From Pseudoxanthobacter soli DSM 19599 (lineage in GTDB: Bacteria > Pseudomonadota > Alphaproteobacteria > Rhizobiales > Segnochrobactraceae), in the NCBI RefSeq assembly GCF_900148505.1, contig NZ_FRXO01000016.1:1-64000 (forward strand): a stretch of 64,000 bases of DNA, written 5' to 3'. This document shows, one piece after another, positions 1 to 64,000 of this stretch. Made by a program: the position numbers and the translations under genes. Each line of letters begins with the position of its first letter. Within the stretch, counting starts at the first letter, position 1. The notes beneath the pieces are model-generated. The model saw only the letters and a program-made list of their open reading frames with translations. It had not been told where the DNA came from and ran no database searches.

Positions 1-58
1 CTAAGGCTTGTGGGGATTTGGGATTCCCAATTTGGCGTAGATGTGATTCACGCTTTGG

Positions 59-427
59 ATGGATCGCTTCGTACTGACGGACGCCCAATGGGCGAAGATG
101 GAACCGCATTGTCTGGGCAAGCCGACGGACCCTGGGCGTAGCGGCGCAAACAACCGGCTGTTCCTGGAGGCGGTGCTGTGGATTGTCCGCACGGGCAGTC
201 CGTGGCGTGACCTTCCAGCCACGTTCGGCAACTGGAGCACGGCGTTCCGGCGGTTCCGCGATTGGCGAGAAGCCGATGTTTTCAAGCGGATTTTCGATGC
301 GCTGACGGAGGAGCCCGACATGGAATACGCCATGGTCGACGCCACCATCGTCAAGGTTCACCGGCACGGCCAGGGCGCAAAAGGGGGACTCAGAGCCAGG
401 CCATTGGCCGTTCCAAAGGCGGCATGA
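59..427 (+). CDS. IS5-family transposase, OrfA part (frameshifted transposase)
   Basis: This is the N-terminal half of a DDE transposase with a DUF4096-type region (MDRFVLTDAQW...) and the first catalytic aspartate in AMVDATIVKVHRHG, about residue 94. The reading continues through a run of A then G at 379-387 and soon ends out of frame. A -1 slip inside the G run gives the expected family motif GG-TQSQAIGRSKGG and joins it to OrfB. Programmed -1 frameshifting is known for IS427-group elements, so the frame break is probably natural and not a mutation. Confidence 0.88.
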   Translation: MDRFVLTDAQWAKMEPHCLGKPTDPGRSGANNRLFLEAVLWIVRTGSPWRDLPATFGNWSTAFRRFRDWREADVFKRIFDALTEEPDMEYAMVDATIVKVHRHGQGAKGGLRARPLAVPKAA

Positions 428-810
428 CGACCAAGATCCTGGCGCTGACCGACGCCTTGGGCAACCTCGTGCGGTTTCAGCTCATGCCCGGTCATCGTTT
501 CGACACCGTCGGTGTCGCCCCGCTAATCAAGGGCGTCGAGTTCGGTGCCTTGCTTGCGGACAAGGCCTTCGACAGCAACGAGATCATCGCCGAACTCAAC
601 GAGCGTGGCGCAAAGATCGTGATCTCACAGCACCCCCGCCGCGCCATTCCCATCCCGCTCGACACCGAGATGTACAAATGGCGTCACCTCATCGAAAACT
701 TCTTCTGCAAACTCAAGGAATTCAAGCGCATCGCCATGCGCGCTTGCAAAACCGACCGCAGCTTCGAGGCCATGATCTACCTCGCCGCTGCCGTCATCAA
801 CTCGCGGTGA
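262..810 (+). CDS. IS5-family transposase, OrfB part (DDE catalytic half)
   Basis: The meaningful part starts near 385, after the frameshift. It carries TQSQAIGRSKGGMTTKI, then LLADKAFDS (second catalytic D) and LIENFFCKLKEFKR (catalytic E), and ends AAVINSR next to the right inverted repeat. The open frame extends upstream to 262, but those residues are read out of frame over OrfA and are unlikely to be translated alone. OrfA and OrfB together form one DD-E transposase of ordinary length for the group, about 250 residues. Confidence 0.88.
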   Translation: MARSRCFQADFRCADGGARHGIRHGRRHHRQGSPARPGRKRGTQSQAIGRSKGGMTTKILALTDALGNLVRFQLMPGHRFDTVGVAPLIKGVEFGALLADKAFDSNEIIAELNERGAKIVISQHPRRAIPIPLDTEMYKWRHLIENFFCKLKEFKRIAMRACKTDRSFEAMIYLAAAVINSR

Positions 811-866
811 ATCCCCACAAGCCTTAGAACGAAGCCCAGTTCAGGCCGGGCCGGCGTGCCCGCCGC

Positions 867-2012
867 TCAATTCCCGTCGTCGGCGATCATGAAGAAGCGC
901 CAGGTGCCGTCGGGCGCGATGCCGATCTTGTAGAACAGATAGGCGGCGTAGGCGCGCATTTCGTCGACATCCGAGGCCGTCAGCACGCGCAGCAACTCCA
1001 CCTCCTGCGGCGGCGTAAGCCGGTCGACCGGAATCTCCGAGAAATAGGGCCAGACATACATCTCGTCCGGCGTGCCGGCGCCGTCGTGCACCCAGCCCGC
1101 GTCGAGCAGATCGAGCAGAATGGCGAGGATCTCGCGGCCGTTCTCGTCGCCGGAAGTTTCCTTCAGATAGGTGATCGGGTCCTTGTAGGGCTCCTTCGAC
1201 AGTTCCGGCGGCGTCTTGCTCATGGCGAACACCGGCCGCAGCTTCTCGATGTCTCCGGTGCGCGCGGCGTCGATGATCGCCTGCCGCATCTTCCGCACCG
1301 GCTCGGGAAGGCCCTCGACGCCATAGTGGATTTCCGGCAGCGGCCCGTTGTCCGCGCCGGAATCGGCCGGCGGGGCGGGCGGCGGCGGCGCGTCGGTCTC
1401 GCCCCCCGGATCCTGCGGCGCGGTGTCGGGTGCCGGCGACGGCTGCGTGGCGTCCGGCGTCGCCGGAGAGGGCGACACGGAGGAAGGCGAAGCCGGGGCA
1501 GGGGAGGTGGGAGCCGAAGCGCCCGGGTCCGAAGCGTCCGGGCTCGATCCGGCCGGAGCGGGTGTGCCTCCGGCGGGGGCATCGGCCGATGGCGCGTCCG
1601 TCGTGGGCGGAGTCGCGACGGGCGGCTGGGCGCCGGCAGGCGACGTCCCATCCGAGGGGGGCTCCGAGGTGCCGGGCGAGGCCGGCGCCGTCTCGCCTTG
1701 GGGTGCCGACGAGGCGTCCGGCGTGGCCTTGTCGCCCTGCGGCGCTGTCGGCGGGCTGGTCTCCGGCAGGGCGGAAGGCTCGGAAGCCGGGGGCTGCGGC
1801 CCGCCGGTCAGGCCGGGGTGGTCCACGCTCGGCATGGGGTCGAGGCTCGATCCGGGCAGCGTCGCCGGGGCGGCGGAATCGACCGCGGCGACGCGCACCA
1901 GCGCAGTGTCCGGCACCATCCGGGCCGCGGCGGGATCGGCGAGGGCAGAGGCAGGCACCATTCCCAGCGCCAGCGCGAGACCGACAACACGGCCGACGGA
2001 GAATGAAAGCAT
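867..2012 (-). CDS. Proline/alanine-rich exported protein of unknown function
   Basis: The start chosen at 2012 gives MLSFSVGRVVGLALALGMVPASALA, a normal Sec signal peptide; a longer frame to 2105 would bury it. Residues of about 30-220 are a low-complexity linker rich in Pro, Ala, Ser, Gly and Asp. A folded C-terminal region of about 160 residues follows (LPEIHYGVEGLPEPVRKMR... to WRFFMIADDGN). It looks conserved, but I cannot name it. It is probably periplasmic or envelope-tethered through the flexible linker. It is transcribed towards the insertion sequence, which sits 40 bp past its stop. Confidence 0.7.
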   Translation of the reverse strand: MLSFSVGRVVGLALALGMVPASALADPAAARMVPDTALVRVAAVDSAAPATLPGSSLDPMPSVDHPGLTGGPQPPASEPSALPETSPPTAPQGDKATPDASSAPQGETAPASPGTSEPPSDGTSPAGAQPPVATPPTTDAPSADAPAGGTPAPAGSSPDASDPGASAPTSPAPASPSSVSPSPATPDATQPSPAPDTAPQDPGGETDAPPPPAPPADSGADNGPLPEIHYGVEGLPEPVRKMRQAIIDAARTGDIEKLRPVFAMSKTPPELSKEPYKDPITYLKETSGDENGREILAILLDLLDAGWVHDGAGTPDEMYVWPYFSEIPVDRLTPPQEVELLRVLTASDVDEMRAYAAYLFYKIGIAPDGTWRFFMIADDGN

Positions 2013-2306
2013 GATGGAGCCTGATTGCGAGGAGGGCGTTGTCGTCAAGCCCGGACGGCTCGGCGCGCTCGCCCCCGGGATGGCCGGAGCCGCATCGGGC
2101 GGCATGGGACTCGGCCTATTTTATCGTCGCGACCGCGCGCGAGAAGCCCGATTTTTTGCGGTGGGCCGTTGTGATCCTCCAAGCCATCGCTTATGGCATC
2201 CAGCGGGATTGGGGGAACTTCGTCGGGAATCGGAGGCGCGGATGGCAGAATTCCGCCCCGGCGGGCACGGCGCAGGCTCGGCTGACGATCGTGCAGGGAT
2301 GGTGAC

Positions 2307-2945
2307 TTGACCGATTTCGGCTTGCTCGGCATTGGCGCAGCGATCGGGGTCGCGACGACGGCTCCCGTCGGCCCCGTCAACATCATGGTGATTCAGCGCA
2401 CCTTCCGCCGCGGTCTGTTCGCGGGCTGGCTGGCGGGACTGGGCGCCGTTGTTGCCGATGCGCTCTACGCCTCGATGGCCGCCTTCGGCGTGACCGCGGT
2501 CTCGGACTTCGTGTCGTCCCATGCCGTCACCGTGCAGATGATCGGCGCGGTGGTGCTGTTCTGGTTCGGCTGGCGCATCATGCGGGCCCATCCCCATCTC
2601 GACGAGGGTGCCAACGGCGGGCAATCCGGTTTCATCTCCGGCCTCGCCACCGCGTTCGTGATGACCATCACCAATCCCGGGGCGGTGCTGGGCTTCATCG
2701 CCCTGTTCGGCGGCCTCGGCGATCTCGCCCCGGCGCCGGGCGACTGGCTCGGCGCGCTGACGCTGGTCGCCGGGCTCATCATCGGTTCGTCGTCGTGGTG
2801 GCTTCTGATCGCCGGGCTCGTCACCATGCTGCGCGGCCGCATGAACGATGCCTGGCTGGAGCGCATCAACCGGGTGGCTGGCGGTCTTCTGTTCGTGTTC
2901 GGTCTCGCGGTGCTCGGACGCGCGCTCTGGGCGCTCTTCGGCTGA
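2307..2945 (+). CDS. LysE-family transporter (amino-acid/metabolite exporter)
   Basis: About 212 residues with roughly six hydrophobic segments. The LysE/RhtB-type opening GIGAAIGVATTAPVGPVNIMVIQRTFRRGLFAGWLAGLGAVVAD holds the conserved GPVN and AGLG...AD signatures. The start is a TTG at 2307, preceded by AGGGATGG at workable spacing; no better ATG precedes the first membrane segment. Family members export amino acids or related small molecules through the inner membrane. The substrate cannot be told from sequence. It is followed at 68 bp by a YedK-like gene with no clear functional link. Confidence 0.88.
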   Translation: MTDFGLLGIGAAIGVATTAPVGPVNIMVIQRTFRRGLFAGWLAGLGAVVADALYASMAAFGVTAVSDFVSSHAVTVQMIGAVVLFWFGWRIMRAHPHLDEGANGGQSGFISGLATAFVMTITNPGAVLGFIALFGGLGDLAPAPGDWLGALTLVAGLIIGSSSWWLLIAGLVTMLRGRMNDAWLERINRVAGGLLFVFGLAVLGRALWALFG

Positions 2946-3013
2946 CTTGAGGCGCGCACGGGGCGCGCACCGGGCGCGCATGAGCGCGCGATGGAACAGC
3001 GGGAAGCGGGACC

Positions 3014-3739
3014 ATGTGCGGCCGCTTCGTGCTTGATGTGACCCCCGACGATGTCGCGCGGATGTTCGACGTCGACGGCTTCGCGCCGTTCCCGCCGCGC
3101 TACAACATTGCCCCCGGCCAGCCGATCGCCGTCGTCCGCGAGGAGCACGGCCGCCGCCGGCTCGAACTGGTGCGCTGGGGTCTTGTCCCCGGCTGGGTCA
3201 AGGATCCGTCTGCGTTCCCGAAGCCGATCAATGCCCGCTCCGAGACGGTCCTGGAGAAGCCGACCTTCCGCGGCGCCATGCGCCATCGTCGCTGCCTTAT
3301 CCCCGCGAGCGGGTTCTATGAATGGGCGCGGCAGGCCGGCGGTGCCCGGCAGCCGTTCCTGATCCGCCCTTCCGCCGGCGGCGTGGTCGGTCTCGCCGGG
3401 TTGTGGGAGGAATGGGTCGATCCGGATGGCGGCATTCACGAGACCGGTGTGATCCTGACGACGGCCGCCAACGCCATGATGTCGGCGATCCACGACCGGA
3501 TGCCCGCGGTGATCCCGCCCGACCGCTTCGCCGCCTGGCTCGACTGCCGCCACGTCGACGGCCGCGAGGCTGCCGGGCTGGTGCGTCCAGTCAACGACGA
3601 CTTCTTCACGGCCATCGCGGTCGATACCCGCGTCAACGCCGTGAAGAACGACGATGCCGACCTGACGACCCCGGCGGGACCCGCGCCGACGCCGCGCAGG
3701 GCCGTGGAGGAGGACGACCGGCAGCCGCGGCTTTTATGA
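3014..3739 (+). CDS. yedK: SOS response-associated peptidase, YedK/HMCES (SRAP) family
   Basis: A 241-residue SRAP protein beginning MCGRF. Cys2, exposed after removal of Met1, is the residue that crosslinks to abasic sites in single-stranded DNA. The other active-site residues are visible as N73 in INARSE, E103 in FYEW and H160 in AIHDRMP. Family members shield abasic sites at stalled forks through a thiazolidine linkage. Length is typical; the tail after about residue 215 is polar and variable. No LexA box was identified upstream. Confidence 0.95.
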   Translation: MCGRFVLDVTPDDVARMFDVDGFAPFPPRYNIAPGQPIAVVREEHGRRRLELVRWGLVPGWVKDPSAFPKPINARSETVLEKPTFRGAMRHRRCLIPASGFYEWARQAGGARQPFLIRPSAGGVVGLAGLWEEWVDPDGGIHETGVILTTAANAMMSAIHDRMPAVIPPDRFAAWLDCRHVDGREAAGLVRPVNDDFFTAIAVDTRVNAVKNDDADLTTPAGPAPTPRRAVEEDDRQPRLL

Positions 3740-3861
3740 CACCCTGCGGCTCCGATGGCCGCGTTCGTCCCCTCAATCGGCGCAATGGCTTGAAGGGCAT
3801 CCGGCGCTGTGCCATAGGAGGCCGATCCGCTGCGGATACGAAATTGGGATAGAGTGTGACG

Positions 3862-4680
3862 ATGGTTGAAACGCAGGGGCTGATGAGCGGCAAGCGCGGC
3901 CTGATCATGGGCGTCGCGAACAACCGCTCGATCGCCTGGGGCATCGCGAAGGCGGTGCGTGCCCACGGCGCCGAACTCGCGTTGACCTATCAGGGCGATG
4001 CGCTGCGCAAGCGCGTCGAGCCGCTGGCCGCGGAACTCGGCGCCCATGTGGCCGGCCATTGCGACGTCACCGACGCGGCCTCCATCGATGCGGTGTTCGC
4101 CGATCTCGAGAAGACCTGGGGCCGGCTCGACTTCCTCGTCCACGCCATCGCTTTCTCCGACAAGGAAGAACTCGACGGCCGCTATGTCGACACCTCGGCC
4201 GACAACTTCGCCCGTACCATGCAGATCTCGGTCTATTCGCTGGTCGCCGTGACCCAGCGCGCCGAGAAGCTGATGACCGAGGGCGGCTCGATCCTGACGC
4301 TCACCTATTACGGTGCCGAGAAGGTGATGCCCCACTACAACGTGATGGGCGTCGCCAAGGCCGGCCTCGAGGCGAGCGTGCGCTATCTCGCCGCCGATCT
4401 CGGCCCGAAGGCGATCCGCGTCAACGCGCTGTCGGCCGGCCCGATCAAGACGCTCGCGGCCTCCGGCATCGGCGATTTCCGCTATATCCTCAAGTGGAAC
4501 GAGTACAACGCGCCGCTTCGGCGGACGGTGACCATCGAAGACGTGGGCGATTCCGCGCTCTACCTGCTGTCGCCCCTCGGCCGCGGCGTCACCGGCGAGA
4601 TCCATCATGTCGATGCGGGCTATCACGTCGTCGGCATGAAGGCGGTCGATGCGCCCGATATCTCGGTCGTGAAGGAATAA
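3862..4680 (+). CDS. fabI: Enoyl-[acyl-carrier-protein] reductase (NADH), FabI
   Basis: This SDR-fold enzyme catalyses the last step of each fatty-acid elongation round, reducing trans-2-enoyl-ACP with NAD(P)H. It has the FabI opening GKRGLIMGVANNRSIAWGIAKA, the catalytic Tyr-X6-Lys pair (Y159 in PHYNVMGVAK, K166), and the SAGPIKTLAASGI substrate loop. Length, 272 residues, is typical. ATG 3862 is preferred; a GTG at 3856 would add two residues. It precedes a phosphatase gene on the same strand by 163 bp. Confidence 0.95.
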   Translation: MVETQGLMSGKRGLIMGVANNRSIAWGIAKAVRAHGAELALTYQGDALRKRVEPLAAELGAHVAGHCDVTDAASIDAVFADLEKTWGRLDFLVHAIAFSDKEELDGRYVDTSADNFARTMQISVYSLVAVTQRAEKLMTEGGSILTLTYYGAEKVMPHYNVMGVAKAGLEASVRYLAADLGPKAIRVNALSAGPIKTLAASGIGDFRYILKWNEYNAPLRRTVTIEDVGDSALYLLSPLGRGVTGEIHHVDAGYHVVGMKAVDAPDISVVKE

Positions 4681-4843
4681 TCCCCGGCGCCTCGCGGTCT
4701 CGCGCCCGCCGCCGGTCGGGAGCTTATCCCCGGGTCGCGGGCTGCGGACGGCATGAGACGCCTGAATGACGGAACCCGGGATGGCCCTTCCGGCCGCCAG
4801 AGGGCTCGCTCTGGCGGATGGGCGCTTCGGGCCGGGAGATCCC

Positions 4844-5440
4844 ATGCTTGTCACGACGCTCTATCACATCCGCCACGGCCAGACGGACTGGAACGCGGAG
4901 GGCCGTCTTCAGGGCCAGCGCGACATTCCGCTGAACGATTTCGGCCGCACCCAGGCGGCGCGCAACGGGCAGGCGCTCGCGGAGCACTTCGCGACGGCGG
5001 GTCTCGATCCGGCGGCCTTCGTCTGGATCGCCTCGCCGCTCGGGCGCTCGCGCGAGACCATGGAGATCGTGCGACGCGGGCTCGGCCTCGATCCCCTCGA
5101 CTACGCGGTCGACGACAGGCTGCGCGAAGTCACCTTCGGGCAGTGGGAAGGCCACACCCTCGACGAGATCAAGGTGCGCGATCCGGCAGGCCATGCCGCG
5201 CGCAAGGCCGACAAGTGGGGGTTCGTGCCGCCTGAGGGCGAAAGCTACGCCATGCTGTCCGACCGCATCAGGGGCTGGCTCGCCGGCATCGACCGCGATG
5301 CCGTGGTAGTTGCCCACGGCGGGGTCCAGCGCGTGCTCGAAGGGTTGCTGTTCCCGATGCCGTCGGCCGACATTCCGGTCCGGCCCGTGCCGCAGGACCG
5401 CATCTTCCGCTTCCAGGCCGGCGAAGCCGTCTGGATCTGA
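4844..5440 (+). CDS. Histidine phosphatase family protein (phosphoglycerate-mutase-like)
   Basis: About 198 residues. The phosphate-pocket motif LYHIRHGQTDWN near the N-terminus contains the Arg-His pair that forms the phosphohistidine. It continues with EGRLQGQRDIPLN, SPLGRSRETMEI and the late VVVAHGGVQRVL, which carries the second catalytic His. The start at 4844 follows GGGAG closely and places RHG at the usual position; longer upstream frames have no support. Family members are broad phosphatases or cofactor-dependent mutases; this short form is more likely a phosphatase. Substrate unknown. Confidence 0.88.
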   Translation: MLVTTLYHIRHGQTDWNAEGRLQGQRDIPLNDFGRTQAARNGQALAEHFATAGLDPAAFVWIASPLGRSRETMEIVRRGLGLDPLDYAVDDRLREVTFGQWEGHTLDEIKVRDPAGHAARKADKWGFVPPEGESYAMLSDRIRGWLAGIDRDAVVVAHGGVQRVLEGLLFPMPSADIPVRPVPQDRIFRFQAGEAVWI

Positions 5441-5452
5441 CGGGACGTGGCC

Positions 5453-5569
5453 AGAGCGCTTTCCGATCTGATCAAATCGTCAGATCAACAAGAAATCGCT
5501 TCAATTTCAAAAGCTTGAGCCTGTCCTTGTCGTTCAGATCGGGTTCAATCTGAACGGGATTTGCTTCAG
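5453..5569. repeat. Dispersed intergenic palindromic repeat, copy 1
   Basis: The stretch begins AGAGCGCTTTCCGATCTGA and runs through AAGCTTGAGCCTGTCCTTGTC to an internal hairpin (GTTCAGATC ... ATCTGAAC). It aligns along its whole length with 34675-34790, with small substitutions only. Both copies are intergenic, next to stop codons. It resembles the palindromic intergenic repeat families of Rhizobiales; the exact family is not identified. Confidence 0.85.
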
Positions 5570-5635
5570 GCGGCGGTCCCGCCGTCAAGCTGCGGATCGT
5601 CCTCGGCGTGCGTCGCCACATCGCACGGCCGCGCC

Positions 5636-5680
5636 ATAAAAACGGCCGGCTCTCGTCCCGTGACGAGAAGGCCGGCCGGC
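5636..5680 (-). terminator. Rho-independent terminator of the cold-shock gene
   Basis: Read on the minus strand, a strong stem (GGCCGGCCTTCTCGTC paired with GACGAGAGCCGGCC, one bulge) is followed by GTTTTTATGG. It lies about 100 bp after the stop of the minus-strand cold-shock gene. Confidence 0.75.
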
Positions 5681-5777
5681 GATCCAAGACGTCAGATCAG
5701 AATTCCGAATGCGATATCTTGTCGGTACGCAACCTCACGGTCGCGCCCCCCTCTCGATCCGGCAAGCGCGGCGGAAA

Positions 5778-5981
5778 TCAGCCGACGCGCAGATTACCGG
5801 CCGAAGTCTTGCCGCGCTCGGTCACCAGTTCGTAGGTTACTTTCTGGCCCTCGATGAGGTTCGCCAATCCGGCCCGCTGCAAAGCCGTGATATGCACGAA
5901 AACATCGCGCGAGCCGTCGCTCGGCTGAATGAAGCCGTATCCCTTCTGGGCGTTGAACCACTTTACGGTCCCGGTAGCCAT
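5778..5981 (-). CDS. cspA: Cold-shock domain protein, CspA family
   Basis: A 67-residue single OB-fold RNA-binding protein. [35 protein letters not shown] contains RNP1 (KGYGFI) and RNP2 (VFVHI). It binds single-stranded RNA/DNA and acts as an RNA chaperone; whether it is cold-induced cannot be told. The start at 5981 follows AGGAGA at ideal spacing. The gene stands alone, with its own terminator downstream and an ORF-free leader region upstream. Confidence 0.96.
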
Positions 5982-6442
5982 CGTCGTCTCCTGGTCGGGT
6001 CGTCCTGATGCCGGCCCTGCCTTGCGGCCGAGACCGGCGGGTCTGCGATTTCTGCGGTTGGCTTGGACCGTTTCTCCGCAGGGAGTGGAACAAGGCATGG
6101 CCGAAAACACAATCGCGACTAGAACAAATGACGATCCTTTGCGGTCAAGTCAACAGACCTCGGCCGTAGCCGGCGCCGCCGTCGGGCAGCGTCCGTCAGC
6201 GCGCGATTGCTTCGGTTTCTTCTCTTGAACTGTTGGTCAATCGGATTTGGCGGCGCTGTTCCATGCCGTGAGACGGCGAGCACTTCGCCGGAGACGCTGC
6301 CGGATGGCTTCAAACTGATGTGAGAGCCGCGTCAGGAACGTCCGCAGCGTTCGCGCCGGGATGGTGGAAAGCGAATATTCGCCGTGCTTTACCGCGCTGC
6401 AACGTAAAGGCGCGATGCCCGTGCGGCGCGCGGGCCGGACGT
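5982..6442. other. Intergenic region upstream of cspA
   Basis: No convincing gene. The first 150 bp or so must hold the promoter and 5' leader of the minus-strand cold-shock gene. AT content rises at 6105-6135 and 6220-6260, unlike the flanking genes. Small open frames here have no ribosome site or recognisable protein content. Confidence 0.5.
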
Positions 6443-6478
6443 GAAAAAGCCGGCGGGCGCGGGCGCCGCCGGCTTTTC
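6443..6478 (-). terminator. Rho-independent terminator of the GH17-GT2 gene
   Basis: On the minus strand, AAAAGCCGGCGGC pairs with GCCGCCGGCTTTT-like sequence across a GC-rich loop and ends in a T run (CTTTTTCAC). It starts about 20 bp after the stop of the gene at 6500-9235. Confidence 0.85.
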
Positions 6479-6499
6479 AAATTCAGGCCGTGCCGGCCC

Positions 6500-9235
6500 T
6501 CAGGCGGAGGGCGAGGCGGTGATCGAGGGCAGGGCGGGCGTCGATCCGGTCTGGACGGTCACCGGCATTTCCACCGTGGCGGCGACCTCCGGCGCAGCCG
6601 GGGCGGCGGAGCCGGCGAGCGAAACCATGACGCGCCGCTCGAACAGAGCCATGCCGACGGTCGCAAGGAACGGCAGCGCCTGGACGATAAGCACCGCCGC
6701 GAACACGTAGATCTCGCGGACCTGGTCCTTGTTGGTGGCGATCAGGAGCGCGGAACCGAGCACGAGCAGGCTGCCGATGACGGCCTCCCACTTCGCGGGG
6801 AAGGCGCCGACCGGCTTCTTGCCGCCCGCGCCCTTGTCGGTGCGCAGGAACGGCAGCGAGTCCTTGAACATGCCGAGCGTGACGGCCCGGGCGATGGTGA
6901 ACTGCAGGCTCATGGCCGCGACGCCGGCGCCGAGCGCATGGCGGAACGGCAGCCGCACACGCAGCCGGTAGAGCAGCGAGAAGTGGATGATGTTGATAAG
7001 GAACACCACCACGACCGGCAGCGTCAGCACCGAATCCGGCAGCGCGATGCCGGCAAACGCGACCACGGGCACCCAGAGCAGGTTGAGGAAGGCTGCGGCG
7101 ACGCCGAGGGTTTCCGCGCCCATCCAGTTCAGCCAGCCCAGCATGAACTGAGTGCGCTGGGTGGCGGTGAGCGCGGTCCTGCCCGGGCGGAAGCGCAGCC
7201 AGTGCTTCCTGGCGATCTGGAAGCCGCCATAGGCCCAGCGGTGACGCTGCACCATGAACGAGCGGTAGTCGTCCGGCAGCATGCCCTGGCCGTACCGGCG
7301 GCGGGTATAGTGCGCCGACCAGCCGTGCTCCATGATGGAGAGGCCGAGATCGGTGTCCTCGGTGATGGTGTCGCTCGACCAGCCGCCGGCTTCCTCCAGC
7401 GCGAGGCGCCGGATGAGGCACATGGTGCCGTGGACGACGATGGCGTTGGCTTCGTTGCGCTCGACCATGCCGATATCGAAGAAGCCGGCATATTCGGCGT
7501 TGAGCACCGCATGGAACGGGCTGCGTTCGCCGTCACGATGGTCCTGCGGAGCCTGGACGATGCCGACCCGCGGATCGGAGAACAGCGGCGCCAGATCCTT
7601 CAGCCAGTCGGGCTCGACGACATAGTCGGCATCGAGCAGGGCGATGACTTCCGCCTGGGGGGCGGTGTGCTCCAGCGCCACCCGCAGCGCGCCGGCCTTG
7701 AAGCCCGTGAGCTTCTCGACATTGACGAACTTGAAGCGGGAACCGAGCGCGCGGCAGTGTTCCTCGACCGGCGTCACGAAAGCCGGATCGGGGGTGTTGT
7801 TGATGACGACGACGCACTCGAAGTTCGGATAATCGAGCTTGGCGATTGAATCGAGCGTCTGCTTCAGCATCTCCGGCGGCTCGCGATAGGCCGGGATGTG
7901 GATCGAGACCATGGGCTGGGCGGTGAGGCCGAGCTCGGCGAGGGAGGAGGCATCCGGCACCGGGCTCGCTGAGAAGGCGCGGGCGCTGATCTTGTCGGGC
8001 AGCAGGCGCACCGGTCCGCGGCCGAGCGCGATGGCGGCGATTTCCTCGATGCGCGAGAGCGACAGCAAGGCCAGCGGCACCAGCAGGATCAGACCGGCCA
8101 CCCACATGATCGCGCTGCCGACGACGAGATAGTGCGACAGCGGGTGGGCGATGGTGACGGCAAGCCAGGCGCCGATGCCCTGGGCCGCGCCGGCGACGAG
8201 GAACGCCTGCCAGAACGTCGGATGGCGCAGTGCGAACGCGAACAGCGAGAGGAGTGTGCCGACCAGCAGGGCGGCGCCGACGATGCGTTCCTTGTTGGGC
8301 TCGCGGATGACGCCGGCGAGGTCGAACTTCAGCTTGCGGTCGGCATCGAACAGGCCCCAGTAGGCGCCTACGGAGCCTTCGTTGGTCTTCCAGACCTGAT
8401 CGAACGCCTCGATGATGTTGTAGTCGATGCCGTGGTCGCGGGCGCGGGCGACGAAGTCGCGCAGGATTTCCGCTTGGGCGACCGGGCCGGGATCGGCACC
8501 CTTCATGTTGTAGCCGCCCGAGGGCCAGCCGAACTCGGCGACGACGATGTGCTTGCCGGGGAAGGCCGCGCGCAGCTTCTCGTAGACGTCGATGGCGGTC
8601 TGCACCGCCTTCTCGCGGGGCACGCCTTCCCAGTAGCTCAGGATGTGGGCCGCGATGAAATCGACGTTCGCGGCCAGTTCGGGATGCTCGAGCCAGGTCG
8701 ACCAGATTTCGCCGGTGGTGACGGGAACCGGGCTCTCGGCGCGCACCTTGCGGAGGATCTCGGCCATCTCCTTGCCGGTCTTCTCGCCGCGCAGCACCGT
8801 CTCGTTACCGATCACGAGGGCTTGGACGTTGTTGTAGCGCCGCGCGAGATCGAGTGCGTTCTTGATCTCAAGCGCGTTACGGGTCTCGTCGGGCGATATC
8901 CAGGCGCCCTGGGTGACCTTGATGCCGTATTCGTTGGCGATCTCCGGCACCTGCTCCAGGCCGCCGGTGGCGGCGTAGGTGCGGATCGCCTTGGTGTAGG
9001 GCGCCACCACCTCCATGTCCTCGCGCAGCCGCGCCTTGGACAGGATGGTTCCCTTTTCCGGATTCTCGGAAGCGTTGTAGGGCGCGAAAGACAGGCTTTC
9101 GAGCTTGCCGTTCACGTCGGGCGCGGAAACCTTCTGCTCCCCGACCAGCCATATTGCGGCGTGCACGGCGGCAGCCAACACCACCGCCGCCGCAACAACG
9201 GGTACCGTGCGCCGGATCGTCCGGACGATCGACAT
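6500..9235 (-). CDS. Membrane-bound GH17-GT2 fusion protein (beta-glucan synthase/transglycosylase-like)
   Basis: 911 residues in two catalytic parts. After an N-terminal anchor (about residues 8-28) comes a GH17-like domain with both expected glutamates, in LVIGNETVLRG and VVAEFGWPSGG. A set of membrane helices follows. Then comes a processive family-2 glycosyltransferase with DADYVV (DxD), TEDTDLG and QRHRWAYGG, and more helices to the C-terminus. Similar fused proteins in rhizobia (NdvC-like) have been linked to beta-1,3/1,6-glucans, so an envelope glucan role is inferred; linkage is unknown. AAGGAG precedes the start. GalU, which makes UDP-glucose, lies two genes upstream on the same strand. 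Confidence 0.88.
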   Translation of the reverse strand: MSIVRTIRRTVPVVAAAVVLAAAVHAAIWLVGEQKVSAPDVNGKLESLSFAPYNASENPEKGTILSKARLREDMEVVAPYTKAIRTYAATGGLEQVPEIANEYGIKVTQGAWISPDETRNALEIKNALDLARRYNNVQALVIGNETVLRGEKTGKEMAEILRKVRAESPVPVTTGEIWSTWLEHPELAANVDFIAAHILSYWEGVPREKAVQTAIDVYEKLRAAFPGKHIVVAEFGWPSGGYNMKGADPGPVAQAEILRDFVARARDHGIDYNIIEAFDQVWKTNEGSVGAYWGLFDADRKLKFDLAGVIREPNKERIVGAALLVGTLLSLFAFALRHPTFWQAFLVAGAAQGIGAWLAVTIAHPLSHYLVVGSAIMWVAGLILLVPLALLSLSRIEEIAAIALGRGPVRLLPDKISARAFSASPVPDASSLAELGLTAQPMVSIHIPAYREPPEMLKQTLDSIAKLDYPNFECVVVINNTPDPAFVTPVEEHCRALGSRFKFVNVEKLTGFKAGALRVALEHTAPQAEVIALLDADYVVEPDWLKDLAPLFSDPRVGIVQAPQDHRDGERSPFHAVLNAEYAGFFDIGMVERNEANAIVVHGTMCLIRRLALEEAGGWSSDTITEDTDLGLSIMEHGWSAHYTRRRYGQGMLPDDYRSFMVQRHRWAYGGFQIARKHWLRFRPGRTALTATQRTQFMLGWLNWMGAETLGVAAAFLNLLWVPVVAFAGIALPDSVLTLPVVVVFLINIIHFSLLYRLRVRLPFRHALGAGVAAMSLQFTIARAVTLGMFKDSLPFLRTDKGAGGKKPVGAFPAKWEAVIGSLLVLGSALLIATNKDQVREIYVFAAVLIVQALPFLATVGMALFERRVMVSLAGSAAPAAPEVAATVEMPVTVQTGSTPALPSITASPSA

Positions 9236-9593
9236 CGGCAAAGCGCTCCTTGAGCCACGACCAGCCTGCTCACGACACCCCCGTGCCGCCCACACCGGCG
9301 CCGTCCGCGGCTTGGGAACCACGTCGGCGCGTCGAATGTCGGGAGGAGCGCGGCAGGCAATTCAGATGAGCACGTATTATGATGGAACTTTGTTTGGCCG
9401 CCGTAAATCAGAACCCGAAAATTGCGACATTCCGTCCACTTCCGGTAGACGTCAGGGCCGCATTGCGACGCTCCGATCAACGACGCACGGATCTCGGCAC
9501 GAGGGCAGAAAACCATGCGGCGCCTTGATGCCACTTTCCGCCTGAACGGCATATGAACAAAGATGAACGGGAACGGTTGCACGCAGGCCAACA
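9236..9593. other. Intergenic region before the GH17-GT2 gene
   Basis: No supported gene in about 360 bp. 9364-9480 is less GC-rich than its surroundings and probably contains the minus-strand promoter of the GH17-GT2 gene. No operator could be singled out. Confidence 0.5.
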
Positions 9594-9626
9594 AAAAAGC
9601 GCCCCGGCGGATGCCGGAGCGCCTGT
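9594..9626 (-). terminator. Rho-independent terminator
   Basis: On the minus strand, GGCGCTCCGGC-ATCC-GCCGGGGCGC is followed by TTTTTTG. It lies about 40 bp after the stop of the exported protein gene at 9665-10267. Confidence 0.85.
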
Positions 9627-9664
9627 TGTGATCTCGTCGCCGGTCCCGGCCGGCGGCTTCAGGC

Positions 9665-10267
9665 TTACTGGGCCTTCTGCTCGGCCGGCTGTTCCGGCTT
9701 CGGCGCGCTCGCGCCCGGCTCCGCCGGCTTCTGTTCCTCGGCCTTCTGGCCCTCGGCGGGGGCGGCCGGAACCTTCAGCGTGGCGGGATCGAGCGCCGGA
9801 TCGGCCCAGCAGGCGCGGGAGCGCAGGGGCAGGCCGGGATCGCCCTGCTCGCTGGAGACGCCGACGCGGATGAGGCAGGCGAACGCCACCGGCACGTGCT
9901 CGCTCGGGCATTCGAACCGGTCATAGAGCGACAGGAAGTCGTTGGCGGTGCGGATATCGTCGCGCCACAGCAGGCCGATGATGCGTTCGCCGGCCCAGGC
10001 GCATTCGGCGCGCGCCGCGGGCGAGGGCGGGGCCTTCGGCTTCTCGGGCGCGGGCGCCGCCGCGGCGGGAGCCGGAGCGGGCTGCGCGGGAGCAGGTTCA
10101 GCCGGAGCAGGCTGCGCGGGCGCCGCTGCCGGCGGCGGAGCTGCCTGGCCCTGGCTTTCCGCCGCTGGAGCGGCCGGCGCCGGAGCTTCCTGCGCCCAGG
10201 CGGCGGGGGCCATCGACAGAAGCGCGGCTGCGATGACGCAACGGCGCGCGAAGGGCAGCATGATCAT
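9665..10267 (-). CDS. Alanine/proline-rich exported protein of unknown function
   Basis: 200 residues. MIMLPFARRCVIAAALLSMAPAAWAQ is a Sec signal peptide ending at an AWAQ cleavage site. A Pro-Ala linker follows, then a compact region of about 75 residues (RAECAWAGERIIGLLWRDD... to RSRACWADP) with four cysteines that could form disulfides. The tail is Glu/Pro/Lys-rich. Met at 10267 or 10261 could be the start. I do not recognise the family. It lies between galU and the glucan enzyme on the same strand, which hints at an envelope role but does not prove it. Confidence 0.65.
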   Translation of the reverse strand: MIMLPFARRCVIAAALLSMAPAAWAQEAPAPAAPAAESQGQAAPPPAAAPAQPAPAEPAPAQPAPAPAAAAPAPEKPKAPPSPAARAECAWAGERIIGLLWRDDIRTANDFLSLYDRFECPSEHVPVAFACLIRVGVSSEQGDPGLPLRSRACWADPALDPATLKVPAAPAEGQKAEEQKPAEPGASAPKPEQPAEQKAQ

Positions 10268-10392
10268 GGTCGAAGAATTCCGGTTGACGGCATCTCGGGC
10301 ATAGCGGCCGCAGTTGGTGTCCGGCGGGAGGATGGCCCAAGCGCGCGCCGCTGTCCACGGCGCGAGCCGGCCCTCTGCCCGCGAAGGTGGGA

Positions 10393-11298
10393 TCAGCTTT
10401 CCGCGAGCTCGCCGAGCAGGGACTGCACCGCGGTGCGGAATTCGCCGGCGATATCCGGCCGGTCGAGCGCGTAGGCGACGTTGGCGGCGAGGAAGCCGAC
10501 CTTCGAGCCGCAATCGTAGGTCTTGCCGGTAAAGCGCAGGGCGCGGAACGGCTGGAGGTTCATCAGGGGGCGCATGGAATCGGTGAGCTGGATTTCACCG
10601 CCGGCACCGACGCCGCCGCGCGACAGGAGATCGAAGATTTCCGGCTGGAGAATATAGCGGCCGGTGATGATGAGGTTGGAGGGGGCCTCGCTCGCCTTCG
10701 GCTTCTCCACCATTCCGGTCACCGTATAGACGGGATCGGTGCCTTCGCCGATCTCGACGACGCCGTACTGGTCGACCTTGTCGTGCGGGACTTCCTCGAC
10801 GGCGATGACGTTGCCGCCATGGCGGTTGTAGACGTCCATCATCTGCGACAGGCAGCCGCGCTCACCCTTGATCAGCACGTCCGGCAGCAGCAGGGCGAAC
10901 GGCTCGTGGCCGACGATGTCGCGCGCGCACCACACGGCGTGACCGAGGCCGAGGGGCTCCTGCTGGCGGGTGAAGCTGGTCTCGCCCGGCTTCGGGCGGG
11001 CGGCGACGACGGTGCGCAGCACGTCGGTCTTGCGGCGGCGCTGGAGGGTTTCCTCGAGTTCGTAGGCGATGTCGAAATGGTCCTCGATCACGCCCTTGTT
11101 GCGCCCGGTGACGAACACGATGTGCTCGATGCCGGCCGCGCGCGCCTCGTCGAACACGTATTGGATGACCGGCCGGTCGACCACGGTCAGCATTTCCTTC
11201 GGCATCGACTTCGTCGCCGGCAGGAAGCGCGTACCGAGGCCGGCGACCGGAATGATCGCCTTGCGGATCGGCGTCGGTGTCGTCGGCGTCGGTGTCAT
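10393..11298 (-). CDS. galU: UTP-glucose-1-phosphate uridylyltransferase
   Basis: 301 residues. It makes UDP-glucose from UTP and glucose-1-phosphate for envelope polysaccharides. The nucleotide-binding motif [22 protein letters not shown] is followed by [21 protein letters not shown] and the late [14 protein letters not shown], all typical of GalU. GGGAGAAG sits just ahead of the ATG at 11298. The longer frame upstream has no family content. Its product is the likely donor for the glucan enzyme downstream. Confidence 0.96.
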
Positions 11299-12997
<1,699 letters not shown>

Positions 12998-13071
12998 GGC
13001 GCCGGCCCCCGGCCGGCGCGGCCCCTCTTGCGGACCGGCGCCGACACAGCGGCCCGATGGACATAAAAGAG

Positions 13072-13097
13072 AAAGGCGGCCCTCGTGGCCGCCTTTC
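13072..13097 (+). terminator. Hairpin after eno, probable terminator
   Basis: A perfect stem AAAGGCGGCC - CTCGT - GGCCGCCTTT lies 75 bp after the eno stop. The T run is short on the plus strand, so efficiency is uncertain. Confidence 0.65.
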
Positions 13098-13253
13098 GCG
13101 TTCTGGGCCGGATGTCCCGAACGGTACGGTGGCGATCGACGCGGTCGCACGGACCGGCGGACCGGCGGCCGCAACGAAACGTTAAGCGGTCGCTCCCTAT
13201 GGTCGCCGAATCGGTGCGTTGCCAGCCAATGCGGCTCCCGGATTGTTCATCCC

Positions 13254-13607
13254 ATGACCACCCGTCATCGCAAGCGGTCCTTTCTGCGGCATCTGATGGT
13301 TCCCGCCCTTTCGATCGCGATCGGGTGCTACTTCGCCTATCACACGGTCACCGGCGATCTCGGCATCCGCGCCCGCGAGCAGATCGAGGTGGAAGCGGGA
13401 CATCTGAGGGAGCAGTTGGCCGAAGTGCGCGGAGAGCGCGAGCGGCTTGAGCAGCGCGTCAAGCTGATGCGCGCCGATGCGATCGATCCCGATCTCGTAG
13501 ACGAGCGTGCCCGCGCGCAGCTCAACATGGTCCAGCCCGACGAAATCGTGATTCTTCGGCCGAGCGTCGGCAAAGTCGCGGGCGCGGCCAATACGGCCGG
13601 CCTTTAA
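13254..13607 (+). CDS. ftsB: FtsB/DivIC-family septum formation initiator
   Basis: 117 residues: a short basic cytoplasmic start, one membrane helix (about residues 15-32, VPALSIAIGCYFAYHTV), then a coiled coil (EQIEVEAGHLREQLAEVRG... to LMRADAIDPDLVDERARAQLN). This is the FtsB/DivIC layout, a bitopic protein that works with FtsL and FtsQ at the division site. The closing DPDLVDERAR-LN motif is characteristic. Its place between eno and pdhA is the usual one in Rhizobiales, which supports the call. Confidence 0.9.
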   Translation: MTTRHRKRSFLRHLMVPALSIAIGCYFAYHTVTGDLGIRAREQIEVEAGHLREQLAEVRGERERLEQRVKLMRADAIDPDLVDERARAQLNMVQPDEIVILRPSVGKVAGAANTAGL

Positions 13608-13750
13608 GCCTATCATTCGCGCTGCACTGCGGCATCCTGGAATAATGTCGAATAGGCGAAGCAGCTATGCGCGGCAGCGGCCTTGATTGCTCGGGCGGCT
13701 CCGTTAATGTGGCCGGGCGCCCTCGGGAGGGACGCTCGGAGAGGTAGTTC

Positions 13751-14896
13751 ATGGCCGTAGCCAAGACGACGACGCGGGCAGGGGCGACCCCGCCCCACCG
13801 TGGCCGCGGTGCTGGTAAATCCCCCGCGAAGCCAGCCGCCGCCAAGGAAGACGTAGTCAAATCGACGAAGAAATCGGCCCCTGCGCCGGACTCGTCCACA
13901 ACCTCCGCGATTCCGAACGATCCGCCCCGGATCGCGGAGTTCGACAAGGAGACGGAGCTCGGCGCGTATCGCGACATGCTCCTCATTCGCCGCTTCGAGG
14001 AAAAGGCCGGCCAGCTCTACGGCATGGGCTTCATCGGCGGCTTCTGCCATCTCTATATCGGCCAGGAGGCCGTGGTCGTCGGCATGCAGCTCGCGCTGAA
14101 GCCGGGTGATCAGGTCATCACAGGCTATCGCGACCACGGGCACATGCTCGCCTGCCGGATGGATCCGAAGGGCGTCATGGCCGAGCTGACCGGCCGCCGC
14201 GGAGGCTACTCCAAGGGCAAGGGCGGCTCGATGCACATGTTCTCGGTCGAGAAGGGCTTCTTCGGCGGCCACGGCATCGTCGGCGCGCAGGTCTCGCTCG
14301 GCACCGGTCTCGCCTTCGCCAATCACTACCGCAACGACGGCAAGGTCTCGCTCGCCTATTTCGGTGACGGCGCGTCCAACCAGGGCCAGGTCTACGAGAG
14401 CTTCAACATCGCGAAGCTGTGGAAGCTGCCGGTCGTCTACATCATCGAGAACAACCACTACGGCATGGGCACGAGCGTGCAGCGGGCGTCGTCGACGACC
14501 GATCTCGCCCATCGCGGCCGTTCGTTCGACATTCCCGGCGAGGCCGTGGACGGCATGGACGTGCGCGCCGTCAAGGCTGCGGCCGACCGTGCAGTGGCCC
14601 ATGCCCGCGACGGCGAGGGGCCCTACATCCTCGAGATGCTGACCTACCGCTATCGCGGCCATTCGATGTCGGACCCGGCGAAGTACCGCTCGAAGGAAGA
14701 GGTCCAGAAGATGCGGACCGAGCACGATCCGATCGAGCAGGTCCGCAACCGCCTGATCGAGGCCAAGTGGGCGACCGAGGACGATCTCAAGGCGATCGAC
14801 AAGGAAATCCGCGACATCGTCAACGAGGCGGCCGAATTCGCCCAGTCCAATCCCGAGCCGGATGCGTCCGAACTCTGGACCGACATCTATCGCTGA
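13751..14896 (+). CDS. pdhA: Pyruvate dehydrogenase E1 component, alpha subunit
   Basis: 381 residues. With PdhB it forms the thiamine-diphosphate-dependent E1 that decarboxylates pyruvate and acetylates lipoyl groups. The TPP motif [15 protein letters not shown]...[11 protein letters not shown] (GDG...NN) is clear, as is the regulatory-loop region [12 protein letters not shown]. About 45 N-terminal residues are an Ala/Lys/Pro-rich extension outside the conserved fold. It is followed 14 bp later by pdhB in an obvious operon. Confidence 0.97.
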
Positions 14897-14910
14897 GGAC
14901 GGGGACGGAC

Positions 14911-16302
14911 ATGCCGATTGATATTCTGATGCCCGCCCTCTCCCCGACGATGGAGGAGGGCAAGCTCGCCAAGTGGCTCAAGCAGGAAGGCGACACGGTC
15001 AAGTCCGGTGACGTCATCGCCGAGATCGAGACCGACAAGGCGACCATGGAGGTCGAGGCTGTCGACGAGGGCACCATCGCCAAGATCCTGATCCCCGCGG
15101 GTACCGAGGGCGTGAAGGTGAACACGGCGATCGCGATCCTGGCGGGCGAGGGCGAGGATGCCGGCGCGGCTGCCGCGAGCGCCGCCTCGAAGCCTGCCGA
15201 ACCCGCCCCGGCGCCCGCGCCGGCTTCGGTCGCCGAGCCTGCCCAGGCGCCTGCGAGCGTTCCGGCCGCGCCGAAAGCTCCCGCCGTCGCCTCCGACCCG
15301 GAGATTCCCGCCGGCACGGAGTTCGTCTCGCAGACCGTGCGCGAAGCCCTGCGCGACGCGATGGCCGAGGAGATGCGCCGCGACGAGGACGTCTTCGTCA
15401 TGGGTGAGGAGGTCGCCGAGTATCAGGGCGCCTACAAGATCACCCAGGGCCTGCTGCAGGAATTCGGCCCGCGCCGCGTGATCGATACGCCGATCACCGA
15501 GCACGGCTTCACCGGCGTCGCCGTCGGTGCCGCGTTCAACGGGCTGAAGCCGATCGTCGAATTCATGACGTTCAACTTCGCCATGCAGGCGATCGACCAG
15601 ATCATCAACTCCGCCGCCAAGACGCACTACATGTCCGGTGGCCAGGTGACCTGTCCGATCGTGTTCCGCGGCCCGAACGGGGCGGCGGCGCGCGTGGCGG
15701 CCCAGCACAGCCAGGATTATGCGGCCTGGTACGCCCAGATCCCGGGCCTTCGCGTCGTGCAGCCCTATTCGGCCGCCGACGCCAAGGGCCTGCTGAAGGC
15801 GGCGATCCGCGATCCGAACCCGGTGGTGTTCCTGGAGAACGAGATTCTCTACGGCCATGCCTTCGAGGTTCCGAAGCTCGACGATTTCGTGCTGCCGATC
15901 GGCAAGGCGCGGGTCGCGAAGTCCGGCACCGACCTCACCATCGTCTCGTTCGGCATCGGCATGACCTATGCCCTGAAGGCGGCGGAAGAGCTGAAGGGTC
16001 TGGGCATCGACGCGGAAGTGATCGATCTGCGCACCATCCGTCCGCTCGACATCGACACCGTGCTCGCCTCGGTCAAGAAGACCGGCCGCGCGGTGACGGT
16101 GGAAGAGGGTTGGCCGGTGTGCTCGATCGGTTCGGAGCTCGCCTCCCAGATCATGGTCAAGGCGTTCGACTGGCTCGATGCGCCGGTTCTGAAGGTCACG
16201 GGCAAGGACGTTCCGATGCCCTATGCCGCGAACCTCGAGAAGCTGGCACTGCCGACCGTCGCCGACGTGATCGAGGCGGCCAAGGCCGTCACCTACCGCT
16301 GA
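14911..16302 (+). CDS. pdhB: Pyruvate dehydrogenase E1 component, beta subunit, with N-terminal lipoyl domain
   Basis: 463 residues. Residues 1-80 are a lipoyl domain with the acceptor Lys in [13 protein letters not shown] (about K43), nearly identical to that of PdhC. An Ala/Pro linker of about 55 residues follows, then the E1-beta fold from [34 protein letters not shown] onwards. A lipoyl domain on E1-beta is characteristic of many alphaproteobacterial complexes. The start at 14911 is the one that begins the lipoyl domain; the longer open frame upstream only overlaps pdhA. Confidence 0.97.
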
Positions 16303-16312
16303 TCGAACACGA

Positions 16313-16340
16313 GGCGGGCCGGTTCCGGCCCGCCTTCGTT
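16313..16340 (+). terminator. Hairpin between pdhB and pdhC
   Basis: GGCGGGCCGG - TT - CCGGCCCGCC is followed by TTCGTTT, 10 bp after the pdhB stop. It could be a partial terminator or an mRNA-stabilising stem in the 296-bp pdhB-pdhC gap. No gene is seen in the rest of that gap. Confidence 0.6.
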
Positions 16341-16598
16341 TCCGCGCATCCGTTGCCGGATGCGAGACGACGAGAGGTCGCCGTTCCACGGCCCGCCGGC
16401 TCTCTCCCCGCGGTGCGTCAGGCACGACGGGGGAGGCCCGGGCGATGGCCGGGACGAGGCCATGGATGAATCAATGAGACCCGCCCGCGCCGCCGGCGCG
16501 CGGCGCGGCGCCGATGCCGGGGCGCTCGTCCCGCCTTCCGCACGGCGCGTTCGCCACGGGTCGACAGCTCGGCTCTCAGGAGCCTGAGGGGGAAGACG

Positions 16599-17954
16599 AT
16601 GCCCATCGACATTCTGATGCCGGCCCTCTCGCCCACGATGGAAAAGGGCAACCTTGCCAAGTGGCATGTGAAGAAGGGCGACACGGTGAAATCCGGCGAC
16701 GTGATCGCCGAGATCGAGACCGACAAGGCGACCATGGAGGTCGAGGCGGTCGACGAGGGGACCGTCGGCGAGATCCTGGTGCCGGAAGGCACCCAGGACG
16801 TGGCGGTCAACGCCCGCATCGCGGTTCTTCTGGGCGAGGGCGAGGACGCTTCGGCGATCTCCGCCGCGGCGCCGGTCCAGGCCGCGCCCGCCGCGGCCCC
16901 CGCGCCGGCGGCTGCTCCCACAGCGGCCGCTCCTGCCGCCGCCGCTGCTCCTGCCGCCGCCGCTGCTCCGGCCCCGGCCGCGCCTGCGGCCCCCGCCGCG
17001 GCGTCCGCAGGCGAGCGTCTGTTCGCCTCGCCGTTGGCCCGCCGCATCGCCAAGGAAAAGGGCCTCGATCTCGCCGCCATCAAGGGCTCCGGTCCGCACG
17101 GCCGCATCGTGAAGACCGACGTGGAGGCTGCCGCCGCCGGCGGAGCCGCCAAGCCGGCCGCCGCCGCTCCGGCCCCCGCCGCCGCGCCGGCCCCGGCGCC
17201 GAGCCTGCCGGCCGGTGCCTCGGACGAGGCGGTGCTGAAGCTGTTCCAGCCGGGCAGCTATGACGTCGTGCCTCACGATGGCATGCGCAAGGTCATCGCC
17301 CGCCGCCTGCTCGAATCCAAGCTGACGGTGCCGCACTTCTATCTCAGCCTCGACGTCGACCTCGACGCGCTCCTCAAGCTGCGTGCCGAGATCAACGAGG
17401 CTGCGCCCTCGGTCGACGGCAAGCCGGCCTACAAGGTGTCGGTCAACGACTTCGTCATCAAGGCGATGGCGGTTGCGCTGAAGGCGGTGCCGGAAGCCAA
17501 CGTGACGTGGACCGAAGGCGGGATGCTGAAGCACAAGGTGGTCGATATCGGCGTCGCCGTGTCGCTGCCGGGCGGCCTGATCACGCCGGTGGTGCGCAAT
17601 GCCGACCAGAAGTCGCTGTCGGCCATCTCCAACGAGATGAAGGACCTCGCCGGCCGCGCCCGTGCCAAGAAGCTGAAGCCCGAGGAATATCAGGGCGGCA
17701 CCACCGCGATCTCCAATCTCGGCATGTTCGGGGTCAAGGACTTCGCGGCGATCGTCAACCCGCCGCACGCCACCATCCTGGCGGTGGGCGCGGGCGAGCA
17801 GCGGGCCGTGGTGCGCGGCGGCCAGCTCGCGATCGCGACCCAGATGACCCTCACGCTCTCGACCGATCACCGCGCCGTCGACGGCGCGCTCGGTGCCGAG
17901 CTCGGTCAGGCCCTGAAGGGCGCCATCGAGAAGCCGCTGTCACTCTTGGTGTGA
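16599..17954 (+). CDS. pdhC: Dihydrolipoamide acetyltransferase (pyruvate dehydrogenase E2)
   Basis: 451 residues forming the complex core. In order: one lipoyl domain (1-80, Lys near 43 in [11 protein letters not shown]), an Ala/Pro linker, the peripheral-subunit-binding domain (SPLARRIAKEKGLDLAAIKGSG, about 135-170), a second Ala/Pro linker, and the catalytic acyltransferase ending with STDHRAVDGA (DHR-x-x-DG, catalytic His). It transfers acetyl from lipoamide to CoA. The start is fixed by the lipoyl-domain opening. The hairpin-containing gap before it may tune E2 relative to E1. Confidence 0.97.
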   Translation: MPIDILMPALSPTMEKGNLAKWHVKKGDTVKSGDVIAEIETDKATMEVEAVDEGTVGEILVPEGTQDVAVNARIAVLLGEGEDASAISAAAPVQAAPAAAPAPAAAPTAAAPAAAAAPAAAAAPAPAAPAAPAAASAGERLFASPLARRIAKEKGLDLAAIKGSGPHGRIVKTDVEAAAAGGAAKPAAAAPAPAAAPAPAPSLPAGASDEAVLKLFQPGSYDVVPHDGMRKVIARRLLESKLTVPHFYLSLDVDLDALLKLRAEINEAAPSVDGKPAYKVSVNDFVIKAMAVALKAVPEANVTWTEGGMLKHKVVDIGVAVSLPGGLITPVVRNADQKSLSAISNEMKDLAGRARAKKLKPEEYQGGTTAISNLGMFGVKDFAAIVNPPHATILAVGAGEQRAVVRGGQLAIATQMTLTLSTDHRAVDGALGAELGQALKGAIEKPLSLLV

Positions 17955-18069
17955 CGACGGTCCGGCCCAGGCCCGCTGCCGGACGTTCCGGCATCGGGCT
18001 TCGGCTGGGGGCTGGCGGACGGCCGGAGCGCATTCCGGCCGAAACGGAACATGATCTCGGGAGGAAGGC

Positions 18070-18441
18070 TTGGGCGACACCGATCTCCAGGGTTTCCCGC
18101 GCTGGTCGCGGGGAGGGGCCGCGAGGCGGGCGACCGTTGCCGCGGCGGTTTCGGCGACGATGTTCGGCCTTGCCTGCACCCCGGCGTTCGCGGTGCTGTC
18201 GCCCTATTGGCAGCGCGTAACGGAGATGAAGGCCATCATGGCTGACGAGGGCGTCGCCGCCGCGCTCCAGGCGAGCGGCCCCATCATATCGGTGACGGCC
18301 GGCGCCGGCGACGGCTACGAGGTTGCGACCGCAACATGCCGCCTGCGCGTCACGGTCGTCGATGCGCCCAAGCCGGTCGGTGCGCCGGCGGTCGGGCCGC
18401 GCACATTCGCCCTGAAGCTCGGCGAGCCGGTCTGCCGCTGA
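18070..18441 (+). CDS. Small exported protein of unknown function within the pdh operon
   Basis: 123 residues. The start is TTG at 18070, preceded by the strong site GGGAGGAAGG. Residues 10-42 form an export signal with a basic stretch (RWSRGGAARRATV) and hydrophobic core ending TPAFA, so the mature protein is probably periplasmic. The remainder (PYWQRVTEMKAIMADEGVAAAL... to GEPVCR) contains two cysteines, in TCRL and PVCR. I do not recognise it. It lies in the same orientation between pdhC and lpd, so co-transcription is likely; no enzymatic role is implied. Confidence 0.65.
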   Translation: MGDTDLQGFPRWSRGGAARRATVAAAVSATMFGLACTPAFAVLSPYWQRVTEMKAIMADEGVAAALQASGPIISVTAGAGDGYEVATATCRLRVTVVDAPKPVGAPAVGPRTFALKLGEPVCR

Positions 18442-18529
18442 TGCGGCCGGCGGGAGGCCTCGACAGGCCGTCCTGCCGCGGAAAAGCCGGGCGCGAAACA
18501 TCAAGGGGGGCCCAAGGGGCCGCACGGAC

Positions 18530-19948
18530 ATGAGCGACACTTCCTACGACATCATCATCATCGGCGGTGGCCCGGGCGGCTATGTCGCGGCGATCCGCGC
18601 GGCCCAGCTCGGCTTCAAGACCGCGGTGGTCGAGAAGTCCCATCTCGGCGGCATCTGCCTCAACTGGGGCTGCATCCCGACCAAGGCGCTGCTGCGCTCG
18701 GCCGAGATCTACCACTACATGGAGCACGCCAAGGACTACGGCCTGTCGGCCTCGGGCGTCGGCTTCGACATCAATGCCGTGATCCAGCGTTCGCGCGGCG
18801 TCGCCAGCCAGCTTTCGACCGGCGTCGGCTTCCTGATGAAGAAGAACAAGATCGACGTGATCTGGGGCAAGGCGACGCTTTCCGCCCCCGGCAAGCTGAA
18901 GGTCGAGGCTGCGGAGAACGCGCCGAAGGGCGCGCTCGGCGGCGGCGACTACGCGGCCAAGAACATCATCATCGCCACCGGTGCCCGTCCGCGCGCGCTG
19001 CCCGGCATCGAGCCGGACAAGAAGCTGATCTGGACCTATTTCGAGGCGCTGAAGCCCGACCGGATGCCGAAGTCGCTGCTGGTGATGGGCTCGGGCGCCA
19101 TCGGCATCGAGTTCGCCTCGTTCTACCGCACCCTTGGCGCCGAGGTGACCGTCGTCGAGGTGATGCCGCAGATCCTGCCGGTGGAAGACCACGAGATCGC
19201 CGCCCACGTCCGCAAGCGGCTCGAGAAGCAGGGCATGAAGATCCTGACCGACGCCAAGGTCGCCGGCGTGAAGAAGAACGCGGATTCCGTGACCGCGACC
19301 GTCGTCACCAAGGACGGCAAGTCGCAGGAGATCACGGCCGATCGGATGATCTCGGCGGTGGGCGTGCAGGGCAACATCGAGGGTCTCGGCCTCGAAGCGC
19401 TCGGCGTGAAGACCGACCGCGGCTGCATCGTGACCGACGGCCTCGGCCGCACCAACGTGCCCGGCCTCTATGCCATCGGCGACGTCGCCGGCCCGCCGAT
19501 GCTCGCCCACAAGGCCGAGCATGAGGGCGTGATCTGCGTCGAAGGCATCAAGGGCCTGCACGTCCACCCGATGGACAAGGCCAAGATCCCGGGCTGCACC
19601 TATTGCAACCCGCAGGTCGCCTCCGTCGGCCTCACCGAGAACAAGGCCAAGGAAGCCGGCCGCAAGATCCGCGTCGGCCGCTTCCCGTTCATCGGCAACG
19701 GCAAGGCGATCGCGCTCGGCGAGCCGGAAGGCCTGGTCAAGACGATCTTCGACGCCGAGACGGGCGAACTGATCGGTGCCCACATGGTCGGAGCCGAGGT
19801 GACGGAACTCATCCAGGGCTTCGTGGTCGCCATGAACCTGGAGACCACCGAGGAAGACCTGATGCACACCGTGTTCCCGCATCCGACCCTGTCGGAGACG
19901 ATGCACGAGAGCGTGCTCGACGCCTACGGCCGGGTGATCCACACCTGA
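18530..19948 (+). CDS. lpdA: Dihydrolipoyl dehydrogenase (E3)
   Basis: 472 residues. This FAD flavoprotein reoxidises dihydrolipoyl groups and makes NADH. The FAD motif is IIIIGGGPGGYVAAIRAAQLG. The redox disulfide lies in GGICLNWGCIPTKALL (C43, C48). The NAD motif is VMGSGAIGIEFASFYRTLG, and the second FAD motif is GLYAIGDVAGPPMLAHKAEHEG. The C-terminal catalytic His-Glu is in HPTLSETMHE. It completes the pyruvate dehydrogenase set downstream of pdhC. Confidence 0.98.
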   Translation: MSDTSYDIIIIGGGPGGYVAAIRAAQLGFKTAVVEKSHLGGICLNWGCIPTKALLRSAEIYHYMEHAKDYGLSASGVGFDINAVIQRSRGVASQLSTGVGFLMKKNKIDVIWGKATLSAPGKLKVEAAENAPKGALGGGDYAAKNIIIATGARPRALPGIEPDKKLIWTYFEALKPDRMPKSLLVMGSGAIGIEFASFYRTLGAEVTVVEVMPQILPVEDHEIAAHVRKRLEKQGMKILTDAKVAGVKKNADSVTATVVTKDGKSQEITADRMISAVGVQGNIEGLGLEALGVKTDRGCIVTDGLGRTNVPGLYAIGDVAGPPMLAHKAEHEGVICVEGIKGLHVHPMDKAKIPGCTYCNPQVASVGLTENKAKEAGRKIRVGRFPFIGNGKAIALGEPEGLVKTIFDAETGELIGAHMVGAEVTELIQGFVVAMNLETTEEDLMHTVFPHPTLSETMHESVLDAYGRVIHT

Positions 19949-20133
19949 CGACGCGATCGGCGGCCGGCTTGGATGCGACCGCATCCGCGCCGGCTTGCCG
20001 GTTGACGAACGCGCCGCCAGTCGCCACCTTTGTGCGGTGCAGGCCTTTGTTCGGCCAGCCGATTTGACCGACCGAATGGCGCACCGCGCCGCGAGTGCCG
20101 GCCGCCGGGTGTGGCGGGTGAGGGGGACCATCC

Positions 20134-20385
20134 ATGAACGGCGTCGGCTTCTTCGGGGCGATCCTGATCGGCATTCTCGCCGGATGGATCGCCGAGCGGG
20201 TGTTCAACCGCAATCACGGCCTGATCACCAACCTCATCGTCGGCCTGATCGGCTCGCTGATCGGCGGCTGGCTGGTGCGGAATTTCCAGATTTCGGTGCT
20301 GCCCGGCTTCTGGACGAGCCTGATCGTCTCCTCCATCGGCGCCGTCGTGCTCCTGTTCGTGCTGGGGCTGTTCCAGCGGCGATGA
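20134..20385 (+). CDS. GlsB/YeaQ/YmgE-family small membrane protein
   Basis: 83 residues, almost wholly hydrophobic with three predicted helices. Glycine-rich motifs typical of the transglycosylase-associated family are present (GAILIGILAGWIAERVF, LIVGLIGSLIGGWLV, IVSSIGAVVLLFVLGLF). Members are often general-stress-induced, but the molecular role is unknown. GAGGGGG lies at good spacing before the ATG. It sits between lpdA and lipA on the same strand. Confidence 0.88.
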   Translation: MNGVGFFGAILIGILAGWIAERVFNRNHGLITNLIVGLIGSLIGGWLVRNFQISVLPGFWTSLIVSSIGAVVLLFVLGLFQRR

Positions 20386-20514
20386 CCGGCGCCGACGACG
20401 GAGCGGCCATGCGGCCGGCGCCCCTCGACGCGGCCGGGCGACAGGGTTAAGACTCGTTCGAAGAACAGTGCGCGCGAAGAACAGACCGCGTTTCCGGCCT
20501 TCGGGCATGGCCTG

Positions 20515-20568
20515 GAAGTTGGCCGGCAGCCCGAAGTTGGCCTGCAACGTGATGTTGGCCTGCAACCC
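20515..20568 (+). repeat. Three tandem 18-nt repeats in the lipA leader
   Basis: The units are GAAGTTGGCCGGCAGCCC, GAAGTTGGCCTGCAACGT and GATGTTGGCCTGCAACCC, directly abutting and ending 17 bp before the lipA ATG chosen. Each differs at two to five positions. Within units, TTGGCC...GGCCAA-like pairing is possible between strands of neighbouring units. Confidence 0.8.
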
Positions 20569-20585
20569 TTGGAATGAAGCCGTTC

Positions 20586-21539
20586 ATGGTCACGGTTCTC
20601 GACACCACCAAAGCCCGTCCCCGTCATCCGGAGAAGGCCGGCCGGCCCGATACGCCGATGCTGCGCAAGCCGGAATGGATCCGCGTGCGCGCGCCGGGCT
20701 CGCCGGTCTATCGCGAGACCCAGGACATCGTGAAGAAGAACGGCCTCGTCACCGTGTGCGAGGAGGCCGGCTGCCCCAATATCGGCGAGTGCTGGTCCAA
20801 GAAGCACGCCACCTTCATGATCATGGGCGACACCTGCACCCGCGCCTGCGCGTTCTGCAACGTGCGCACGGGAATGCCCGGTCCGCTGGACCGCGACGAG
20901 CCGCAGAAGGTGGCCGAGGCGGTCGCGAAGCTGGGCCTCACCCATGTCGTCATCACCTCGGTCGACCGTGACGATCTCGCCGACGGCGGTGCACGCCATT
21001 TCGCCGAGGTGATCGAGGCGATCCGCCACGCTGCGCCGAAGACCACCATCGAGATCCTGACGCCGGACTTCCTCCGCAAGGACGGCGCCTTGGAGGTGGT
21101 CGTCGCTGCACGGCCGGACGTGTTCAACCACAACCTCGAAACCGTGCCGTCGAAATATCTGAAGGTGCGGCCGGGGGCGCGCTACTTTCACTCCATCCGC
21201 CTGCTGCAGCGGGTGAAGGAACTCGATCCGACCATCTTCACCAAGTCCGGCATCATGGTCGGCCTCGGGGAGGAGCGCAACGAGGTGCTCCAGCTGATGG
21301 ACGACCTGCGCTCGGGCGACGTCGACTTCATCACCATCGGCCAGTACCTGCAGCCGACGCGCAAACATCACGAAGTCATGCGCTTCGTTACGCCCGACGA
21401 GTTCAAGGGCTACGAGACGGTGGCCTACGCCAAGGGCTTCCTGATGGTTTCGTCGAGCCCGCTGACCCGATCCTCGCACCATGCCGGCGAGGACTTCGAG
21501 CGGCTGAAGGCGGCGCGCCTCGCCCGCCTCGGCAACTGA
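20586..21539 (+). CDS. lipA: Lipoyl synthase
   Basis: 317 residues. This radical-SAM enzyme inserts two sulfurs into octanoyl groups on lipoyl domains, such as those of PdhB and PdhC here. Auxiliary-cluster cysteines are in [14 protein letters not shown] and the radical-SAM cluster in CTRACAFC. The motif [11 protein letters not shown] and the late [14 protein letters not shown] (RSSxxA) are present. Start 20586 (MVTVLDTTK) matches the usual rhizobial N-terminus; an ATG at 20574 would add four residues. It belongs with the pdh/lpd block functionally. Confidence 0.97.
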
Positions 21540-21553
21540 CCGGCGGATTTCGG

Positions 21554-22009
21554 ATGCCTTCTTTCCAGACGTCGCGGCGCGTGCGCCATTCGGCCGCCTC
21601 GATGTTCGATCTCGTGGCGGACGTGGAGAAATATCCGCGCTTCGTGCCGCTGTGCCAGGGCCTCGCCGTGCGCGGCCGCCGCGCGCTGGCCGACGGTCGC
21701 GAGGTGCTCGTCGCCGACATGACGGTCGCCTACAAGATGTTCCGCGAGACCTTCACCTCGCAGGTCGTACTCGACCGCGCGAAGGGGGAAATCCAGGTCT
21801 CCTATCTCGACGGGCCGTTCCGGTCGCTTGAGAACAAGTGGACCTTCCGGGAGACGGGCGAGGAGACCTGCGAGGTCGGCTTCTTCATCTCCTACGAGTT
21901 CAAGAGCCGCGCGCTCGGCGCGCTGATGGGCGCGGTGTTCGAGCAGGCGTTCCGCCGCTTCGCCGAGGCGTTCGAGAGCCGGGCGGACGAGGTCTACGGC
22001 GCGGCCTGA
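21554..22009 (+). CDS. COQ10/RatA-type START-domain protein (ubiquinone-binding)
   Basis: 151 residues. A polyketide-cyclase/START fold opens SFQTSRRVRHSAASMFDLVADVEKYPRFVPLCQ and closes GAVFEQAFRRFAEAFESRADEVYG. Homologues in alphaproteobacteria resemble mitochondrial COQ10, which chaperones ubiquinone for respiration; some annotations use RatA toxin for the same family. It starts 14 bp after lipA, so it is probably in the same transcript, an arrangement common in Rhizobiales. Confidence 0.92.
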   Translation: MPSFQTSRRVRHSAASMFDLVADVEKYPRFVPLCQGLAVRGRRALADGREVLVADMTVAYKMFRETFTSQVVLDRAKGEIQVSYLDGPFRSLENKWTFRETGEETCEVGFFISYEFKSRALGALMGAVFEQAFRRFAEAFESRADEVYGAA

Positions 22010-22163
22010 GCCGAACCGGACGTACCGGCCGGACGGACGGGACAAACTAACGCGCGCGGGGCGTTCCGCTGGCTGACGCGCGGAGACGGGGCGGTGCCGG
22101 CCGGCCTTACGGCCGGCTACCCCGGAGAAAACGGGGCGCTTCCGGCGCCGGGAGGGCGGCCGC

Positions 22164-23057
22164 GTGATCGACAAGCTCGATTTCCTGATCGCGCTCGCCC
22201 GCGAGAAGCATTTCGGCCGCGCGGCGGAAGCCTGCGGCGTCACCCAGCCTACGCTTTCCGCTGGTATCCGCGCGCTGGAGGAACAACTCGGCGCCGTGCT
22301 CGTCAACCGCGGCAGCCGCTTCATCGGCTTCACACCGGAAGGCGAGCGGGTGCTCGAATGGGCGCGGCGCATCGTTGGTGACGCGCGCGCCATGCGCCAG
22401 GAGGTCAACGCGCTGCGCCACGGCCTTGCCGGGCACCTGCGCATCGCGGCGGTGCCGACCGCCCTCGGCCTGATGACCGCGCTGACCACGCCCTACCGCA
22501 CCCGGCATCCCCACGTCCGCATCTCCGTGCAGTCGCGTCCATCCGCCGACATTCTCGATCTTCTGGAGAATCTGGAGATCGATGCCGGGCTGACCTATGT
22601 CGACAACGAGCCGGTCGGCCGCGCCCGCACCATCCCGCTCTATCGCGAGCGTTATCGCTTCCTCACCGCGGCGAGGAACGGGCCGATGGCCGAGCGGGAG
22701 AGCGTGTCGTGGGCGGATTTCGCGGACGTGCCGCTGTGCCTGCTGACGCCCGACATGCAGAACCGGCGCATCGTCGACCGGCTGCTGCGCGGCGCCGGGC
22801 TGAAGTCTGATCCGCAACTTGAGTCGAATTCCATCGTCGTCCTCATCAGTCACGTCCGCACCAGCCACTGGTGCACCATCCTGCCGGAGAGGCTGGCGGA
22901 GACCGTGGGCCTAGAGGGCGAGATCCGGGCGATCCCGATCCTCGGCGCACCGGTCACGCCGACAATCGGCCTCGTGGTGCCGCATCGCGAGCCGATGGCG
23001 CCGCTGACCGCCGCGCTGGTGAACGAAGCGCGGCGGCTTGCCGACGAAGAGGACTGA
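22164..23057 (+). CDS. LysR-family transcriptional regulator, probable formate dehydrogenase regulator
   Basis: 297 residues. The N-terminal winged helix-turn-helix reads KLDFLIALAREKHFGRAAEACGVTQPTLSAGIRALEEQLG, followed by a type-2 periplasmic-binding-like effector domain. It starts with GTG at 22164 after GGGAGG. LysR genes of this kind commonly sit beside fdsGBACD operons. Here an SDR/MarR pair lies in between, but an ATAG-N7-CTAT element is present in front of fdsG. Effector unknown; formate or a related metabolite is a guess from context. Confidence 0.85.
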   Translation: MIDKLDFLIALAREKHFGRAAEACGVTQPTLSAGIRALEEQLGAVLVNRGSRFIGFTPEGERVLEWARRIVGDARAMRQEVNALRHGLAGHLRIAAVPTALGLMTALTTPYRTRHPHVRISVQSRPSADILDLLENLEIDAGLTYVDNEPVGRARTIPLYRERYRFLTAARNGPMAERESVSWADFADVPLCLLTPDMQNRRIVDRLLRGAGLKSDPQLESNSIVVLISHVRTSHWCTILPERLAETVGLEGEIRAIPILGAPVTPTIGLVVPHREPMAPLTAALVNEARRLADEED

Positions 23058-23073
23058 GCGGCGTTCGACGCCG

Positions 23074-23880
23074 TCAGGCCGTGCCGACGCCGTAGCGCGC
23101 CGCCGGCTTGTTCTTCGACAGATCGTGGCCGATGGCCGCGCGGGCGCCGCCGATCGCATCCCACTTGGCCGGGTCGGGCAGGGAGGGAATGGTGACGGTC
23201 TCGCCCTGGTCGAGCCCGGCGAGCGCAGCGTCCACCATATCGCCGACCTCCATCACCATCGACGGATCGAGCCCGTTGATGTCGACGCCCGCGCGCTCGA
23301 AAATCTCGGTGCGCGTCAATCCCGGCAGCACGGCCTGGAAGCGCAGGCGGCTGTCCGGCGTCTGCGCAGCGAGCGACTGGGTGAGGGCGAGCACGAATGC
23401 CTTGCTGGCGGCATAGGTGGCGTGGACCCGTTCCGGGATGAGGGCGACCACGGAGGCGATATTGACGATGGTGCCGCCGCCGCGCGCCTGGAAGGCGTTC
23501 GCCGCCGCCACCGTCAGGGTGTTCACGGCCGTGACGTTGAGGCTGACCATCTTATCGAGATAGTCCGGCGGCGAACTCAAGGCCGGGCCGTCCGGACCGA
23601 TGCCGGCATTGTTCACGATCAGCGAAATCGATGTATCGGCGACGATGCGGTCCACGACGGTTCGCACGCCGGCCTCGCTGCCCAGATCGGCCGGAAGGAT
23701 CGCGACTTTGACGCCGGTCTCGGCGGCGAGGCGTTCCGCCAGCGTCTCCAGCCGCGCCTTGTCGCGGGCGACCAGAACGAGGTCGTGCCCGCGCCGCGCG
23801 AGCCGCTCCGCGTAGGTGGCACCGATGCCGGACGAGGCGCCGGTGACGAGGGCCGTTCCGGCCTTGATGGGGTTGGTCAT
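23074..23880 (-). CDS. Short-chain dehydrogenase/reductase
   Basis: 268 residues. This classical SDR has the cofactor motif TGASSGIGATYAERLARRG, NNAGIG, and catalytic Tyr/Lys in ATYAASKAF. Asp/Arg-type context after the second strand suggests NADP preference, but this is weak. AGGAGACC precedes the ATG at 23880. It is divergent from a MarR-family gene across a 321-bp gap, so that regulator probably controls it. Substrate unknown. Confidence 0.9.
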   Translation of the reverse strand: MTNPIKAGTALVTGASSGIGATYAERLARRGHDLVLVARDKARLETLAERLAAETGVKVAILPADLGSEAGVRTVVDRIVADTSISLIVNNAGIGPDGPALSSPPDYLDKMVSLNVTAVNTLTVAAANAFQARGGGTIVNIASVVALIPERVHATYAASKAFVLALTQSLAAQTPDSRLRFQAVLPGLTRTEIFERAGVDINGLDPSMVMEVGDMVDAALAGLDQGETVTIPSLPDPAKWDAIGGARAAIGHDLSKNKPAARYGVGTA

Positions 23881-24201
23881 CGTGGTCTCCTGATCTGGCT
23901 CCGTTCCGGGAGCAGTCGGTCGCGTCGCCGCATGGCTTCGCAATGGAAAATATCGGTATATGCCACTATATGGATGCAACTGGGATGACGACAAGGGGCC
24001 GAAGGTCATATGCCGAACGGCGGCCCGCGACGCGGTCAGTGCGAACGAGCGCCTCGTGCCGACGTCAGGGTGCGGAGGGTGTTCTTTCCGGACGCGCCGC
24101 CCCCGTCACGGGGCCGTCCGAACATGACGCGCCGGACCGGCGGCCTACATAGGAAGGCGCGGGCCGACGGATGAGCCGGCCCCCGACGCACCGAGGATGA
24201 G
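23881..24201. promoter_or_regulatory. Divergent SDR / MarR intergenic region
   Basis: 321 bp without a gene. An AT-rich patch at 23940-23985 stands out from the GC-rich flanks. It contains two TATATG hexamers (in GGTATATGCC and ACTATATGGA) spaced one helical turn apart. It is the likely site of the SDR promoter and MarR binding, but no clean palindrome was found. Confidence 0.45.
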
Positions 24202-24684
24202 ATGAACGAGACCGAGATCGACAGCCTGAACACCTGGAACTTCTGCTCCAACGCCGCGGTGAAGCGGGCATCGCGCCGGCTTGGCCGCCTCTATGACGAT
24301 GTCCTCGAACCGTCCGGCCTGCGCACCACCCAATTCACGCTGCTGACGCAGATCGCCTACCACATGGCGCCGACATTGAAGGCGCTGGCGACGATGATGG
24401 TCATGGACCAGTCGGCGCTCGGCCATACGCTGCGGCCGCTGCTGCGCGACGGGCTGGTGGAGCTGGTGCCGGACGAGAAGGACCGCCGGGCGAAGCGTGT
24501 TCGGCTGACCGAGGCCGGCAAGGCACGGCAGGTGGAGGCGCTGGCCCTCTGGCAGGACGCCCAGGACCGCTTCGATGCGGTGTTCGGCAAGGAGGAGGCG
24601 GAGGCCTTGCGCGCGACGCTGGACCATCTCTCCTCGGACGGCTTCGCCCGCGCGTTCGCCGTGGCTGGTTCGGCCGCGCGATGA
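24202..24684 (+). CDS. MarR-family transcriptional regulator
   Basis: 160 residues. The winged helix-turn-helix core reads LRTTQFTLLTQIAYHMAPTLKALATMMVMDQSALGHTLRPLLRDGLVELVPDEKDRRAKRVRLTEAGKA, including the DxRxxR wing. It probably works as a dimeric repressor released by a small ligand or by thiol oxidation; one Cys lies near the N-terminus (WNFCSNAAV). It is divergent from the SDR gene, its most likely target. Confidence 0.9.
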   Translation: MNETEIDSLNTWNFCSNAAVKRASRRLGRLYDDVLEPSGLRTTQFTLLTQIAYHMAPTLKALATMMVMDQSALGHTLRPLLRDGLVELVPDEKDRRAKRVRLTEAGKARQVEALALWQDAQDRFDAVFGKEEAEALRATLDHLSSDGFARAFAVAGSAAR

Positions 24685-24781
24685 CCGCGAAGCCCTGCTG
24701 GCGGCAATGCCGCCGACTTGCGATCCATCGCCAGGCTTGCCGAACGAAAAACGCCGACATCCATGCGCGCCACCCGGTTTC

Positions 24782-24800
24782 CGATAGAAATGTTCTATCG
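24782..24800 (+). promoter_or_regulatory. LysR-type box ATAG-N7-CTAT upstream of fdsG
   Basis: CGATAGAA-ATG-TTCTATCG is a perfect 8-bp-arm palindrome containing ATAG-N7-CTAT with T-N11-A, the core recognised by many LysR regulators. It lies about 175 bp before the fdsG start. A second palindrome, GGATCG-N6-CGATCC, follows at 24854-24871. Confidence 0.65.
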
Positions 24801-24975
24801 CAACACGGCGCGCTCGCCTTGATGGCGCTGCAAGCGGAGGCTTTAATTGGAAAGGATCGAAACAGCGATCCGTGAGCAATGTCCGTTCGGATCGAGCGAT
24901 CAGACGGCAGGTATGCTCCAGTAAGTAGCGCCGCGCACGCTTCTGGAAGCGCGGCCGGAGGGAACTGGCGCCGCC

Positions 24976-25527
24976 ATGAGCACCGCTATCGAAACCGTGG
25001 CGAGGGACATGCGGGGCCGCGACGCACCCGCCGGCACCGCTGCGGCCCCGCGTGAGGCCGGCTTCGATGTCGCCCGTGCGGCCGAGATCATCGAAGGACT
25101 GAAGGCCGTTCCTGGCGCGACCCTGCCGATCCTGCACGCACTGCAGGAGGCGTTCGGCTACGTTCCCGCCGGCACCGTGCGCATGATCGCCGAGGCGCTG
25201 AACCTGTCGCGTGCCGAGGTCCACGGCGTCGTGACGTTCTATCACGACTTCCGCGCCGAGCCCGCCGGCCGGCATGTGCTGAAGCTCTGCCGGGCCGAAG
25301 CCTGTCAGTCGGTCGGCTGCGATGCCCTGCACGCCGATGTGCTCGCCCGTCATGGGCTCGACTGGGGTGGAACCACGCCGGATGGCTCTCTGACGATCGA
25401 ACCCATCTATTGTCTCGGGCTCTGCGCCACGGCCCCGGCCGCGATGCTGGACGGCCGGCTGATCGGGCGCGCCACCGCCGCCGGGCTCGACCGGGCCGTC
25501 GCCGCCGTTCGGAGCGACGTACCATGA
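24976..25527 (+). CDS. fdsG: NAD-dependent formate dehydrogenase, gamma subunit (NuoE-like)
   Basis: 183 residues. A thioredoxin-like [2Fe-2S] protein homologous to NuoE; likely ligands are C105 and C110 (LCRAEACQ) and C146 and C150 (YCLGLC). An N-terminal helical part (AAEIIEGLKAVPGATLPILHALQEAFGYVP) is typical. In the FdsABG complex it relays electrons with FdsB to NAD. Its stop overlaps the fdsB start by four bases (ATGA). Confidence 0.93.
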   Translation: MSTAIETVARDMRGRDAPAGTAAAPREAGFDVARAAEIIEGLKAVPGATLPILHALQEAFGYVPAGTVRMIAEALNLSRAEVHGVVTFYHDFRAEPAGRHVLKLCRAEACQSVGCDALHADVLARHGLDWGGTTPDGSLTIEPIYCLGLCATAPAAMLDGRLIGRATAAGLDRAVAAVRSDVP

Positions 25528-27110
25528 GCGCCGCCGGTGATGTCGTCCGCGTGTTCGTGCCCCTCGATTCCGCGGCCGTCGCCGTCGGCGCTGACGAGGT
25601 GGCCGCCGCGCTCGCGACGGCGGCGGCGCGCCTCGGCCGGTCGGTCGAGATCGTCCGCAACGGTTCGCGCGGCCTGTTCTGGCTGGAACCGCTGGTGGAG
25701 GTCGAGACCCCGGCCGGCCGCGTCGCCTACGGACCGGTTGCGCAGGGGGACGTCGAGGCGCTTGCGGCCGACGGACTGTTCGACGGACTGGCGCCGGCCG
25801 GCGCGCTCGCCGGCCTGTTCCACGGACCGACCGCGGACATCGCCTGGCTGAAGAGCCAGCAGCGGCTGACCTTCGCGCGCTGCGGCATCATCGATCCCGT
25901 CTCGCTCGCGGACTACGAGGCGAACGGCGGTCTCGCGGGCCTGAGGCATGCGCTCGAGATCGGCCCGGCTGCCGTGGTGCAGGCGGTGACGGAGTCCGGC
26001 CTACGCGGGCGCGGCGGTGCGGGCTTCCCGACCGGCGTGAAGTGGAAGACGGTGGCCGACGCCGCGGGCGAGCGGAAATATATCGTCTGCAATGCCGACG
26101 AGGGCGATTCCGGCACCTTCGCCGACCGGATGCTGATGGAAGGCGACCCGATCGCGCTGATCGAGGGCATGGCGATCGCCGGCTTCGCGGTCGGCGCGAC
26201 GCAGGGCTACATCTATTGCCGTTCGGAATATCCCGTCGCCATCGCCATGACCAACCGGGCGATCGAGATCGCGCGGACGGCCGGGCTGATCGGTGCGGCG
26301 CTGATGGGCCGCGGCCCGGCCTTCGACATCGAGGTGCGCGTCGGTGCGGGCGCCTATGTCTGCGGCGAGGAGACCGCGCTGCTCGAAAGCCTTGAGGGCC
26401 GGCGCGGCACCGTGCGGCCGAAGCCGCCGCTGCCGGCGCACAAGGGGCTGTTCGGCTGCCCGACGGTCATCAACAACCTGATCTCGCTCGCCACCGTGCC
26501 GGTGATCCTGGCGCGGGGAGCGGCGTTCTATCGCGATTTCGGCATGGGGCGCTCGCGCGGCACCATGCCGGTGCAACTCGCCGGCAACGTGCGTCACGGC
26601 GGGCTCTACGAGACGGCGTTCGGCATCACCCTCGGCGCGCTCGTCGACGAGATCGGCGGCGGCACCGCGACCGGCCGCCCGGTGAAGGCGGTGCAGGTCG
26701 GCGGGCCGCTCGGCGCCTATTTCCCGCCGGCCCTGTTCGATACGCCGTTCGACTACGAGGCCTTCGCCGCTCGCGACGGGCTGATCGGGCACGGCGGCGT
26801 GGTGGTGTTCGACGACCGCGTCGACATGGCTGCGCAGGCTCGGTTCGCCTTCGAGTTCTGCGCCCACGAGAGCTGCGGCAAGTGCACGCCCTGCCGCATC
26901 GGCTCCACCCGCGGCGTCGAGGTGATCGACCGCATCGTCGCCGATATCGACCGCGCGGAGAACCTGATGCTGGTCGAGGATCTCTGCCACACCATGAAGT
27001 TCGGCTCGCTGTGCGCGCTGGGTGGCTTCACGCCCTATCCGGTGATGAGCGCCGTGCGCCACTTCCCCGATGATTTCGACCGCCCGGCGCTGCCGGCGGC
27101 CGCGGAATGA
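25524..27110 (+). CDS. fdsB: NAD-dependent formate dehydrogenase, beta subunit (NuoF-like)
   Basis: 528 residues. An N-terminal thioredoxin-like part of about 120 residues is fused to a NuoF-type flavoprotein. GLRGRGGAGFPTGVKW is the FMN/NADH-binding motif, and YICRSEYP-like sequence with GAGAYVCGEETALLESLEG is also typical. The [4Fe-4S] cluster sits in CAHESCGKCTPCRIG plus a later Cys in LCHTMKFGSLCALG. It passes electrons from formate oxidation to NAD. Translationally coupled to fdsG through ATGA. Confidence 0.95.
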   Translation: MSAAGDVVRVFVPLDSAAVAVGADEVAAALATAAARLGRSVEIVRNGSRGLFWLEPLVEVETPAGRVAYGPVAQGDVEALAADGLFDGLAPAGALAGLFHGPTADIAWLKSQQRLTFARCGIIDPVSLADYEANGGLAGLRHALEIGPAAVVQAVTESGLRGRGGAGFPTGVKWKTVADAAGERKYIVCNADEGDSGTFADRMLMEGDPIALIEGMAIAGFAVGATQGYIYCRSEYPVAIAMTNRAIEIARTAGLIGAALMGRGPAFDIEVRVGAGAYVCGEETALLESLEGRRGTVRPKPPLPAHKGLFGCPTVINNLISLATVPVILARGAAFYRDFGMGRSRGTMPVQLAGNVRHGGLYETAFGITLGALVDEIGGGTATGRPVKAVQVGGPLGAYFPPALFDTPFDYEAFAARDGLIGHGGVVVFDDRVDMAAQARFAFEFCAHESCGKCTPCRIGSTRGVEVIDRIVADIDRAENLMLVEDLCHTMKFGSLCALGGFTPYPVMSAVRHFPDDFDRPALPAAAE

Positions 27111-27121
27111 GGAGGCCCGCC

Positions 27122-30001
27122 ATGGACACCTTCCACGAACGCGGCTTCGAAGCCGGCCCGGGGGGCGCCATCGAGGAACCCGATTACGGCACGCCTGCCT
27201 CCGGCGCGACCGCGACGGTGACGCTCACCATCGACGGCTTTCCGGTCACCGTTCCCGAAGGCACCTCGATCATGCGGGCGGCGCGGGAAGCCGGTATAGG
27301 CGTGCCGAAGCTGTGTGCGACGGACACGCTCAATGCGTTCGGCTCCTGCCGGCTCTGTCTCGTCGAGATCGAGGGCCGCAACGGCACGCCGGCCTCCTGT
27401 ACCACGCCGGTGGCGCCGGGCATCTCGGTCAGGACCCAGACCGAGCGGCTGAAGCGGCTGCGCAAGGGGGTGATGGAACTCTACATCTCCGACCATCCGC
27501 TCGACTGCCTCACTTGCGGGGCGAATGGCGACTGCGAGCTGCAGGACATGGCCGGCGCGGTCGGCCTGCGCGAGGTGCGCTACGGCGACGACGGCGAAAA
27601 CCACCTCGGCCAACCGAAGGACGTTTCCAACCCCTATTTCCAGTTCGATCCCTCGAAGTGCATCGTGTGCTCGCGCTGCGTTCGGGCCTGCGAGGAGGTG
27701 CAGGGCACCTTCGCTCTCACCATCGAGGGGCGCGGATTCTCATCCCATGTATCGCCGGGCGCGCACGAACTCTTCCTCGATTCCGAGTGCGTCTCCTGTG
27801 GCGCCTGCGTGCAGGCCTGCCCGACGGCGACGCTGATCGAGAAGTCGGTGGTCGAGATCGGGCAGCCGGAGCACGCCGTCGTCACCACCTGCGCCTATTG
27901 CGGCGTCGGATGTTCCTTCAAGGCGGAAATGCGCGGAACCGAACTGGTGCGCATGGTGCCGTGGAAGGACGGCAAGGCCAACCACGGCCATTCCTGCGTC
28001 AAGGGCCGGTTCGCGTGGGGCTACGCCAACCATGGCGACCGAATCCTGAATCCGATGGTGCGCGAGAGGATCACCGATCCCTGGCGCGAGGTTTCATGGG
28101 ATGAAGCGCTCGCCCGTGTCGCCTCCGAGTTCGCGCGCATCCAGAAGACATATGGCAGGGGTGCCATCGGCGGCATCACCTCGTCGCGCTGCACCAACGA
28201 GGAGACCTATCTCGTCCAGAAGCTGATCCGCTCGGTGTTCGGCAACAACAATGTCGATACCTGCGCGCGCGTCTGCCACTCGCCAACCGGCTACGGCCTC
28301 AAGACCGCGTTCGGCACCTCCGCCGGCACACAGGATTTCGATTCCGTCGACGAGGCCGACGTGATCGTGGTGATCGGCGCCAACCCGACCGACGGCCACC
28401 CTGTATTCGGCGCGCGGATGAAGCGGCGCATCCGGGCCGGCGCGAAGCTGATCGTGATCGACCCGCGGCGCACCGACATCGTCCGCTCGCCCCATGTGGA
28501 GGCGGCATTCCACCTGCCGCTGCGGCCCGGCACCAACGTCGCGGTGATGAACGCCATCGCCCACGTCATCGTCACCGAGGGGCTGATCGACGAGCGCTTC
28601 GTGCGTGAGCGCTGCGAGCTTTCCGCGTTCGAGGGCTGGGCCGCCTTCGTCGCCGAGCCGCGCAACAGCCCCGAGGCGATCGGTCCGATCGCGGGCCTCG
28701 ACCCGGAGGCGATCCGTGGCGCCGCCCGGCTCTACGCCACCGGCGGCAACGCGGCGATCTATTACGGGCTCGGCGTCACGGAACACAGCCAGGGCACCAC
28801 CACGGTGATGGCGATGGCGAACCTCGCCATGGCGACCGGCAATCTCGGCCGGCCGGGCGTCGGCGTGAACCCGCTGCGCGGCCAGAACAATGTGCAGGGC
28901 TCGTGCGACATGGGCTCGTTCCCCCACGAGTTCCCGGGCTACCGCCACGTGTCCGACGACGCCACCCGCACGGTGTTCGAGAAGCTCTGGGGCGTCGCCC
29001 TCGACGACGAGCCGGGGCTGCGCATCCCCAACATGCTGGATGCGGCCGTCGAAGGCAGCTTCAAAGGCCTCTACGTCCAGGGCGAGGACATCGCCCAGTC
29101 CGACCCCGACACCCACCACGTCGTCGCCGGTCTCGAAGCGATGGAATGCGTCGTGGTGCAGGACATCTTCCTGAACGAGACCGCGAACTACGCCCACGTC
29201 TTCCTGCCGGGCTCCACCTTCCTCGAGAAGGACGGCACCTTCACCAATGCCGAGCGGCGGATCAACCGCGTGCGGCGGGTGATGCCGTCGCGCTCCGGCA
29301 TGGCGGACTGGGAGATCACGCTCGCCATCGCCGCCGCCATGGGCCGGCCGATGCCCTATGCCCATCCCTCGGAGATCATGGACGAGATCGCGGCGACGAC
29401 GCCCTCGTTCGCCGGCGTCTCCTATGCCCGGCTGGAGGCCGAGGGATCGGTGCAGTGGCCGTGCAACGAAGCCGCGCCCCACGGCACGCCGATCATGCAC
29501 GTCGATGGCTTCGTGCGCGGCCGCGGCCAGTTCATGATCACCGAATATGTGGCGACGGAGGAGCGCTCCACCGGCCGCTTCCCGCTGCTGCTCACCACCG
29601 GCCGCATCCTGTCGCAATACAATGTCGGCGCCCAGACGCGCCGCACGGCGAACGTGGTGTGGCATCCGGAAGACGTGCTGGAGATCCATCCCCACGACGC
29701 CGAGAACCGCGGCATCCGCGACGGCGACTGGGTCAAGCTCGAAAGCCGCGCCGGCGCGACCACGCTGCGGGCGCGGATCACCGACCGCGTGGCGCCGGGC
29801 GTGGTCTACACCACCTTCCACCACCCGGAGACCCAGGCCAACGTCATCACCACCGATTTCTCGGACTGGGCGACCAACTGCCCGGAATACAAGGTGACGG
29901 CGGTGCAGGTCGGCGCCTCCAACGGGCCGAGCGAATGGCAGACGGAATATCGCGCCCATTCGCAGGCGAGCCGGCGCATTGGAAACGAAGCGGCGGAATG
30001 A
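27122..30001 (+). CDS. fdsA: NAD-dependent formate dehydrogenase, alpha (molybdenum catalytic) subunit
   Basis: 959 residues. In order: an N-terminal [2Fe-2S] ferredoxin-like region (CATDTLNAFGSCRLCLVE...SCTTP), His/Cys cluster region (CLTCGANGDCELQ), two [4Fe-4S] motifs (CIVCSRCVRACEE, CVSCGACVQACPT), the catalytic-domain cluster (CAYCGVGCSF), then bis-MGD domains. The molybdenum ligand is Cys in DTCARVCHSPTG; no in-frame TGA, so not selenocysteine. It oxidises formate to CO2. The start at 27122 uses GAGGAGG; an ATG at 27107 overlapping the fdsB stop is less likely. Confidence 0.96.
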   Translation: MDTFHERGFEAGPGGAIEEPDYGTPASGATATVTLTIDGFPVTVPEGTSIMRAAREAGIGVPKLCATDTLNAFGSCRLCLVEIEGRNGTPASCTTPVAPGISVRTQTERLKRLRKGVMELYISDHPLDCLTCGANGDCELQDMAGAVGLREVRYGDDGENHLGQPKDVSNPYFQFDPSKCIVCSRCVRACEEVQGTFALTIEGRGFSSHVSPGAHELFLDSECVSCGACVQACPTATLIEKSVVEIGQPEHAVVTTCAYCGVGCSFKAEMRGTELVRMVPWKDGKANHGHSCVKGRFAWGYANHGDRILNPMVRERITDPWREVSWDEALARVASEFARIQKTYGRGAIGGITSSRCTNEETYLVQKLIRSVFGNNNVDTCARVCHSPTGYGLKTAFGTSAGTQDFDSVDEADVIVVIGANPTDGHPVFGARMKRRIRAGAKLIVIDPRRTDIVRSPHVEAAFHLPLRPGTNVAVMNAIAHVIVTEGLIDERFVRERCELSAFEGWAAFVAEPRNSPEAIGPIAGLDPEAIRGAARLYATGGNAAIYYGLGVTEHSQGTTTVMAMANLAMATGNLGRPGVGVNPLRGQNNVQGSCDMGSFPHEFPGYRHVSDDATRTVFEKLWGVALDDEPGLRIPNMLDAAVEGSFKGLYVQGEDIAQSDPDTHHVVAGLEAMECVVVQDIFLNETANYAHVFLPGSTFLEKDGTFTNAERRINRVRRVMPSRSGMADWEITLAIAAAMGRPMPYAHPSEIMDEIAATTPSFAGVSYARLEAEGSVQWPCNEAAPHGTPIMHVDGFVRGRGQFMITEYVATEERSTGRFPLLLTTGRILSQYNVGAQTRRTANVVWHPEDVLEIHPHDAENRGIRDGDWVKLESRAGATTLRARITDRVAPGVVYTTFHHPETQANVITTDFSDWATNCPEYKVTAVQVGASNGPSEWQTEYRAHSQASRRIGNEAAE

Positions 30002-30074
30002 GGCTGTAGGATCCGGCCCATCCGCCAGCCTGTAGAGCAACGCGGGCGGCGAGGCGGCTTCGAGGCGAGGTGGC

Positions 30075-31010
30075 ATGGTACGGCATGGCGAGGCGATAGA
30101 TGGCGCGGGCGCCGACCCGGTTTCCGGGCCGTTGGCAGGCCTGCCAGCGGCGCGGGCGAAGCGCATCCGATGGCCCGCCGGCCACGACGGGTCGGCCCGC
30201 ATCGTGCCGCAGGAAGTGCCGGTCGCGTTTACCTTCAACGGTTCATCCCACGCGGTGATGATGGCGAGCCCGTCGGATCTGGAGGATTTCGCCGTCGGCT
30301 TCGCCCTGTCGGAGGGGCTCGTCGCGGCGCGGGCGGAGATTCTCGACATCGAGATCATCGAGACGGAGATCGGGGTTTCCGGCCGGGGCTTCGAGGCGCG
30401 GATGTGGATCGGCGATGAACCGGCCGCGGCGCTTTCCGCCCGACGCCGCCGCATCGCCGGGCCAACCGGCTGCGGGCTCTGCGGCATCGAGAGCCTGGAG
30501 GAGGCGGTGCGGCCGGTCGCCTCGGTGGGCGGCACGGTGCTGAAGGTCGCGCCGGAGGATATTGCCGCCGCGGCCGCCGCTCTCGCCCCCGCGCAGCGTC
30601 TCGGCGCGCTGACGCGGGCGGTTCATGCCGCCGGCTTCGTGGTGCCCGGGCGCGGGCTCGTGGCGCTGCGCGAGGATGTCGGCCGCCATAACGCGCTCGA
30701 CAAGCTCGGCGGCGCACTCGCGCGGGCGGGAGAGTCCGGCCGCGCCGGAATAGTGATCGTCACCAGCCGGGTTTCCATCGAGATGGTGCAGAAGACCGCC
30801 GCGATCGGCGCGCCGATCCTCGTCGCCGTTTCCGCGCCGACGAGCCTCGCGATCGAGGCGGCGGAAGCGGCGGGGCTGACGCTCGTCGCCGTGGCGCGCG
30901 CGGACGGGTTCGAGGTGTTCACCCATTCCCGCCGCATCCACGGCCTCGGCGATGGCGACACGGCGGACGACGGTGCCACACGTGAACGGGAGACGGGCGA
31001 TGCCGGCTGA
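30075..31010 (+). CDS. fdhD: Formate dehydrogenase accessory sulfurtransferase FdhD (FdsC)
   Basis: 311 residues. It transfers sulfur to the molybdenum cofactor so that the formate dehydrogenase becomes active. The CxxC sulfur-transfer motif is in GPTGCGLCGIESLEEA. SDLEDFAVGFALSEGL and REDVGRHNALDKLGGA are family signatures. It follows fdsA by 73 bp and overlaps fdsD, giving the canonical fdsGBACD order. Confidence 0.95.
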   Translation: MVRHGEAIDGAGADPVSGPLAGLPAARAKRIRWPAGHDGSARIVPQEVPVAFTFNGSSHAVMMASPSDLEDFAVGFALSEGLVAARAEILDIEIIETEIGVSGRGFEARMWIGDEPAAALSARRRRIAGPTGCGLCGIESLEEAVRPVASVGGTVLKVAPEDIAAAAAALAPAQRLGALTRAVHAAGFVVPGRGLVALREDVGRHNALDKLGGALARAGESGRAGIVIVTSRVSIEMVQKTAAIGAPILVAVSAPTSLAIEAAEAAGLTLVAVARADGFEVFTHSRRIHGLGDGDTADDGATRERETGDAG

Positions 31011-31281
31011 GGCGACGGCGGGAGAAGCGGCGGATGCGGCGGCGCACGCCTTCGATCCGGCGGTGAAGTTGACCCGCATGGCGAACCAGATCGCGACCTT
31101 CTTCGCCCATCAGGGCGGGGAGGATGCCGAAGCTCGGGAGCAGGCGGTCGCCGCGATCGCCGATCATCTGGTGAAGTTCTGGGATCCTCGGATGCGGCGC
31201 CAGATCCGCGCCCACCTCGCGGCCGGCGGAGCGGGGCTCGACCCGCTGGCGCTAGACGCCGTGGCCCGTCTGGCGGACTGA
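31000..31281 (+). CDS. fdsD: Formate dehydrogenase delta subunit FdsD
   Basis: 93 residues. It carries the FdsD core KLTRMANQIATFFAHQGG...AVAAIADHLVKFWDPRMRRQIRAHL. Known FdsD proteins help cofactor insertion or complex stability and are not redox subunits. The start at 31000 follows GGGAGA and overlaps the fdhD stop by 11 bases. It closes the operon. A 221-bp convergent gap to ohrR follows, with a short direct repeat AAGCCGGGAGATC at 31338 and 31354 and no clear terminator. Confidence 0.92.
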   Translation: MPAEATAGEAADAAAHAFDPAVKLTRMANQIATFFAHQGGEDAEAREQAVAAIADHLVKFWDPRMRRQIRAHLAAGGAGLDPLALDAVARLAD

Positions 31282-31502
31282 GGCTCGTCCGGGACCCCGC
31301 TGCGGCCGCCGCCGAACCCGCAAGCCGGTACACCCCGAAGCCGGGAGATCAGCAAGCCGGGAGATCCGGAAGCCAACTTGGCCAAGCACGCCGCGACGTG
31401 AAGCGGCCGATCATCGGTCAGCCGATCATCCTCGCCGGCACAGTGCGGCGGGCAACGGGCTGCGACCGCCGCACCGCCTGCGCGCCGGTCTTTCCGCAGC
31501 CG

Positions 31503-32033
31503 TTATTTCGGCGTGCCGGAGAGCGCGTCGCGCAGGGTGGCGGCATCCTTCTTCAGAACCTCGATCGCCGCCGGCGTGCGGCCGCTCGCCTTCAGGATCG
31601 CCTTCGGCAGCGCCTTCGCCTCCTCGCGCAACGCCCGGCCGGCCTCGGTGAGGCGGATGCGCACCTGCCGCTCGTCCTCGGGATCGCGCGTGCGGCGGAT
31701 CTTGCCGGTCGCCTCCAGCCGCTTGAGCAGCGGCGTCAGCGTGCTCGATTCCAGAAACAGCCGCTCTCCGATCCGCCCGACGGTCTGGTCGTCCTCCTCC
31801 CACAGCACAAGCATCACGAGATATTGCGGATAGGTCAGTCCGAGCGCGTCGAGCAGCGGCTTGTAGGTGCGCGTCAGCGCATGGCCCGCGGAATAGATCG
31901 CGAAGCAGAGCTGGTTGTCGAGTCGCAGGAGATCGGCGGCGCGGTCTTCGGCTGCTTCCCCGGCACGGGCACCGGGCACCGCGTTGCGCGGGGAGGGGGA
32001 CTTCACGGACGCGGACTTTCCTGACGCAGCCAT
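31503..32033 (-). CDS. ohrR: MarR-family organic peroxide sensor, OhrR
   Basis: 176 residues. [33 protein letters not shown] sequence contains the reactive Cys (C43) and conserved tyrosines that sense organic hydroperoxides. The winged helix follows ([41 protein letters not shown]). A basic N-terminal extension of about 30 residues is unusual. It is divergent from ohr, with a palindromic operator in between, so the classical repressor-target pair is intact. Confidence 0.94.
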
Positions 32034-32263
32034 TGGTGAAACTCCGGAGCGATGTGTCTTCCGACGGGAGCGCATGCCCACCTGTGCAACGGCAACCGCC
32101 ATGCCGGTTACCCGCACCGGACAAAGGATCGCCATTTGGCGGGGGTTCCCCGAGGGGCAGGTTCGGTCGGCAGCGGACACAAGCGCCACAGTGGCGATGA
32201 TATTTATCGCGCGACTGAATCGCCAGCGCCAAGATTGCATGGCTGGCATCGCAGAAAATGATT

Positions 32264-32284
32264 GCAAACGATTAAATCGTGTGC
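32264..32284. promoter_or_regulatory. Probable OhrR operator between ohrR and ohr
   Basis: GCAAACGATT - A - AATCGTGTGC is a near-perfect inverted repeat, nine of ten positions per arm and extending weakly outward. It is roughly central in the 496-bp divergent region, in a local AT-rich patch where promoters are expected. The rest of that region (32034-32529) shows no gene. Confidence 0.65.
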
Positions 32285-32529
32285 GATATGAATTCCTGTC
32301 GAAGCGGCGGCGGCCAGTGTCCGCCGAAGCGATGGCCTTCGGTCGGGTGATGCATCCGGCGGGAAGGCGCTTGAGCCGGCTTCGATGCTGGCGCGGGCTT
32401 GCCGGAGCGGGAATCCGCCGGGGCGGCGCGTGCCTGGGCCGATGAGTTGACGAAATTTCACCGCGAGCGGTCGCCCGTGCCCGGCCTTGCCGGAATGTGG
32501 TCGCTCCAGCACACCGACAGGAGGCCACG

Positions 32530-32952
32530 ATGGCCATTCTCTACCGCACCCAGTCCACCGCCACCGGCGGCCGCGACGGCTCCGCGACCAGCGCCGACGG
32601 TAAGTTCTCGGTCAAGCTTTCGGTTCCGAAGGAACTCGGTGGCCCCGGCGGCGAGGGCTCCAACCCCGAGCAGCTGTTCGCCTCGGGCTACTCCGCCTGC
32701 TTCCTCGGCGCCCTGAAGTTCGTGGCCGGCAAGGAGAAGGTGCAGATTCCTGCGGACGCCACCGTCACCGCTGATGTCGGCATCGGCCCGCGCGACGACG
32801 GCACCGGGTTCGGGCTCGATGTGGAACTGACCGTGAAGCTGCCGGGCGTCGACCCGGCCGTCGCCCAGGACCTGGTCTCGAAGGCCCACATCGTGTGCCC
32901 CTATTCGGAAGCCACCCGCAAGAACCTCGACGTCCGCCTCAAGATCGCTTGA
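32530..32952 (+). CDS. ohr: Organic hydroperoxide resistance protein Ohr
   Basis: 140 residues. This OsmC/Ohr-family peroxidase reduces organic hydroperoxides with two cysteines: C57 in SGYSACFLGAL and C123 in AHIVCPYSEATR. GGPGGEGSNPEQLFA and the Arg in the active-site region complete the family pattern. Lipoylated proteins are the known reductant of Ohr; the window also encodes lipA and lpdA, though not nearby. CAGGAGG precedes the ATG at 32530. Confidence 0.96.
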   Translation: MAILYRTQSTATGGRDGSATSADGKFSVKLSVPKELGGPGGEGSNPEQLFASGYSACFLGALKFVAGKEKVQIPADATVTADVGIGPRDDGTGFGLDVELTVKLPGVDPAVAQDLVSKAHIVCPYSEATRKNLDVRLKIA

Positions 32953-32989
32953 TCCGACGGCGCCGACTGGCAGGACCATTCCAGAACGA

Positions 32990-33016
32990 CCAAGGGCGCC
33001 CCTGCGGGCGCCCTTT
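32990..33016 (+). terminator. Terminator of ohr
   Basis: AAGGGCGCCC - CTGC - GGGCGCCCTT is followed by TGCGTTTGC, about 40 bp after the ohr stop. Strong stem, modest T content. Confidence 0.7.
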
Positions 33017-33203
33017 GCGTTTGCGGGGGGCGATCCGTTGCAGACCTTCCTCGACCCCGGGACGGTCTCCTTCATCGGGTTCAGGTCTGACGAACGGAGC
33101 CGCGGAAACCGGTGCCCGATGCCGGCCGCCTCGACGGCCTGTCCCAAGGGGCTCACGGGCTCATCGGCAATCCGACCGGCCGGCAAGCCGCCAGCTCTGC
33201 CGT

Positions 33204-34223
33204 TCACGGGACCAGAACGGTCGGGCCGGCGGTCTGGCGGCGTTCCAGCGCCGCATGGGCGGCAGCGGCGTCGCTGAGCGGCAGCAGGCGGATCTGCCCG
33301 TCTGCCGTCGCCGGGTGGACGGAGAGGCGGGCGAACAGGGCGGCGCTGCGGCGGGCCAGTTCCGCCGGATCGGCGATGAAGTCGAACAGCATCGGCCTTG
33401 TGGCGGTCAGCGACCCGCGCGCCAGATCGGCGAAACGGAATCCTTCGATCGGCCCCGAGGACTGCCCGAAGCTGACGAAGGTGCCCCGCGTGTGCAGGCA
33501 GGCCAGCGAGCCGCGCCACGTATCTGCGCCGACGCTGTCATAGACCGCATCGCATCCACGTCCGCCTGTGATCGCGCCGACGTGGGCGACGAAATCCTCG
33601 CTGCGATAGTCGATGACGTGGGCATAGCCGCAGGCCTTCGCAACGGCCACCTTTTGCGGGCCGCCGGCGGTGCCGATGGCGATGGCGCCGAGATCGGCCA
33701 ACCATGGCCCGAGAAGCTGACCCATGCCGCCAGCGGCCGCATGAACGAGCACGATGTCGCCGGACTTCACGGGGTAGCTGTCGTGCAGCAGGTAGTGGGC
33801 GGTCAGGCCCTTGAGCAACGCGGCGGCGGCGGTGGCGGGGTCGAGTGCGTCCGGCAGCTTCACCAGGCGGTCCGCCGGCAGCGCCCGCCGGGTGCGATAG
33901 GCTCCCGTCGGGGTGACGGCGGCGACGCGGTCGCCGACGGCGAAACCTGTCACGCCGGGGCCGATCGCCTCCACGACGCCCGCCGCCTCGGCGCCGGGGA
34001 TGAGCGGCGTCTGCGGCCAGGGATAGAGGCCTGAGCGGAAATAGGTGTCGATGAAGTTGACGCCGATCGCCTCGTGGCGGACCAGCACTTCACCGGGGCC
34101 GGCGATGGCGGCCGGCACCTCGATCTCCTCCAGCACGTCCGGCCCGCCCGCTACGCGCGCGACGACGGCGCGATCGCGTGCGCCCGAAATCTGTTCCGTT
34201 CTTGGCTTTTCCTGCACGCTCAT
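33204..34223 (-). CDS. Zinc-independent quinone oxidoreductase (QOR / zeta-crystallin type)
   Basis: 339 residues of the MDR superfamily. GEVLVRHEAIGVNFIDTYFRSGLYPWPQTPLIPG-AEAAG is the quinone-reductase signature (NFIDTYxRxGLY). The nucleotide motif is VHAAAGGMGQLLGPWL. Structural zinc cysteines are absent, as expected. It reduces quinones or enones with NADPH in the cytosol. It follows an AhpD-like gene by 12 bp on the same strand, suggesting a small oxidative or electrophile-stress operon next to ohr. Confidence 0.92.
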   Translation of the reverse strand: MSVQEKPRTEQISGARDRAVVARVAGGPDVLEEIEVPAAIAGPGEVLVRHEAIGVNFIDTYFRSGLYPWPQTPLIPGAEAAGVVEAIGPGVTGFAVGDRVAAVTPTGAYRTRRALPADRLVKLPDALDPATAAAALLKGLTAHYLLHDSYPVKSGDIVLVHAAAGGMGQLLGPWLADLGAIAIGTAGGPQKVAVAKACGYAHVIDYRSEDFVAHVGAITGGRGCDAVYDSVGADTWRGSLACLHTRGTFVSFGQSSGPIEGFRFADLARGSLTATRPMLFDFIADPAELARRSAALFARLSVHPATADGQIRLLPLSDAAAAHAALERRQTAGPTVLVP

Positions 34224-34235
34224 TTTCTTGGCTCG

Positions 34236-34655
34236 TCACGATGCCCCGGTGCTGGCGTCGAATGCGGGATCGACGGGAATCTGCAGCGCCGTCACCAGCC
34301 CGTTGGTCTGGAAGGCCATGCCGACGACGGCGAGGAACTCCGCATATTGGTCTTCGGTCATTCCTTTGGCGCGGGCGGCGGCGGTGTGGGAATGGACGCA
34401 GTAGGAGCAGCCATTGGCGGTGGAAACCGCGACATAGATCAGCTCCTTGGTCAGAGGATCGAGGCTGCCGGGCGCCACCATCACCGCCTTCAGGCGGTTC
34501 CATGTCGCAGCGAGCAACTCAGGCTGGCCGGCGAGGCCGCGCCAGAAATTGTTGACGAAATCCGATTTGCGGGTCGCGCGGATGTCGTCGAACACGGCCT
34601 TCACGCGCGGATCGGCTTCGGCTTCCGCGTCGTTCCAGAGCTTCACGGTGGTCAT
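34236..34655 (-). CDS. Carboxymuconolactone decarboxylase / AhpD-like protein
   Basis: 139 residues. The CMD/AhpD helical fold has the redox motif CSYCVHSH (C83, C86, H90) within LTKELIYVAVSTANGCSYCVHSHTAAARAKGMTEDQYAE. Proteins with this CxxC-x3-H motif act as peroxidases or thiol oxidoreductases. GAAGGA precedes the start at 34655. It is upstream of the quinone oxidoreductase in the same transcript. No upstream repressor was seen; its promoter region is partly occupied by the dispersed repeat. Confidence 0.88.
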   Translation of the reverse strand: MTTVKLWNDAEAEADPRVKAVFDDIRATRKSDFVNNFWRGLAGQPELLAATWNRLKAVMVAPGSLDPLTKELIYVAVSTANGCSYCVHSHTAAARAKGMTEDQYAEFLAVVGMAFQTNGLVTALQIPVDPAFDASTGAS

Positions 34656-34674
34656 GGCGGGCTATCCTTCGGTT

Positions 34675-34790
34675 AGAGCGCTTTCCGATCTGACGGACTC
34701 ATCAGATCGACTAGAAATCGCTCTCGATTCAAGAGCTTGAGCCTATCCTTGTCGTTCAGATCGGTTCGATCTGAACGGGATATGCTCTAG
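34675..34790. repeat. Dispersed intergenic palindromic repeat, copy 2
   Basis: Full-length match to 5453-5569. Ends are partly inverted (AGAGCGCTTTCC at left, ATGCTCTAG at right). The inner hairpin is perfect here: GTTCAGATCG - GTT - CGATCTGAAC. The terminal TAG on the minus strand is the stop codon of the ABC ATPase gene at 34787, so the repeat reaches into the gene end. Confidence 0.85.
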
Positions 34791-36298
34791 TGCACGGCAG
34801 CGTAGAGAATGCGTTCCTCGCTGGCCTCGAAGGGTGAGAACTCCTCCACCATGCGGCCCTGCCGGTAGACCAGGATACGGTCGGAAAGAGTCAGGATTTC
34901 AGGCAGATAGGAGGAGATGACAATCACCGCCAGCCCGTCGTCCGCGAGCTGGTTGATGAGGCGGTGGATCTCGGCGATCGCGACCACGTCCACGCCTCGC
35001 GTCGGCTCGTCGAAGATGACGAGGCGCGGCTTCTGCACCAGCGTCTTGCCGATGACGACCTTTTGCTGGTTGCCGCCGGAAAGCTCGATCACGCGGGCGT
35101 CGTCGCTGATGGAGCGGATCGCCAGCCTGTCGCGCCAGCCGGCGGCCAGTTCGCTCATCTCGGCACGGCTGACCAGCAGCGGGCTTCTCGCCTGCCCGCC
35201 GGCCAGAAAGCCGGCATAGAGATTTTCCGCCACCGACATGGTCTCGAAGAAGCCCTCGGTCTTGCGGTCCTCGGTGACATAGACGATGCCGTCCAGCATG
35301 GCGGGGCGAGGCGTGTTGTAGCGCACCGGCCGACCATCGAGGGTAATGGTGCCGCCGAGGCGAAAATCGCGCTTCATGACGCCGGCGATGATCTTGGCGG
35401 TCTCCGTGCGTCCGGAACCCACGAGACCGAACAGACCGGTCACCTGACCCGAAAAGACCGAGAAAGCGGTGTTCTTGACCATGGCGCCCATGGACACGTC
35501 TTCAACGGTCAGAATGCGCGCACCGGCCGGCCGTGGCGCCCGTCGCGGACCGCCTTCCACATCGGTGGTGCGCCCGACCATGGCCCGGACGATGCTTTCG
35601 CGGGTGAAGCCCGCCGCCGGCCCCTCCGCCGTCACCGCGCCATCGCGCATCACGGTGATGCGGTCGGCCAGCATCAACGCTTCCTCAAGGGCGTGGGAGA
35701 TGAACACGATCGCCACCCCGCGTGCCTTCAGCCGGCGAACGAGGGCGAAGAAATGGCGCTTTTCCTCCGGCGTCAGGGTCGCGGTGGGCTCGTCGAAGAT
35801 GATGATGCGGGCGTTGAGCCGCACCGCGCGGGCAATTTCCACCATCTGCCGTCTGGCTGCGCCGAGGCTGGAGACGAGCGCGCCCGGATCGACCGTGAAA
35901 TTCAGCGATTGCAGGAACTGTTGAGCGGCGATGGCCACTCCGCGCAGGCGGTTGAACGGCTTCTCGTCGCCGAGGAACAGGTTCTGCGCCACCGTCATGG
36001 ACGGCACGAGGCTGGTCTCCTGAAAGACCATGGCGATGCCGTTGCGCAGCGCATCGGCCGGTCCGGACCATGCGACGGGCGCACCCTCGAAGTGGATCTC
36101 GCCCGCGGAGGGGGCGACCGCCCCGGCGATCATCTTCACCAGGGTCGACTTGCCGGCACCGTTCTCGCCCAGCAATGCGTGAATCTCGCCGGCGGCAAGG
36201 CGGAAATCCACCGCCGCCACCGCCACGTTGCCACGATAGGCCTTCGCAAGGCCGCGGGTTTCCAGAAGCGGAGGTGAGCTCTGTGCGGGCGTGCTCAC
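34787..36298 (-). CDS. Sugar ABC transporter ATP-binding protein (RbsA-like, two ATPase domains)
   Basis: 503 residues with two nucleotide-binding domains. The first has Walker A GENGAGKSTLVKMIAG and Walker B IIIFDEPTATL. The second has a degenerate Walker A (GLVGSGRTETAKIIAG), LSGGNQQKVVIGKTL and LVIFDEPTRGVD. This is the layout of ribose/xylose-class importers. It starts with GTG at 36298, overlapping the upstream propeller gene stop by four bases (GTGA). It is the last gene of a five-gene transporter operon. Substrate not predictable. Confidence 0.95.
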   Translation of the reverse strand: MSTPAQSSPPLLETRGLAKAYRGNVAVAAVDFRLAAGEIHALLGENGAGKSTLVKMIAGAVAPSAGEIHFEGAPVAWSGPADALRNGIAMVFQETSLVPSMTVAQNLFLGDEKPFNRLRGVAIAAQQFLQSLNFTVDPGALVSSLGAARRQMVEIARAVRLNARIIIFDEPTATLTPEEKRHFFALVRRLKARGVAIVFISHALEEALMLADRITVMRDGAVTAEGPAAGFTRESIVRAMVGRTTDVEGGPRRAPRPAGARILTVEDVSMGAMVKNTAFSVFSGQVTGLFGLVGSGRTETAKIIAGVMKRDFRLGGTITLDGRPVRYNTPRPAMLDGIVYVTEDRKTEGFFETMSVAENLYAGFLAGGQARSPLLVSRAEMSELAAGWRDRLAIRSISDDARVIELSGGNQQKVVIGKTLVQKPRLVIFDEPTRGVDVVAIAEIHRLINQLADDGLAVIVISSYLPEILTLSDRILVYRQGRMVEEFSPFEASEERILYAAVH

Positions 36299-37371
36299 GG
36301 GTGGTCCTCCGGTTCCAGCACCACGACCGCGTCACCGCCCCGGCTGGCTGCAATGGCCTGGCTGCCGTGGACCGCGACATCGACGATGCCGTGGCGGCGG
36401 CCGTCGGCGCGACTGTGCCAGCTCCTGAGCGGGCGGAAGGTGGCATCGAGTTCCACCACCAGCCCGCAGGAGCGGCTGGGTGCCCACGGCTTGAACACGC
36501 CCATGGTGCGGACGCCGCCGCATTGCAGCGGCTCCAGAAAACTCGCGGGTGGATCGAGTGCGGGCGCGATCCACAGCGGGCGGGGGACTTCCGCCATCAT
36601 GGCGCGGCGATAGCCGTGTTCCTGAAGCACCAGTTCCACCAGGCGGTTGCGCGGGGCGAACAGCGCCATCAAGGCGCCGCCAGAAGCGATGGACACGAGG
36701 CGTCCGGGATAGGCAGGCAGCTTTTCCAGAACCGGAGCCGGCGCACGGCCGGCTGCGACGCGCACGAGCCGGTGACGCCAGCTTTCCGCCACGATGGCCC
36801 CGCCATCAGCCAGCGGCAGGACCCCGGCCGGCCACGCCAGTCCGCCGGCCAGACACTGCGCCTCGCCGCTGGCGGGATCGAGCCGCCACAGGCTGCCGGC
36901 GGCGCCGTGCTCCATCAGGTCGGCGACCCAATCGGACGGCGCCTTGCCGGGCGCGCCCTGAGTGACGAGAAGGTGGCCGCTGCCATCCGGAACCTCGGCA
37001 AGCGCCGTGGGGCAGGTGAGGCGGTCCGGCCCGATTCCGGCCAGTGTGCGCCCGTCGTGCCGTCCGCCGCAGAATGCAATGGTGCCGTCTTCCAGAGCAG
37101 CCGCGAAGCCACCGTCTGCGAGGCCTGCAAGCGCGCTGACCGGCCGGGCGAACCCGAACACAGGGACATCATCGCCCGGTCCGATCTCGCGCACCTCGTT
37201 GCCCGTCGCCACAAGCAGCCGGCCGTCGGCGACGGCCAGCGCCGCCGGGCGCGGTACGGCGGCCACAACGGGGGCGGTCTCCAGCGCGGTGTTTGGCCGA
37301 AGTCCGCCGTCGAGCGGAGGAATGGTGATGGCCCGGCCGCGAAGGGGATCGAGAAAGCGGTCCCACCACAT
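36295..37371 (-). CDS. Degenerate beta-propeller protein (SMP-30/strictosidine-synthase-like)
   Basis: 358 residues starting at 37371 (MWWDRFLDPLRGRAITIPPLDGG), sharing one base with the preceding stop (TGATG). Repeated blade-like strands (GRLLVATGNEVREI, GGFAAALEDGTIAF, GAIVAESWRHRLVRV, GLVVELDATFRPLRSW) align in pattern with the C-terminal propeller of the preceding fusion protein. The positions that carry metal ligands there (PNGV-type Asn and YPDN Asp) read PAGV and YPGR here. It is probably a non-catalytic paralogue. No signal peptide, so cytosolic. Function unknown. Confidence 0.75.
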   Translation of the reverse strand: MWWDRFLDPLRGRAITIPPLDGGLRPNTALETAPVVAAVPRPAALAVADGRLLVATGNEVREIGPGDDVPVFGFARPVSALAGLADGGFAAALEDGTIAFCGGRHDGRTLAGIGPDRLTCPTALAEVPDGSGHLLVTQGAPGKAPSDWVADLMEHGAAGSLWRLDPASGEAQCLAGGLAWPAGVLPLADGGAIVAESWRHRLVRVAAGRAPAPVLEKLPAYPGRLVSIASGGALMALFAPRNRLVELVLQEHGYRRAMMAEVPRPLWIAPALDPPASFLEPLQCGGVRTMGVFKPWAPSRSCGLVVELDATFRPLRSWHSRADGRRHGIVDVAVHGSQAIAASRGGDAVVVLEPEDHP

Positions 37372-39509
37372 CAGCGCGTTCCTCCCCAGTACGAGTTCCA
37401 GCCCGTCCAGTCGGGATCGGCACCGGGAATGCGATAGCGCCCGATGCGGTTGTTGAGGATGCCGCCGATATAGAGCCAGCCCTTGTGCTCGCGCATCGAG
37501 GTGACCATCGGATGGCTTTCGCCGGTCAGGTCGCCCAGCGTGTCGGCGATGGCGCCGGTCTCGTCGAATTTGACCACACCGCCGGTGTTGATGTTGGGAA
37601 ACAGCCACTCGTCCTTGGGCAGGCGGCGCGTCATGCGCTTGCGGAAGGCGGGATAGCGCAGCGCCAGGTCGAAGCTCGGGGTGCGCATGCCCAGCCAGGC
37701 CATCCAGTAGCGGCCATCGGAGGCGCGATTGATGTTGTCGGGGTAGCCCGGCATGTCACGGATGACGCATTCCAGCCGGCCGGCCTTCGGCCCTTCCAGC
37801 CAGTAGCGATGGATGCGGCAGGCCCACGATTCCGCGATGAAGATGGATTTCGCATCGTGGGCGAGGCAGACGCCGTTGGCATAGCGCAGACCCTCCAGCA
37901 CGGTGCGGGTGCGCCCGGTCTTCGGGTCATAGACCAGAAGGCGCCCGGTCGGCCGGCTCTCGATGGAATCGAGCGCCCAGTCATGGGCATCGTAGCGCGT
38001 GGTGGAATCGGTGAACCAAACACGCCCGTCGGGGCCGATATCGCAGTCGTTCGGGTCGCGCAGGCGGGCGTCGTCGGTGACGGAGGTCAGCGATCGGCGG
38101 GTTTCGGTGGAAAGCGCCCGCACCGTGCGGTCGGGAGCGATGGAATAGAGCCCCATGGCGCCCACGCAGGTCACGATGCTGCCGTCGCGGTCGAGCGCCA
38201 GCCCGAGCGGGAACCCGCCGATGTGGGCGAATACCTCCTGCCGCGAATAGTCCGGGGCGAGCCAGCGCACGATTTCGCCGTGGCGTGTGCCGGCATAGAG
38301 GTTGTCGTCGCGGTCGAGGATGACGTCCTCCGGCCCTTCCACCTCGCCGAGTGCGATCGGAGCGGCGGCGGACAGGCGGTTGTCCAAGGCGTAAGGCGAG
38401 CTGGAGCCGGGGGTGGCCGGCGGCGTTTCGCCCATGAGGTGGAACACCGGCGAAACGTAGACTTCCGCCAGCACCTTGTGGCGATTTCTCAGCCAGCGGA
38501 TGTCGAGCAGCACCGCCACAGCCAGCAGCGCGCCGAGCACCATTTGGTTATAGCCGGTACCGAAGCCGAGGCGGATGAGGCCGTTGACGAGGATCAGCAC
38601 CACCACGGCGCCCATCAGCCCCTTGGCGACCGAGCCGCGCCCGCCGCCGAGCGCCACGCCGCCCACCACCGCCGCCGTCACCGCCATCAGTTCCAGCCCC
38701 GCCCCAGTGCCGGGCCCCGTGCCGGAGAGGCGGGCGGCGAACAGAAAGCCCGCCACGCCGCAGGCGAAACCGGAGAACACGTAGGTAAGAAACACCGTGC
38801 GCCTGACCGCGATGCCGGCATTGTAGGCCGCGCGGCGCGAACCGCCGACCGCCGCCACATGCCAGCCGGCCCGCGAGCGTGACAGTGCGACATGGGCGAG
38901 AACCGCGAACAGCGTTGCGGCGATTACGCTGACCGGCACGCCGTGAAAGGCGCCGGTGCCGATCCAGTCGAAGTTGTCGTTCATCACCGTCGAGCGCTGG
39001 AATGCCTTGCCCCAGGCGATGATGAGGATGTCGTAGAGCGAGCGGCCGATGATGAGCGTGACGAGCGTGGTGAGAAAGGCGCGCAGGCGCAGGTAGCCGA
39101 CGAGAAAGCCGTTCAGGGCCCCGAACGCCGCCCCCGTAGCGACCGCCGCCGCGAACGCCAGCCACGCCGGTCCCTCGCCCACATAGATGACCCAGATCGC
39201 GGAGAACACCGCCAGCGCATAGATGGAGCCGACCGAAAGGTCGATGCCGCCGCCGAGCATGACAACCGTCAGCCCGACCACGACCACGAGGAACTCGCCG
39301 AGCTGGCGCAGGGTGTCGATCAGGCTCGCGGGCGTGAAGAAGCCGTCGATGGCCGTGCCGAAAATGGCGACCACCGCGCCCACGAACAGGAACGGCACCA
39401 GATTGTCGGCCCAGCGCTTGGTCAGCAGTTCGCCGACGAGATGGTCGGGAACGAGATTGTAGCGCAGGCGCTGCACCGCTTCGGTAAGGCGCATGGGGCG
39501 GGCTTTCAC
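37371..39509 (-). CDS. Fusion of RbsC-type sugar permease with a strictosidine-synthase-like beta-propeller
   Basis: 712 residues in one uninterrupted frame. Residues about 35-340 form a sugar ABC permease with LTVVMLGGGIDLSVGSIYALA and VVGGVALGGGRGSVAKG. After a short linker, residues about 385-712 are a strictosidine-synthase/SMP-30 propeller. Likely metal ligands are E394 (EGPEDV), N487 (RDPNDC), N545 (YANGV) and D591 (GYPDNI). Known relatives of such propellers are lactonases or esterases. RbsC-type permeases end in the cytoplasm, so the propeller would face inside. The true start may be ATG 39494; neither has a strong ribosome site. Confidence 0.88.
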   Translation of the reverse strand: MKARPMRLTEAVQRLRYNLVPDHLVGELLTKRWADNLVPFLFVGAVVAIFGTAIDGFFTPASLIDTLRQLGEFLVVVVGLTVVMLGGGIDLSVGSIYALAVFSAIWVIYVGEGPAWLAFAAAVATGAAFGALNGFLVGYLRLRAFLTTLVTLIIGRSLYDILIIAWGKAFQRSTVMNDNFDWIGTGAFHGVPVSVIAATLFAVLAHVALSRSRAGWHVAAVGGSRRAAYNAGIAVRRTVFLTYVFSGFACGVAGFLFAARLSGTGPGTGAGLELMAVTAAVVGGVALGGGRGSVAKGLMGAVVVLILVNGLIRLGFGTGYNQMVLGALLAVAVLLDIRWLRNRHKVLAEVYVSPVFHLMGETPPATPGSSSPYALDNRLSAAAPIALGEVEGPEDVILDRDDNLYAGTRHGEIVRWLAPDYSRQEVFAHIGGFPLGLALDRDGSIVTCVGAMGLYSIAPDRTVRALSTETRRSLTSVTDDARLRDPNDCDIGPDGRVWFTDSTTRYDAHDWALDSIESRPTGRLLVYDPKTGRTRTVLEGLRYANGVCLAHDAKSIFIAESWACRIHRYWLEGPKAGRLECVIRDMPGYPDNINRASDGRYWMAWLGMRTPSFDLALRYPAFRKRMTRRLPKDEWLFPNINTGGVVKFDETGAIADTLGDLTGESHPMVTSMREHKGWLYIGGILNNRIGRYRIPGADPDWTGWNSYWGGTR

Positions 39510-39524
39510 GGCATAGGGCTTAAG

Positions 39525-39570
39525 GAAAAAAAGGGTGAGAAGCCCACCGCCGCGGACGGAGGCGGGCTTC
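39525..39570 (-). terminator. Intra-operon hairpin after the binding-protein gene
   Basis: Read on the minus strand, GAAGCCCGCCTCC - loop - GGCGGTGGGCTTC is followed by TCACCC and a run of eight T. It lies 20 bp after the binding-protein stop and before the fusion permease gene. It probably causes partial termination, or protects the upstream mRNA. Confidence 0.75.
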
Positions 39571-39590
39571 GCCTGAGCCGTTCGGCCGGC

Positions 39591-40667
39591 TTACTTGGCG
39601 GCCTGGGTTTCTTTCAGGCTCCAGCAGGTGCCGGGCTTCACGTCTGCCTTCGTGGCGGCGGTCTCCAGGGTGTAGATCCAGGTCTTCGACTGCCCCGGCT
39701 TCAGCCCGCTCTGCAGCAGGAACTTGATCAGGGCGGAAACATCGCGCGACTGGTTCTTCACTTCCGTCATGACCACGGCGCCGAAGGTGCCGTCTTCAAG
39801 CGCGGTGCAATCCGTCTCCTCGCCGCCACCGGTGGTGACGAGAAACACGTTGCCGGTCTTGCCGGCATCGCGGATGGCCGCGGCCGTGCCCTTGGCGGTG
39901 CTGTCCCAGAAATCGATGATGCCGCACACGTCCGGGTGCTGTTGCAGCAGCGTGGTGGCCACGTTGCGGGCGGTGGTGGCATCCCAGTTGGAATCCGGCT
40001 CGCCGACGATCTTGAAGTCAGGGTTGGCCTTCAGCACCTTGGCGATGCCGGCATACTGGTCGAGGCTGGATGCGTTGACCTGATCGCCCTGAATGAGGCC
40101 GATCTTCTTCGAGGAGTCGGGCCCGCAGCCCTTGATCACGGCTTCGGCCTCGAGCTCGCCCAGCCGCTCCCAGTCGGACCCGACGAAGGCATCGGTGGGA
40201 TAGTTGGTGCGGTTGTCGACCTGAATGACGAAGATGCCGGCTTCCTGCGCGCGCTTGAACAGGCGGGTATAGGACTGCAGGTCCGGCGGCTGCACGATCA
40301 GCACGTCGGGCTTGTTGGACGAGGAGATGAGGTCGGTGATGGCCTGCGCGCCGGCGGCCACGTCCCAGTTGGGATCGCGGGTTTCGAACACGCCGCCGAA
40401 GCCCTTCACTTCGTTGCCGATATAATGCGCCCACCCTTGCGCAAGATCGAAGCCCATCGACATCGGCACCAGCACCACGCGCTTGCCTTCAAGCGCGGAC
40501 TTGTAGGCCGCCGGTCCCGGATCGCCGGTTTCCTCGGCGGCGACCTGGCCCGCCAGCAGGCCGGCGGCGAGAAGGCCGCCTGCCAGCAGCGCGCCGGTCC
40601 GGCGCAGGGCTCGGTTGAGGCTGCCGCGCGTGGCGGTCGGGGTCTGCTGTGCGGGGATAAGGGTCAT
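39591..40667 (-). CDS. Sugar-type ABC transporter periplasmic binding protein
   Basis: 358 residues. The signal peptide covers about residues 20-45 (GALLAGGLLAAGLLAGQVAAEE). The mature part is a periplasmic-binding-protein-like I fold: VVLVPMSMGFDLAQGWAHYIGNEVK, DVLIVQPPDLQSYTRLFKRAQEAGIFVIQVDNRT, VGSDWERLGELEAEAVI. Four cysteines in the mature part may form disulfides. CGGAGA precedes the ATG at 40667; the open frame further upstream only crosses the permease gene. It delivers ligand to the two permeases of the operon. Confidence 0.92.
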   Translation of the reverse strand: MTLIPAQQTPTATRGSLNRALRRTGALLAGGLLAAGLLAGQVAAEETGDPGPAAYKSALEGKRVVLVPMSMGFDLAQGWAHYIGNEVKGFGGVFETRDPNWDVAAGAQAITDLISSSNKPDVLIVQPPDLQSYTRLFKRAQEAGIFVIQVDNRTNYPTDAFVGSDWERLGELEAEAVIKGCGPDSSKKIGLIQGDQVNASSLDQYAGIAKVLKANPDFKIVGEPDSNWDATTARNVATTLLQQHPDVCGIIDFWDSTAKGTAAAIRDAGKTGNVFLVTTGGGEETDCTALEDGTFGAVVMTEVKNQSRDVSALIKFLLQSGLKPGQSKTWIYTLETAATKADVKPGTCWSLKETQAAK

Positions 40668-40768
40668 GGCGTCTCCGTTTCCTGATTGTTTGCGAGAAGG
40701 TTGGCGAGGGGCGTGCCACGCGGAGCGGGACGGGGAGGACCGTGCGGGCGGCCGGCGGAAATCGGGTT

Positions 40769-41764
40769 TCAGATATCGCCTTGCTGGCCCACCTGCTCGT
40801 CGCGCGGGTTGAGCTGGCCGTCGACGATGAGGGCGGCAAGCAGGATCAGGGCCTTGATGAGGTTTTGCCAGATGTGCGGCAGGTCGAGGATGATCATGCC
40901 GTTCAGCAGGATGCCGATGAACAGCGCCCCGACCACCACGTTGCGCACCCCTCCGCGGCCCCCGGAAAGGCCGATACCGCCGATCACCACCACGAGGATG
41001 ACATCGTAGAGAAGGGTGGAATTGACGATGCGGGTGTTGATGGTCTGCAGGCCCGCCGCTGTGACGAGGCCCGCGAGCCAGCCGGCGAGGCTGGAGAGCA
41101 CATATTGCAGCATCACCAGCGGGCGCACCGGCAGGCCGGTGATGCGCGCGGCTTCGGCATTGTCGCCGCTGTAGTAGATGTACCGGCCGGCGCGGGTGAA
41201 GCGCAGCAGCAGCAGCGCCAGCAGGGCGACGACGGCGAACGTCACCACCTCCGCCGGGAGGCCGGCCGGGCGCCACTGGCCGAACGCGAGGAGAAAGCCA
41301 CCCTCCGCCGGTACCGGAATGGTATCTTGAGTGATGAGCTGGGAGCGTATCACGCCGAACACCATTGCCGCCGAGGCGATGGTGGCGAAAACCGCCGGAA
41401 CGTTGCCGTAGGCGATCAGCAGGCCGTTGAACAGCCCGATCCCCACCACGGCCGCTCCCACGAGCACGGTCGCGGCCAGCGCGCCGGTGCCGTCTGTCAT
41501 GAGCTGGAGCTGCCACGCGGTAGCCATCGCCATGACGGCGATCATCGAGAGGTCGATGCCGCGCCCGATGACGACGATACCCATGCCGACGGCCAGAATG
41601 CCGAGCACGGCGACCGAGCGGACGATGGCGACAAGGTTTCCCGGCGCCAGAAAGCCCGGCAGGATGAGCGCATAGAGAGCGAACAGCGCCACCGCGAACA
41701 CCAGCACGATACGTTCCTGCGACAGTGCGGGAAGCGCGGCAACGCGGAACGGCTTGGCCACCAT
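40769..41764 (-). CDS. Sugar ABC transporter permease (RbsC family)
   Basis: 331 residues and about nine to ten helices. Family signatures are VAVLGILAVGMGIVVIGRGIDLSMIAVMAMA and VVVIGGIGLSGGRGGVRNVVVGA (the EAA-like loop). It is the first gene of the transporter operon, 193 bp downstream of a same-strand LysR gene. Together with the permease half of the fusion protein it would form a heterodimeric channel, so the system has two different permease subunits. Confidence 0.94.
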   Translation of the reverse strand: MVAKPFRVAALPALSQERIVLVFAVALFALYALILPGFLAPGNLVAIVRSVAVLGILAVGMGIVVIGRGIDLSMIAVMAMATAWQLQLMTDGTGALAATVLVGAAVVGIGLFNGLLIAYGNVPAVFATIASAAMVFGVIRSQLITQDTIPVPAEGGFLLAFGQWRPAGLPAEVVTFAVVALLALLLLRFTRAGRYIYYSGDNAEAARITGLPVRPLVMLQYVLSSLAGWLAGLVTAAGLQTINTRIVNSTLLYDVILVVVIGGIGLSGGRGGVRNVVVGALFIGILLNGMIILDLPHIWQNLIKALILLAALIVDGQLNPRDEQVGQQGDI

Positions 41765-41912
41765 GGAGCGGGACCCTCGGTTTGAGGCGAATGGGGGCGC
41801 GGAACGGTGCGCGCGGACGAGCCCTCCGGCGCAGACACCTCACGAGCCTGAAAATCCAGCCTCATGATGGGTGAACGGATGGCCGCAGGTCCAATGCCGA
41901 TTTGCGATCGAA

Positions 41913-41931
41913 ATTCATGCCGATCGTGAAT
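41913..41931. promoter_or_regulatory. Possible LysR-type operator ahead of the ABC operon
   Basis: ATTCA-N9-TGAAT is a 19-bp inverted repeat with T-N11-A spacing inside. It lies about 150 bp upstream of the first permease start and just past the LysR gene stop. It suits LysR regulation of the transporter, but short palindromes of this size can occur by chance. Confidence 0.4.
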
Positions 41932-41956
41932 ATGCCGGCTTCGGGATCCGGCGGCC

Positions 41957-42898
41957 TCAAGCGCCGACGCGGCGCATCAGCACCACTTTCTCACTGCCGG
42001 TTGCCGGTTCGGCGGCGTCCGCTATGTGCCGGCGCAACAGGTCGACGAACCGCAGGCCATAGGGCGGCAATCCCTCGCTGATGCGCCACATCGCGCAGAT
42101 ATCGAACGACAGCACCCGGCCGCCATAGCCGAGCGGGCGGGCGCGCAATCGCCCTGTGGCCGGCGGGGCCGCCGCCGGTACCACGGCGATGCCGCTGCCG
42201 GCCTCGGCCAATGCCAGCAGCGTATGCGGGGCGTTGCTCTCCAGCGCCACCTGCGGACTGACGCCCGCCAGCCGGCAGGCGGCGTCCAGCATCTCTCGCG
42301 ACGCATGGCGGTGGTTCAGCAGAAGCAGGGGATGGCGAGCGATGTCGGCGATCTCGATCAGTCCGTCGCCGTCGCCGATTAGTTCCGGTGTGGCAACGGC
42401 GGTCAGAGAAAGCGTCCCCAGAGTGGTGGCCTCATAATGGTCTTCCAGAAAGCTGGCTGCGTTGATCGCGATCTGAATGGCGCCTTCGCCAAGGCGCGCG
42501 TTGAGGTCGGCGCCGCCGCCTTCCACGATCTGCACGGCGATCGAGGGGTTGTCTCGCTGCCAGCGAGCGAGAAAATCGGGCAGGAAGCGTTCGATGACCT
42601 GCGAGCAGGCCCCCACGCGCAAAAGCCCGCTTTCGCCCTTGCGCAGTTGTCCGGCGCTGGCCTGCAGGGTGCGGCTCGCCTGCAGCACGGCGTTCATGCG
42701 CGGCAGCAGTGCCGCGCCCTCCGCCGACAGCCGCATCCGCTTGCCCACCCGCTGGAACAGCGACACGCCCAGCATGTCCTCCAGCGCCTTGATCTGGCGC
42801 GACAGAGCCGATTGGGTGATATGCAGCTTCTCCGCTGCCAGCGTGACATTGCCAAGTTCCGCCGTGGTGACGAAGCCGGTAAGAAGCCGGATATCCAT
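41957..42898 (-). CDS. LysR-family transcriptional regulator, likely of the adjacent ABC operon
   Basis: 313 residues. The helix-turn-helix reads LLTGFVTTAELGNVTLAAEKLHITQSALSRQIKALEDMLGVSLFQR. The effector domain starts with GLLRVGACSQVIERFLPDFLARW. The gene is on the same strand and immediately upstream of the permease-binding protein-fusion operon. This arrangement differs from the usual divergent one, so control of the transporter is inferred from proximity. Confidence 0.9.
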   Translation of the reverse strand: MDIRLLTGFVTTAELGNVTLAAEKLHITQSALSRQIKALEDMLGVSLFQRVGKRMRLSAEGAALLPRMNAVLQASRTLQASAGQLRKGESGLLRVGACSQVIERFLPDFLARWQRDNPSIAVQIVEGGGADLNARLGEGAIQIAINAASFLEDHYEATTLGTLSLTAVATPELIGDGDGLIEIADIARHPLLLLNHRHASREMLDAACRLAGVSPQVALESNAPHTLLALAEAGSGIAVVPAAAPPATGRLRARPLGYGGRVLSFDICAMWRISEGLPPYGLRFVDLLRRHIADAAEPATGSEKVVLMRRVGA

Positions 42899-43244
42899 GG
42901 GCCTGCCTCATCCTTGCGTGGCGGGAAGGAAGCGGAGAGGGCGCGGCGCGCGCACGCCGGCCGGCTCGCCGATCACGTTACTATAAGTCTCCCGATGCCG
43001 ACCGACAGATGCGGGGCAGAGAGCGGCGCGCGTTCGCGAAAAATATGTTTCCCCGGAATTGGCTCCGGCCGACATCGTCTTTGTCGGATCGCGAGCGAGC
43101 CCGGTCTGACAGGCTGCCGAAGAAGCTGCTCGCACCGCCAACGAACGGCGCGGCGATGGAGGCCGAACGGGGGGATTGTCTCGCGGGACCGGCGATCGAA
43201 CGCGCGTCCGCGCACCGCGGAAAGCGCGGCGCGTGAAGGCCGGC
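42899..43244. other. Intergenic region between two minus-strand LysR genes
   Basis: 346 bp with no supported gene. It should hold the promoter of the LysR gene at 41957-42898; GTTACTATAAGT near 42977 is a possible -10 area. Nothing else recognised. Confidence 0.4.
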
Positions 43245-44174
43245 TCAATCCGTCGGGGCGGCCGTCTCACCAGGCGTTTCGCAACGGGTAGAGAACAGGC
43301 GCTCCCCGATGAAGTCGACGAACACTCTGACCTTCGGCGAGAGGTTGCGGTTGGACGGCCAGATCAGGCTGAAATGGCCGGGAGCATCGATGCGGTCGTC
43401 GAGCAATGTGCGAAGCGCGCCTTTCGCGAGGGGATCGCGCGCCAGGAAATCCGGCATGCAGCCGATGCCGAGCCCGGCGATGGTGGCGCCGCGCAGCGCC
43501 TCCATATTGTTGCACGTCAACACCGTGCGCGTGCGCAGATCCGGTTCGCCGGCGGCAAGCGTGAGCGGCCAGTCCTGTATCTTGCCGCTGTTGGGATAGC
43601 GAAAGCGGATGCCGTGATGCCCGTCGAGGTCGCGCGGACATTCCGGCGTGCCGTGCCGTTCAAGGTAGGAGGGCGCGGCGCAGAGCAGCATCTGGAAGGG
43701 GCGCAGGGTCCGTGCCATCAGCCGCGAATCCGGAAGGTCGCCGCTGCGGATCGCGACATCGACGCCCTCGTCGATCAGATCGACGAGGCGGTCATTGAAG
43801 TCGAGATCGACATCGATTTCGGGATAACGCGTCATGAACTCCGGCAGGACCGGCAGGAGCAGGTGATAGCTCACGATCGGGGTGCTGACGCGCAGGCGCC
43901 CGCGCGGCGCGTCCGTCGTGCTGGCCAGCATGGCGCGGGCGTCGTCGAGATCATCGAGGATGCGCCGGCAGCGCTCGTGAAAGGCACGGCCCTCTTCGGT
44001 CAGCCGCAGACTGCGGGTGGAGCGCTGGAACAGGCGGATGCCGAGTTGCTGTTCGAGCTTGGTGACGGCCTTGCCGACCGCGGACGCGGAGAGGCCGAGC
44101 ATGCGCCCGGCTGCGACGAAGCTGCCGAGATCGGCGGTCCGGACGAAGGCCATCAAGCCGCTGAGCGAGTCCAT
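43245..44174 (-). CDS. LysR-family transcriptional regulator, divergent from an MFS exporter
   Basis: 309 residues. The N-terminal helix-turn-helix reads LMAFVRTADLGSFVAAGRMLGLSASAVGKAVTKLEQQLGIRLFQRSTRSLRLTEEG, followed by the substrate-binding-like domain typical of the CrgA/AaeR-like subgroup (LRVSTPIVSYHLLLPVLPEF). The divergent neighbour 155 bp away is a drug-type MFS exporter, its probable target. Confidence 0.92.
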   Translation of the reverse strand: MDSLSGLMAFVRTADLGSFVAAGRMLGLSASAVGKAVTKLEQQLGIRLFQRSTRSLRLTEEGRAFHERCRRILDDLDDARAMLASTTDAPRGRLRVSTPIVSYHLLLPVLPEFMTRYPEIDVDLDFNDRLVDLIDEGVDVAIRSGDLPDSRLMARTLRPFQMLLCAAPSYLERHGTPECPRDLDGHHGIRFRYPNSGKIQDWPLTLAAGEPDLRTRTVLTCNNMEALRGATIAGLGIGCMPDFLARDPLAKGALRTLLDDRIDAPGHFSLIWPSNRNLSPKVRVFVDFIGERLFSTRCETPGETAAPTD

Positions 44175-44211
44175 TCAAGCCCTCTCGACGCCGGGATATT
44201 CGAGCGTTCTG

Positions 44212-44228
44212 TTCCGATAAGACCGGAA
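44212..44228. promoter_or_regulatory. Possible LysR operator between the LysR and MFS genes
   Basis: TTCCG - ATAAGAC - CGGAA is a 17-bp inverted repeat with LysR-like spacing, roughly in the middle of the 155-bp divergent gap. The position fits control of both genes. Confidence 0.5.
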
Positions 44229-44329
44229 TAGGCGGCTCATTGGCAGATATTCCCTCCAGATTATCCTGTTTCCACAGAAAGGCGAGCGCGGGCTGAGGTA
44301 GCGGCGCCGCCGGAACAGGGCCTTGATTC

Positions 44330-45880
44330 ATGACGCAAACCACCTCCCGGCCGCGTGCGGCCGAACAGGCGCTCGTGCTCCTGTCCGTCTGCCTCGCGGC
44401 TGCCGCGATGCCGCTGACCTTCACCGGGCCGGCAGTGGCGCTTCCCGCCATCGGCAAGGTGCTGGGCGGCAGTCCGATCGGGCTCAACTGGGTCACCAAC
44501 GCTTTCATGCTGACATTCGGGTCGAGCCTGATGGCAATGGGGGGACTGGCGGATGCTTACGGCCGCAAGCGCGTCTTCCTCGCCGGCGTCGGTGCGTTCG
44601 CCCTGCTCTCGCTGGCATTGGCCCTTGCTCCCGACCTCCTCTGGCTCGATCTGGGGCGGGCGGCGCAGGGCGGCGCGGCGGCCGCCGCCTTTTCCAGTGG
44701 CATGGCGGCGCTCGCGCAGGAGTTCGAGGGCGCCGCGCGCACCCGTGCCTTCAGCATCGTCGGCACGAGTTTCGGCGTCGGCCTCGCCCTGGGGCCGATC
44801 GCGTCGGGGCTGATGATCGACGCTTTCGGCTGGCGCAGCATCTTTGCGCTCGTGGTCGGTCTGGCCGTGCTCGCCCTGGCATTGGGCGCTCGCTTCCTGC
44901 GCGAGACACGCGATCCCAACGCCGCCGGCCTCGACTGGCCGGGCGCGCTCAGCTTCACGCTGGCCCTGGCGCTCTTCACCTACGGCATCCTGCTGGCGCC
45001 CGAGCGCGGCTGGACCGACCGGACCGTGCTCGGCGTGCTGGCGGGCTCCGTCGTGCTCTTCATCGCCTTCGGCGTGATCGAGCGGCATGTCACGCGGCCG
45101 ATGCTCGATCTCACCTTGTTCCGTTACCCCCGGTTCGTCGGGGTGCAACTGCTGGCGGCGGCGCCGGCCTATGCCTTCGTCGTGCTGCTGATCCTGCTGC
45201 CGGTGCGTTTCATCGGCGTCGAGGGGATGGGCGAGATTGCCGCCGGCCGATTGATGATCGCGCTTTCTGCGCCGCTGCTGGTCCTGCCGATCGCGGCCGG
45301 ACTGCTGACGCGCCGTCTGGCACCGGCGGCGATCTGTGGTGCGGGCCTGCTGATCTGCGCCGCCGGCCTGTTCTGGCTGAGCCGCGTTCCGCTCGGGAGC
45401 GAGGCGATGGGCGTCGCCCTGCCCATGGCGTTGATCGGCATCGGCATCAGCCTGCCCTGGGGGCTGATGGACGGGCTTGCCGTCAGTGTCGTGCCCAAGG
45501 AGCGCGCCGGCATGGCGACCGGCATCTTCAGCACGACGCGGGTGGCCGGCGAAGGGGTGGCGCTCGCCGTGGTCAGCGCCGTGCTGTCCGCGCTCACGGC
45601 GAACCATCTCGCGGCCGGCGGCCCGGCGGCGCATGCAGGTCCGGCTGCCCAGCGGCTCGTCACCGGCGATATCGGGAGCGCGGCGGCTGCCTTGCCTCAG
45701 ATGAGCCGCGCCGCGCTCGTCCAGAGCTATGGCGACGCCTTCGCGACCCTGCTCCTGATGCTCTGCGCCATCACGATCGTCACCGCTGTCGTCGTCTTCG
45801 CCTTCCTCGGGCGCAGGGCGGCACAGGAAACCGAGCCGGGGGCGGAGGCAGAAGAGCGCCTCTGCACATCGCAAGTCTGA
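44330..45880 (+). CDS. MFS transporter, DHA2 (14-helix drug:proton antiporter) type
   Basis: 516 residues with about 14 hydrophobic segments. LNWVTNAFMLTFGSSLMAMGGLADAYGRKRVFLAGVGAF contains the MFS motif A region (G-LADxxGRKR). SFGVGLALGPIASGLMIDAFGWRSIFAL is the antiporter motif C region. Such proteins export drugs or small organics using the proton gradient. The gene is divergent from a LysR regulator; substrate unknown. Confidence 0.93.
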   Translation: MTQTTSRPRAAEQALVLLSVCLAAAAMPLTFTGPAVALPAIGKVLGGSPIGLNWVTNAFMLTFGSSLMAMGGLADAYGRKRVFLAGVGAFALLSLALALAPDLLWLDLGRAAQGGAAAAAFSSGMAALAQEFEGAARTRAFSIVGTSFGVGLALGPIASGLMIDAFGWRSIFALVVGLAVLALALGARFLRETRDPNAAGLDWPGALSFTLALALFTYGILLAPERGWTDRTVLGVLAGSVVLFIAFGVIERHVTRPMLDLTLFRYPRFVGVQLLAAAPAYAFVVLLILLPVRFIGVEGMGEIAAGRLMIALSAPLLVLPIAAGLLTRRLAPAAICGAGLLICAAGLFWLSRVPLGSEAMGVALPMALIGIGISLPWGLMDGLAVSVVPKERAGMATGIFSTTRVAGEGVALAVVSAVLSALTANHLAAGGPAAHAGPAAQRLVTGDIGSAAAALPQMSRAALVQSYGDAFATLLLMLCAITIVTAVVVFAFLGRRAAQETEPGAEAEERLCTSQV

Positions 45881-45921
45881 CTGGGTTCGCTTCCCGGCGG
45901 CACGTCGGGGCGGTGCGCACC

Positions 45922-46719
45922 TCAGCCGCCCCCGCCCGCCGTCGGCAGCAGCCCGCTTTCGACGGCGACTCGGCGGTAGGCGGCGCCGGCGGTGAAGCCG
46001 CCGTCGATGGTGAAGTCCTCGCCCGTGATGAAGGATGAGGCGTCCGAGGCGAGGAACAGCACAAGCTGCGCGACCTCGTCCGGCGTGCCGCTGCGCGCCA
46101 TCGGCGTCAGCCCGATCATCGGCTGGAGGTGGCTGGCGTTGGCGTTCAGGCCGGTCACGATCAGGCCCGGGCAGACGCTGTTCACGCGGATGCCCCAGGT
46201 GACATATTCCATCGCCGCGCTGCGCGTCAGGCCGCGTACGCCCCACTTGCTTGCCGTGTAGGCCGGGTCGTAGTGCCCGGAAAAGGCGCTGTTGGAGGCG
46301 ATGTTGACGATGCTGCCGCCGCCGCCCGCGCGCATCAGCGGCGCCGCCGACTGGATTCCGAGAAACGTGCCGGTGAGATTGATGCCGATCAGCCGGTTCC
46401 AGCCGTCGAGCGTGGTGTCGCTGGTCGATTTGCGGTTGATGATGCCGGCATTGTTGACGAGCACGTCGAGGCGGCCTTTCCAGCCGCGGGCCTCGTCGAT
46501 GACCGCCGCCCAGTCTTCCGGGCTGGCGACGTCGAGATGCGCGAACCGCGCCTCGTGACCGTCTGCGGCGAGCGCATCGGCGAGGGCGGTTCCCTCGGAA
46601 TCGAGCACGTCTGCGATCAGCACGGCGGCGCCGGCGCGGGCGAGCAGGCGGGCCTCCGCCTCGCCCTGGCCGCGGCTGCCGCCGGTGATGATGGCGAGGC
46701 GGCCGGAAAGATCGGTCAT
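45922..46719 (-). CDS. SDR-family dehydrogenase of the second sugar cluster
   Basis: 265 residues. Classical SDR: LAIITGGSRGQGEAEARLLARAGA (cofactor site), Asp at the end of strand 2 (LIADVLD, suggesting NAD), NNAGI, Ser in NIASNSA, and Y/K in PAYTASKWGV. The start is ATG 46719; a GTG at 46749 would overlap the previous stop as GTGA and add ten residues, so it cannot be excluded. Last gene of the operon running from 52745. It probably oxidises a sugar or a 2-keto-3-deoxy-acid intermediate. Confidence 0.9.
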   Translation of the reverse strand: MTDLSGRLAIITGGSRGQGEAEARLLARAGAAVLIADVLDSEGTALADALAADGHEARFAHLDVASPEDWAAVIDEARGWKGRLDVLVNNAGIINRKSTSDTTLDGWNRLIGINLTGTFLGIQSAAPLMRAGGGGSIVNIASNSAFSGHYDPAYTASKWGVRGLTRSAAMEYVTWGIRVNSVCPGLIVTGLNANASHLQPMIGLTPMARSGTPDEVAQLVLFLASDASSFITGEDFTIDGGFTAGAAYRRVAVESGLLPTAGGGG

Positions 46720-46745
46720 GGCGGCGGCGGTTGCGGGGGGCGCGA

Positions 46746-47594
46746 TCACGGACGGGCCTCGATGGTGCGCTGGTTCTGGATGCCGAGCCCGTCGATGCCG
46801 AGGCGCATCGTCTGGCCGGGCCGGAGGAAGAGCGGCGGCTTGTGGCCGAGGCCGACGCCGGGCGGGGTGCCCGTGGCGATGATGTCGCCGGGCTGAAGCG
46901 TCATGAACCGCGAGATGTAGCTGACGAGGGTGGCCACGCCGAAGATCATGGTTCGCGTCGACCCGGTCTGGCGGCGGATGCCGTCGACATCGAGCCAGAG
47001 CGCGAGGTCCTGTGGATCGGCGATCTCGTCGCGGGTGACGAGCCACGGGCCGATCGGGCCGAAGGTGTCGTGGCTCTTGCCCTTGGTCCACTGCCCGCCG
47101 CGCTCGGACTGGAACGCCCGCTCGGAGACGTCGTTGATGAGGCAGTAGCCGGCGACATGGGCGAGCGCGTCGGCCTCGGCGACATATTTCGCCCGCGTGC
47201 CGATGACGACACCGAGCTCCACCTCCCAGTCCGTCTTCGCCGATCCCGCGGGAATCTCGACGTCGTCGAACGGGCCTGAGATGGCGCTCGTCGCCTTCAT
47301 GAACAGGATCGGCTCCTCCGGCGGCGCCTTGCCGGTCTCGCGCGCGTGGTCGGCATAGTTGAGGCCGACGCATATGAACTTGCCGACCGCCCCGACGCAG
47401 GCGCCGATGCGCGGCTCGCCGGATACGACCGGCAGGCCCGACGGATCGACGGCGCGAAGCGCGGCGAGGCCAGCCTCGCCCAGCACCGCGCCGGCGATGT
47501 CGGGAACGATGCCGGACAGGTCGCGCAGGGTGCCGTCGTCATGGCGAAGGCCCGGCTTCTCGGCGCCGGGGGCGCCGTAGCGCAGCAGTTTCAT
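46746..47594 (-). CDS. Fumarylacetoacetate hydrolase-family protein
   Basis: 282 residues. FAH fold with the metal-binding Glu-x-Glu region in DWEVELGVVIG, the FICVGLNYADHARE opening, GKSHDTFGPIGPWLVTRDEI and DIIATGTPPGVGLGHKPP. This subgroup includes 2,4-diketo-3-deoxy-L-fuconate hydrolase, ureidoglycolate lyase and HHDD isomerases. In a sugar cluster with SDRs and a lactonase, cleavage of a diketo-deoxy sugar acid is the most sensible guess. 21 bp after the lactonase gene. Confidence 0.92.
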   Translation of the reverse strand: MKLLRYGAPGAEKPGLRHDDGTLRDLSGIVPDIAGAVLGEAGLAALRAVDPSGLPVVSGEPRIGACVGAVGKFICVGLNYADHARETGKAPPEEPILFMKATSAISGPFDDVEIPAGSAKTDWEVELGVVIGTRAKYVAEADALAHVAGYCLINDVSERAFQSERGGQWTKGKSHDTFGPIGPWLVTRDEIADPQDLALWLDVDGIRRQTGSTRTMIFGVATLVSYISRFMTLQPGDIIATGTPPGVGLGHKPPLFLRPGQTMRLGIDGLGIQNQRTIEARP

Positions 47595-47615
47595 CGCGTC
47601 GGTTCCTTCGCGGCT

Positions 47616-48404
47616 TCAGTAGAACTCGGGCGCCTTGCGCAGTGCCGCCCATTGCGGCCCGTCGTGACCGGCGACGACGAGGGCGTCCGTCTTCGCGGCG
47701 ACCGCGCGCAGCTTGCGGACGGAGCGCACGGCATCGATCGCCGAATGCAGGGCGCCGGGCAGGGCGCGCTCCTCCCAGTGGTCCATGGTGTCGGCGGCAT
47801 CGACGGCGAGCAGCACGTGCTGCCCCGCGGAGGTGCGCACCAGGATCGACTGATGGCCGCAGGTGTGGCCGGGCGAGCGGATCAGGATGATCGAGCCGTC
47901 GCCATAGAGGTCGTAGAAGTCGCCCCAGCTATCCTCGAGCAGCAGCCACGTCAGCGCCGGATTGTCGAAGTCCTTGCGGACATAGGCGAGAACGGCGAAC
48001 CAGTCCGGCGCGAAGGCGTATTCGTATTCGGTGCGCTGCACGACGTGGGTCGCGTTCGGGAAGCGGCCCACCGCCCCGACATGGTCGAGGTGGAGATGCG
48101 ACAGCACGACATAGCGCACGCTCTCGGGCGCGATGCCGGCGGCCTCGATCTGTGCGACGCAGCCCTGATCGGCGGTCATGACCGGCGTGAAGAACTCGGC
48201 GACCTTGCCCCAGTGGCCCATGGCGTCGGTGGCGCATTCGACCGGCGTTCCGCCGTCGATGACGACGTTGCCCTTCGGATGGGTGATCACGAAGAACGGG
48301 ACGGGGATGTCGAGATCGGAATCCCCGCCCTGGTTCAGGTAGATGTCGTGATACTTGCACTTGAGAATGCCCGTATCGAACATGTAGAGGCGAACGTCGG
48401 TCAT
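47616..48404 (-). CDS. AttM/AiiB-like metallo-beta-lactamase-fold lactonase
   Basis: 262 residues. The metal site is in VVLSHLHLDHVGAVGRFPNATHVVQRTEYEYAFAPDWFA (H103, H105, D107, H108) with a later His in SPGHTCGHQS and Asp in LLAVDAADTMDHWEE. The protein resembles Agrobacterium AttM/BlcC along its length, including the opening DVRLYMFDTG and the ending GHDGPQWAALRKAPEFY. That family opens N-acyl-homoserine lactones and gamma-butyrolactone. Here the operon suggests a sugar lactone as the natural substrate, but quorum quenching is possible. Confidence 0.92.
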   Translation of the reverse strand: MTDVRLYMFDTGILKCKYHDIYLNQGGDSDLDIPVPFFVITHPKGNVVIDGGTPVECATDAMGHWGKVAEFFTPVMTADQGCVAQIEAAGIAPESVRYVVLSHLHLDHVGAVGRFPNATHVVQRTEYEYAFAPDWFAVLAYVRKDFDNPALTWLLLEDSWGDFYDLYGDGSIILIRSPGHTCGHQSILVRTSAGQHVLLAVDAADTMDHWEERALPGALHSAIDAVRSVRKLRAVAAKTDALVVAGHDGPQWAALRKAPEFY

Positions 48405-48469
48405 CTTTCCTCCCGCGTGTTTTCTTGGTCTCGGGCGGTCTTTTTGGGTCCCGCCCGGCTTTCTTGGTC

Positions 48470-48895
48470 TCAGGCGGGCGAATAGCCGACCAGGATCTCG
48501 TCGTCCACGTCCGGCAGGTTGACGACGATGTTGTCCGGCGTGCGGGCCGTGAGCCAGACGAGTTCCTCGGTCGTGCTCATGTTCACCTCGACATGCGGCA
48601 TGAACGGCGGCACGAACACGAAGTCGCCTTCGGTCATGTCGATGAACTCGCCATAGTTCTCGCCGTAATAGATGCGGCCGTGGCCCTTGAGCACGTAGCC
48701 GCCGGTCTCGGCCGCGCCGTGATGATGCGGGAACGAGCGGTAGCCCGGCTCGTTGGAGACGCGGCCGAACCAGATCTTCGTGGCCGGCGTATGCTGCGGG
48801 CTGACGCCGGAGACGCGAACCGCGCCGCCCGACTGCCCGGTTCCCGTGTGCTCCTTGCCCGCGCGGGTGACGACGGGCACGACTTTCTCCGACAT
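48470..48895 (-). CDS. Cupin-domain protein
   Basis: 141 residues. A single cupin barrel with metal ligands in FPHHHGAAETGGYVLKGHGRIYYGE and PPFMPHVEVN. AGGGAGC precedes the ATG at 48895. Small cupins in sugar operons can be isomerases, mutarotases or lyases; the exact reaction cannot be assigned. It lies between the permease and the lactonase genes on the same strand. Confidence 0.85.
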   Translation of the reverse strand: MSEKVVPVVTRAGKEHTGTGQSGGAVRVSGVSPQHTPATKIWFGRVSNEPGYRSFPHHHGAAETGGYVLKGHGRIYYGENYGEFIDMTEGDFVFVPPFMPHVEVNMSTTEELVWLTARTPDNIVVNLPDVDDEILVGYSPA

Positions 48896-48933
48896 GATCT
48901 TGCTCCCTGTGGGACGGCGCCGCGCGCCGGCCT

Positions 48934-49923
48934 TCACTTGATGAAGAGATATTTCTTGCGGTCGATGGTGGAGGCGACCGCGAGGATGATGACGAGGCCC
49001 TTCACGACCTCCTGGGTGAAGCTCGACACCTCGGTCACGTCCATGCCGTTCGAGAGGATGGCGATGACGAGCACGCCGAGGATGGTGCGCTGGGGGCCGC
49101 CGATGCCGCCCGAGAGCGCGGTGCCGCCCATGACAATGGCCGCGATGGAATCGAGCAGCATGTTGGCGCCGGCGGCCGGCGTTCCTGCGCCGACCTGTGC
49201 GGTGAGCAGCACCCCGGCAAGCCCGCAGAGCCCGCCCGACAGCATGAAGGCGTAGACCTTGTAGCGGTTGACGGGCACGCCGGTGTTGGCTGCCACGACC
49301 TCGCCGCCGCCGATGGCGTAGAGATAGCGGCCGAGCACGGTCTTGAACGCGACGAAGCTCAGCACCGCGGCCGTCAGAAGCGCGATCAGGATGATGTTCG
49401 GCAGCCCGGGAACGAGTTCGGAGTTCACGAACTCGCTCAGGCTCTGGTCCATGAACATGATCGACGAGCCGCCGCAGATCATGTTGGCAATGCCGGACAG
49501 CACCGAGAGCATGCCGAGCGTGACGAGGAACGAGGGCACCTTGAGCGCGATCAGCGTGAGCCCGTTGACGAGGCCGACGGCGATGCCGATCCCGATGCCG
49601 GCGGCGATCGCGACAGCCGGCCCGAACGGGTCGATGGCGAGCGCGGTGACGATGCCGGCGAGCGTCACGATCGAGCCGACCGAAAGGTCGATGGAGCCGA
49701 TCATGATCACCATCGTGCCGGCGAGGGCGACGAGCAGCAGCACCGACGACTGCCGGCCGATGTTCATGGCATTGTCGAAGGTCGCGAAATAGGGGTTCTG
49801 CACCGCGAAGAACACGATGAGCGCCAGGATCACCAGAAGCGGGTAGAGCGAGACCGCATGCCTCGCGAGGAAGGTTTGCATGGTGTTGGCGCCTGATGCC
49901 GTGTGGGGGACGGTTGAGGACAT
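48934..49923 (-). CDS. Sugar ABC transporter permease (RbsC family), second system
   Basis: 329 residues, about nine to ten helices. Signatures are SSVLLLVALAGTMVIMIGSIDLSVGSIVTLAGIV and IAAIVMGGTALSGGIGGPQRTILG. 20 bp downstream of its ATPase gene. Only one permease gene is present in this system, so a homodimer is expected, unlike the system at 34787-41764. Confidence 0.94.
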   Translation of the reverse strand: MSSTVPHTASGANTMQTFLARHAVSLYPLLVILALIVFFAVQNPYFATFDNAMNIGRQSSVLLLVALAGTMVIMIGSIDLSVGSIVTLAGIVTALAIDPFGPAVAIAAGIGIGIAVGLVNGLTLIALKVPSFLVTLGMLSVLSGIANMICGGSSIMFMDQSLSEFVNSELVPGLPNIILIALLTAAVLSFVAFKTVLGRYLYAIGGGEVVAANTGVPVNRYKVYAFMLSGGLCGLAGVLLTAQVGAGTPAAGANMLLDSIAAIVMGGTALSGGIGGPQRTILGVLVIAILSNGMDVTEVSSFTQEVVKGLVIILAVASTIDRKKYLFIK

Positions 49924-49943
49924 GCGAGGCTCCGGTTCGGCCT

Positions 49944-51470
49944 TCAGACCATGTTGGTGACGACGGCCGTTTCAGACGGCTTGCCGTCGGCCGGGGCGGG
50001 GACCTCGGCGGAGATCGCGCCGCCGCGGAACGTGACGATCCGGTTCGAGAGGCCGATGATCTCGGGCAGGTTGTCGGAGATCAGCACGATGGCGACGCCC
50101 TCCCGGGCGAGACTGCGCAGGAGGGTGTAGATCTCCTCCTTCGCGCCGACATCGAGGCCGCGGCCGGGATCGTCGAGCACGAAGACGCGGACGCCGCGCG
50201 CCAGCCACTTCGCGAACACCACCTTCTGGGCATTGCCGCCGGAGAGATTGCGGATCTGCTGGCCTCGTCCGGCGGTCTTGATGCGCAGGCGCCCGATCCA
50301 GCGGTCGGTCGTCTCCGCCTGCCGGCGCGCCGAGAGCATGGGCAACCGCGGCAGGCGAAAGGTCCTGATGCTCGGCAGCACGAGGTTCGACTGCACGGAG
50401 TGCATGCCGATCACGCCGGCGAGGTTGCGCTCGGCCGGCACGGAGCCGATATCGGCCGCGAGCGCCGCCGCGCGCGAGCCCGGCGCGAGCGGCCGGCCGT
50501 GGACGCGGATGTCGCCGCGGCTCGGCCTGAGCGCGCCGGTGATGACGTGGCCGAGCGTCGTCTTGCCCGAGCCGAGCACGCCGGCGACGCCGACGATCTC
50601 GCCCGCCCGCACCGAGAGCGAGACGGAACGAAGCTGCCCGGGCACCTCGATGCCGGCGAGTTCGAGCACCACGTCGCCGGGCGTGTCGCGCTGCTCGTGC
50701 TCCTTGTAGTAGCCGGCCGAGCGCGGCCGCCCGACGATGGCCTCGTGCAGCAGGTCGGCGGTGGCCTCGCCGATCGACCAATGGCCGCTGACGCGGCCGT
50801 CCTTGAGCGTCGTGACCGCATCGCAGACGGCGAACACGTCCGCGAGGCGGTGCGAGACGAGAACGATCGACGCCTTGCCGCGCCAGCGGCGGATCGAATC
50901 GAACAGGATCTCCGTCTCGCGATCGGAGAGCGCGCTGGTCGGCTCGTCGAGAAGCACGATCGGCTCGACCGGGTAGAGATGCCCGAGGGCGAAGGCCTTC
51001 GCGATCTCGACGAGCTGGCGCTCGCCGAAGGTCAGCGTGCCGGTCACCGCCTGCGGGTCGATGGCGATGCCGAGTTCGTCGAGCACGCGGCGTGCGAACC
51101 GCCGCATCGCGCCCGCGCCGAGAACGCCCGCGCGGGTGAACTGGCGCTCGCGGCCGAGCAGCATGTTCTCGTAGACGCGGAGATTGGCAACCAGCCCCTG
51201 TTCCTGGAACACGGTCGCGATGCCCGCGCGCGCCGCCTCCGCGGGGCTGCCGAGATGGACCGCGCGGCCATTGACGAGCAACTGCCCGTCCGTGGGTCGC
51301 GCGGTGCCGTTGATGACGGAAATCAGCGTCGACTTGCCGGCGCCGTTCTCCCCCACCAGCCCCAGCACGCCGTGACGGGGCAGAACGAGGTCGACGCCGT
51401 CGAGCGCCGTCACCGGGCCGTAGCGTTTGGTGACGGCTTTCAGTTCAAGGGCAGGGGGAGAGATGGTCAT
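49944..51470 (-). CDS. Sugar ABC transporter ATP-binding protein, second system
   Basis: 508 residues, two ATPase domains. The first has GENGAGKSTLISVINGTA, LTFGERQLVEIAKAFALG and IVLLDEPTSAL. The second has GVLGSGKTTLGHVITGAL, LSGGNAQKVVFAKWLARGVRVFVLDDPGRGLDVGAKEE. The second Walker B reads VFVLDDP, so the usual catalytic Glu is replaced by Asp, and one site may be inactive; this is not rare in this class. 12 bp after the binding-protein gene. Confidence 0.94.
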   Translation of the reverse strand: MTISPPALELKAVTKRYGPVTALDGVDLVLPRHGVLGLVGENGAGKSTLISVINGTARPTDGQLLVNGRAVHLGSPAEAARAGIATVFQEQGLVANLRVYENMLLGRERQFTRAGVLGAGAMRRFARRVLDELGIAIDPQAVTGTLTFGERQLVEIAKAFALGHLYPVEPIVLLDEPTSALSDRETEILFDSIRRWRGKASIVLVSHRLADVFAVCDAVTTLKDGRVSGHWSIGEATADLLHEAIVGRPRSAGYYKEHEQRDTPGDVVLELAGIEVPGQLRSVSLSVRAGEIVGVAGVLGSGKTTLGHVITGALRPSRGDIRVHGRPLAPGSRAAALAADIGSVPAERNLAGVIGMHSVQSNLVLPSIRTFRLPRLPMLSARRQAETTDRWIGRLRIKTAGRGQQIRNLSGGNAQKVVFAKWLARGVRVFVLDDPGRGLDVGAKEEIYTLLRSLAREGVAIVLISDNLPEIIGLSNRIVTFRGGAISAEVPAPADGKPSETAVVTNMV

Positions 51471-51482
51471 CGCCGGGACGCG

Positions 51483-52745
51483 TCAGGCCTTGACCGGGCC
51501 GGTCTTGTAGTGCGCCGCATAGAGGGCGTCGACCTTGGAGAATTCGCCGCGTTCCGCCGCGCCCTTGTAGATCGGGTTGAGGCGGTCCTTGCCGTCGGGG
51601 AAGGGGCCCCAATAGATGTCGGGGTCTATCGCGGTGATCTTGTTCTGGGGATCCCAGGTCTCCGGATTGAGCGCGCGGCTCATCAGCGCCCAGTCGAACG
51701 GCTTCGAGCCCTTGCCGTAGATCGCTTCCTCGATCTTCGCCGCGTTCTCTGCCGTTGCCAGCGCCGAGCCGGTGAAGAGCAGCCGCTCGCCCAGCGTCGG
51801 CTTCCAGCCGTTCAGCGCATCGAAGGCGAGCACGGTGGTGAAGCCGGCGCCGTAGGGCGGCAGCGAGGTGTGGGTCGCCACCATCTGGCCGCCCTTGGCG
51901 ACCTCCTTCAGGCCTTCCGGCAGGCCGTCGACGCCCGACACCTTCACGTTGGTCAGCTTGCGCTCGCGCAGCACGCTGAGCACGCCGAGCGCCATGTTGT
52001 CGTTCTGGGCGAACACGGCCTTCATGTCCGGGTGGGCGGTGACCATCGACAGCATGACCTTGCGGGCCTGCTCGCGGTCCCAGTTGGCGCGCAGGCCGCC
52101 GACGATCTGGATGCCTGGATATTCCTTGGCCGCCTGCATCAGGCCGAGCGTGCGGTAGGTGTCGGTCGGCGTCGCCATGCCGGCGATGTGGACGACCTTG
52201 CCCTCGCCGCCGATGCTTTCGAACAGGGCCTTGGCGACCTCGTAGGCGCCCTCGATCGAGTTCGGCGTCACGAACGAGACGTAGTAGTCGCCGACGTCCG
52301 GCGGGGTGAACCAGGCCGGCGATTCCCAGCTCGGCACATAGAAGATCTTGTTGTCCTCACAGAAGCGCGCGACCGTCGGCAGCGAGCCGGCCGGCTCGAC
52401 GCAGCCGATCAGCATCCTGGCCTGGCTCGCCGGCAGGCTGCGCACCTGGGCGAGCTGCCGCGCCGTGTCGTTCTGATGGAACAGCTCCTGGGTTTCGAGC
52501 CCGAGCGCCTTGGCGGCCTCGTCGAAGGCGCGCGTCCACACCGCCCAGTAATCGTTGGCAGGCGTCGAGACCTGATTGGCGATCTTGCCGCGGACGATCT
52601 CCGCCGCCTCGGCCATGCGGGTGATCGCGGGCGTCATCGCCAGCGAGATGCCGGCGACGCCGGCCAGTTGCATGAACACGCGCCGGCTCAGGCCGGACGG
52701 CAGCGCGAGAGCCGTCGCAACGATGTTGCGTTCTTGATCGTCCAT
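51483..52745 (-). CDS. Sugar-type ABC transporter binding protein with Tat-like signal
   Basis: 420 residues. The N-terminus has a twin-arginine motif (LSRRVFMQLAGVAGISLAM) about 20 residues in, suggesting folded export by Tat, which is uncommon for this family. The mature part is a type I periplasmic-binding fold: DYWAVWTRAFDEAAKALG, QARMLIGCVEPAGSLPTVARFCEDNKIFYVPSW, AHPDMKAVFAQNDNMALGVLS. The start at 52745 follows GGGAGGAAA. It heads the seven-gene operon and is divergent from an SDR gene. Confidence 0.92.
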   Translation of the reverse strand: MDDQERNIVATALALPSGLSRRVFMQLAGVAGISLAMTPAITRMAEAAEIVRGKIANQVSTPANDYWAVWTRAFDEAAKALGLETQELFHQNDTARQLAQVRSLPASQARMLIGCVEPAGSLPTVARFCEDNKIFYVPSWESPAWFTPPDVGDYYVSFVTPNSIEGAYEVAKALFESIGGEGKVVHIAGMATPTDTYRTLGLMQAAKEYPGIQIVGGLRANWDREQARKVMLSMVTAHPDMKAVFAQNDNMALGVLSVLRERKLTNVKVSGVDGLPEGLKEVAKGGQMVATHTSLPPYGAGFTTVLAFDALNGWKPTLGERLLFTGSALATAENAAKIEEAIYGKGSKPFDWALMSRALNPETWDPQNKITAIDPDIYWGPFPDGKDRLNPIYKGAAERGEFSKVDALYAAHYKTGPVKA

Positions 52746-53023
52746 GGGTTTCCTCCCGTCATATTTCGACGAATTATTGTAATCCAATAAATTTGACGAT
52801 TATCAATCTGTCAAGTGGGGGGTATGGGCGGCGGCTCAGCGCAGCCCTGTCGCCTCCCGGGCAGCTGGCGCACGCATCGCGGTCTCAGGCGGAAATTCAC
52901 CGGATTCGTGTTGTTGTGGTGCAGCATTCCACCACAGGTCGCTCTGTCGTGCCCTTTGTGAACGGGCGCTTGACAATCCGATATTTCAATGAGTTCTCTC
53001 ATTATGATAAATTGGAGGAAAAT
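52746..53023. promoter_or_regulatory. Divergent regulatory region of the second sugar cluster
   Basis: A 278-bp region, AT-rich at both ends, with two clean palindromes. TTATTG-TAATC-CAATAA (52774-52790) lies just ahead of the binding-protein gene. AATGAG-TTCT-CTCATT (52988-53003) lies just ahead of the SDR gene, 13 bp downstream of a consensus-like TTGACA at 52970. They are candidate binding sites for the IclR regulator encoded at 53895. The two sequences differ, so only one may be the true operator. Confidence 0.6.
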
Positions 53024-53800
53024 ATGAAACAGCTTGACGGTCAGGTCGCGCTCATCACCGGCGCCGCTCATCCCGCGGGGATCGGATTTGCCATCGCGCG
53101 TGCCCTGCTCGCGGCCGGTGCGGCGGTGACGATCGTCGACCTCGGGCAGGACGCGTGCGAGGCGGCCGCCGACCGGCTTTCATCCGCGCTCGCCGGGGAG
53201 GGGACGGAACACGTCGCGCCGCTCGCGTTGGCCGCAGACGTGCGCGACCGCGACGCGCTGGAGCGGGTCGTGGCGGCGACGCTCGCCCGGTTCGGCCGGC
53301 TCGACATCCTCGTCAGCAATGCGGGCATCGCCCAGCCGCGCAAGGTGATGGACATCAGCGCCGACGACTGGTCGGCGACGCTCGACGTCAATCTGCGCGG
53401 GATGCTCAACCTCACCCAGGCCGCGCTGCCGCATCTCTCCGACGGAGGGCGGATCGTCGCCATCGCCTCGATCGCGGCGCAGCGCGGCGGCGGCCTGCTC
53501 GGTGGCCCGCATTATGCGGCTTCGAAGGGCGGCGTCCTCTCGCTGGCGAAGAGCATGGCGCGCGAGTTCGGCCCCCGCGGCATCCGCGTCAACTGCGTCA
53601 ATCCCGGCGTGATCATCACCGGCATGAACGCCACCGCGTTCGACGAGGCGACCAAGCGGCGCCTGCTCGACCAGATTCCGCTCGGCCGCTTCGGCACGCC
53701 GAAGGACGTCGCCGATGTCTGCCTGTTCCTCGCGTCGCCGCAATCGGGGTACCTGACCGGTACCGCGATCGACATCAACGGCGGTATGCACATCCATTGA
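53024..53800 (+). CDS. SDR-family dehydrogenase divergent from the second sugar operon
   Basis: 258 residues. VALITGAAHPAGIGFAIARALLAAGAAVTIVDLG holds the cofactor site with a terminal Asp, consistent with NAD. NAGIA, ASIAAQ and Y/K in HYAASKGGV follow. The perfect ribosome site GGAGGA lies right before the ATG at 53024; upstream in-frame sequence is the regulatory region. It is followed at 94 bp by the IclR gene and probably co-regulated with the divergent transporter. Likely a sugar dehydrogenase acting before the lactonase. Confidence 0.92.
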   Translation: MKQLDGQVALITGAAHPAGIGFAIARALLAAGAAVTIVDLGQDACEAAADRLSSALAGEGTEHVAPLALAADVRDRDALERVVAATLARFGRLDILVSNAGIAQPRKVMDISADDWSATLDVNLRGMLNLTQAALPHLSDGGRIVAIASIAAQRGGGLLGGPHYAASKGGVLSLAKSMAREFGPRGIRVNCVNPGVIITGMNATAFDEATKRRLLDQIPLGRFGTPKDVADVCLFLASPQSGYLTGTAIDINGGMHIH

Positions 53801-53894
53801 CGGGGTGTCGCTTGACCATCGCCGCGCCGGGGCCCAACTCTTCAACGGTTCCGGCGCAGGGTCTTCTGATGGTTTGTCGAAGGAATAGCGGCTG

Positions 53895-54623
53895 ATGGAC
53901 AGCCTGAGCCGGATGATCGGGATCTTCGATCTCTTCGACGGGGACCGCACGGTCGTCACTGTCGAGGAGGTGGCGTCCGCGCTCGACTGCTCGGTCCCGA
54001 CCGCCTACCGCTATCTGAAGACGCTGAGTTCGGCCGGTCTCATCGCGCCGGGCATCGAGGGCGGCTTCGGGCTCGGCGCCCGCATCATCCAGCTCGACCG
54101 GCAGATCCGCCTCAACGACCCTCTGCTGCACCGCGCCGGCGACGTGATGGACCGGCTGGTGCGCGAGGTGCACGGCAACCTCATGGTCTGCGCGTCCTAC
54201 GGCAAGAACGTCGTCTGCATCGCGCAGGCCTGGCCCGACCGCACGGTGCTGACGAGCTACGACCGCGGACGGCCGATGCCGCTTTTGCGCGGCGCCGCCG
54301 GCAAGGCGATCCTCGCCCACCTGCCGGACCACCGCCTGCGCAGCCTGATGCTCGCCAATGCCGCCGAGATCGCCGCCGCCGGCCTCGGCCGCGACTGGGC
54401 GGAGTTCCGCAAGACGCTGAAGGCCATCCGCAAGCGCGGCTATTCCGTCAGCGTCGGCGAGGTGGACGAGCGCAACGCCGGCATCGCCGCGCCGATCCTG
54501 AGCCCGGAAAAGCGCGCCCTCGGGTGCCTCGTCCTCGTCGTGCCCCGCACGGAACTGAACGAGGCCACCATTCCCGAAATCGCCGCAAAACTCATCGCCG
54601 GCGCGCGCGACATCTCCGGCTGA
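53895..54623 (+). CDS. IclR-family transcriptional regulator
   Basis: 242 residues. The N-terminal winged helix reads LSRMIGIFDLFDGDRTVVTVEEVASALDCSVPTAYRYLKTLSSAGLI. The C-terminal GAF-like effector domain contains PLLRGAAGKAILAHLP and RKRGYSVSVGEVDERNAGIAAPI. These proteins usually bind catabolic intermediates and control adjacent operons. It lies in line with the SDR gene and is the only regulator of the cluster. Confidence 0.94.
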   Translation: MDSLSRMIGIFDLFDGDRTVVTVEEVASALDCSVPTAYRYLKTLSSAGLIAPGIEGGFGLGARIIQLDRQIRLNDPLLHRAGDVMDRLVREVHGNLMVCASYGKNVVCIAQAWPDRTVLTSYDRGRPMPLLRGAAGKAILAHLPDHRLRSLMLANAAEIAAAGLGRDWAEFRKTLKAIRKRGYSVSVGEVDERNAGIAAPILSPEKRALGCLVLVVPRTELNEATIPEIAAKLIAGARDISG

Positions 54624-54656
54624 AGCGCCTTCCGATCGTAACCCCATCCGATCGAC
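54624..54656 (+). repeat. Short truncated match to the dispersed intergenic repeat
   Basis: Directly after the IclR stop, AGCGCCTTCCGATC ... CGATCGAC matches the left 35 bp or so of the repeats at 5453 and 34675 with a few differences and a 2-bp gap. The rest of the repeat is missing. It may be a decayed copy. Confidence 0.45.
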
Positions 54657-54750
54657 AAAGATCACGCCCTCGACGATCCCTTGCGGACGCTGCCCGCCCC
54701 CCCGGCGGCGACGGTGCGCGGCACCCGGTGACGTGCCGGACGCCGCCCGT

Positions 54751-55269
54751 TCATCTCCCGGCAGGCCATCCGCGCAGGTGCCGGTAGCGGCGGGCGATAA
54801 GGGCGTCGATGGACAGGATGCCCGGTCCTCGGGCGATCACCATGAGGAAGCAGGTCGCCCACACGCCGTGGGTCGGCCAGGCATCGGGATAGACCAGCAC
54901 TTCGATCACCAGCGTCATGCCCAGAAGCGCAGCGGCGGAAAGGCGGCTGGCGAGACCCAGAACCAGCAGAACCGGGAAGGCGTGCTCCGCAAAGGCCGCG
55001 AGATGGGCGGCGAGCCACGGATCGACCAGGGGCAGCCGATATTCCTCCCTGAACAAAGCGACCGCGCCATCGGTGACATGCCAGCCCTCCACCTTGGTCT
55101 GGCCGGATTGCCAGAACACGGCCGCCGGGAAGACGCGGGCGCACAAAGTGAGCAGCGACAGCGGGATCGCGTCGAGCCGGTCGCGCAGATGCAGCGCGAT
55201 CGCGACGAGGCCGGGGTCGCGGGTGCGGGAGGACGACGCTTGGTGCGGGGTCGTCAGATCGGCGGTCAC
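54751..55269 (-). CDS. DoxX-family membrane protein of the bufferin cluster
   Basis: 172 residues with four hydrophobic segments. LTLCARVFPAAVFWQSGQTKVEGW, the loop HLAAFAEHAFPVLLVLGLASRLSAAALLGMTLVIEVLVYP and DAWPTHGVWATCFL are typical of DoxX. The start is GTG at 55269 with GGAAGGAGA ahead, overlapping the upstream gene stop as GTGA. DoxX proteins commonly accompany DUF692/DUF2063 genes; their exact role is unclear, possibly quinone-linked redox. Confidence 0.9.
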   Translation of the reverse strand: MTADLTTPHQASSSRTRDPGLVAIALHLRDRLDAIPLSLLTLCARVFPAAVFWQSGQTKVEGWHVTDGAVALFREEYRLPLVDPWLAAHLAAFAEHAFPVLLVLGLASRLSAAALLGMTLVIEVLVYPDAWPTHGVWATCFLMVIARGPGILSIDALIARRYRHLRGWPAGR

Positions 55270-56018
55270 GGCAGGTCTCCTTCCGTGGGGTCGAGATGGA
55301 TCGCCAGCCGCCCGCCGATCAGTTCGGCCAGCGCTGCGGTGAGGTCGAAATCCGGATCGTCGGCGCCGGCCGCCGCGGCGGCATCCGGGAGCGGATCGCC
55401 GCCGGCGAGGGCCAGGAGAAACGTCGCCGTGCTGGTCGGGAGGGGGCGGAGAACGACATCGAGGCCCGGCCGGTCGATCAGCACCGCCTGCGGTCTCCAA
55501 CCGGTCACCTCCGCTTCCGCGCCGTTCGCCGCGGCGAGAATGTCCCACACCGGATGGGGCGAGCCGATCACGGTCACCGCCGGGTGCAGCCGGATGCGCA
55601 GCCGTTCGAGTGCCCCCGGCGGCAGCCCGGCGAAGGCTTCGCCTTGCAGCCGCGGCAGATCGGCGGCGTGATAGGCGCGGGTTCTGGCCGCCTCGATGCG
55701 GGCGATATCGGCCAGATAGGGCAATTCGGCCGCCGGCCCGAAGCTGGCGAGGAAGCCGGGCAGGGCGTCGCCGAACTGCGCCAGCAGCGGCGAGGCGGGT
55801 GGATGGCGGCGAATGAAATCGCGTGCGGTCGCGCGGAAGAACTCCTCTCCCACCAGGGCGCGCACCGCCGGGAAGCGGGTCTCCAGCGCGCGGATCAGGC
55901 CGACGGCGACATTGTTGCGATAAACGGCGAAGCGGCGTTCCGAGGGGCCAGCGAGACCGTCCGGCAGACGGCGGTCCGGCGCGGTCAGCCCGGCGGCGAA
56001 CGTCGCGAGCCCGGTCAT
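55266..56018 (-). CDS. bufC: DUF2063 protein, MNIO partner (BufC/HvfC-like)
   Basis: 250 residues from 56018 (MTGLATFAAGLTAP). RRFAVYRNNVAVGLIRALETRFPAVRALVGEEFFRATARDFIRRHPPASPLLAQFGDALPGFLASF is the DUF2063 core. In bufferin and related RiPP systems this protein binds the precursor and presents it to the MNIO enzyme. An ATG at 56069, three bases after the bufB stop, would add 17 polar residues and cannot be ruled out. The gene lies between bufB and doxX. Confidence 0.92.
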   Translation of the reverse strand: MTGLATFAAGLTAPDRRLPDGLAGPSERRFAVYRNNVAVGLIRALETRFPAVRALVGEEFFRATARDFIRRHPPASPLLAQFGDALPGFLASFGPAAELPYLADIARIEAARTRAYHAADLPRLQGEAFAGLPPGALERLRIRLHPAVTVIGSPHPVWDILAAANGAEAEVTGWRPQAVLIDRPGLDVVLRPLPTSTATFLLALAGGDPLPDAAAAAGADDPDFDLTAALAELIGGRLAIHLDPTEGDLP

Positions 56019-56072
56019 CGATCGCGCCCCATCATCGCTTGAGCCCGTCTGGGTCGAAGCCCGGGTCATGCT

Positions 56073-56927
56073 TCAGGCCGCCCGGCTGCGGGAATGACGG
56101 GCGAGCACGGCGCCGGCGCGCGCGACCTCGGCGCTCAGAACCGGCCACTCCGGCACGTCGTTGTCCCATTCGATCAGGCTCGGAAGCGGGCCGGTACGGC
56201 CGATCACCTCCTCGAACAGCGCCCACACCGGATCGGCGACAGGGCTGCCGTGGGCGTCGATGAGGAGCGGCGCGCCGGTCTCGTCCGTGTCGGAATCATG
56301 GCCGCCGAGGTGGAGCTCGCCGACCGCCTCGAAGGGGAAATCCGCCAGGTAGGCGCGCGGATCCGTGTCGTGATTCACCGCCGAGACGAAGACGTTGTTG
56401 ATGTCGAGCAGCAGGCCGCAGCCCGTGCCGGCCACCAGCGCGCCGAGGAATTCGACCTCATCAATGGTGCTTTCCTCGAAGCGCAGATAGGTCGACGGGT
56501 TCTCCAGCAGCATGCGGCGGCCGAGCGTGTCCTGCACCCGGCGGATGTGATCGCCGACCCTCGCCAGTGTCCCGGGAGTATAGGGCAGCGGCAGGAGGTC
56601 GTTGAAGAAGGCGCCGTCGTGGGTCGACCACGCCAGGTGCTCCGAGAAGCTCTCCGGCCTGTAGCGGTCGATCAGTCTCCGCAACCGGGCGAGGTGGGCC
56701 GTGTCGAGCGGTCCTTCGCCGCCGATGGACAGGCCGACGCCGTGGACGGACAGCGCGAAACGCTCGCGAAGCGCGCCGAGTTGGGCATGGGGCCGGCCGC
56801 CGTCGCCCATATAGTTCTCGGCATGGATCTCGACGAAGGCGGGCGGGTTCGCCGCATCCGCGAGGATGGCGTCGAAATGCGCTGGCTTGAAGCCGACGCC
56901 GGGGCCGGCGGGGAGCGACATGGGCAT
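56073..56927 (-). CDS. bufB: MNIO (DUF692) multinuclear iron oxidative enzyme, BufB-like
   Basis: 284 residues, TIM-barrel DUF692. Metal-ligand and active-site segments are visible: [78 protein letters not shown] and IDAHGSPV. Known MNIO enzymes use two or three irons and oxygen to convert precursor cysteines to heterocycles (thiooxazole in bufferins). The start at 56927 is picked because GGAGG lies six bases upstream; ATGs at 56939 and 56921 are alternatives. Confidence 0.95.
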
Positions 56928-57015
56928 GAGATCCTCCATGGAAGCGGGAGGGCACCCGTGCGGCGCCCTCCACCGGAAATGACGGCCCGGTTCCGCTGCG
57001 GCCGGAGCGCGCCCC

Positions 57016-57080
57016 TCACTTGGCGCGGCTCACATGGCGCGGCTCACATGGCGCGCCTCACGTGGCGCTCCTCACATGGG
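57016..57080 (-). repeat. 14-nt tandem repeat array at the bufA 3' end
   Basis: On the plus strand four units TCAC(A/T/G)TGGCGC(G/T)(G/C)C follow each other without spacers (57016, 57030, 57044, 57058), plus a partial fifth unit at 57072 that contains the bufA stop and last codon. On the minus strand every unit reads ATGTGA or a one-base variant, so the bufA ending has been copied downstream about four times into the bufA-bufB gap. Confidence 0.85.
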
Positions 57081-57368
57081 CTGAAGGTGGCCCATGCCCT
57101 TCGGGGTCTTGATGGTCTCACAGGTTCCCTTGGCGACGTACTTCCAGGCCTTGGCGTCGTAGTCGACCTTGGAGGTTCCGGCGCACGTGGTGCCGGCACC
57201 GGCGGCGCAATCGTTCTGGCCGGCCATCGCGACGCCGTAGCACTTGTCCATGGTCGGCTGCGGCGCGACCGGGCCGGCGGCGGCGCTGGCGACCATGCCG
57301 AGGGCGGCGACGAGCGAGCCGGCGAGGGTGGCGACCGCGAGGGTGGTCTTGCTGGTGGTCGTGGTCAT
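57072..57368 (-). CDS. bufA: DUF2282 exported peptide precursor, bufferin BufA1-like
   Basis: 98 residues. Residues 1-31 are a signal peptide ([22 protein letters not shown]). The mature peptide of about 65 residues has four conserved cysteines, C43 (KCYG), C54 (QNDC), C62 (TTC) and C83 (KGTC), in the DUF2282 pattern. In Caulobacter such peptides are modified on cysteine by BufB/BufC and sequester copper in the periplasm. The start at 57368 follows GAGAGGAC. Driven by the sigma-type promoter at 57439-57464. Confidence 0.93.
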
Positions 57369-57438
57369 GGAGAACGTCCTCTCTGAAGGGGCTGATCGGC
57401 GTCGACGGCGGGTGTGCCCAACCGACGCCACCTCCTTC

Positions 57439-57464
57439 TTCGGAAGCGTCTGCCGCCGTGTTAG
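57439..57464 (-). promoter_or_regulatory. Putative ECF sigma promoter of bufA
   Basis: On the minus strand, CTAACA - N16 - CGAA lies 70 bp upstream of the bufA ATG. The divergent sigma gene has the same layout with identical 16-bp spacing. It resembles the GTAACC-N16-CGAA consensus I recall for Caulobacter SigF. Confidence 0.7.
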
Positions 57465-57522
57465 GGTGGCCTGCGACAAAATCTGGGGCCGTCAAAAAAA
57501 TGTCTTTCGGTTGTTGCGCGGC

Positions 57523-57548
57523 ATAACATTCGGCCCCCGACCGGCGAA
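57523..57548 (+). promoter_or_regulatory. Putative ECF sigma autoregulated promoter
   Basis: ATAACA - N16 - CGAA on the plus strand ends 12 bp before the first possible ATG of the sigma gene. It shares TAACA and CGAA and the exact spacing with the bufA promoter. The short distance implies a very short leader and favours the start at 57570. Confidence 0.7.
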
Positions 57549-57569
57549 CTGACCCTCGGGATGATGTTA

Positions 57570-58118
57570 ATGACCGATCGGGAGCGGCGCTGGGCCGGGT
57601 TGATGCAGGCTGCGCTCGCCGGCGACGGCGCGGCCTACGAACGGCTTTTGCGCGAAATCGCGCCGGCGATCCGTGTCGTGGTGCAGCGCCGTCTGACGCG
57701 TATCGGTGCGCCGGCCGCCGAGTGCGAGGACATCGTGCAGGAGACGCTGCTCGCGCTTCACCTGAAGCGGCAGAGCTGGCGGACGGGCGATCCGCTGGGG
57801 CCATGGCTCTGGACCATCGCGCGCAACAAGATGGTCGACCATCTGCGCCGGCGCGGACGGCGCGTCGAGGTGCCGGTGGAGGATTTCGCCGACGTTCTGG
57901 CCGCACCGGAGGAGCGCCCGGGCACCGAAGCGGCTGATGTCGAGAGGCATCTCGCCCAGTTGCCCGAGAAGCAGCGGGACGTGCTGCGTTCCATCGCCGT
58001 CGACGGGAGTTCCATCGGCGAGACCGCCGAGCGCATGAAGATGACGCCCGGTGCCGTGCGCGGTGCCTTGCACCGCGCCTTTTCCAGCCTTTCGGCGCGG
58101 CTGAGGACGGACGGATGA
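57570..58118 (+). CDS. ECF-family RNA polymerase sigma factor (SigF-like)
   Basis: 182 residues from 57570 (MTDRERRWAGLMQAALAGDGAAYERLLREI). Region 2 is in CEDIVQETLLALHLKRQSW...PWLWTIARNKMVDHLRRRGRR and region 4 in LAQLPEKQRDVLRSIAVDGSSIGETAERMKMTPGAVRGALHRAFSSLSARL. ATGs at 57561 and 57564 are alternative starts. It is followed 13 bp later by a DUF1109 anti-sigma gene. It is divergent from bufA and probably activates both arms through the paired promoters. Confidence 0.94.
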   Translation: MTDRERRWAGLMQAALAGDGAAYERLLREIAPAIRVVVQRRLTRIGAPAAECEDIVQETLLALHLKRQSWRTGDPLGPWLWTIARNKMVDHLRRRGRRVEVPVEDFADVLAAPEERPGTEAADVERHLAQLPEKQRDVLRSIAVDGSSIGETAERMKMTPGAVRGALHRAFSSLSARLRTDG

Positions 58119-58131
58119 AGGACGGGAAGGC

Positions 58132-58767
58132 GTGAAGACGGACGATCTGATACGCGGCCTTGCGGCGGACGTGCGACCGACGCGCGGACTGGGGGTGGGG
58201 CTTGCCCTCGCGCTGGCCGCCGGGCTCGCCGGCGCGCTGGTGCTGTTCGCTCTCGTTCTGTCGCCGCGCCATGGCATGCCGGCGCTGCTCGCCGAACCGC
58301 GCATCCTGCTGAAGTTCGCCGTCACCCTTTCGCTGGCCGTCGCCGCCGGCTGGACCGCCCTGCGCCTGGTGCGGCCGGGCTCGAAAGCGGCCGGCCCGGC
58401 GCGGCTGCTGGCTTTGCCCGCGGCGCTTCTGGCTCTCGGCGTGGCGGCCGAGATGGTCGTGACCCCCGAAGCGGACTGGATGCCCGGCCTCGTCGGGCAT
58501 TACGCCGTTTATTGCGTGATGCTGGTGCCGGTGATGTCGGCCCCGGTGCTGGGCGCTGTCCTGCTGGCGCTGCGGCGCGGCGCCCCGTCCCGCCCGGCAC
58601 TCGCCGGCGCGGTCGCGGGGCTGATGGCCGGCGGGCTCGGCGCAGCGCTCTATGCCTTCCACTGCATCGACGATTCGCCGCTCTTCATGCTGACCTGGTA
58701 TGGCATCGCCATCGGCATCGTCACCGCGGCCGGCGCGGTCATCGGACGGCGCGTGCTCGCCTGGTGA
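58132..58767 (+). CDS. DUF1109/NrsF-family membrane anti-sigma factor
   Basis: 211 residues with six predicted helices and short loops. KTDDLIRGLAADVRPTRGLGVGLALALAAGLAGALVLFALV is the typical DUF1109 opening with the short cytoplasmic N-terminus. Known NrsF proteins hold the sigma factor at the membrane until metal or oxidative stress; candidate sensing cysteines are in HYAVYCVMLVP and YAFHCIDDSP. GTG start at 58132. Pairing with the upstream sigma gene is standard. Confidence 0.92.
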   Translation: MKTDDLIRGLAADVRPTRGLGVGLALALAAGLAGALVLFALVLSPRHGMPALLAEPRILLKFAVTLSLAVAAGWTALRLVRPGSKAAGPARLLALPAALLALGVAAEMVVTPEADWMPGLVGHYAVYCVMLVPVMSAPVLGAVLLALRRGAPSRPALAGAVAGLMAGGLGAALYAFHCIDDSPLFMLTWYGIAIGIVTAAGAVIGRRVLAW

Positions 58768-58800
58768 TCACCAGTCCCCTGCGCCCTCTGCGCGGGGGGC

Positions 58801-58998
58801 GCGGCCGCGGCACTCCTGGACCGGATCATTGCCGCCGCCCGCGCTCGTCGCCTCCGGCGGCTCAGCCTCGAAACCCGGGGCGGCCCGGCCTTCGAACCGG
58901 CGCTCGCACTCGACCGGCGCTACGGCTTTCGCGACGGCCCGCCTTTTTCCGATTACGAGGCCTCCGGCTTCAACCGGTTCCTCCACCTCGACCTCGGG
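58801..58998 (+). pseudogene. GNAT acetyltransferase C-terminal remnant
   Basis: Read in the same frame as the anti-sigma gene, ALLDRIIAAARARRLRRLSLETRGGPAFEPA... and YGFRDGPPFSDYEASG-NRFLHLDL match the end of GNAT N-acetyltransferases. The upstream part is missing: the bases before 58810 give a GNAT-like RGGRGRG only in another frame, and no start codon or ribosome site precedes it. The frame also lacks its own stop near the expected end. It looks like a truncated, frameshifted leftover. Confidence 0.65.
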
Positions 58999-59174
58999 TC
59001 AAGCGGGCGGAGCAGGGCGCTCCGCAGCCGGCCCCGATTGCGTTTGCCCCGCCGCGAGGCCTTCCCCCCACTCCATGTTCGCGTCTCCACGCCCGGCCGC
59101 CGCCTTTCCGAAGACGGCGATCGCCGTGCGTTCGCGTCGGCTCAGAAAATGTTCCCGTCGAGGCACCGGACCTA
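58999..59174. other. Non-coding tail after the GNAT remnant
   Basis: No gene seen. The frame stays open into the downstream binding-protein gene by chance of high GC; the codons have no family content. Confidence 0.4.
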
Positions 59175-59219
59175 TTGCCTAGACAATAAAGTGCGGGTAG
59201 CACTTTATTGTCTAGTCAA
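59175..59219. promoter_or_regulatory. 45-bp inverted repeat upstream of the Nik-like operon
   Basis: Arms of 20 bp match at 19 positions; the inner 16 bp are perfect (CTAGACAATAAAGTGC and GCACTTTATTGTCTAG) around GGGTA. It is AT-rich against a GC-rich background and ends 40 bp before the first gene of the transporter operon. It is a strong candidate operator or an RNA hairpin in the leader; the cognate regulator is not in the window. Confidence 0.7.
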
Positions 59220-59259
59220 AAGAGCCATTCCTTCCGGCCGCCAGACAAGGGAACGATCG

Positions 59260-60834
59260 ATGCACACGACCAGGCGTACCATTCTCAAGGGAATGGCCGG
59301 TCTTCCGGCCCTTTTCGCGGGACTTTCCCCCCTCGCCGCGCTGGCCCAGGCGGGCGGCGGCGATACCTTGCGCGTCGCGGCCGGAAAGCCGGCGGGCGAC
59401 CTGGACCCGCACAAGTACAAAGGCCTGTGGGCCATCCAGGATCTGATCTTCGAGCCGCTGATCCGATACGGCCACGGCGGCAAGATGGAGCCGGCACTCG
59501 CCACCGACTGGCAGGTTGAGAACGCGGGCAAACTGTTTCGCGTGCATCTGCGCAAGGACGTCACGTTCCAGGACGGCACGCCTTGGGACGCGGCGGCGAT
59601 GACGTGGAACCTCGATCGCTGGATCGGCAAGGACAGCGCCAGCTGGATGAACGCCTCGCGGCTGTTCTCCAACTACAAGGTGCTCGATGACCACACCGTC
59701 GAAATCAACTTCAAGGAGCCGGTGCTAGGGCTTCTGAACGAGTTCGCCTATGTGCGCCCCGTGCGCTTCCTCAGCCCGAAATCGGTCGGCGCGGACGGCG
59801 CTTATGCGAAGCCGGTTGGCACCGGCGCATGGATCGAAGCGAGCGCGGACAATGACGGCAGCACCTTTACCCGCTTCGATGGCTACTGGGGCGACAAGCC
59901 GGGCTTCAGCCGCATCGAGGTGAAGGTTCTGCCCGAATCCCGCAGCCGCATGGCGGCGCTGCGCGCGGGCGAGATCGACCTCATGGGCGGAGACTTCCTG
60001 GCGCCGATCAAGGCGACGGAAGCGAAGACGCTGGAAAAGGCCGGGATCCCCGTGGCGGTCGAACTGGGCACGACCACGGTGGTCATCGGCTTCAATCCGC
60101 AGCGCAATCCGGCGCTGGAGGACCTCGCCGTCCGCCAGGCGATGAATATCGGCTTCGACCGGCAGGCGATCGCGAAGGTGCTCTATCAGGGCCTCGCCGA
60201 ACCGGCCGGCAACCTGTTTCCCGCGAGCGTGCCGCTTGCCGGAACGCGCTTTCCCGTCCCGGCGCGCGACGTCGAGGCGGCGAAAAAGCTGCTGGAAGAG
60301 GCCGGCTGGGTGGGCGCGCCGATCCGCGAGAAGGACGGCAAGCCGCTGAAGCTCGAGATGGTGGTGAGCGAGGAGCAAATCGCGGGGTCGCGCTCGCTGG
60401 CTGAAATTCTGCAGGCCCAGCTTGGAGAGGTGGGCATCGGCATCACCATCCGCTCGGTCGACCATGCCTCCCGCCATTCCGACATCCCGGCGCGCGTGTT
60501 CGATCTCGCGCTGTTCACCACTTTCGGCGCTCCCTACGAGCCGTTCGGCACCATCGTCGGCCTTCTCCTGTCCACTTATGACAACGGCGTCGACGGCAAG
60601 CTGGTGATCGATCCGCAGAAGCTCGATCCGCTGGTGCTCGCCGCAACCAACGCGCCGGAGGACGAGGTCGGCGCTGCGCTTCAGGCGATCTACGACCAGA
60701 TGCACGCCGACGTTTCCATGCTGCCGCTGTTCTACAGCCCGGCGATCTGGGCGCACACCGCGCGCGTGAAGGGCTTCGAGGTCCCGGCCACCGAATACGA
60801 CCTGCCTTATCGCGGCATCACGCTCGAGTCCTGA
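59260..60834 (+). CDS. ABC transporter binding protein, NikA/DppA family
   Basis: 524 residues. The Tat signal is HTTRRTILKGMAGLPALFAGLSPLAALAQA. The family-5 solute-binding fold includes LDPHKYKGLWAIQDLIFEPLIRYGHGGKMEPALATDWQVENAGKLFRVHLRKDVTFQDGTPWDA. Several stretches (PRxxRFLSPKSVG, FGAPYEPFGTIVG) resemble nickel-binding NikA more than peptide-binding DppA/OppA, so nickel or a metal chelate is possible but unproven. AAGGGAA precedes the ATG at 59260. First gene of the operon. Confidence 0.9.
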   Translation: MHTTRRTILKGMAGLPALFAGLSPLAALAQAGGGDTLRVAAGKPAGDLDPHKYKGLWAIQDLIFEPLIRYGHGGKMEPALATDWQVENAGKLFRVHLRKDVTFQDGTPWDAAAMTWNLDRWIGKDSASWMNASRLFSNYKVLDDHTVEINFKEPVLGLLNEFAYVRPVRFLSPKSVGADGAYAKPVGTGAWIEASADNDGSTFTRFDGYWGDKPGFSRIEVKVLPESRSRMAALRAGEIDLMGGDFLAPIKATEAKTLEKAGIPVAVELGTTTVVIGFNPQRNPALEDLAVRQAMNIGFDRQAIAKVLYQGLAEPAGNLFPASVPLAGTRFPVPARDVEAAKKLLEEAGWVGAPIREKDGKPLKLEMVVSEEQIAGSRSLAEILQAQLGEVGIGITIRSVDHASRHSDIPARVFDLALFTTFGAPYEPFGTIVGLLLSTYDNGVDGKLVIDPQKLDPLVLAATNAPEDEVGAALQAIYDQMHADVSMLPLFYSPAIWAHTARVKGFEVPATEYDLPYRGITLES

Positions 60835-60842
60835 GGCTGGTC

Positions 60843-61784
60843 ATGTCGACGCTGATCGCGATCCGCCTGCGCAATGCGGCGGTGCTGCTCGTCCTGGCGA
60901 CGATGCTCTGCTTTGCGCTGGTGGTGTCCGCCCCGGGCAATGTCGCCGTGCTCATCGCAGAGCTTCGCACGCCCAAGGCGACGTTCGAGCAGATCAAGGT
61001 GGTCGAGGAGGAACTCGGCCTCAACCAGCCGCTGCTCGTGCGCTACGGCAGCTGGCTGAACGGCGTGCTGCACGGCAATCTCGGCGTCTCCTACAAGACG
61101 GGCGACGCCATCGGGCCGGCTCTCGCCAGCCGGCTGCCCGTCACGCTCACGCTGGTCGTCGGTGGCGCGGCGTTTGCGATGCTGCTGAGCTTCACGCTCG
61201 GATTCGCGGGGGCGCTCTGGCCGGGGCGCCTCGGCGATGCACTCAGCCGCGTCGTCGCGCTCCTCGGCGCGTCCATGCCGTCCTTCTTCGTCGGCGCGCT
61301 GCTGATCTATGCGCTGGCGGTGGAACTGGGCCTGTTCCCGACCTTCGGGAGCGCCGGGCTGTCGAGCTGGGTGCTGCCCTGGATGACCATCGGCCTGCTG
61401 CCCGCGGCCGTGCTCAGCCGGGTGGTTCGCGTGGGGTTGGAGGAGGCGATGGCACGGCCCTTCGCGCTCACCGCCTCCGCGAAGGGACTGTCGCGCCGCG
61501 CCATCCTGTTCCGCCACGCGCTGCCCAACATCGCGCCGACCTACATCAACGCGCTCGGTGCCCAGGGTGGAGCCATGGTGGTCGGAGCGGTGGTGGTGGA
61601 GCCGCTTTTCGCCCTGAAGGGCATCGCCGATCTTTTCCTGCAGGGCGTGCTGTTCCGAGATTTCATGGTGGTGCAGGCGTGTCTGCTGGTCTTCCTCACC
61701 TCCTTCGTCCTCCTCAACCTTCTGGTCGACATCGGCATGATGTTCACCGACCCGAAGCTGCGCCGGCAGGGAGCGAACGCATGA
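60843..61784 (+). CDS. ABC transporter permease, NikB/DppB type
   Basis: 313 residues, about six helices. It opens LIAIRLRNAAVLLVLATMLCFALV and has the VEEELGLNQPLLVRYGSWLNGVLHGNLGVSYKTG periplasmic segment. The ATPase-contact motif is RRAILFRHALPNIAPTYINALGAQGG. Standard partner of the NikC-type permease that follows, whose ATG overlaps its stop (ATGA). Confidence 0.93.
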   Translation: MSTLIAIRLRNAAVLLVLATMLCFALVVSAPGNVAVLIAELRTPKATFEQIKVVEEELGLNQPLLVRYGSWLNGVLHGNLGVSYKTGDAIGPALASRLPVTLTLVVGGAAFAMLLSFTLGFAGALWPGRLGDALSRVVALLGASMPSFFVGALLIYALAVELGLFPTFGSAGLSSWVLPWMTIGLLPAAVLSRVVRVGLEEAMARPFALTASAKGLSRRAILFRHALPNIAPTYINALGAQGGAMVVGAVVVEPLFALKGIADLFLQGVLFRDFMVVQACLLVFLTSFVLLNLLVDIGMMFTDPKLRRQGANA

Positions 61785-62671
61785 GACGGCTCCGCGATCT
61801 GCTTCACGTCCTCTCCGGGCTGCCGAAGCTCGCCTTCGTCGCCGTCGGGCTGTTCGTGCTGCTCGGTTTGTTCGCGCCGTGGCTCGCGCCCTACGACCCG
61901 AACGCGCAGGATCTTCTTGCCGCCCACGCCGACCCGTCCTGGCAGCACTGGCTCGGCACAGACCACCTTGGGCGGGACACGCTTTCCCGCCTCATCGTCT
62001 CGGCGCGCACCTCGCTGGTCGGCATGAGCCTGGTGCTGCTGATCGCCCTGTCGGTCGGCATCACCATCGGCACCGTCGCCGGATATCGCCGCGGCTGGGT
62101 CGAGGAGGTGCTGATGCGCGTGGTCGATGTCGGCCTGGCGATGCCGAGCCTGATCGTCGCGCTCGCCGTGATCGGAATCTTCGGCACCGGCTACTGGAAC
62201 ATGATCCTCGCGCTGGCGCTGGCCTGGTGGCCGGGCAGCGCCCGCATCAGCCGCGCGGTGGCAGTCGGGGTGATGAACCGGCCGCATATCGAATCGCTGC
62301 GCGTGCTCGGCGCCAGTCCGGCGCGGATCTATTTCCACCATCTGCTGCCGTCCACCATCGGCGCGGTGCTGGTCTACGCCACGGCGGATGCCGGCGCGGT
62401 GGCGCTGTCCATCGCCACGCTCAGCTTCCTCGGCCTCGGCATCCAGCCTCCGACGCCGGAATGGGGGCAGATGCTGGTCGATGCCCTGCCTTATCTCGAA
62501 AGCGCGCCGTGGCAGGTGATCCTGCCGGGCCTCGTGCTGACCCTGGTGGTGATCGGCTTCAACCTGCTCGGCGAATCCATCGCCTTGAACCGCGTGCCGA
62601 CGCCGCTACCCCGCGGCGTCCTGCTCAAGCGCCGGGCGCTTGCCGCCGGCTGGCGAAAGGCTGCGCCATGA
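61781..62671 (+). CDS. ABC transporter permease, NikC/DppC type
   Basis: 296 residues. It has an N-terminal helix, then APWLAPYDPNAQDLLAAHADPSWQHWLGTDHLGRDTLSRLIVSARTSL, the DppC/NikC signature. The coupling loop is IESLRVLGASPARIYFHHLLPSTIG. The start at 61781 follows GCAGGGAG and overlaps the previous gene; the longer upstream frame is spurious. Confidence 0.93.
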   Translation: MRRLRDLLHVLSGLPKLAFVAVGLFVLLGLFAPWLAPYDPNAQDLLAAHADPSWQHWLGTDHLGRDTLSRLIVSARTSLVGMSLVLLIALSVGITIGTVAGYRRGWVEEVLMRVVDVGLAMPSLIVALAVIGIFGTGYWNMILALALAWWPGSARISRAVAVGVMNRPHIESLRVLGASPARIYFHHLLPSTIGAVLVYATADAGAVALSIATLSFLGLGIQPPTPEWGQMLVDALPYLESAPWQVILPGLVLTLVVIGFNLLGESIALNRVPTPLPRGVLLKRRALAAGWRKAAP

Positions 62672-63672
62672 CTGTCTGCGACGTGCTCAAGGTCAGCAAT
62701 CTCTCGATAGACCTCTACACCACCCGCGCCGCGCTGCGGCCGGTCGACGGCGTCAGCTATTCCGTCGCCGCCGGCGAAACCCTGGCGATCGTCGGCGAGA
62801 GCGGGTCCGGCAAGACCGTGTTGAATTTCGCCCCGCTCGGCCTGATGCCGACCGGTGTCGTCACCGATCTCTCGGGTTCGATCCTGTTCGCCGGGCGCGA
62901 ACTGGTCGGCCTCGCGGAACCGGACATGCGACGCATTCGCGGCGGCGGCATCGGCACCATCTTTCAGGATCCGATGAGCGCGCTCAATCCGGCGCTGCGC
63001 ATCGGCCGGCAGATCGCCGAGGTGGCGGAGCTGCATCTCGGCATGAGTGCCGCGCAGGCGGAGGCCCGCGCGCTCGATCTCCTCAAGCTCGTCCGCATGT
63101 CGGACCCGGAAGCGCGGCTGCGGCAATATCCGCACGAACTCTCCGGCGGTCTCCGGCAACGCGCGATGATCGCCATCGCCATTGCCGCGGAACCGAAGCT
63201 GCTGATCGCCGACGAGCCGACGACTGCGCTGGACGTGACGGTGCAGGCACAGATCATCGGCCTTCTGAAGGACCTCCAGCGCCGGCTCAACACCGCGATC
63301 GTGCTCATCACCCACGACATGGGCGTGGTGGCCAGCATCGCCTCCCGGGTGGCGGTCATGTATGCGGGCCGCCTCGCCGAGTACGGCTCCGTCGAGCAGG
63401 TGCTTCTGACACCGCGCCATCCCTATACCCGGGGGCTGATCGCAGCCCTGCCGAGCGCGGAGGATGCGCCCGGCGCCCTGTTCCGCGGTCTTCCGGGCAC
63501 GCCGCCCGTGCTCGGGGCGCCGCTGTCGGCCTGTGCCTTCGCGCCGCGCTGCTCCCAGGCGATCGATGTCTGCGCCCGCCAACTCCCCGCGCTGCAGGCC
63601 GCGGAGCACGCCAGCGCCGTCGCATGCCACGTCGTCAACGCGATCAATCCCAAGGAGCGGGTCTATGCGTGA
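62668..63672 (+). CDS. ABC transporter ATP-binding protein, NikD/DppD type
   Basis: 334 residues. Walker A is AIVGESGSGKTVLNFAPLG, signature LSGGLRQRAMIAIAIAAEP and Walker B LLIADEPTTALD. The C-terminal extension with HPYTRGLIAALPS and a Cys-rich oligopeptide-type motif (SACAFAPRCSQAIDVCARQLP) is normal for this family and may bind an iron-sulfur cluster. ATGA overlap with the preceding permease gene. Confidence 0.94.
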   Translation: MTVCDVLKVSNLSIDLYTTRAALRPVDGVSYSVAAGETLAIVGESGSGKTVLNFAPLGLMPTGVVTDLSGSILFAGRELVGLAEPDMRRIRGGGIGTIFQDPMSALNPALRIGRQIAEVAELHLGMSAAQAEARALDLLKLVRMSDPEARLRQYPHELSGGLRQRAMIAIAIAAEPKLLIADEPTTALDVTVQAQIIGLLKDLQRRLNTAIVLITHDMGVVASIASRVAVMYAGRLAEYGSVEQVLLTPRHPYTRGLIAALPSAEDAPGALFRGLPGTPPVLGAPLSACAFAPRCSQAIDVCARQLPALQAAEHASAVACHVVNAINPKERVYA

Positions 63673-64000
63673 GGCCGGAGACCTTCTGCGGGTCGAGAAC
63701 CTCGTCACCCGCTTCAAGAGCGTCGAGCGCGGCAAATGGGTGACCGCGGTCGACGACGTCTCGATCCGTCTGGCGCCGGGCGAGATGGTCGGCCTCGTCG
63801 GCGAATCCGGCTGCGGAAAGTCCACGCTCGGCCGGTCGATCGTCGGCCTCGAGCGCCCGCAATCCGGCCGCATCGTGCTCGACGGCGTCGACCTGTCGAG
63901 CCTGCGCGGGCGCGCGCTGCGGGAACGGCGCCGCGCGATCCAGTACGTGTTCCAAGATCCCTATGCCTCGCTCAACGATCGCCAGACCATCGGCGAAACC
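63665..64000 (+). CDS. ABC transporter ATP-binding protein, NikE/DppF type (cut by window end)
   Basis: First 112 residues only. MREAGDLLRVENLVTRFKSVERGKWVTAVDDVSIRLAPGEMVGLVGESGCGKSTLGRSIVG gives the Walker A. AIQYVFQDPYASLNDRQTIGET is the Q-loop region of DppF-type proteins. It overlaps the NikD-type stop by eight bases and has AAGGAG at good spacing. The gene continues beyond the window. Confidence 0.92.
   Translation, partial: MREAGDLLRVENLVTRFKSVERGKWVTAVDDVSIRLAPGEMVGLVGESGCGKSTLGRSIVGLERPQSGRIVLDGVDLSSLRGRALRERRRAIQYVFQDPYASLNDRQTIGET

Follow-up and report, generated by a model that had tools for sequence, protein, structure and literature searches.

A bufferin gene cluster of a known type in Pseudoxanthobacter soli and its predicted SigF promoters

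Judged from its sequence, a locus in the genome of Pseudoxanthobacter soli DSM 19599 holds a standard bufferin cluster of an established type, with no gene missing. In the window analyzed here, the first 64,000 nucleotides of contig NZ_FRXO01000016.1, positions 54751-58767 hold bufA, bufB, bufC and doxX on the minus strand, divergent from sigF and nrsF on the plus strand. The cluster adds one further instance of a widespread copper-buffering system, the type being already known; what is new here is the detail of its promoter pair, an RNA hairpin, an array of 14-nt repeats, and changes at the leading -35 G and at residue 168 (Gly168) of SigF.

Gene content and relationship to known clusters

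All six reading frames are open at the coordinates given below; in a profile scan, each scores above its own Pfam cut-off and the family scores far exceed chance. The precursor gene bufA (57072-57368, minus strand) codes for a DUF2282 protein of 98 aa (PF10048, 87.9 bits; cut-off 22.4), with an N-terminus that is, judged by eye, hydrophobic with small residues; Cys43, Cys54 and Cys62 are present in 81/81 aligned sequences and Cys83 in 80/81. By homology, these cysteines would be modified and the product would bind copper. The MNIO bufferin maturase is encoded by bufB (56073-56927, minus strand; PF05114, 339 bits; NF050167 MNIO_BufB, 365 bits, cut-off 310), probably starting at 56927 rather than at the ORF limit of 56939, to go by a GGAGG with a 5-nt spacer; its near-invariant positions are conserved among relatives. 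The DUF2063 partner of the MNIO, bufC (55266-56069, minus strand; PF09836, 89.8 bits), lies below the HvfC equivalog cut-off (41.6 vs 142 bits). Finally, doxX (54751-55269, minus strand; PF07681, 59.6 bits, scanned as a longer ORF) likely begins, on the sequence, at a GTG at 55269 that overlaps the bufC stop, and would therefore encode 172 aa, not the 265 aa of that ORF; DoxX presumably has a role in the system.

On the other arm, sigF (57561-58118, plus strand), with candidate starts at 57561, 57564 or 57570, encodes an ECF sigma factor (NF009165, 253.5 bits, cut-off 198; PF04542 and PF08281 over cut-off). Its neighbor nrsF (58132-58767, plus strand) encodes a DUF1109 anti-sigma factor (PF06532, 182 bits) that falls under the narrower NF042994 model, the anti-sigma-F NrsF equivalog (84 vs 300), and that has Cys128 and Cys178 in 32/32 aligned sequences. 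Of the features of ECF16 SigF/NrsF pairs, sigma regions 2 and 4, an adjoining DUF1109/NrsF anti-sigma and its cysteine pair are present. The initial annotation had described a bufferin-type cluster comprising a DUF2282 precursor with four cysteines, MNIO, DUF2063, DoxX, ECF sigma and DUF1109 proteins in divergent arms. The gene identities hold by profile matches over cut-off, the four cysteines are those at 43, 54, 62 and 83, and the bufferin assignment is upheld by bufB passing NF050167 and by the conserved cysteines of the aligned BufA; likewise, the divergent arms agree with published loci and with the six-gene arrangement common to 31/81 relatives fetched.

Among the closest published parallels is bufferin 1 of Caulobacter crescentus (CC3252-CC3257, nrsF-sigF / DUF2282-DUF692-DUF2063-DoxX), described as having the same six genes, likewise arranged divergently, with each arm under a SigF promoter, and the NrsF cysteine pair (PMC3511200). 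The rpoE7-ecfR7 / SMb20527-SMb20530 system of Sinorhizobium meliloti (ECF16) is likewise reported as divergent, with DUF692 and DUF2063 genes and two promoters, and the layout of the SMb20527-20532 locus equals that of the window cluster (PMC6180224). EGKCG captophorins (fontiphorin, oxazolin) and methanobactin also pair an MNIO with a partner protein (PMC12452194, PMC12668002), but on EGKCG-type or MbnA precursors, in contrast to the DUF2282 precursor here. The cluster is no rarity, since a DUF2282 gene occurs in 63/299 sampled genomes of the phylum (its own genome counted), RefSeq is claimed to contain over 20,000 members of the captophorin class at large (PMC12668002) and the layout is published for both Caulobacter and Sinorhizobium. 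At the level of individual genes, Ancylobacter oerskovii (locus L004) has all six, with identities of 82% for BufB, 83% for BufA and 78% for SigF. Measured against Ancylobacter, dN/dS is ~0.13-0.29 for all six genes, and by the sequence comparison these are under purifying selection.

Within its own 5.16 Mb genome, bufB is the sole MNIO gene and bufA the sole DUF2282 gene found at E <= 0.001. A nickel-type transporter next to the cluster was considered as a part of the module and rejected, matches to the window's NikA-like or IclR protein being absent from the relatives' loci (E 1e-4). No Rfam family reaches threshold anywhere in the window.

Proposed mechanism and the inducing stress

What we see directly are the genes, their layout, the conserved cysteines, the pair of promoter motifs and the hairpin in relatives; the inducing signal, the cysteine chemistry and the copper binding we infer. 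On this footing, it is very probable that the locus is a self-contained Buf1 bufferin module with its own SigF/NrsF switch, in which BufA would buffer periplasmic copper. Briefly, it might operate as follows. In unstressed cells, SigF would be sequestered by inner-membrane NrsF. Metal or oxidant stress would act on the conserved cysteine pair of NrsF, by analogy with C131/C181 of Caulobacter, and SigF would be freed to act on its own promoter (autoregulation) and on that of bufA, the only two real-looking sites of its type in the genome. The resulting bufABC-doxX transcript would yield the BufA precursor, some of whose four cysteines BufB and BufC might oxidize to thiooxazoles ahead of Sec export, and the exported product would then buffer periplasmic copper.

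The part of this model that names copper has to be weighed against reports on related systems. The SigF regulon of Caulobacter is described as induced by Cr and Cd (PMC3511200) and by Cu in all tested conditions, and its sigF mutant as Cu-sensitive (PMC8224329); these reports favor the model, and the last two observations speak against the reading that the bufferin acts chiefly against another metal or oxidant, such as gold, silver or HOCl, with copper secondary. That reading, which we regard as quite unlikely, draws on the gig homologue of C. metallidurans, reportedly induced by Au, Ag and Cu (PMC8224329), on an ECF16/DUF1109 system in Brucella that responds to HOCl (PMC8315932), and on the fusions to the S. 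meliloti equivalent, which are reported silent with three stressors, namely H2O2, Cd and chromate (PMC6180224). The C. metallidurans cluster, as cited in PMC8224329, is without effect on Cu resistance; like the silence of the S. meliloti equivalent, this counts against the model, as do the absent -35 G at both promoters and the shuffle-like folding of the window's bufA-bufB gap, both described below.

The promoter pair and residue 168 of SigF

The ECF16 promoter core TAAC-N17-CGAA lies upstream of both arms of the cluster. The predicted bufA promoter (57439-57463, minus strand) reads TAACA-N16-CGAA with a C before it, and the predicted sigF promoter (57524-57548, plus strand), 37 nt upstream of the first ATG, has the same sequence with an A before it; both are presumably active. 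Exact TAACA-N16-CGAA occurs in four copies genome-wide, two of them in the cluster, one per arm; of the other two, one lies at a tmk/holB-type junction and one within an efflux-type ORF (gene names by eye). Across relatives, ECF16-like motifs are present in 56/64 arms (26 bufA and 30 sigF, the window included), against 1/64 in a control with the reversed pattern.

A wider regulon was considered and rejected: the relaxed motif TAAC(A/G)-N15-16-CGAA matches at 30 genomic positions, as against 64 for its reversed control. The ORFs downstream of these sites, inspected by eye without a family scan, offer no clear target. The Caulobacter regulon takes in another DUF2282-DUF692-DUF2063 cluster as well as a YedY/MsrP gene; the present genome, by comparison, has one MNIO, and neither of its two Oxidored_molyb (MsrP-like) loci lies at a listed motif site.

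Against this backdrop, the two promoters stand apart in their -35 elements. The leading G of (T/C)GTAAC, a group consensus rather than a protein-family definition, is absent at both (C and A) and present in 54/54 matched arms of relatives. Caulobacter has GTAACC-N16-CGAA, its first G being replaced here by C or A; the S. meliloti elements, given as TGTAAC (PMC6180224), also have the G. Further, position 168 of SigF, in the -35 recognition helix, is Gly here and Val in 31/31 relatives; Ancylobacter oerskovii, unlike the window, has GTAAC at bufA and Val in this helix.

We consider that the missing G and Gly168 probably reflect neutral drift or mild decay with promoter specificity unchanged. The combination is found in one lineage only, and confinement of the changes to it fits drift. 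Further, the residue of SigW that reads the -35 G, R175 (PMC6713349), aligns with Arg172 of the window SigF, which is unchanged, and position 168 aligns with SigW T171, the residue in contact with the following base, -34. Against drift stand the alteration of two promoters at the identical position together with a helix residue that is otherwise invariably Val, and the purifying selection on the cluster genes. These would suit a rather unlikely alternative, namely that SigF changed its -35 specificity jointly with both promoters (Val168Gly with G to C/A), insulating them from a second sigma pair. Such a pair, of NrsF type, does exist in the genome, with Val at the equivalent of SigF position 168 and a GTAACC-N16-CGAA site upstream. 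This site is suggestive only, because canonical GTAAC-N16-17-CGAA has 10 genome sites vs 38 in the control and one of the 10 also lies just downstream of the second nrsF. If true, the joint change would be a natural case of sigma–promoter co-evolution in a two-promoter regulon, with the bufferin switch insulated from the second NrsF-type pair; a possibly rewired sigma–promoter pair in so minimal a regulon is, next to the hairpin, one of two testable details of potential interest. Pro163 of SigF was rejected as an explanation for the altered promoters, as loci L163-L165 share it yet keep GTAAC.

The bufA-bufB hairpin and the 14-nt array across the bufA stop

The promoter pair, the hairpin and the 14-nt repeats are features beyond those in the initial annotation. 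The hairpin (56947-56971, minus strand; 10-bp stem, 5-nt loop) lies in the bufA-bufB gap and has counterparts in most close relatives, Ancylobacter oerskovii among them. Among the wider loci, 10/34 score >= 24: 10/22 in the class (of the rest, five were tested and lower, four have gaps too short and three are without bufB behind bufA) and 0/12 outside it (three with gaps too short), so that a universal bufferin trait is rejected. In the window itself, folding of the bufA-bufB gap is no stronger than that of shuffled sequences (z -0.96; -1.6 in another run). Hairpin, stem-loop and terminator go unmentioned in the main texts of the bufferin and ECF16 literature checked, a set beyond which the founding bufferin paper lies, and a literature search on a bufferin hairpin gave nothing among the matches listed.

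Situated after bufA, the hairpin may shield the bufA message or set it partly apart, and so yield precursor in excess over enzyme. Its position directly 3' of the precursor gene and the short T-runs behind the stem in some relatives (e.g., L016, L060) could be those of a leaky transcription terminator instead of an mRNA stabilizer; this we hold to be doubtful, as the window has no T-run 3' of the stem and a terminator scan was empty there. As an element found in most close relatives, the hairpin could set the precursor-to-enzyme ratio, which is testable.

The tandem array (57009-57079) comprises 5.1 copies of 14 nt across the bufA stop codon (TRF score 100). It has no second copy elsewhere in the genome, and relatives' bufA-bufB gaps, including that of Ancylobacter oerskovii, contain no comparable period-14 run; with the shuffle-like folding of the gap, these results led us to reject it as a conserved element. 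The array is probably the product of local slippage at the bufA stop.

Gene content, conservation and relation to known bufferins

The initial annotation placed a DUF2282 precursor, an MNIO enzyme, a DUF2063 partner, a DoxX protein, an ECF sigma factor and a DUF1109 anti-sigma factor together in divergent arms, and our family scans agree for all six genes. The minus strand carries bufA (57072-57368; DUF2282, 87.9 bits), bufB (ending at 56073; MbnB_TglH_ChrH, 339 bits; MNIO_BufB equivalog, 365 bits with a cut-off of 310), bufC (55266-56069; DUF2063, 89.8 bits) and doxX (54751-55269; DoxX, 59.6 bits); the plus strand carries sigF (57561-58118; sigma factor NF009165, 253.5 bits, cut-off 198) and nrsF (58132-58767; NrsF, 182 bits). 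In the same scans, the window proteins match the HvfC, HvfX and anti-sigma-F NrsF equivalogs each below cut-off. Two starts probably need correction: that of bufB to 56927, after a GGAGG, and that of doxX to the GTG at 55269, which overlaps the bufC stop. The genome, 5.16 Mb in 27 contigs with the window at C16:1-64000, encodes one MNIO and one DUF2282 gene at E <= 0.001, both in this cluster, which belongs to an already known bufferin type.

A BufB scan of the genome collection recovered at least 589 relatives, the closest among the matches listed being from Ancylobacter oerskovii (82% identical); against Ancylobacter, dN is well below dS for all six genes (ratios about 0.13 to 0.29). Among 81 compared loci, namely the best 80 of the at least 589 relatives and one from the window's own family, sigF and nrsF diverge from bufABC in 31, with doxX also within the fetched DNA at 24 of these; the sigma/anti-sigma pair is absent from the fetched DNA of the other 50, some of which come from short contigs. 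Aligned to the window's BufA, all 81/81 loci keep Cys43, Cys54 and Cys62, and 80/81 keep Cys83; NrsF Cys128 and Cys178, corresponding to Caulobacter C131 and C181, are kept in 32/32. Many BufB positions aligned to 3bww, the best solved relative, are nearly invariant and may serve as iron ligands.

Published accounts assign thiooxazoles to Caulobacter bufferin 1 (PMC12668002), report chromium and cadmium as inducers of the SigF regulon and its raised expression upon NrsF cysteine substitution (PMC3511200), and add copper as an inducer along with the copper sensitivity of a sigF mutant (PMC8224329). By analogy, the window module most likely works as this bufferin 1/SigF system does.

More broadly, DUF2282 occurs in 63 of 299 sampled genomes of the phylum (own genome counted), and BufB relatives turn up in 352 of 72,556 plasmid records, 73 of these 352 being from Escherichia. 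Bufferin-type clusters were seen on a conjugative IncF plasmid of E. coli, where a TetR-family gene lies upstream (locus L155), on an E. coli IncC plasmid adjoining an IS66-type element (L157) and on a Burkholderia glumae plasmid near merR/merC (L159). Separately, two BufA-like ORFs are present in 16 of the 81 relatives, mostly Rhizobium (L011, L015, L021 and 13 others).

Predicted promoters and a possible change in specificity

The published ECF16 consensus is reported as (T/C)GTAAC-N17-CGAA (PMC8315932) and the Caulobacter SigF motif as GTAACC-N16-CGAA (PMC3511200), and the window sites read TAACA-N16-CGAA. Given this resemblance to both, the two sites are taken as the predicted promoters of bufA (57439-57463, minus strand) and sigF (57524-57548, plus strand). 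The TAACA-N16-CGAA pattern has four copies genome-wide (reversed control, seven): two in the 192-bp bufA-sigF gap, one per arm and pointing apart, one at a tmk/holB-type junction and one inside an efflux-type ORF (gene names by eye). Across 32 divergent regions (31 relatives and the window; 64 arms), TAAC(A/G)-N15-16-CGAA is found in 24 arms as against none for the reversed pattern and a mean of 0.21 arms (maximum 3) in 200 mononucleotide shuffles; with the CGTAG form of Rhizobium, added post hoc once the sequences had been inspected, the count becomes 56/64 versus 1/64 reversed. In the stretch 57545-57570, as the predicted sigF -10 box CGAA is only 12-21 nt ahead of the possible start codons, the sigF mRNA may be almost leaderless.

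The base preceding TAAC is G in all 54 relative arms with a match (eight fitting neither motif form were left out), whereas the window has C in the bufA arm and A in the sigF arm; GTAAC is absent from both strands of its bufA-sigF gap. A second set, drawn from 397 genomes of the order, comprises 29 loci (apart from the window's own) whose SigF is most closely related; it likewise has G in 22/22 matched arms (16 sigF, 6 bufA), and the two sets overlap in at least one locus, since L172 has promoter letters identical to those of L044. At residue 168 of SigF, in the region-4 recognition helix, the window has Gly as against Val in 31/31 relatives and in the 29 further loci (26 and three, in two separate readings). 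In B. subtilis SigW (6jhe), T171 is reported to contact base -34 and R175 to read G-35 (PMC6713349). Since Gly168 aligns to T171 and the G-35 reader R175 to the unchanged Arg172, the putative tie between Gly168 and the lost -35 G is close but indirect. That these three changes in one lineage reflect a co-evolved SigF-promoter specificity is a tentative and rather doubtful proposal, and one worth testing.

The genome has a second sigma/NrsF-domain pair on contig C5 (L124, C5:261500-266500; NrsF, 63 bits), whose sigma factor has Val at the position matching SigF 168 (read by eye). A GTAACC-N16-CGAA site lies about 250 nt upstream of the pair and another of this type immediately behind its nrsF; the GTAAC-type pattern is not enriched genome-wide (10 sites versus 38 in the control).

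The bufA-bufB hairpin and neighboring repeats

Between bufA and bufB, the window has a hairpin without a T-run (56947-56971, minus strand). The bufA-bufB gap was assessable at 77 of 81 loci, and at 75 of these its best hairpin exceeds the shuffled mean by 2 SD (20 dinucleotide shuffles each); the stem sequences differ among loci, and the usual position is 6-30 nt past the bufA stop. A hairpin score of at least 24 within 60 nt past the stop is found for 71/78 bufA genes versus 61/360 among the remaining long ORFs at these loci. Whole-gap folding energy gives a weaker signal (mean z -2.2, 43/77 below -2; equal-length region upstream of bufA, mean z -1.1, 19 below -2), and the window's own whole gap is no more stably folded than its shuffled versions. 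In a wider set, which includes seven gaps too short for a hairpin and three loci where bufB does not follow bufA, 10 of 34 loci have it: 10/22 in the window's class and 0/12 outside. We read this hairpin as a lineage trait, which may raise bufA over bufB RNA.

Between the bufA stop and the hairpin is a tandem array of 14-nt repeats (57009-57079), which we read as slippage; the genome has no second such array. Beyond the cluster, a perfect inverted repeat with 16-nt arms and a 5-nt spacer (59179-59215) may be a private operator, because its 15-nt half-site has no other copy in the genome with up to two mismatches allowed; it immediately precedes the gene for a NikA/oligopeptide-type binding protein (59260) and ABC-transporter-like ORFs.
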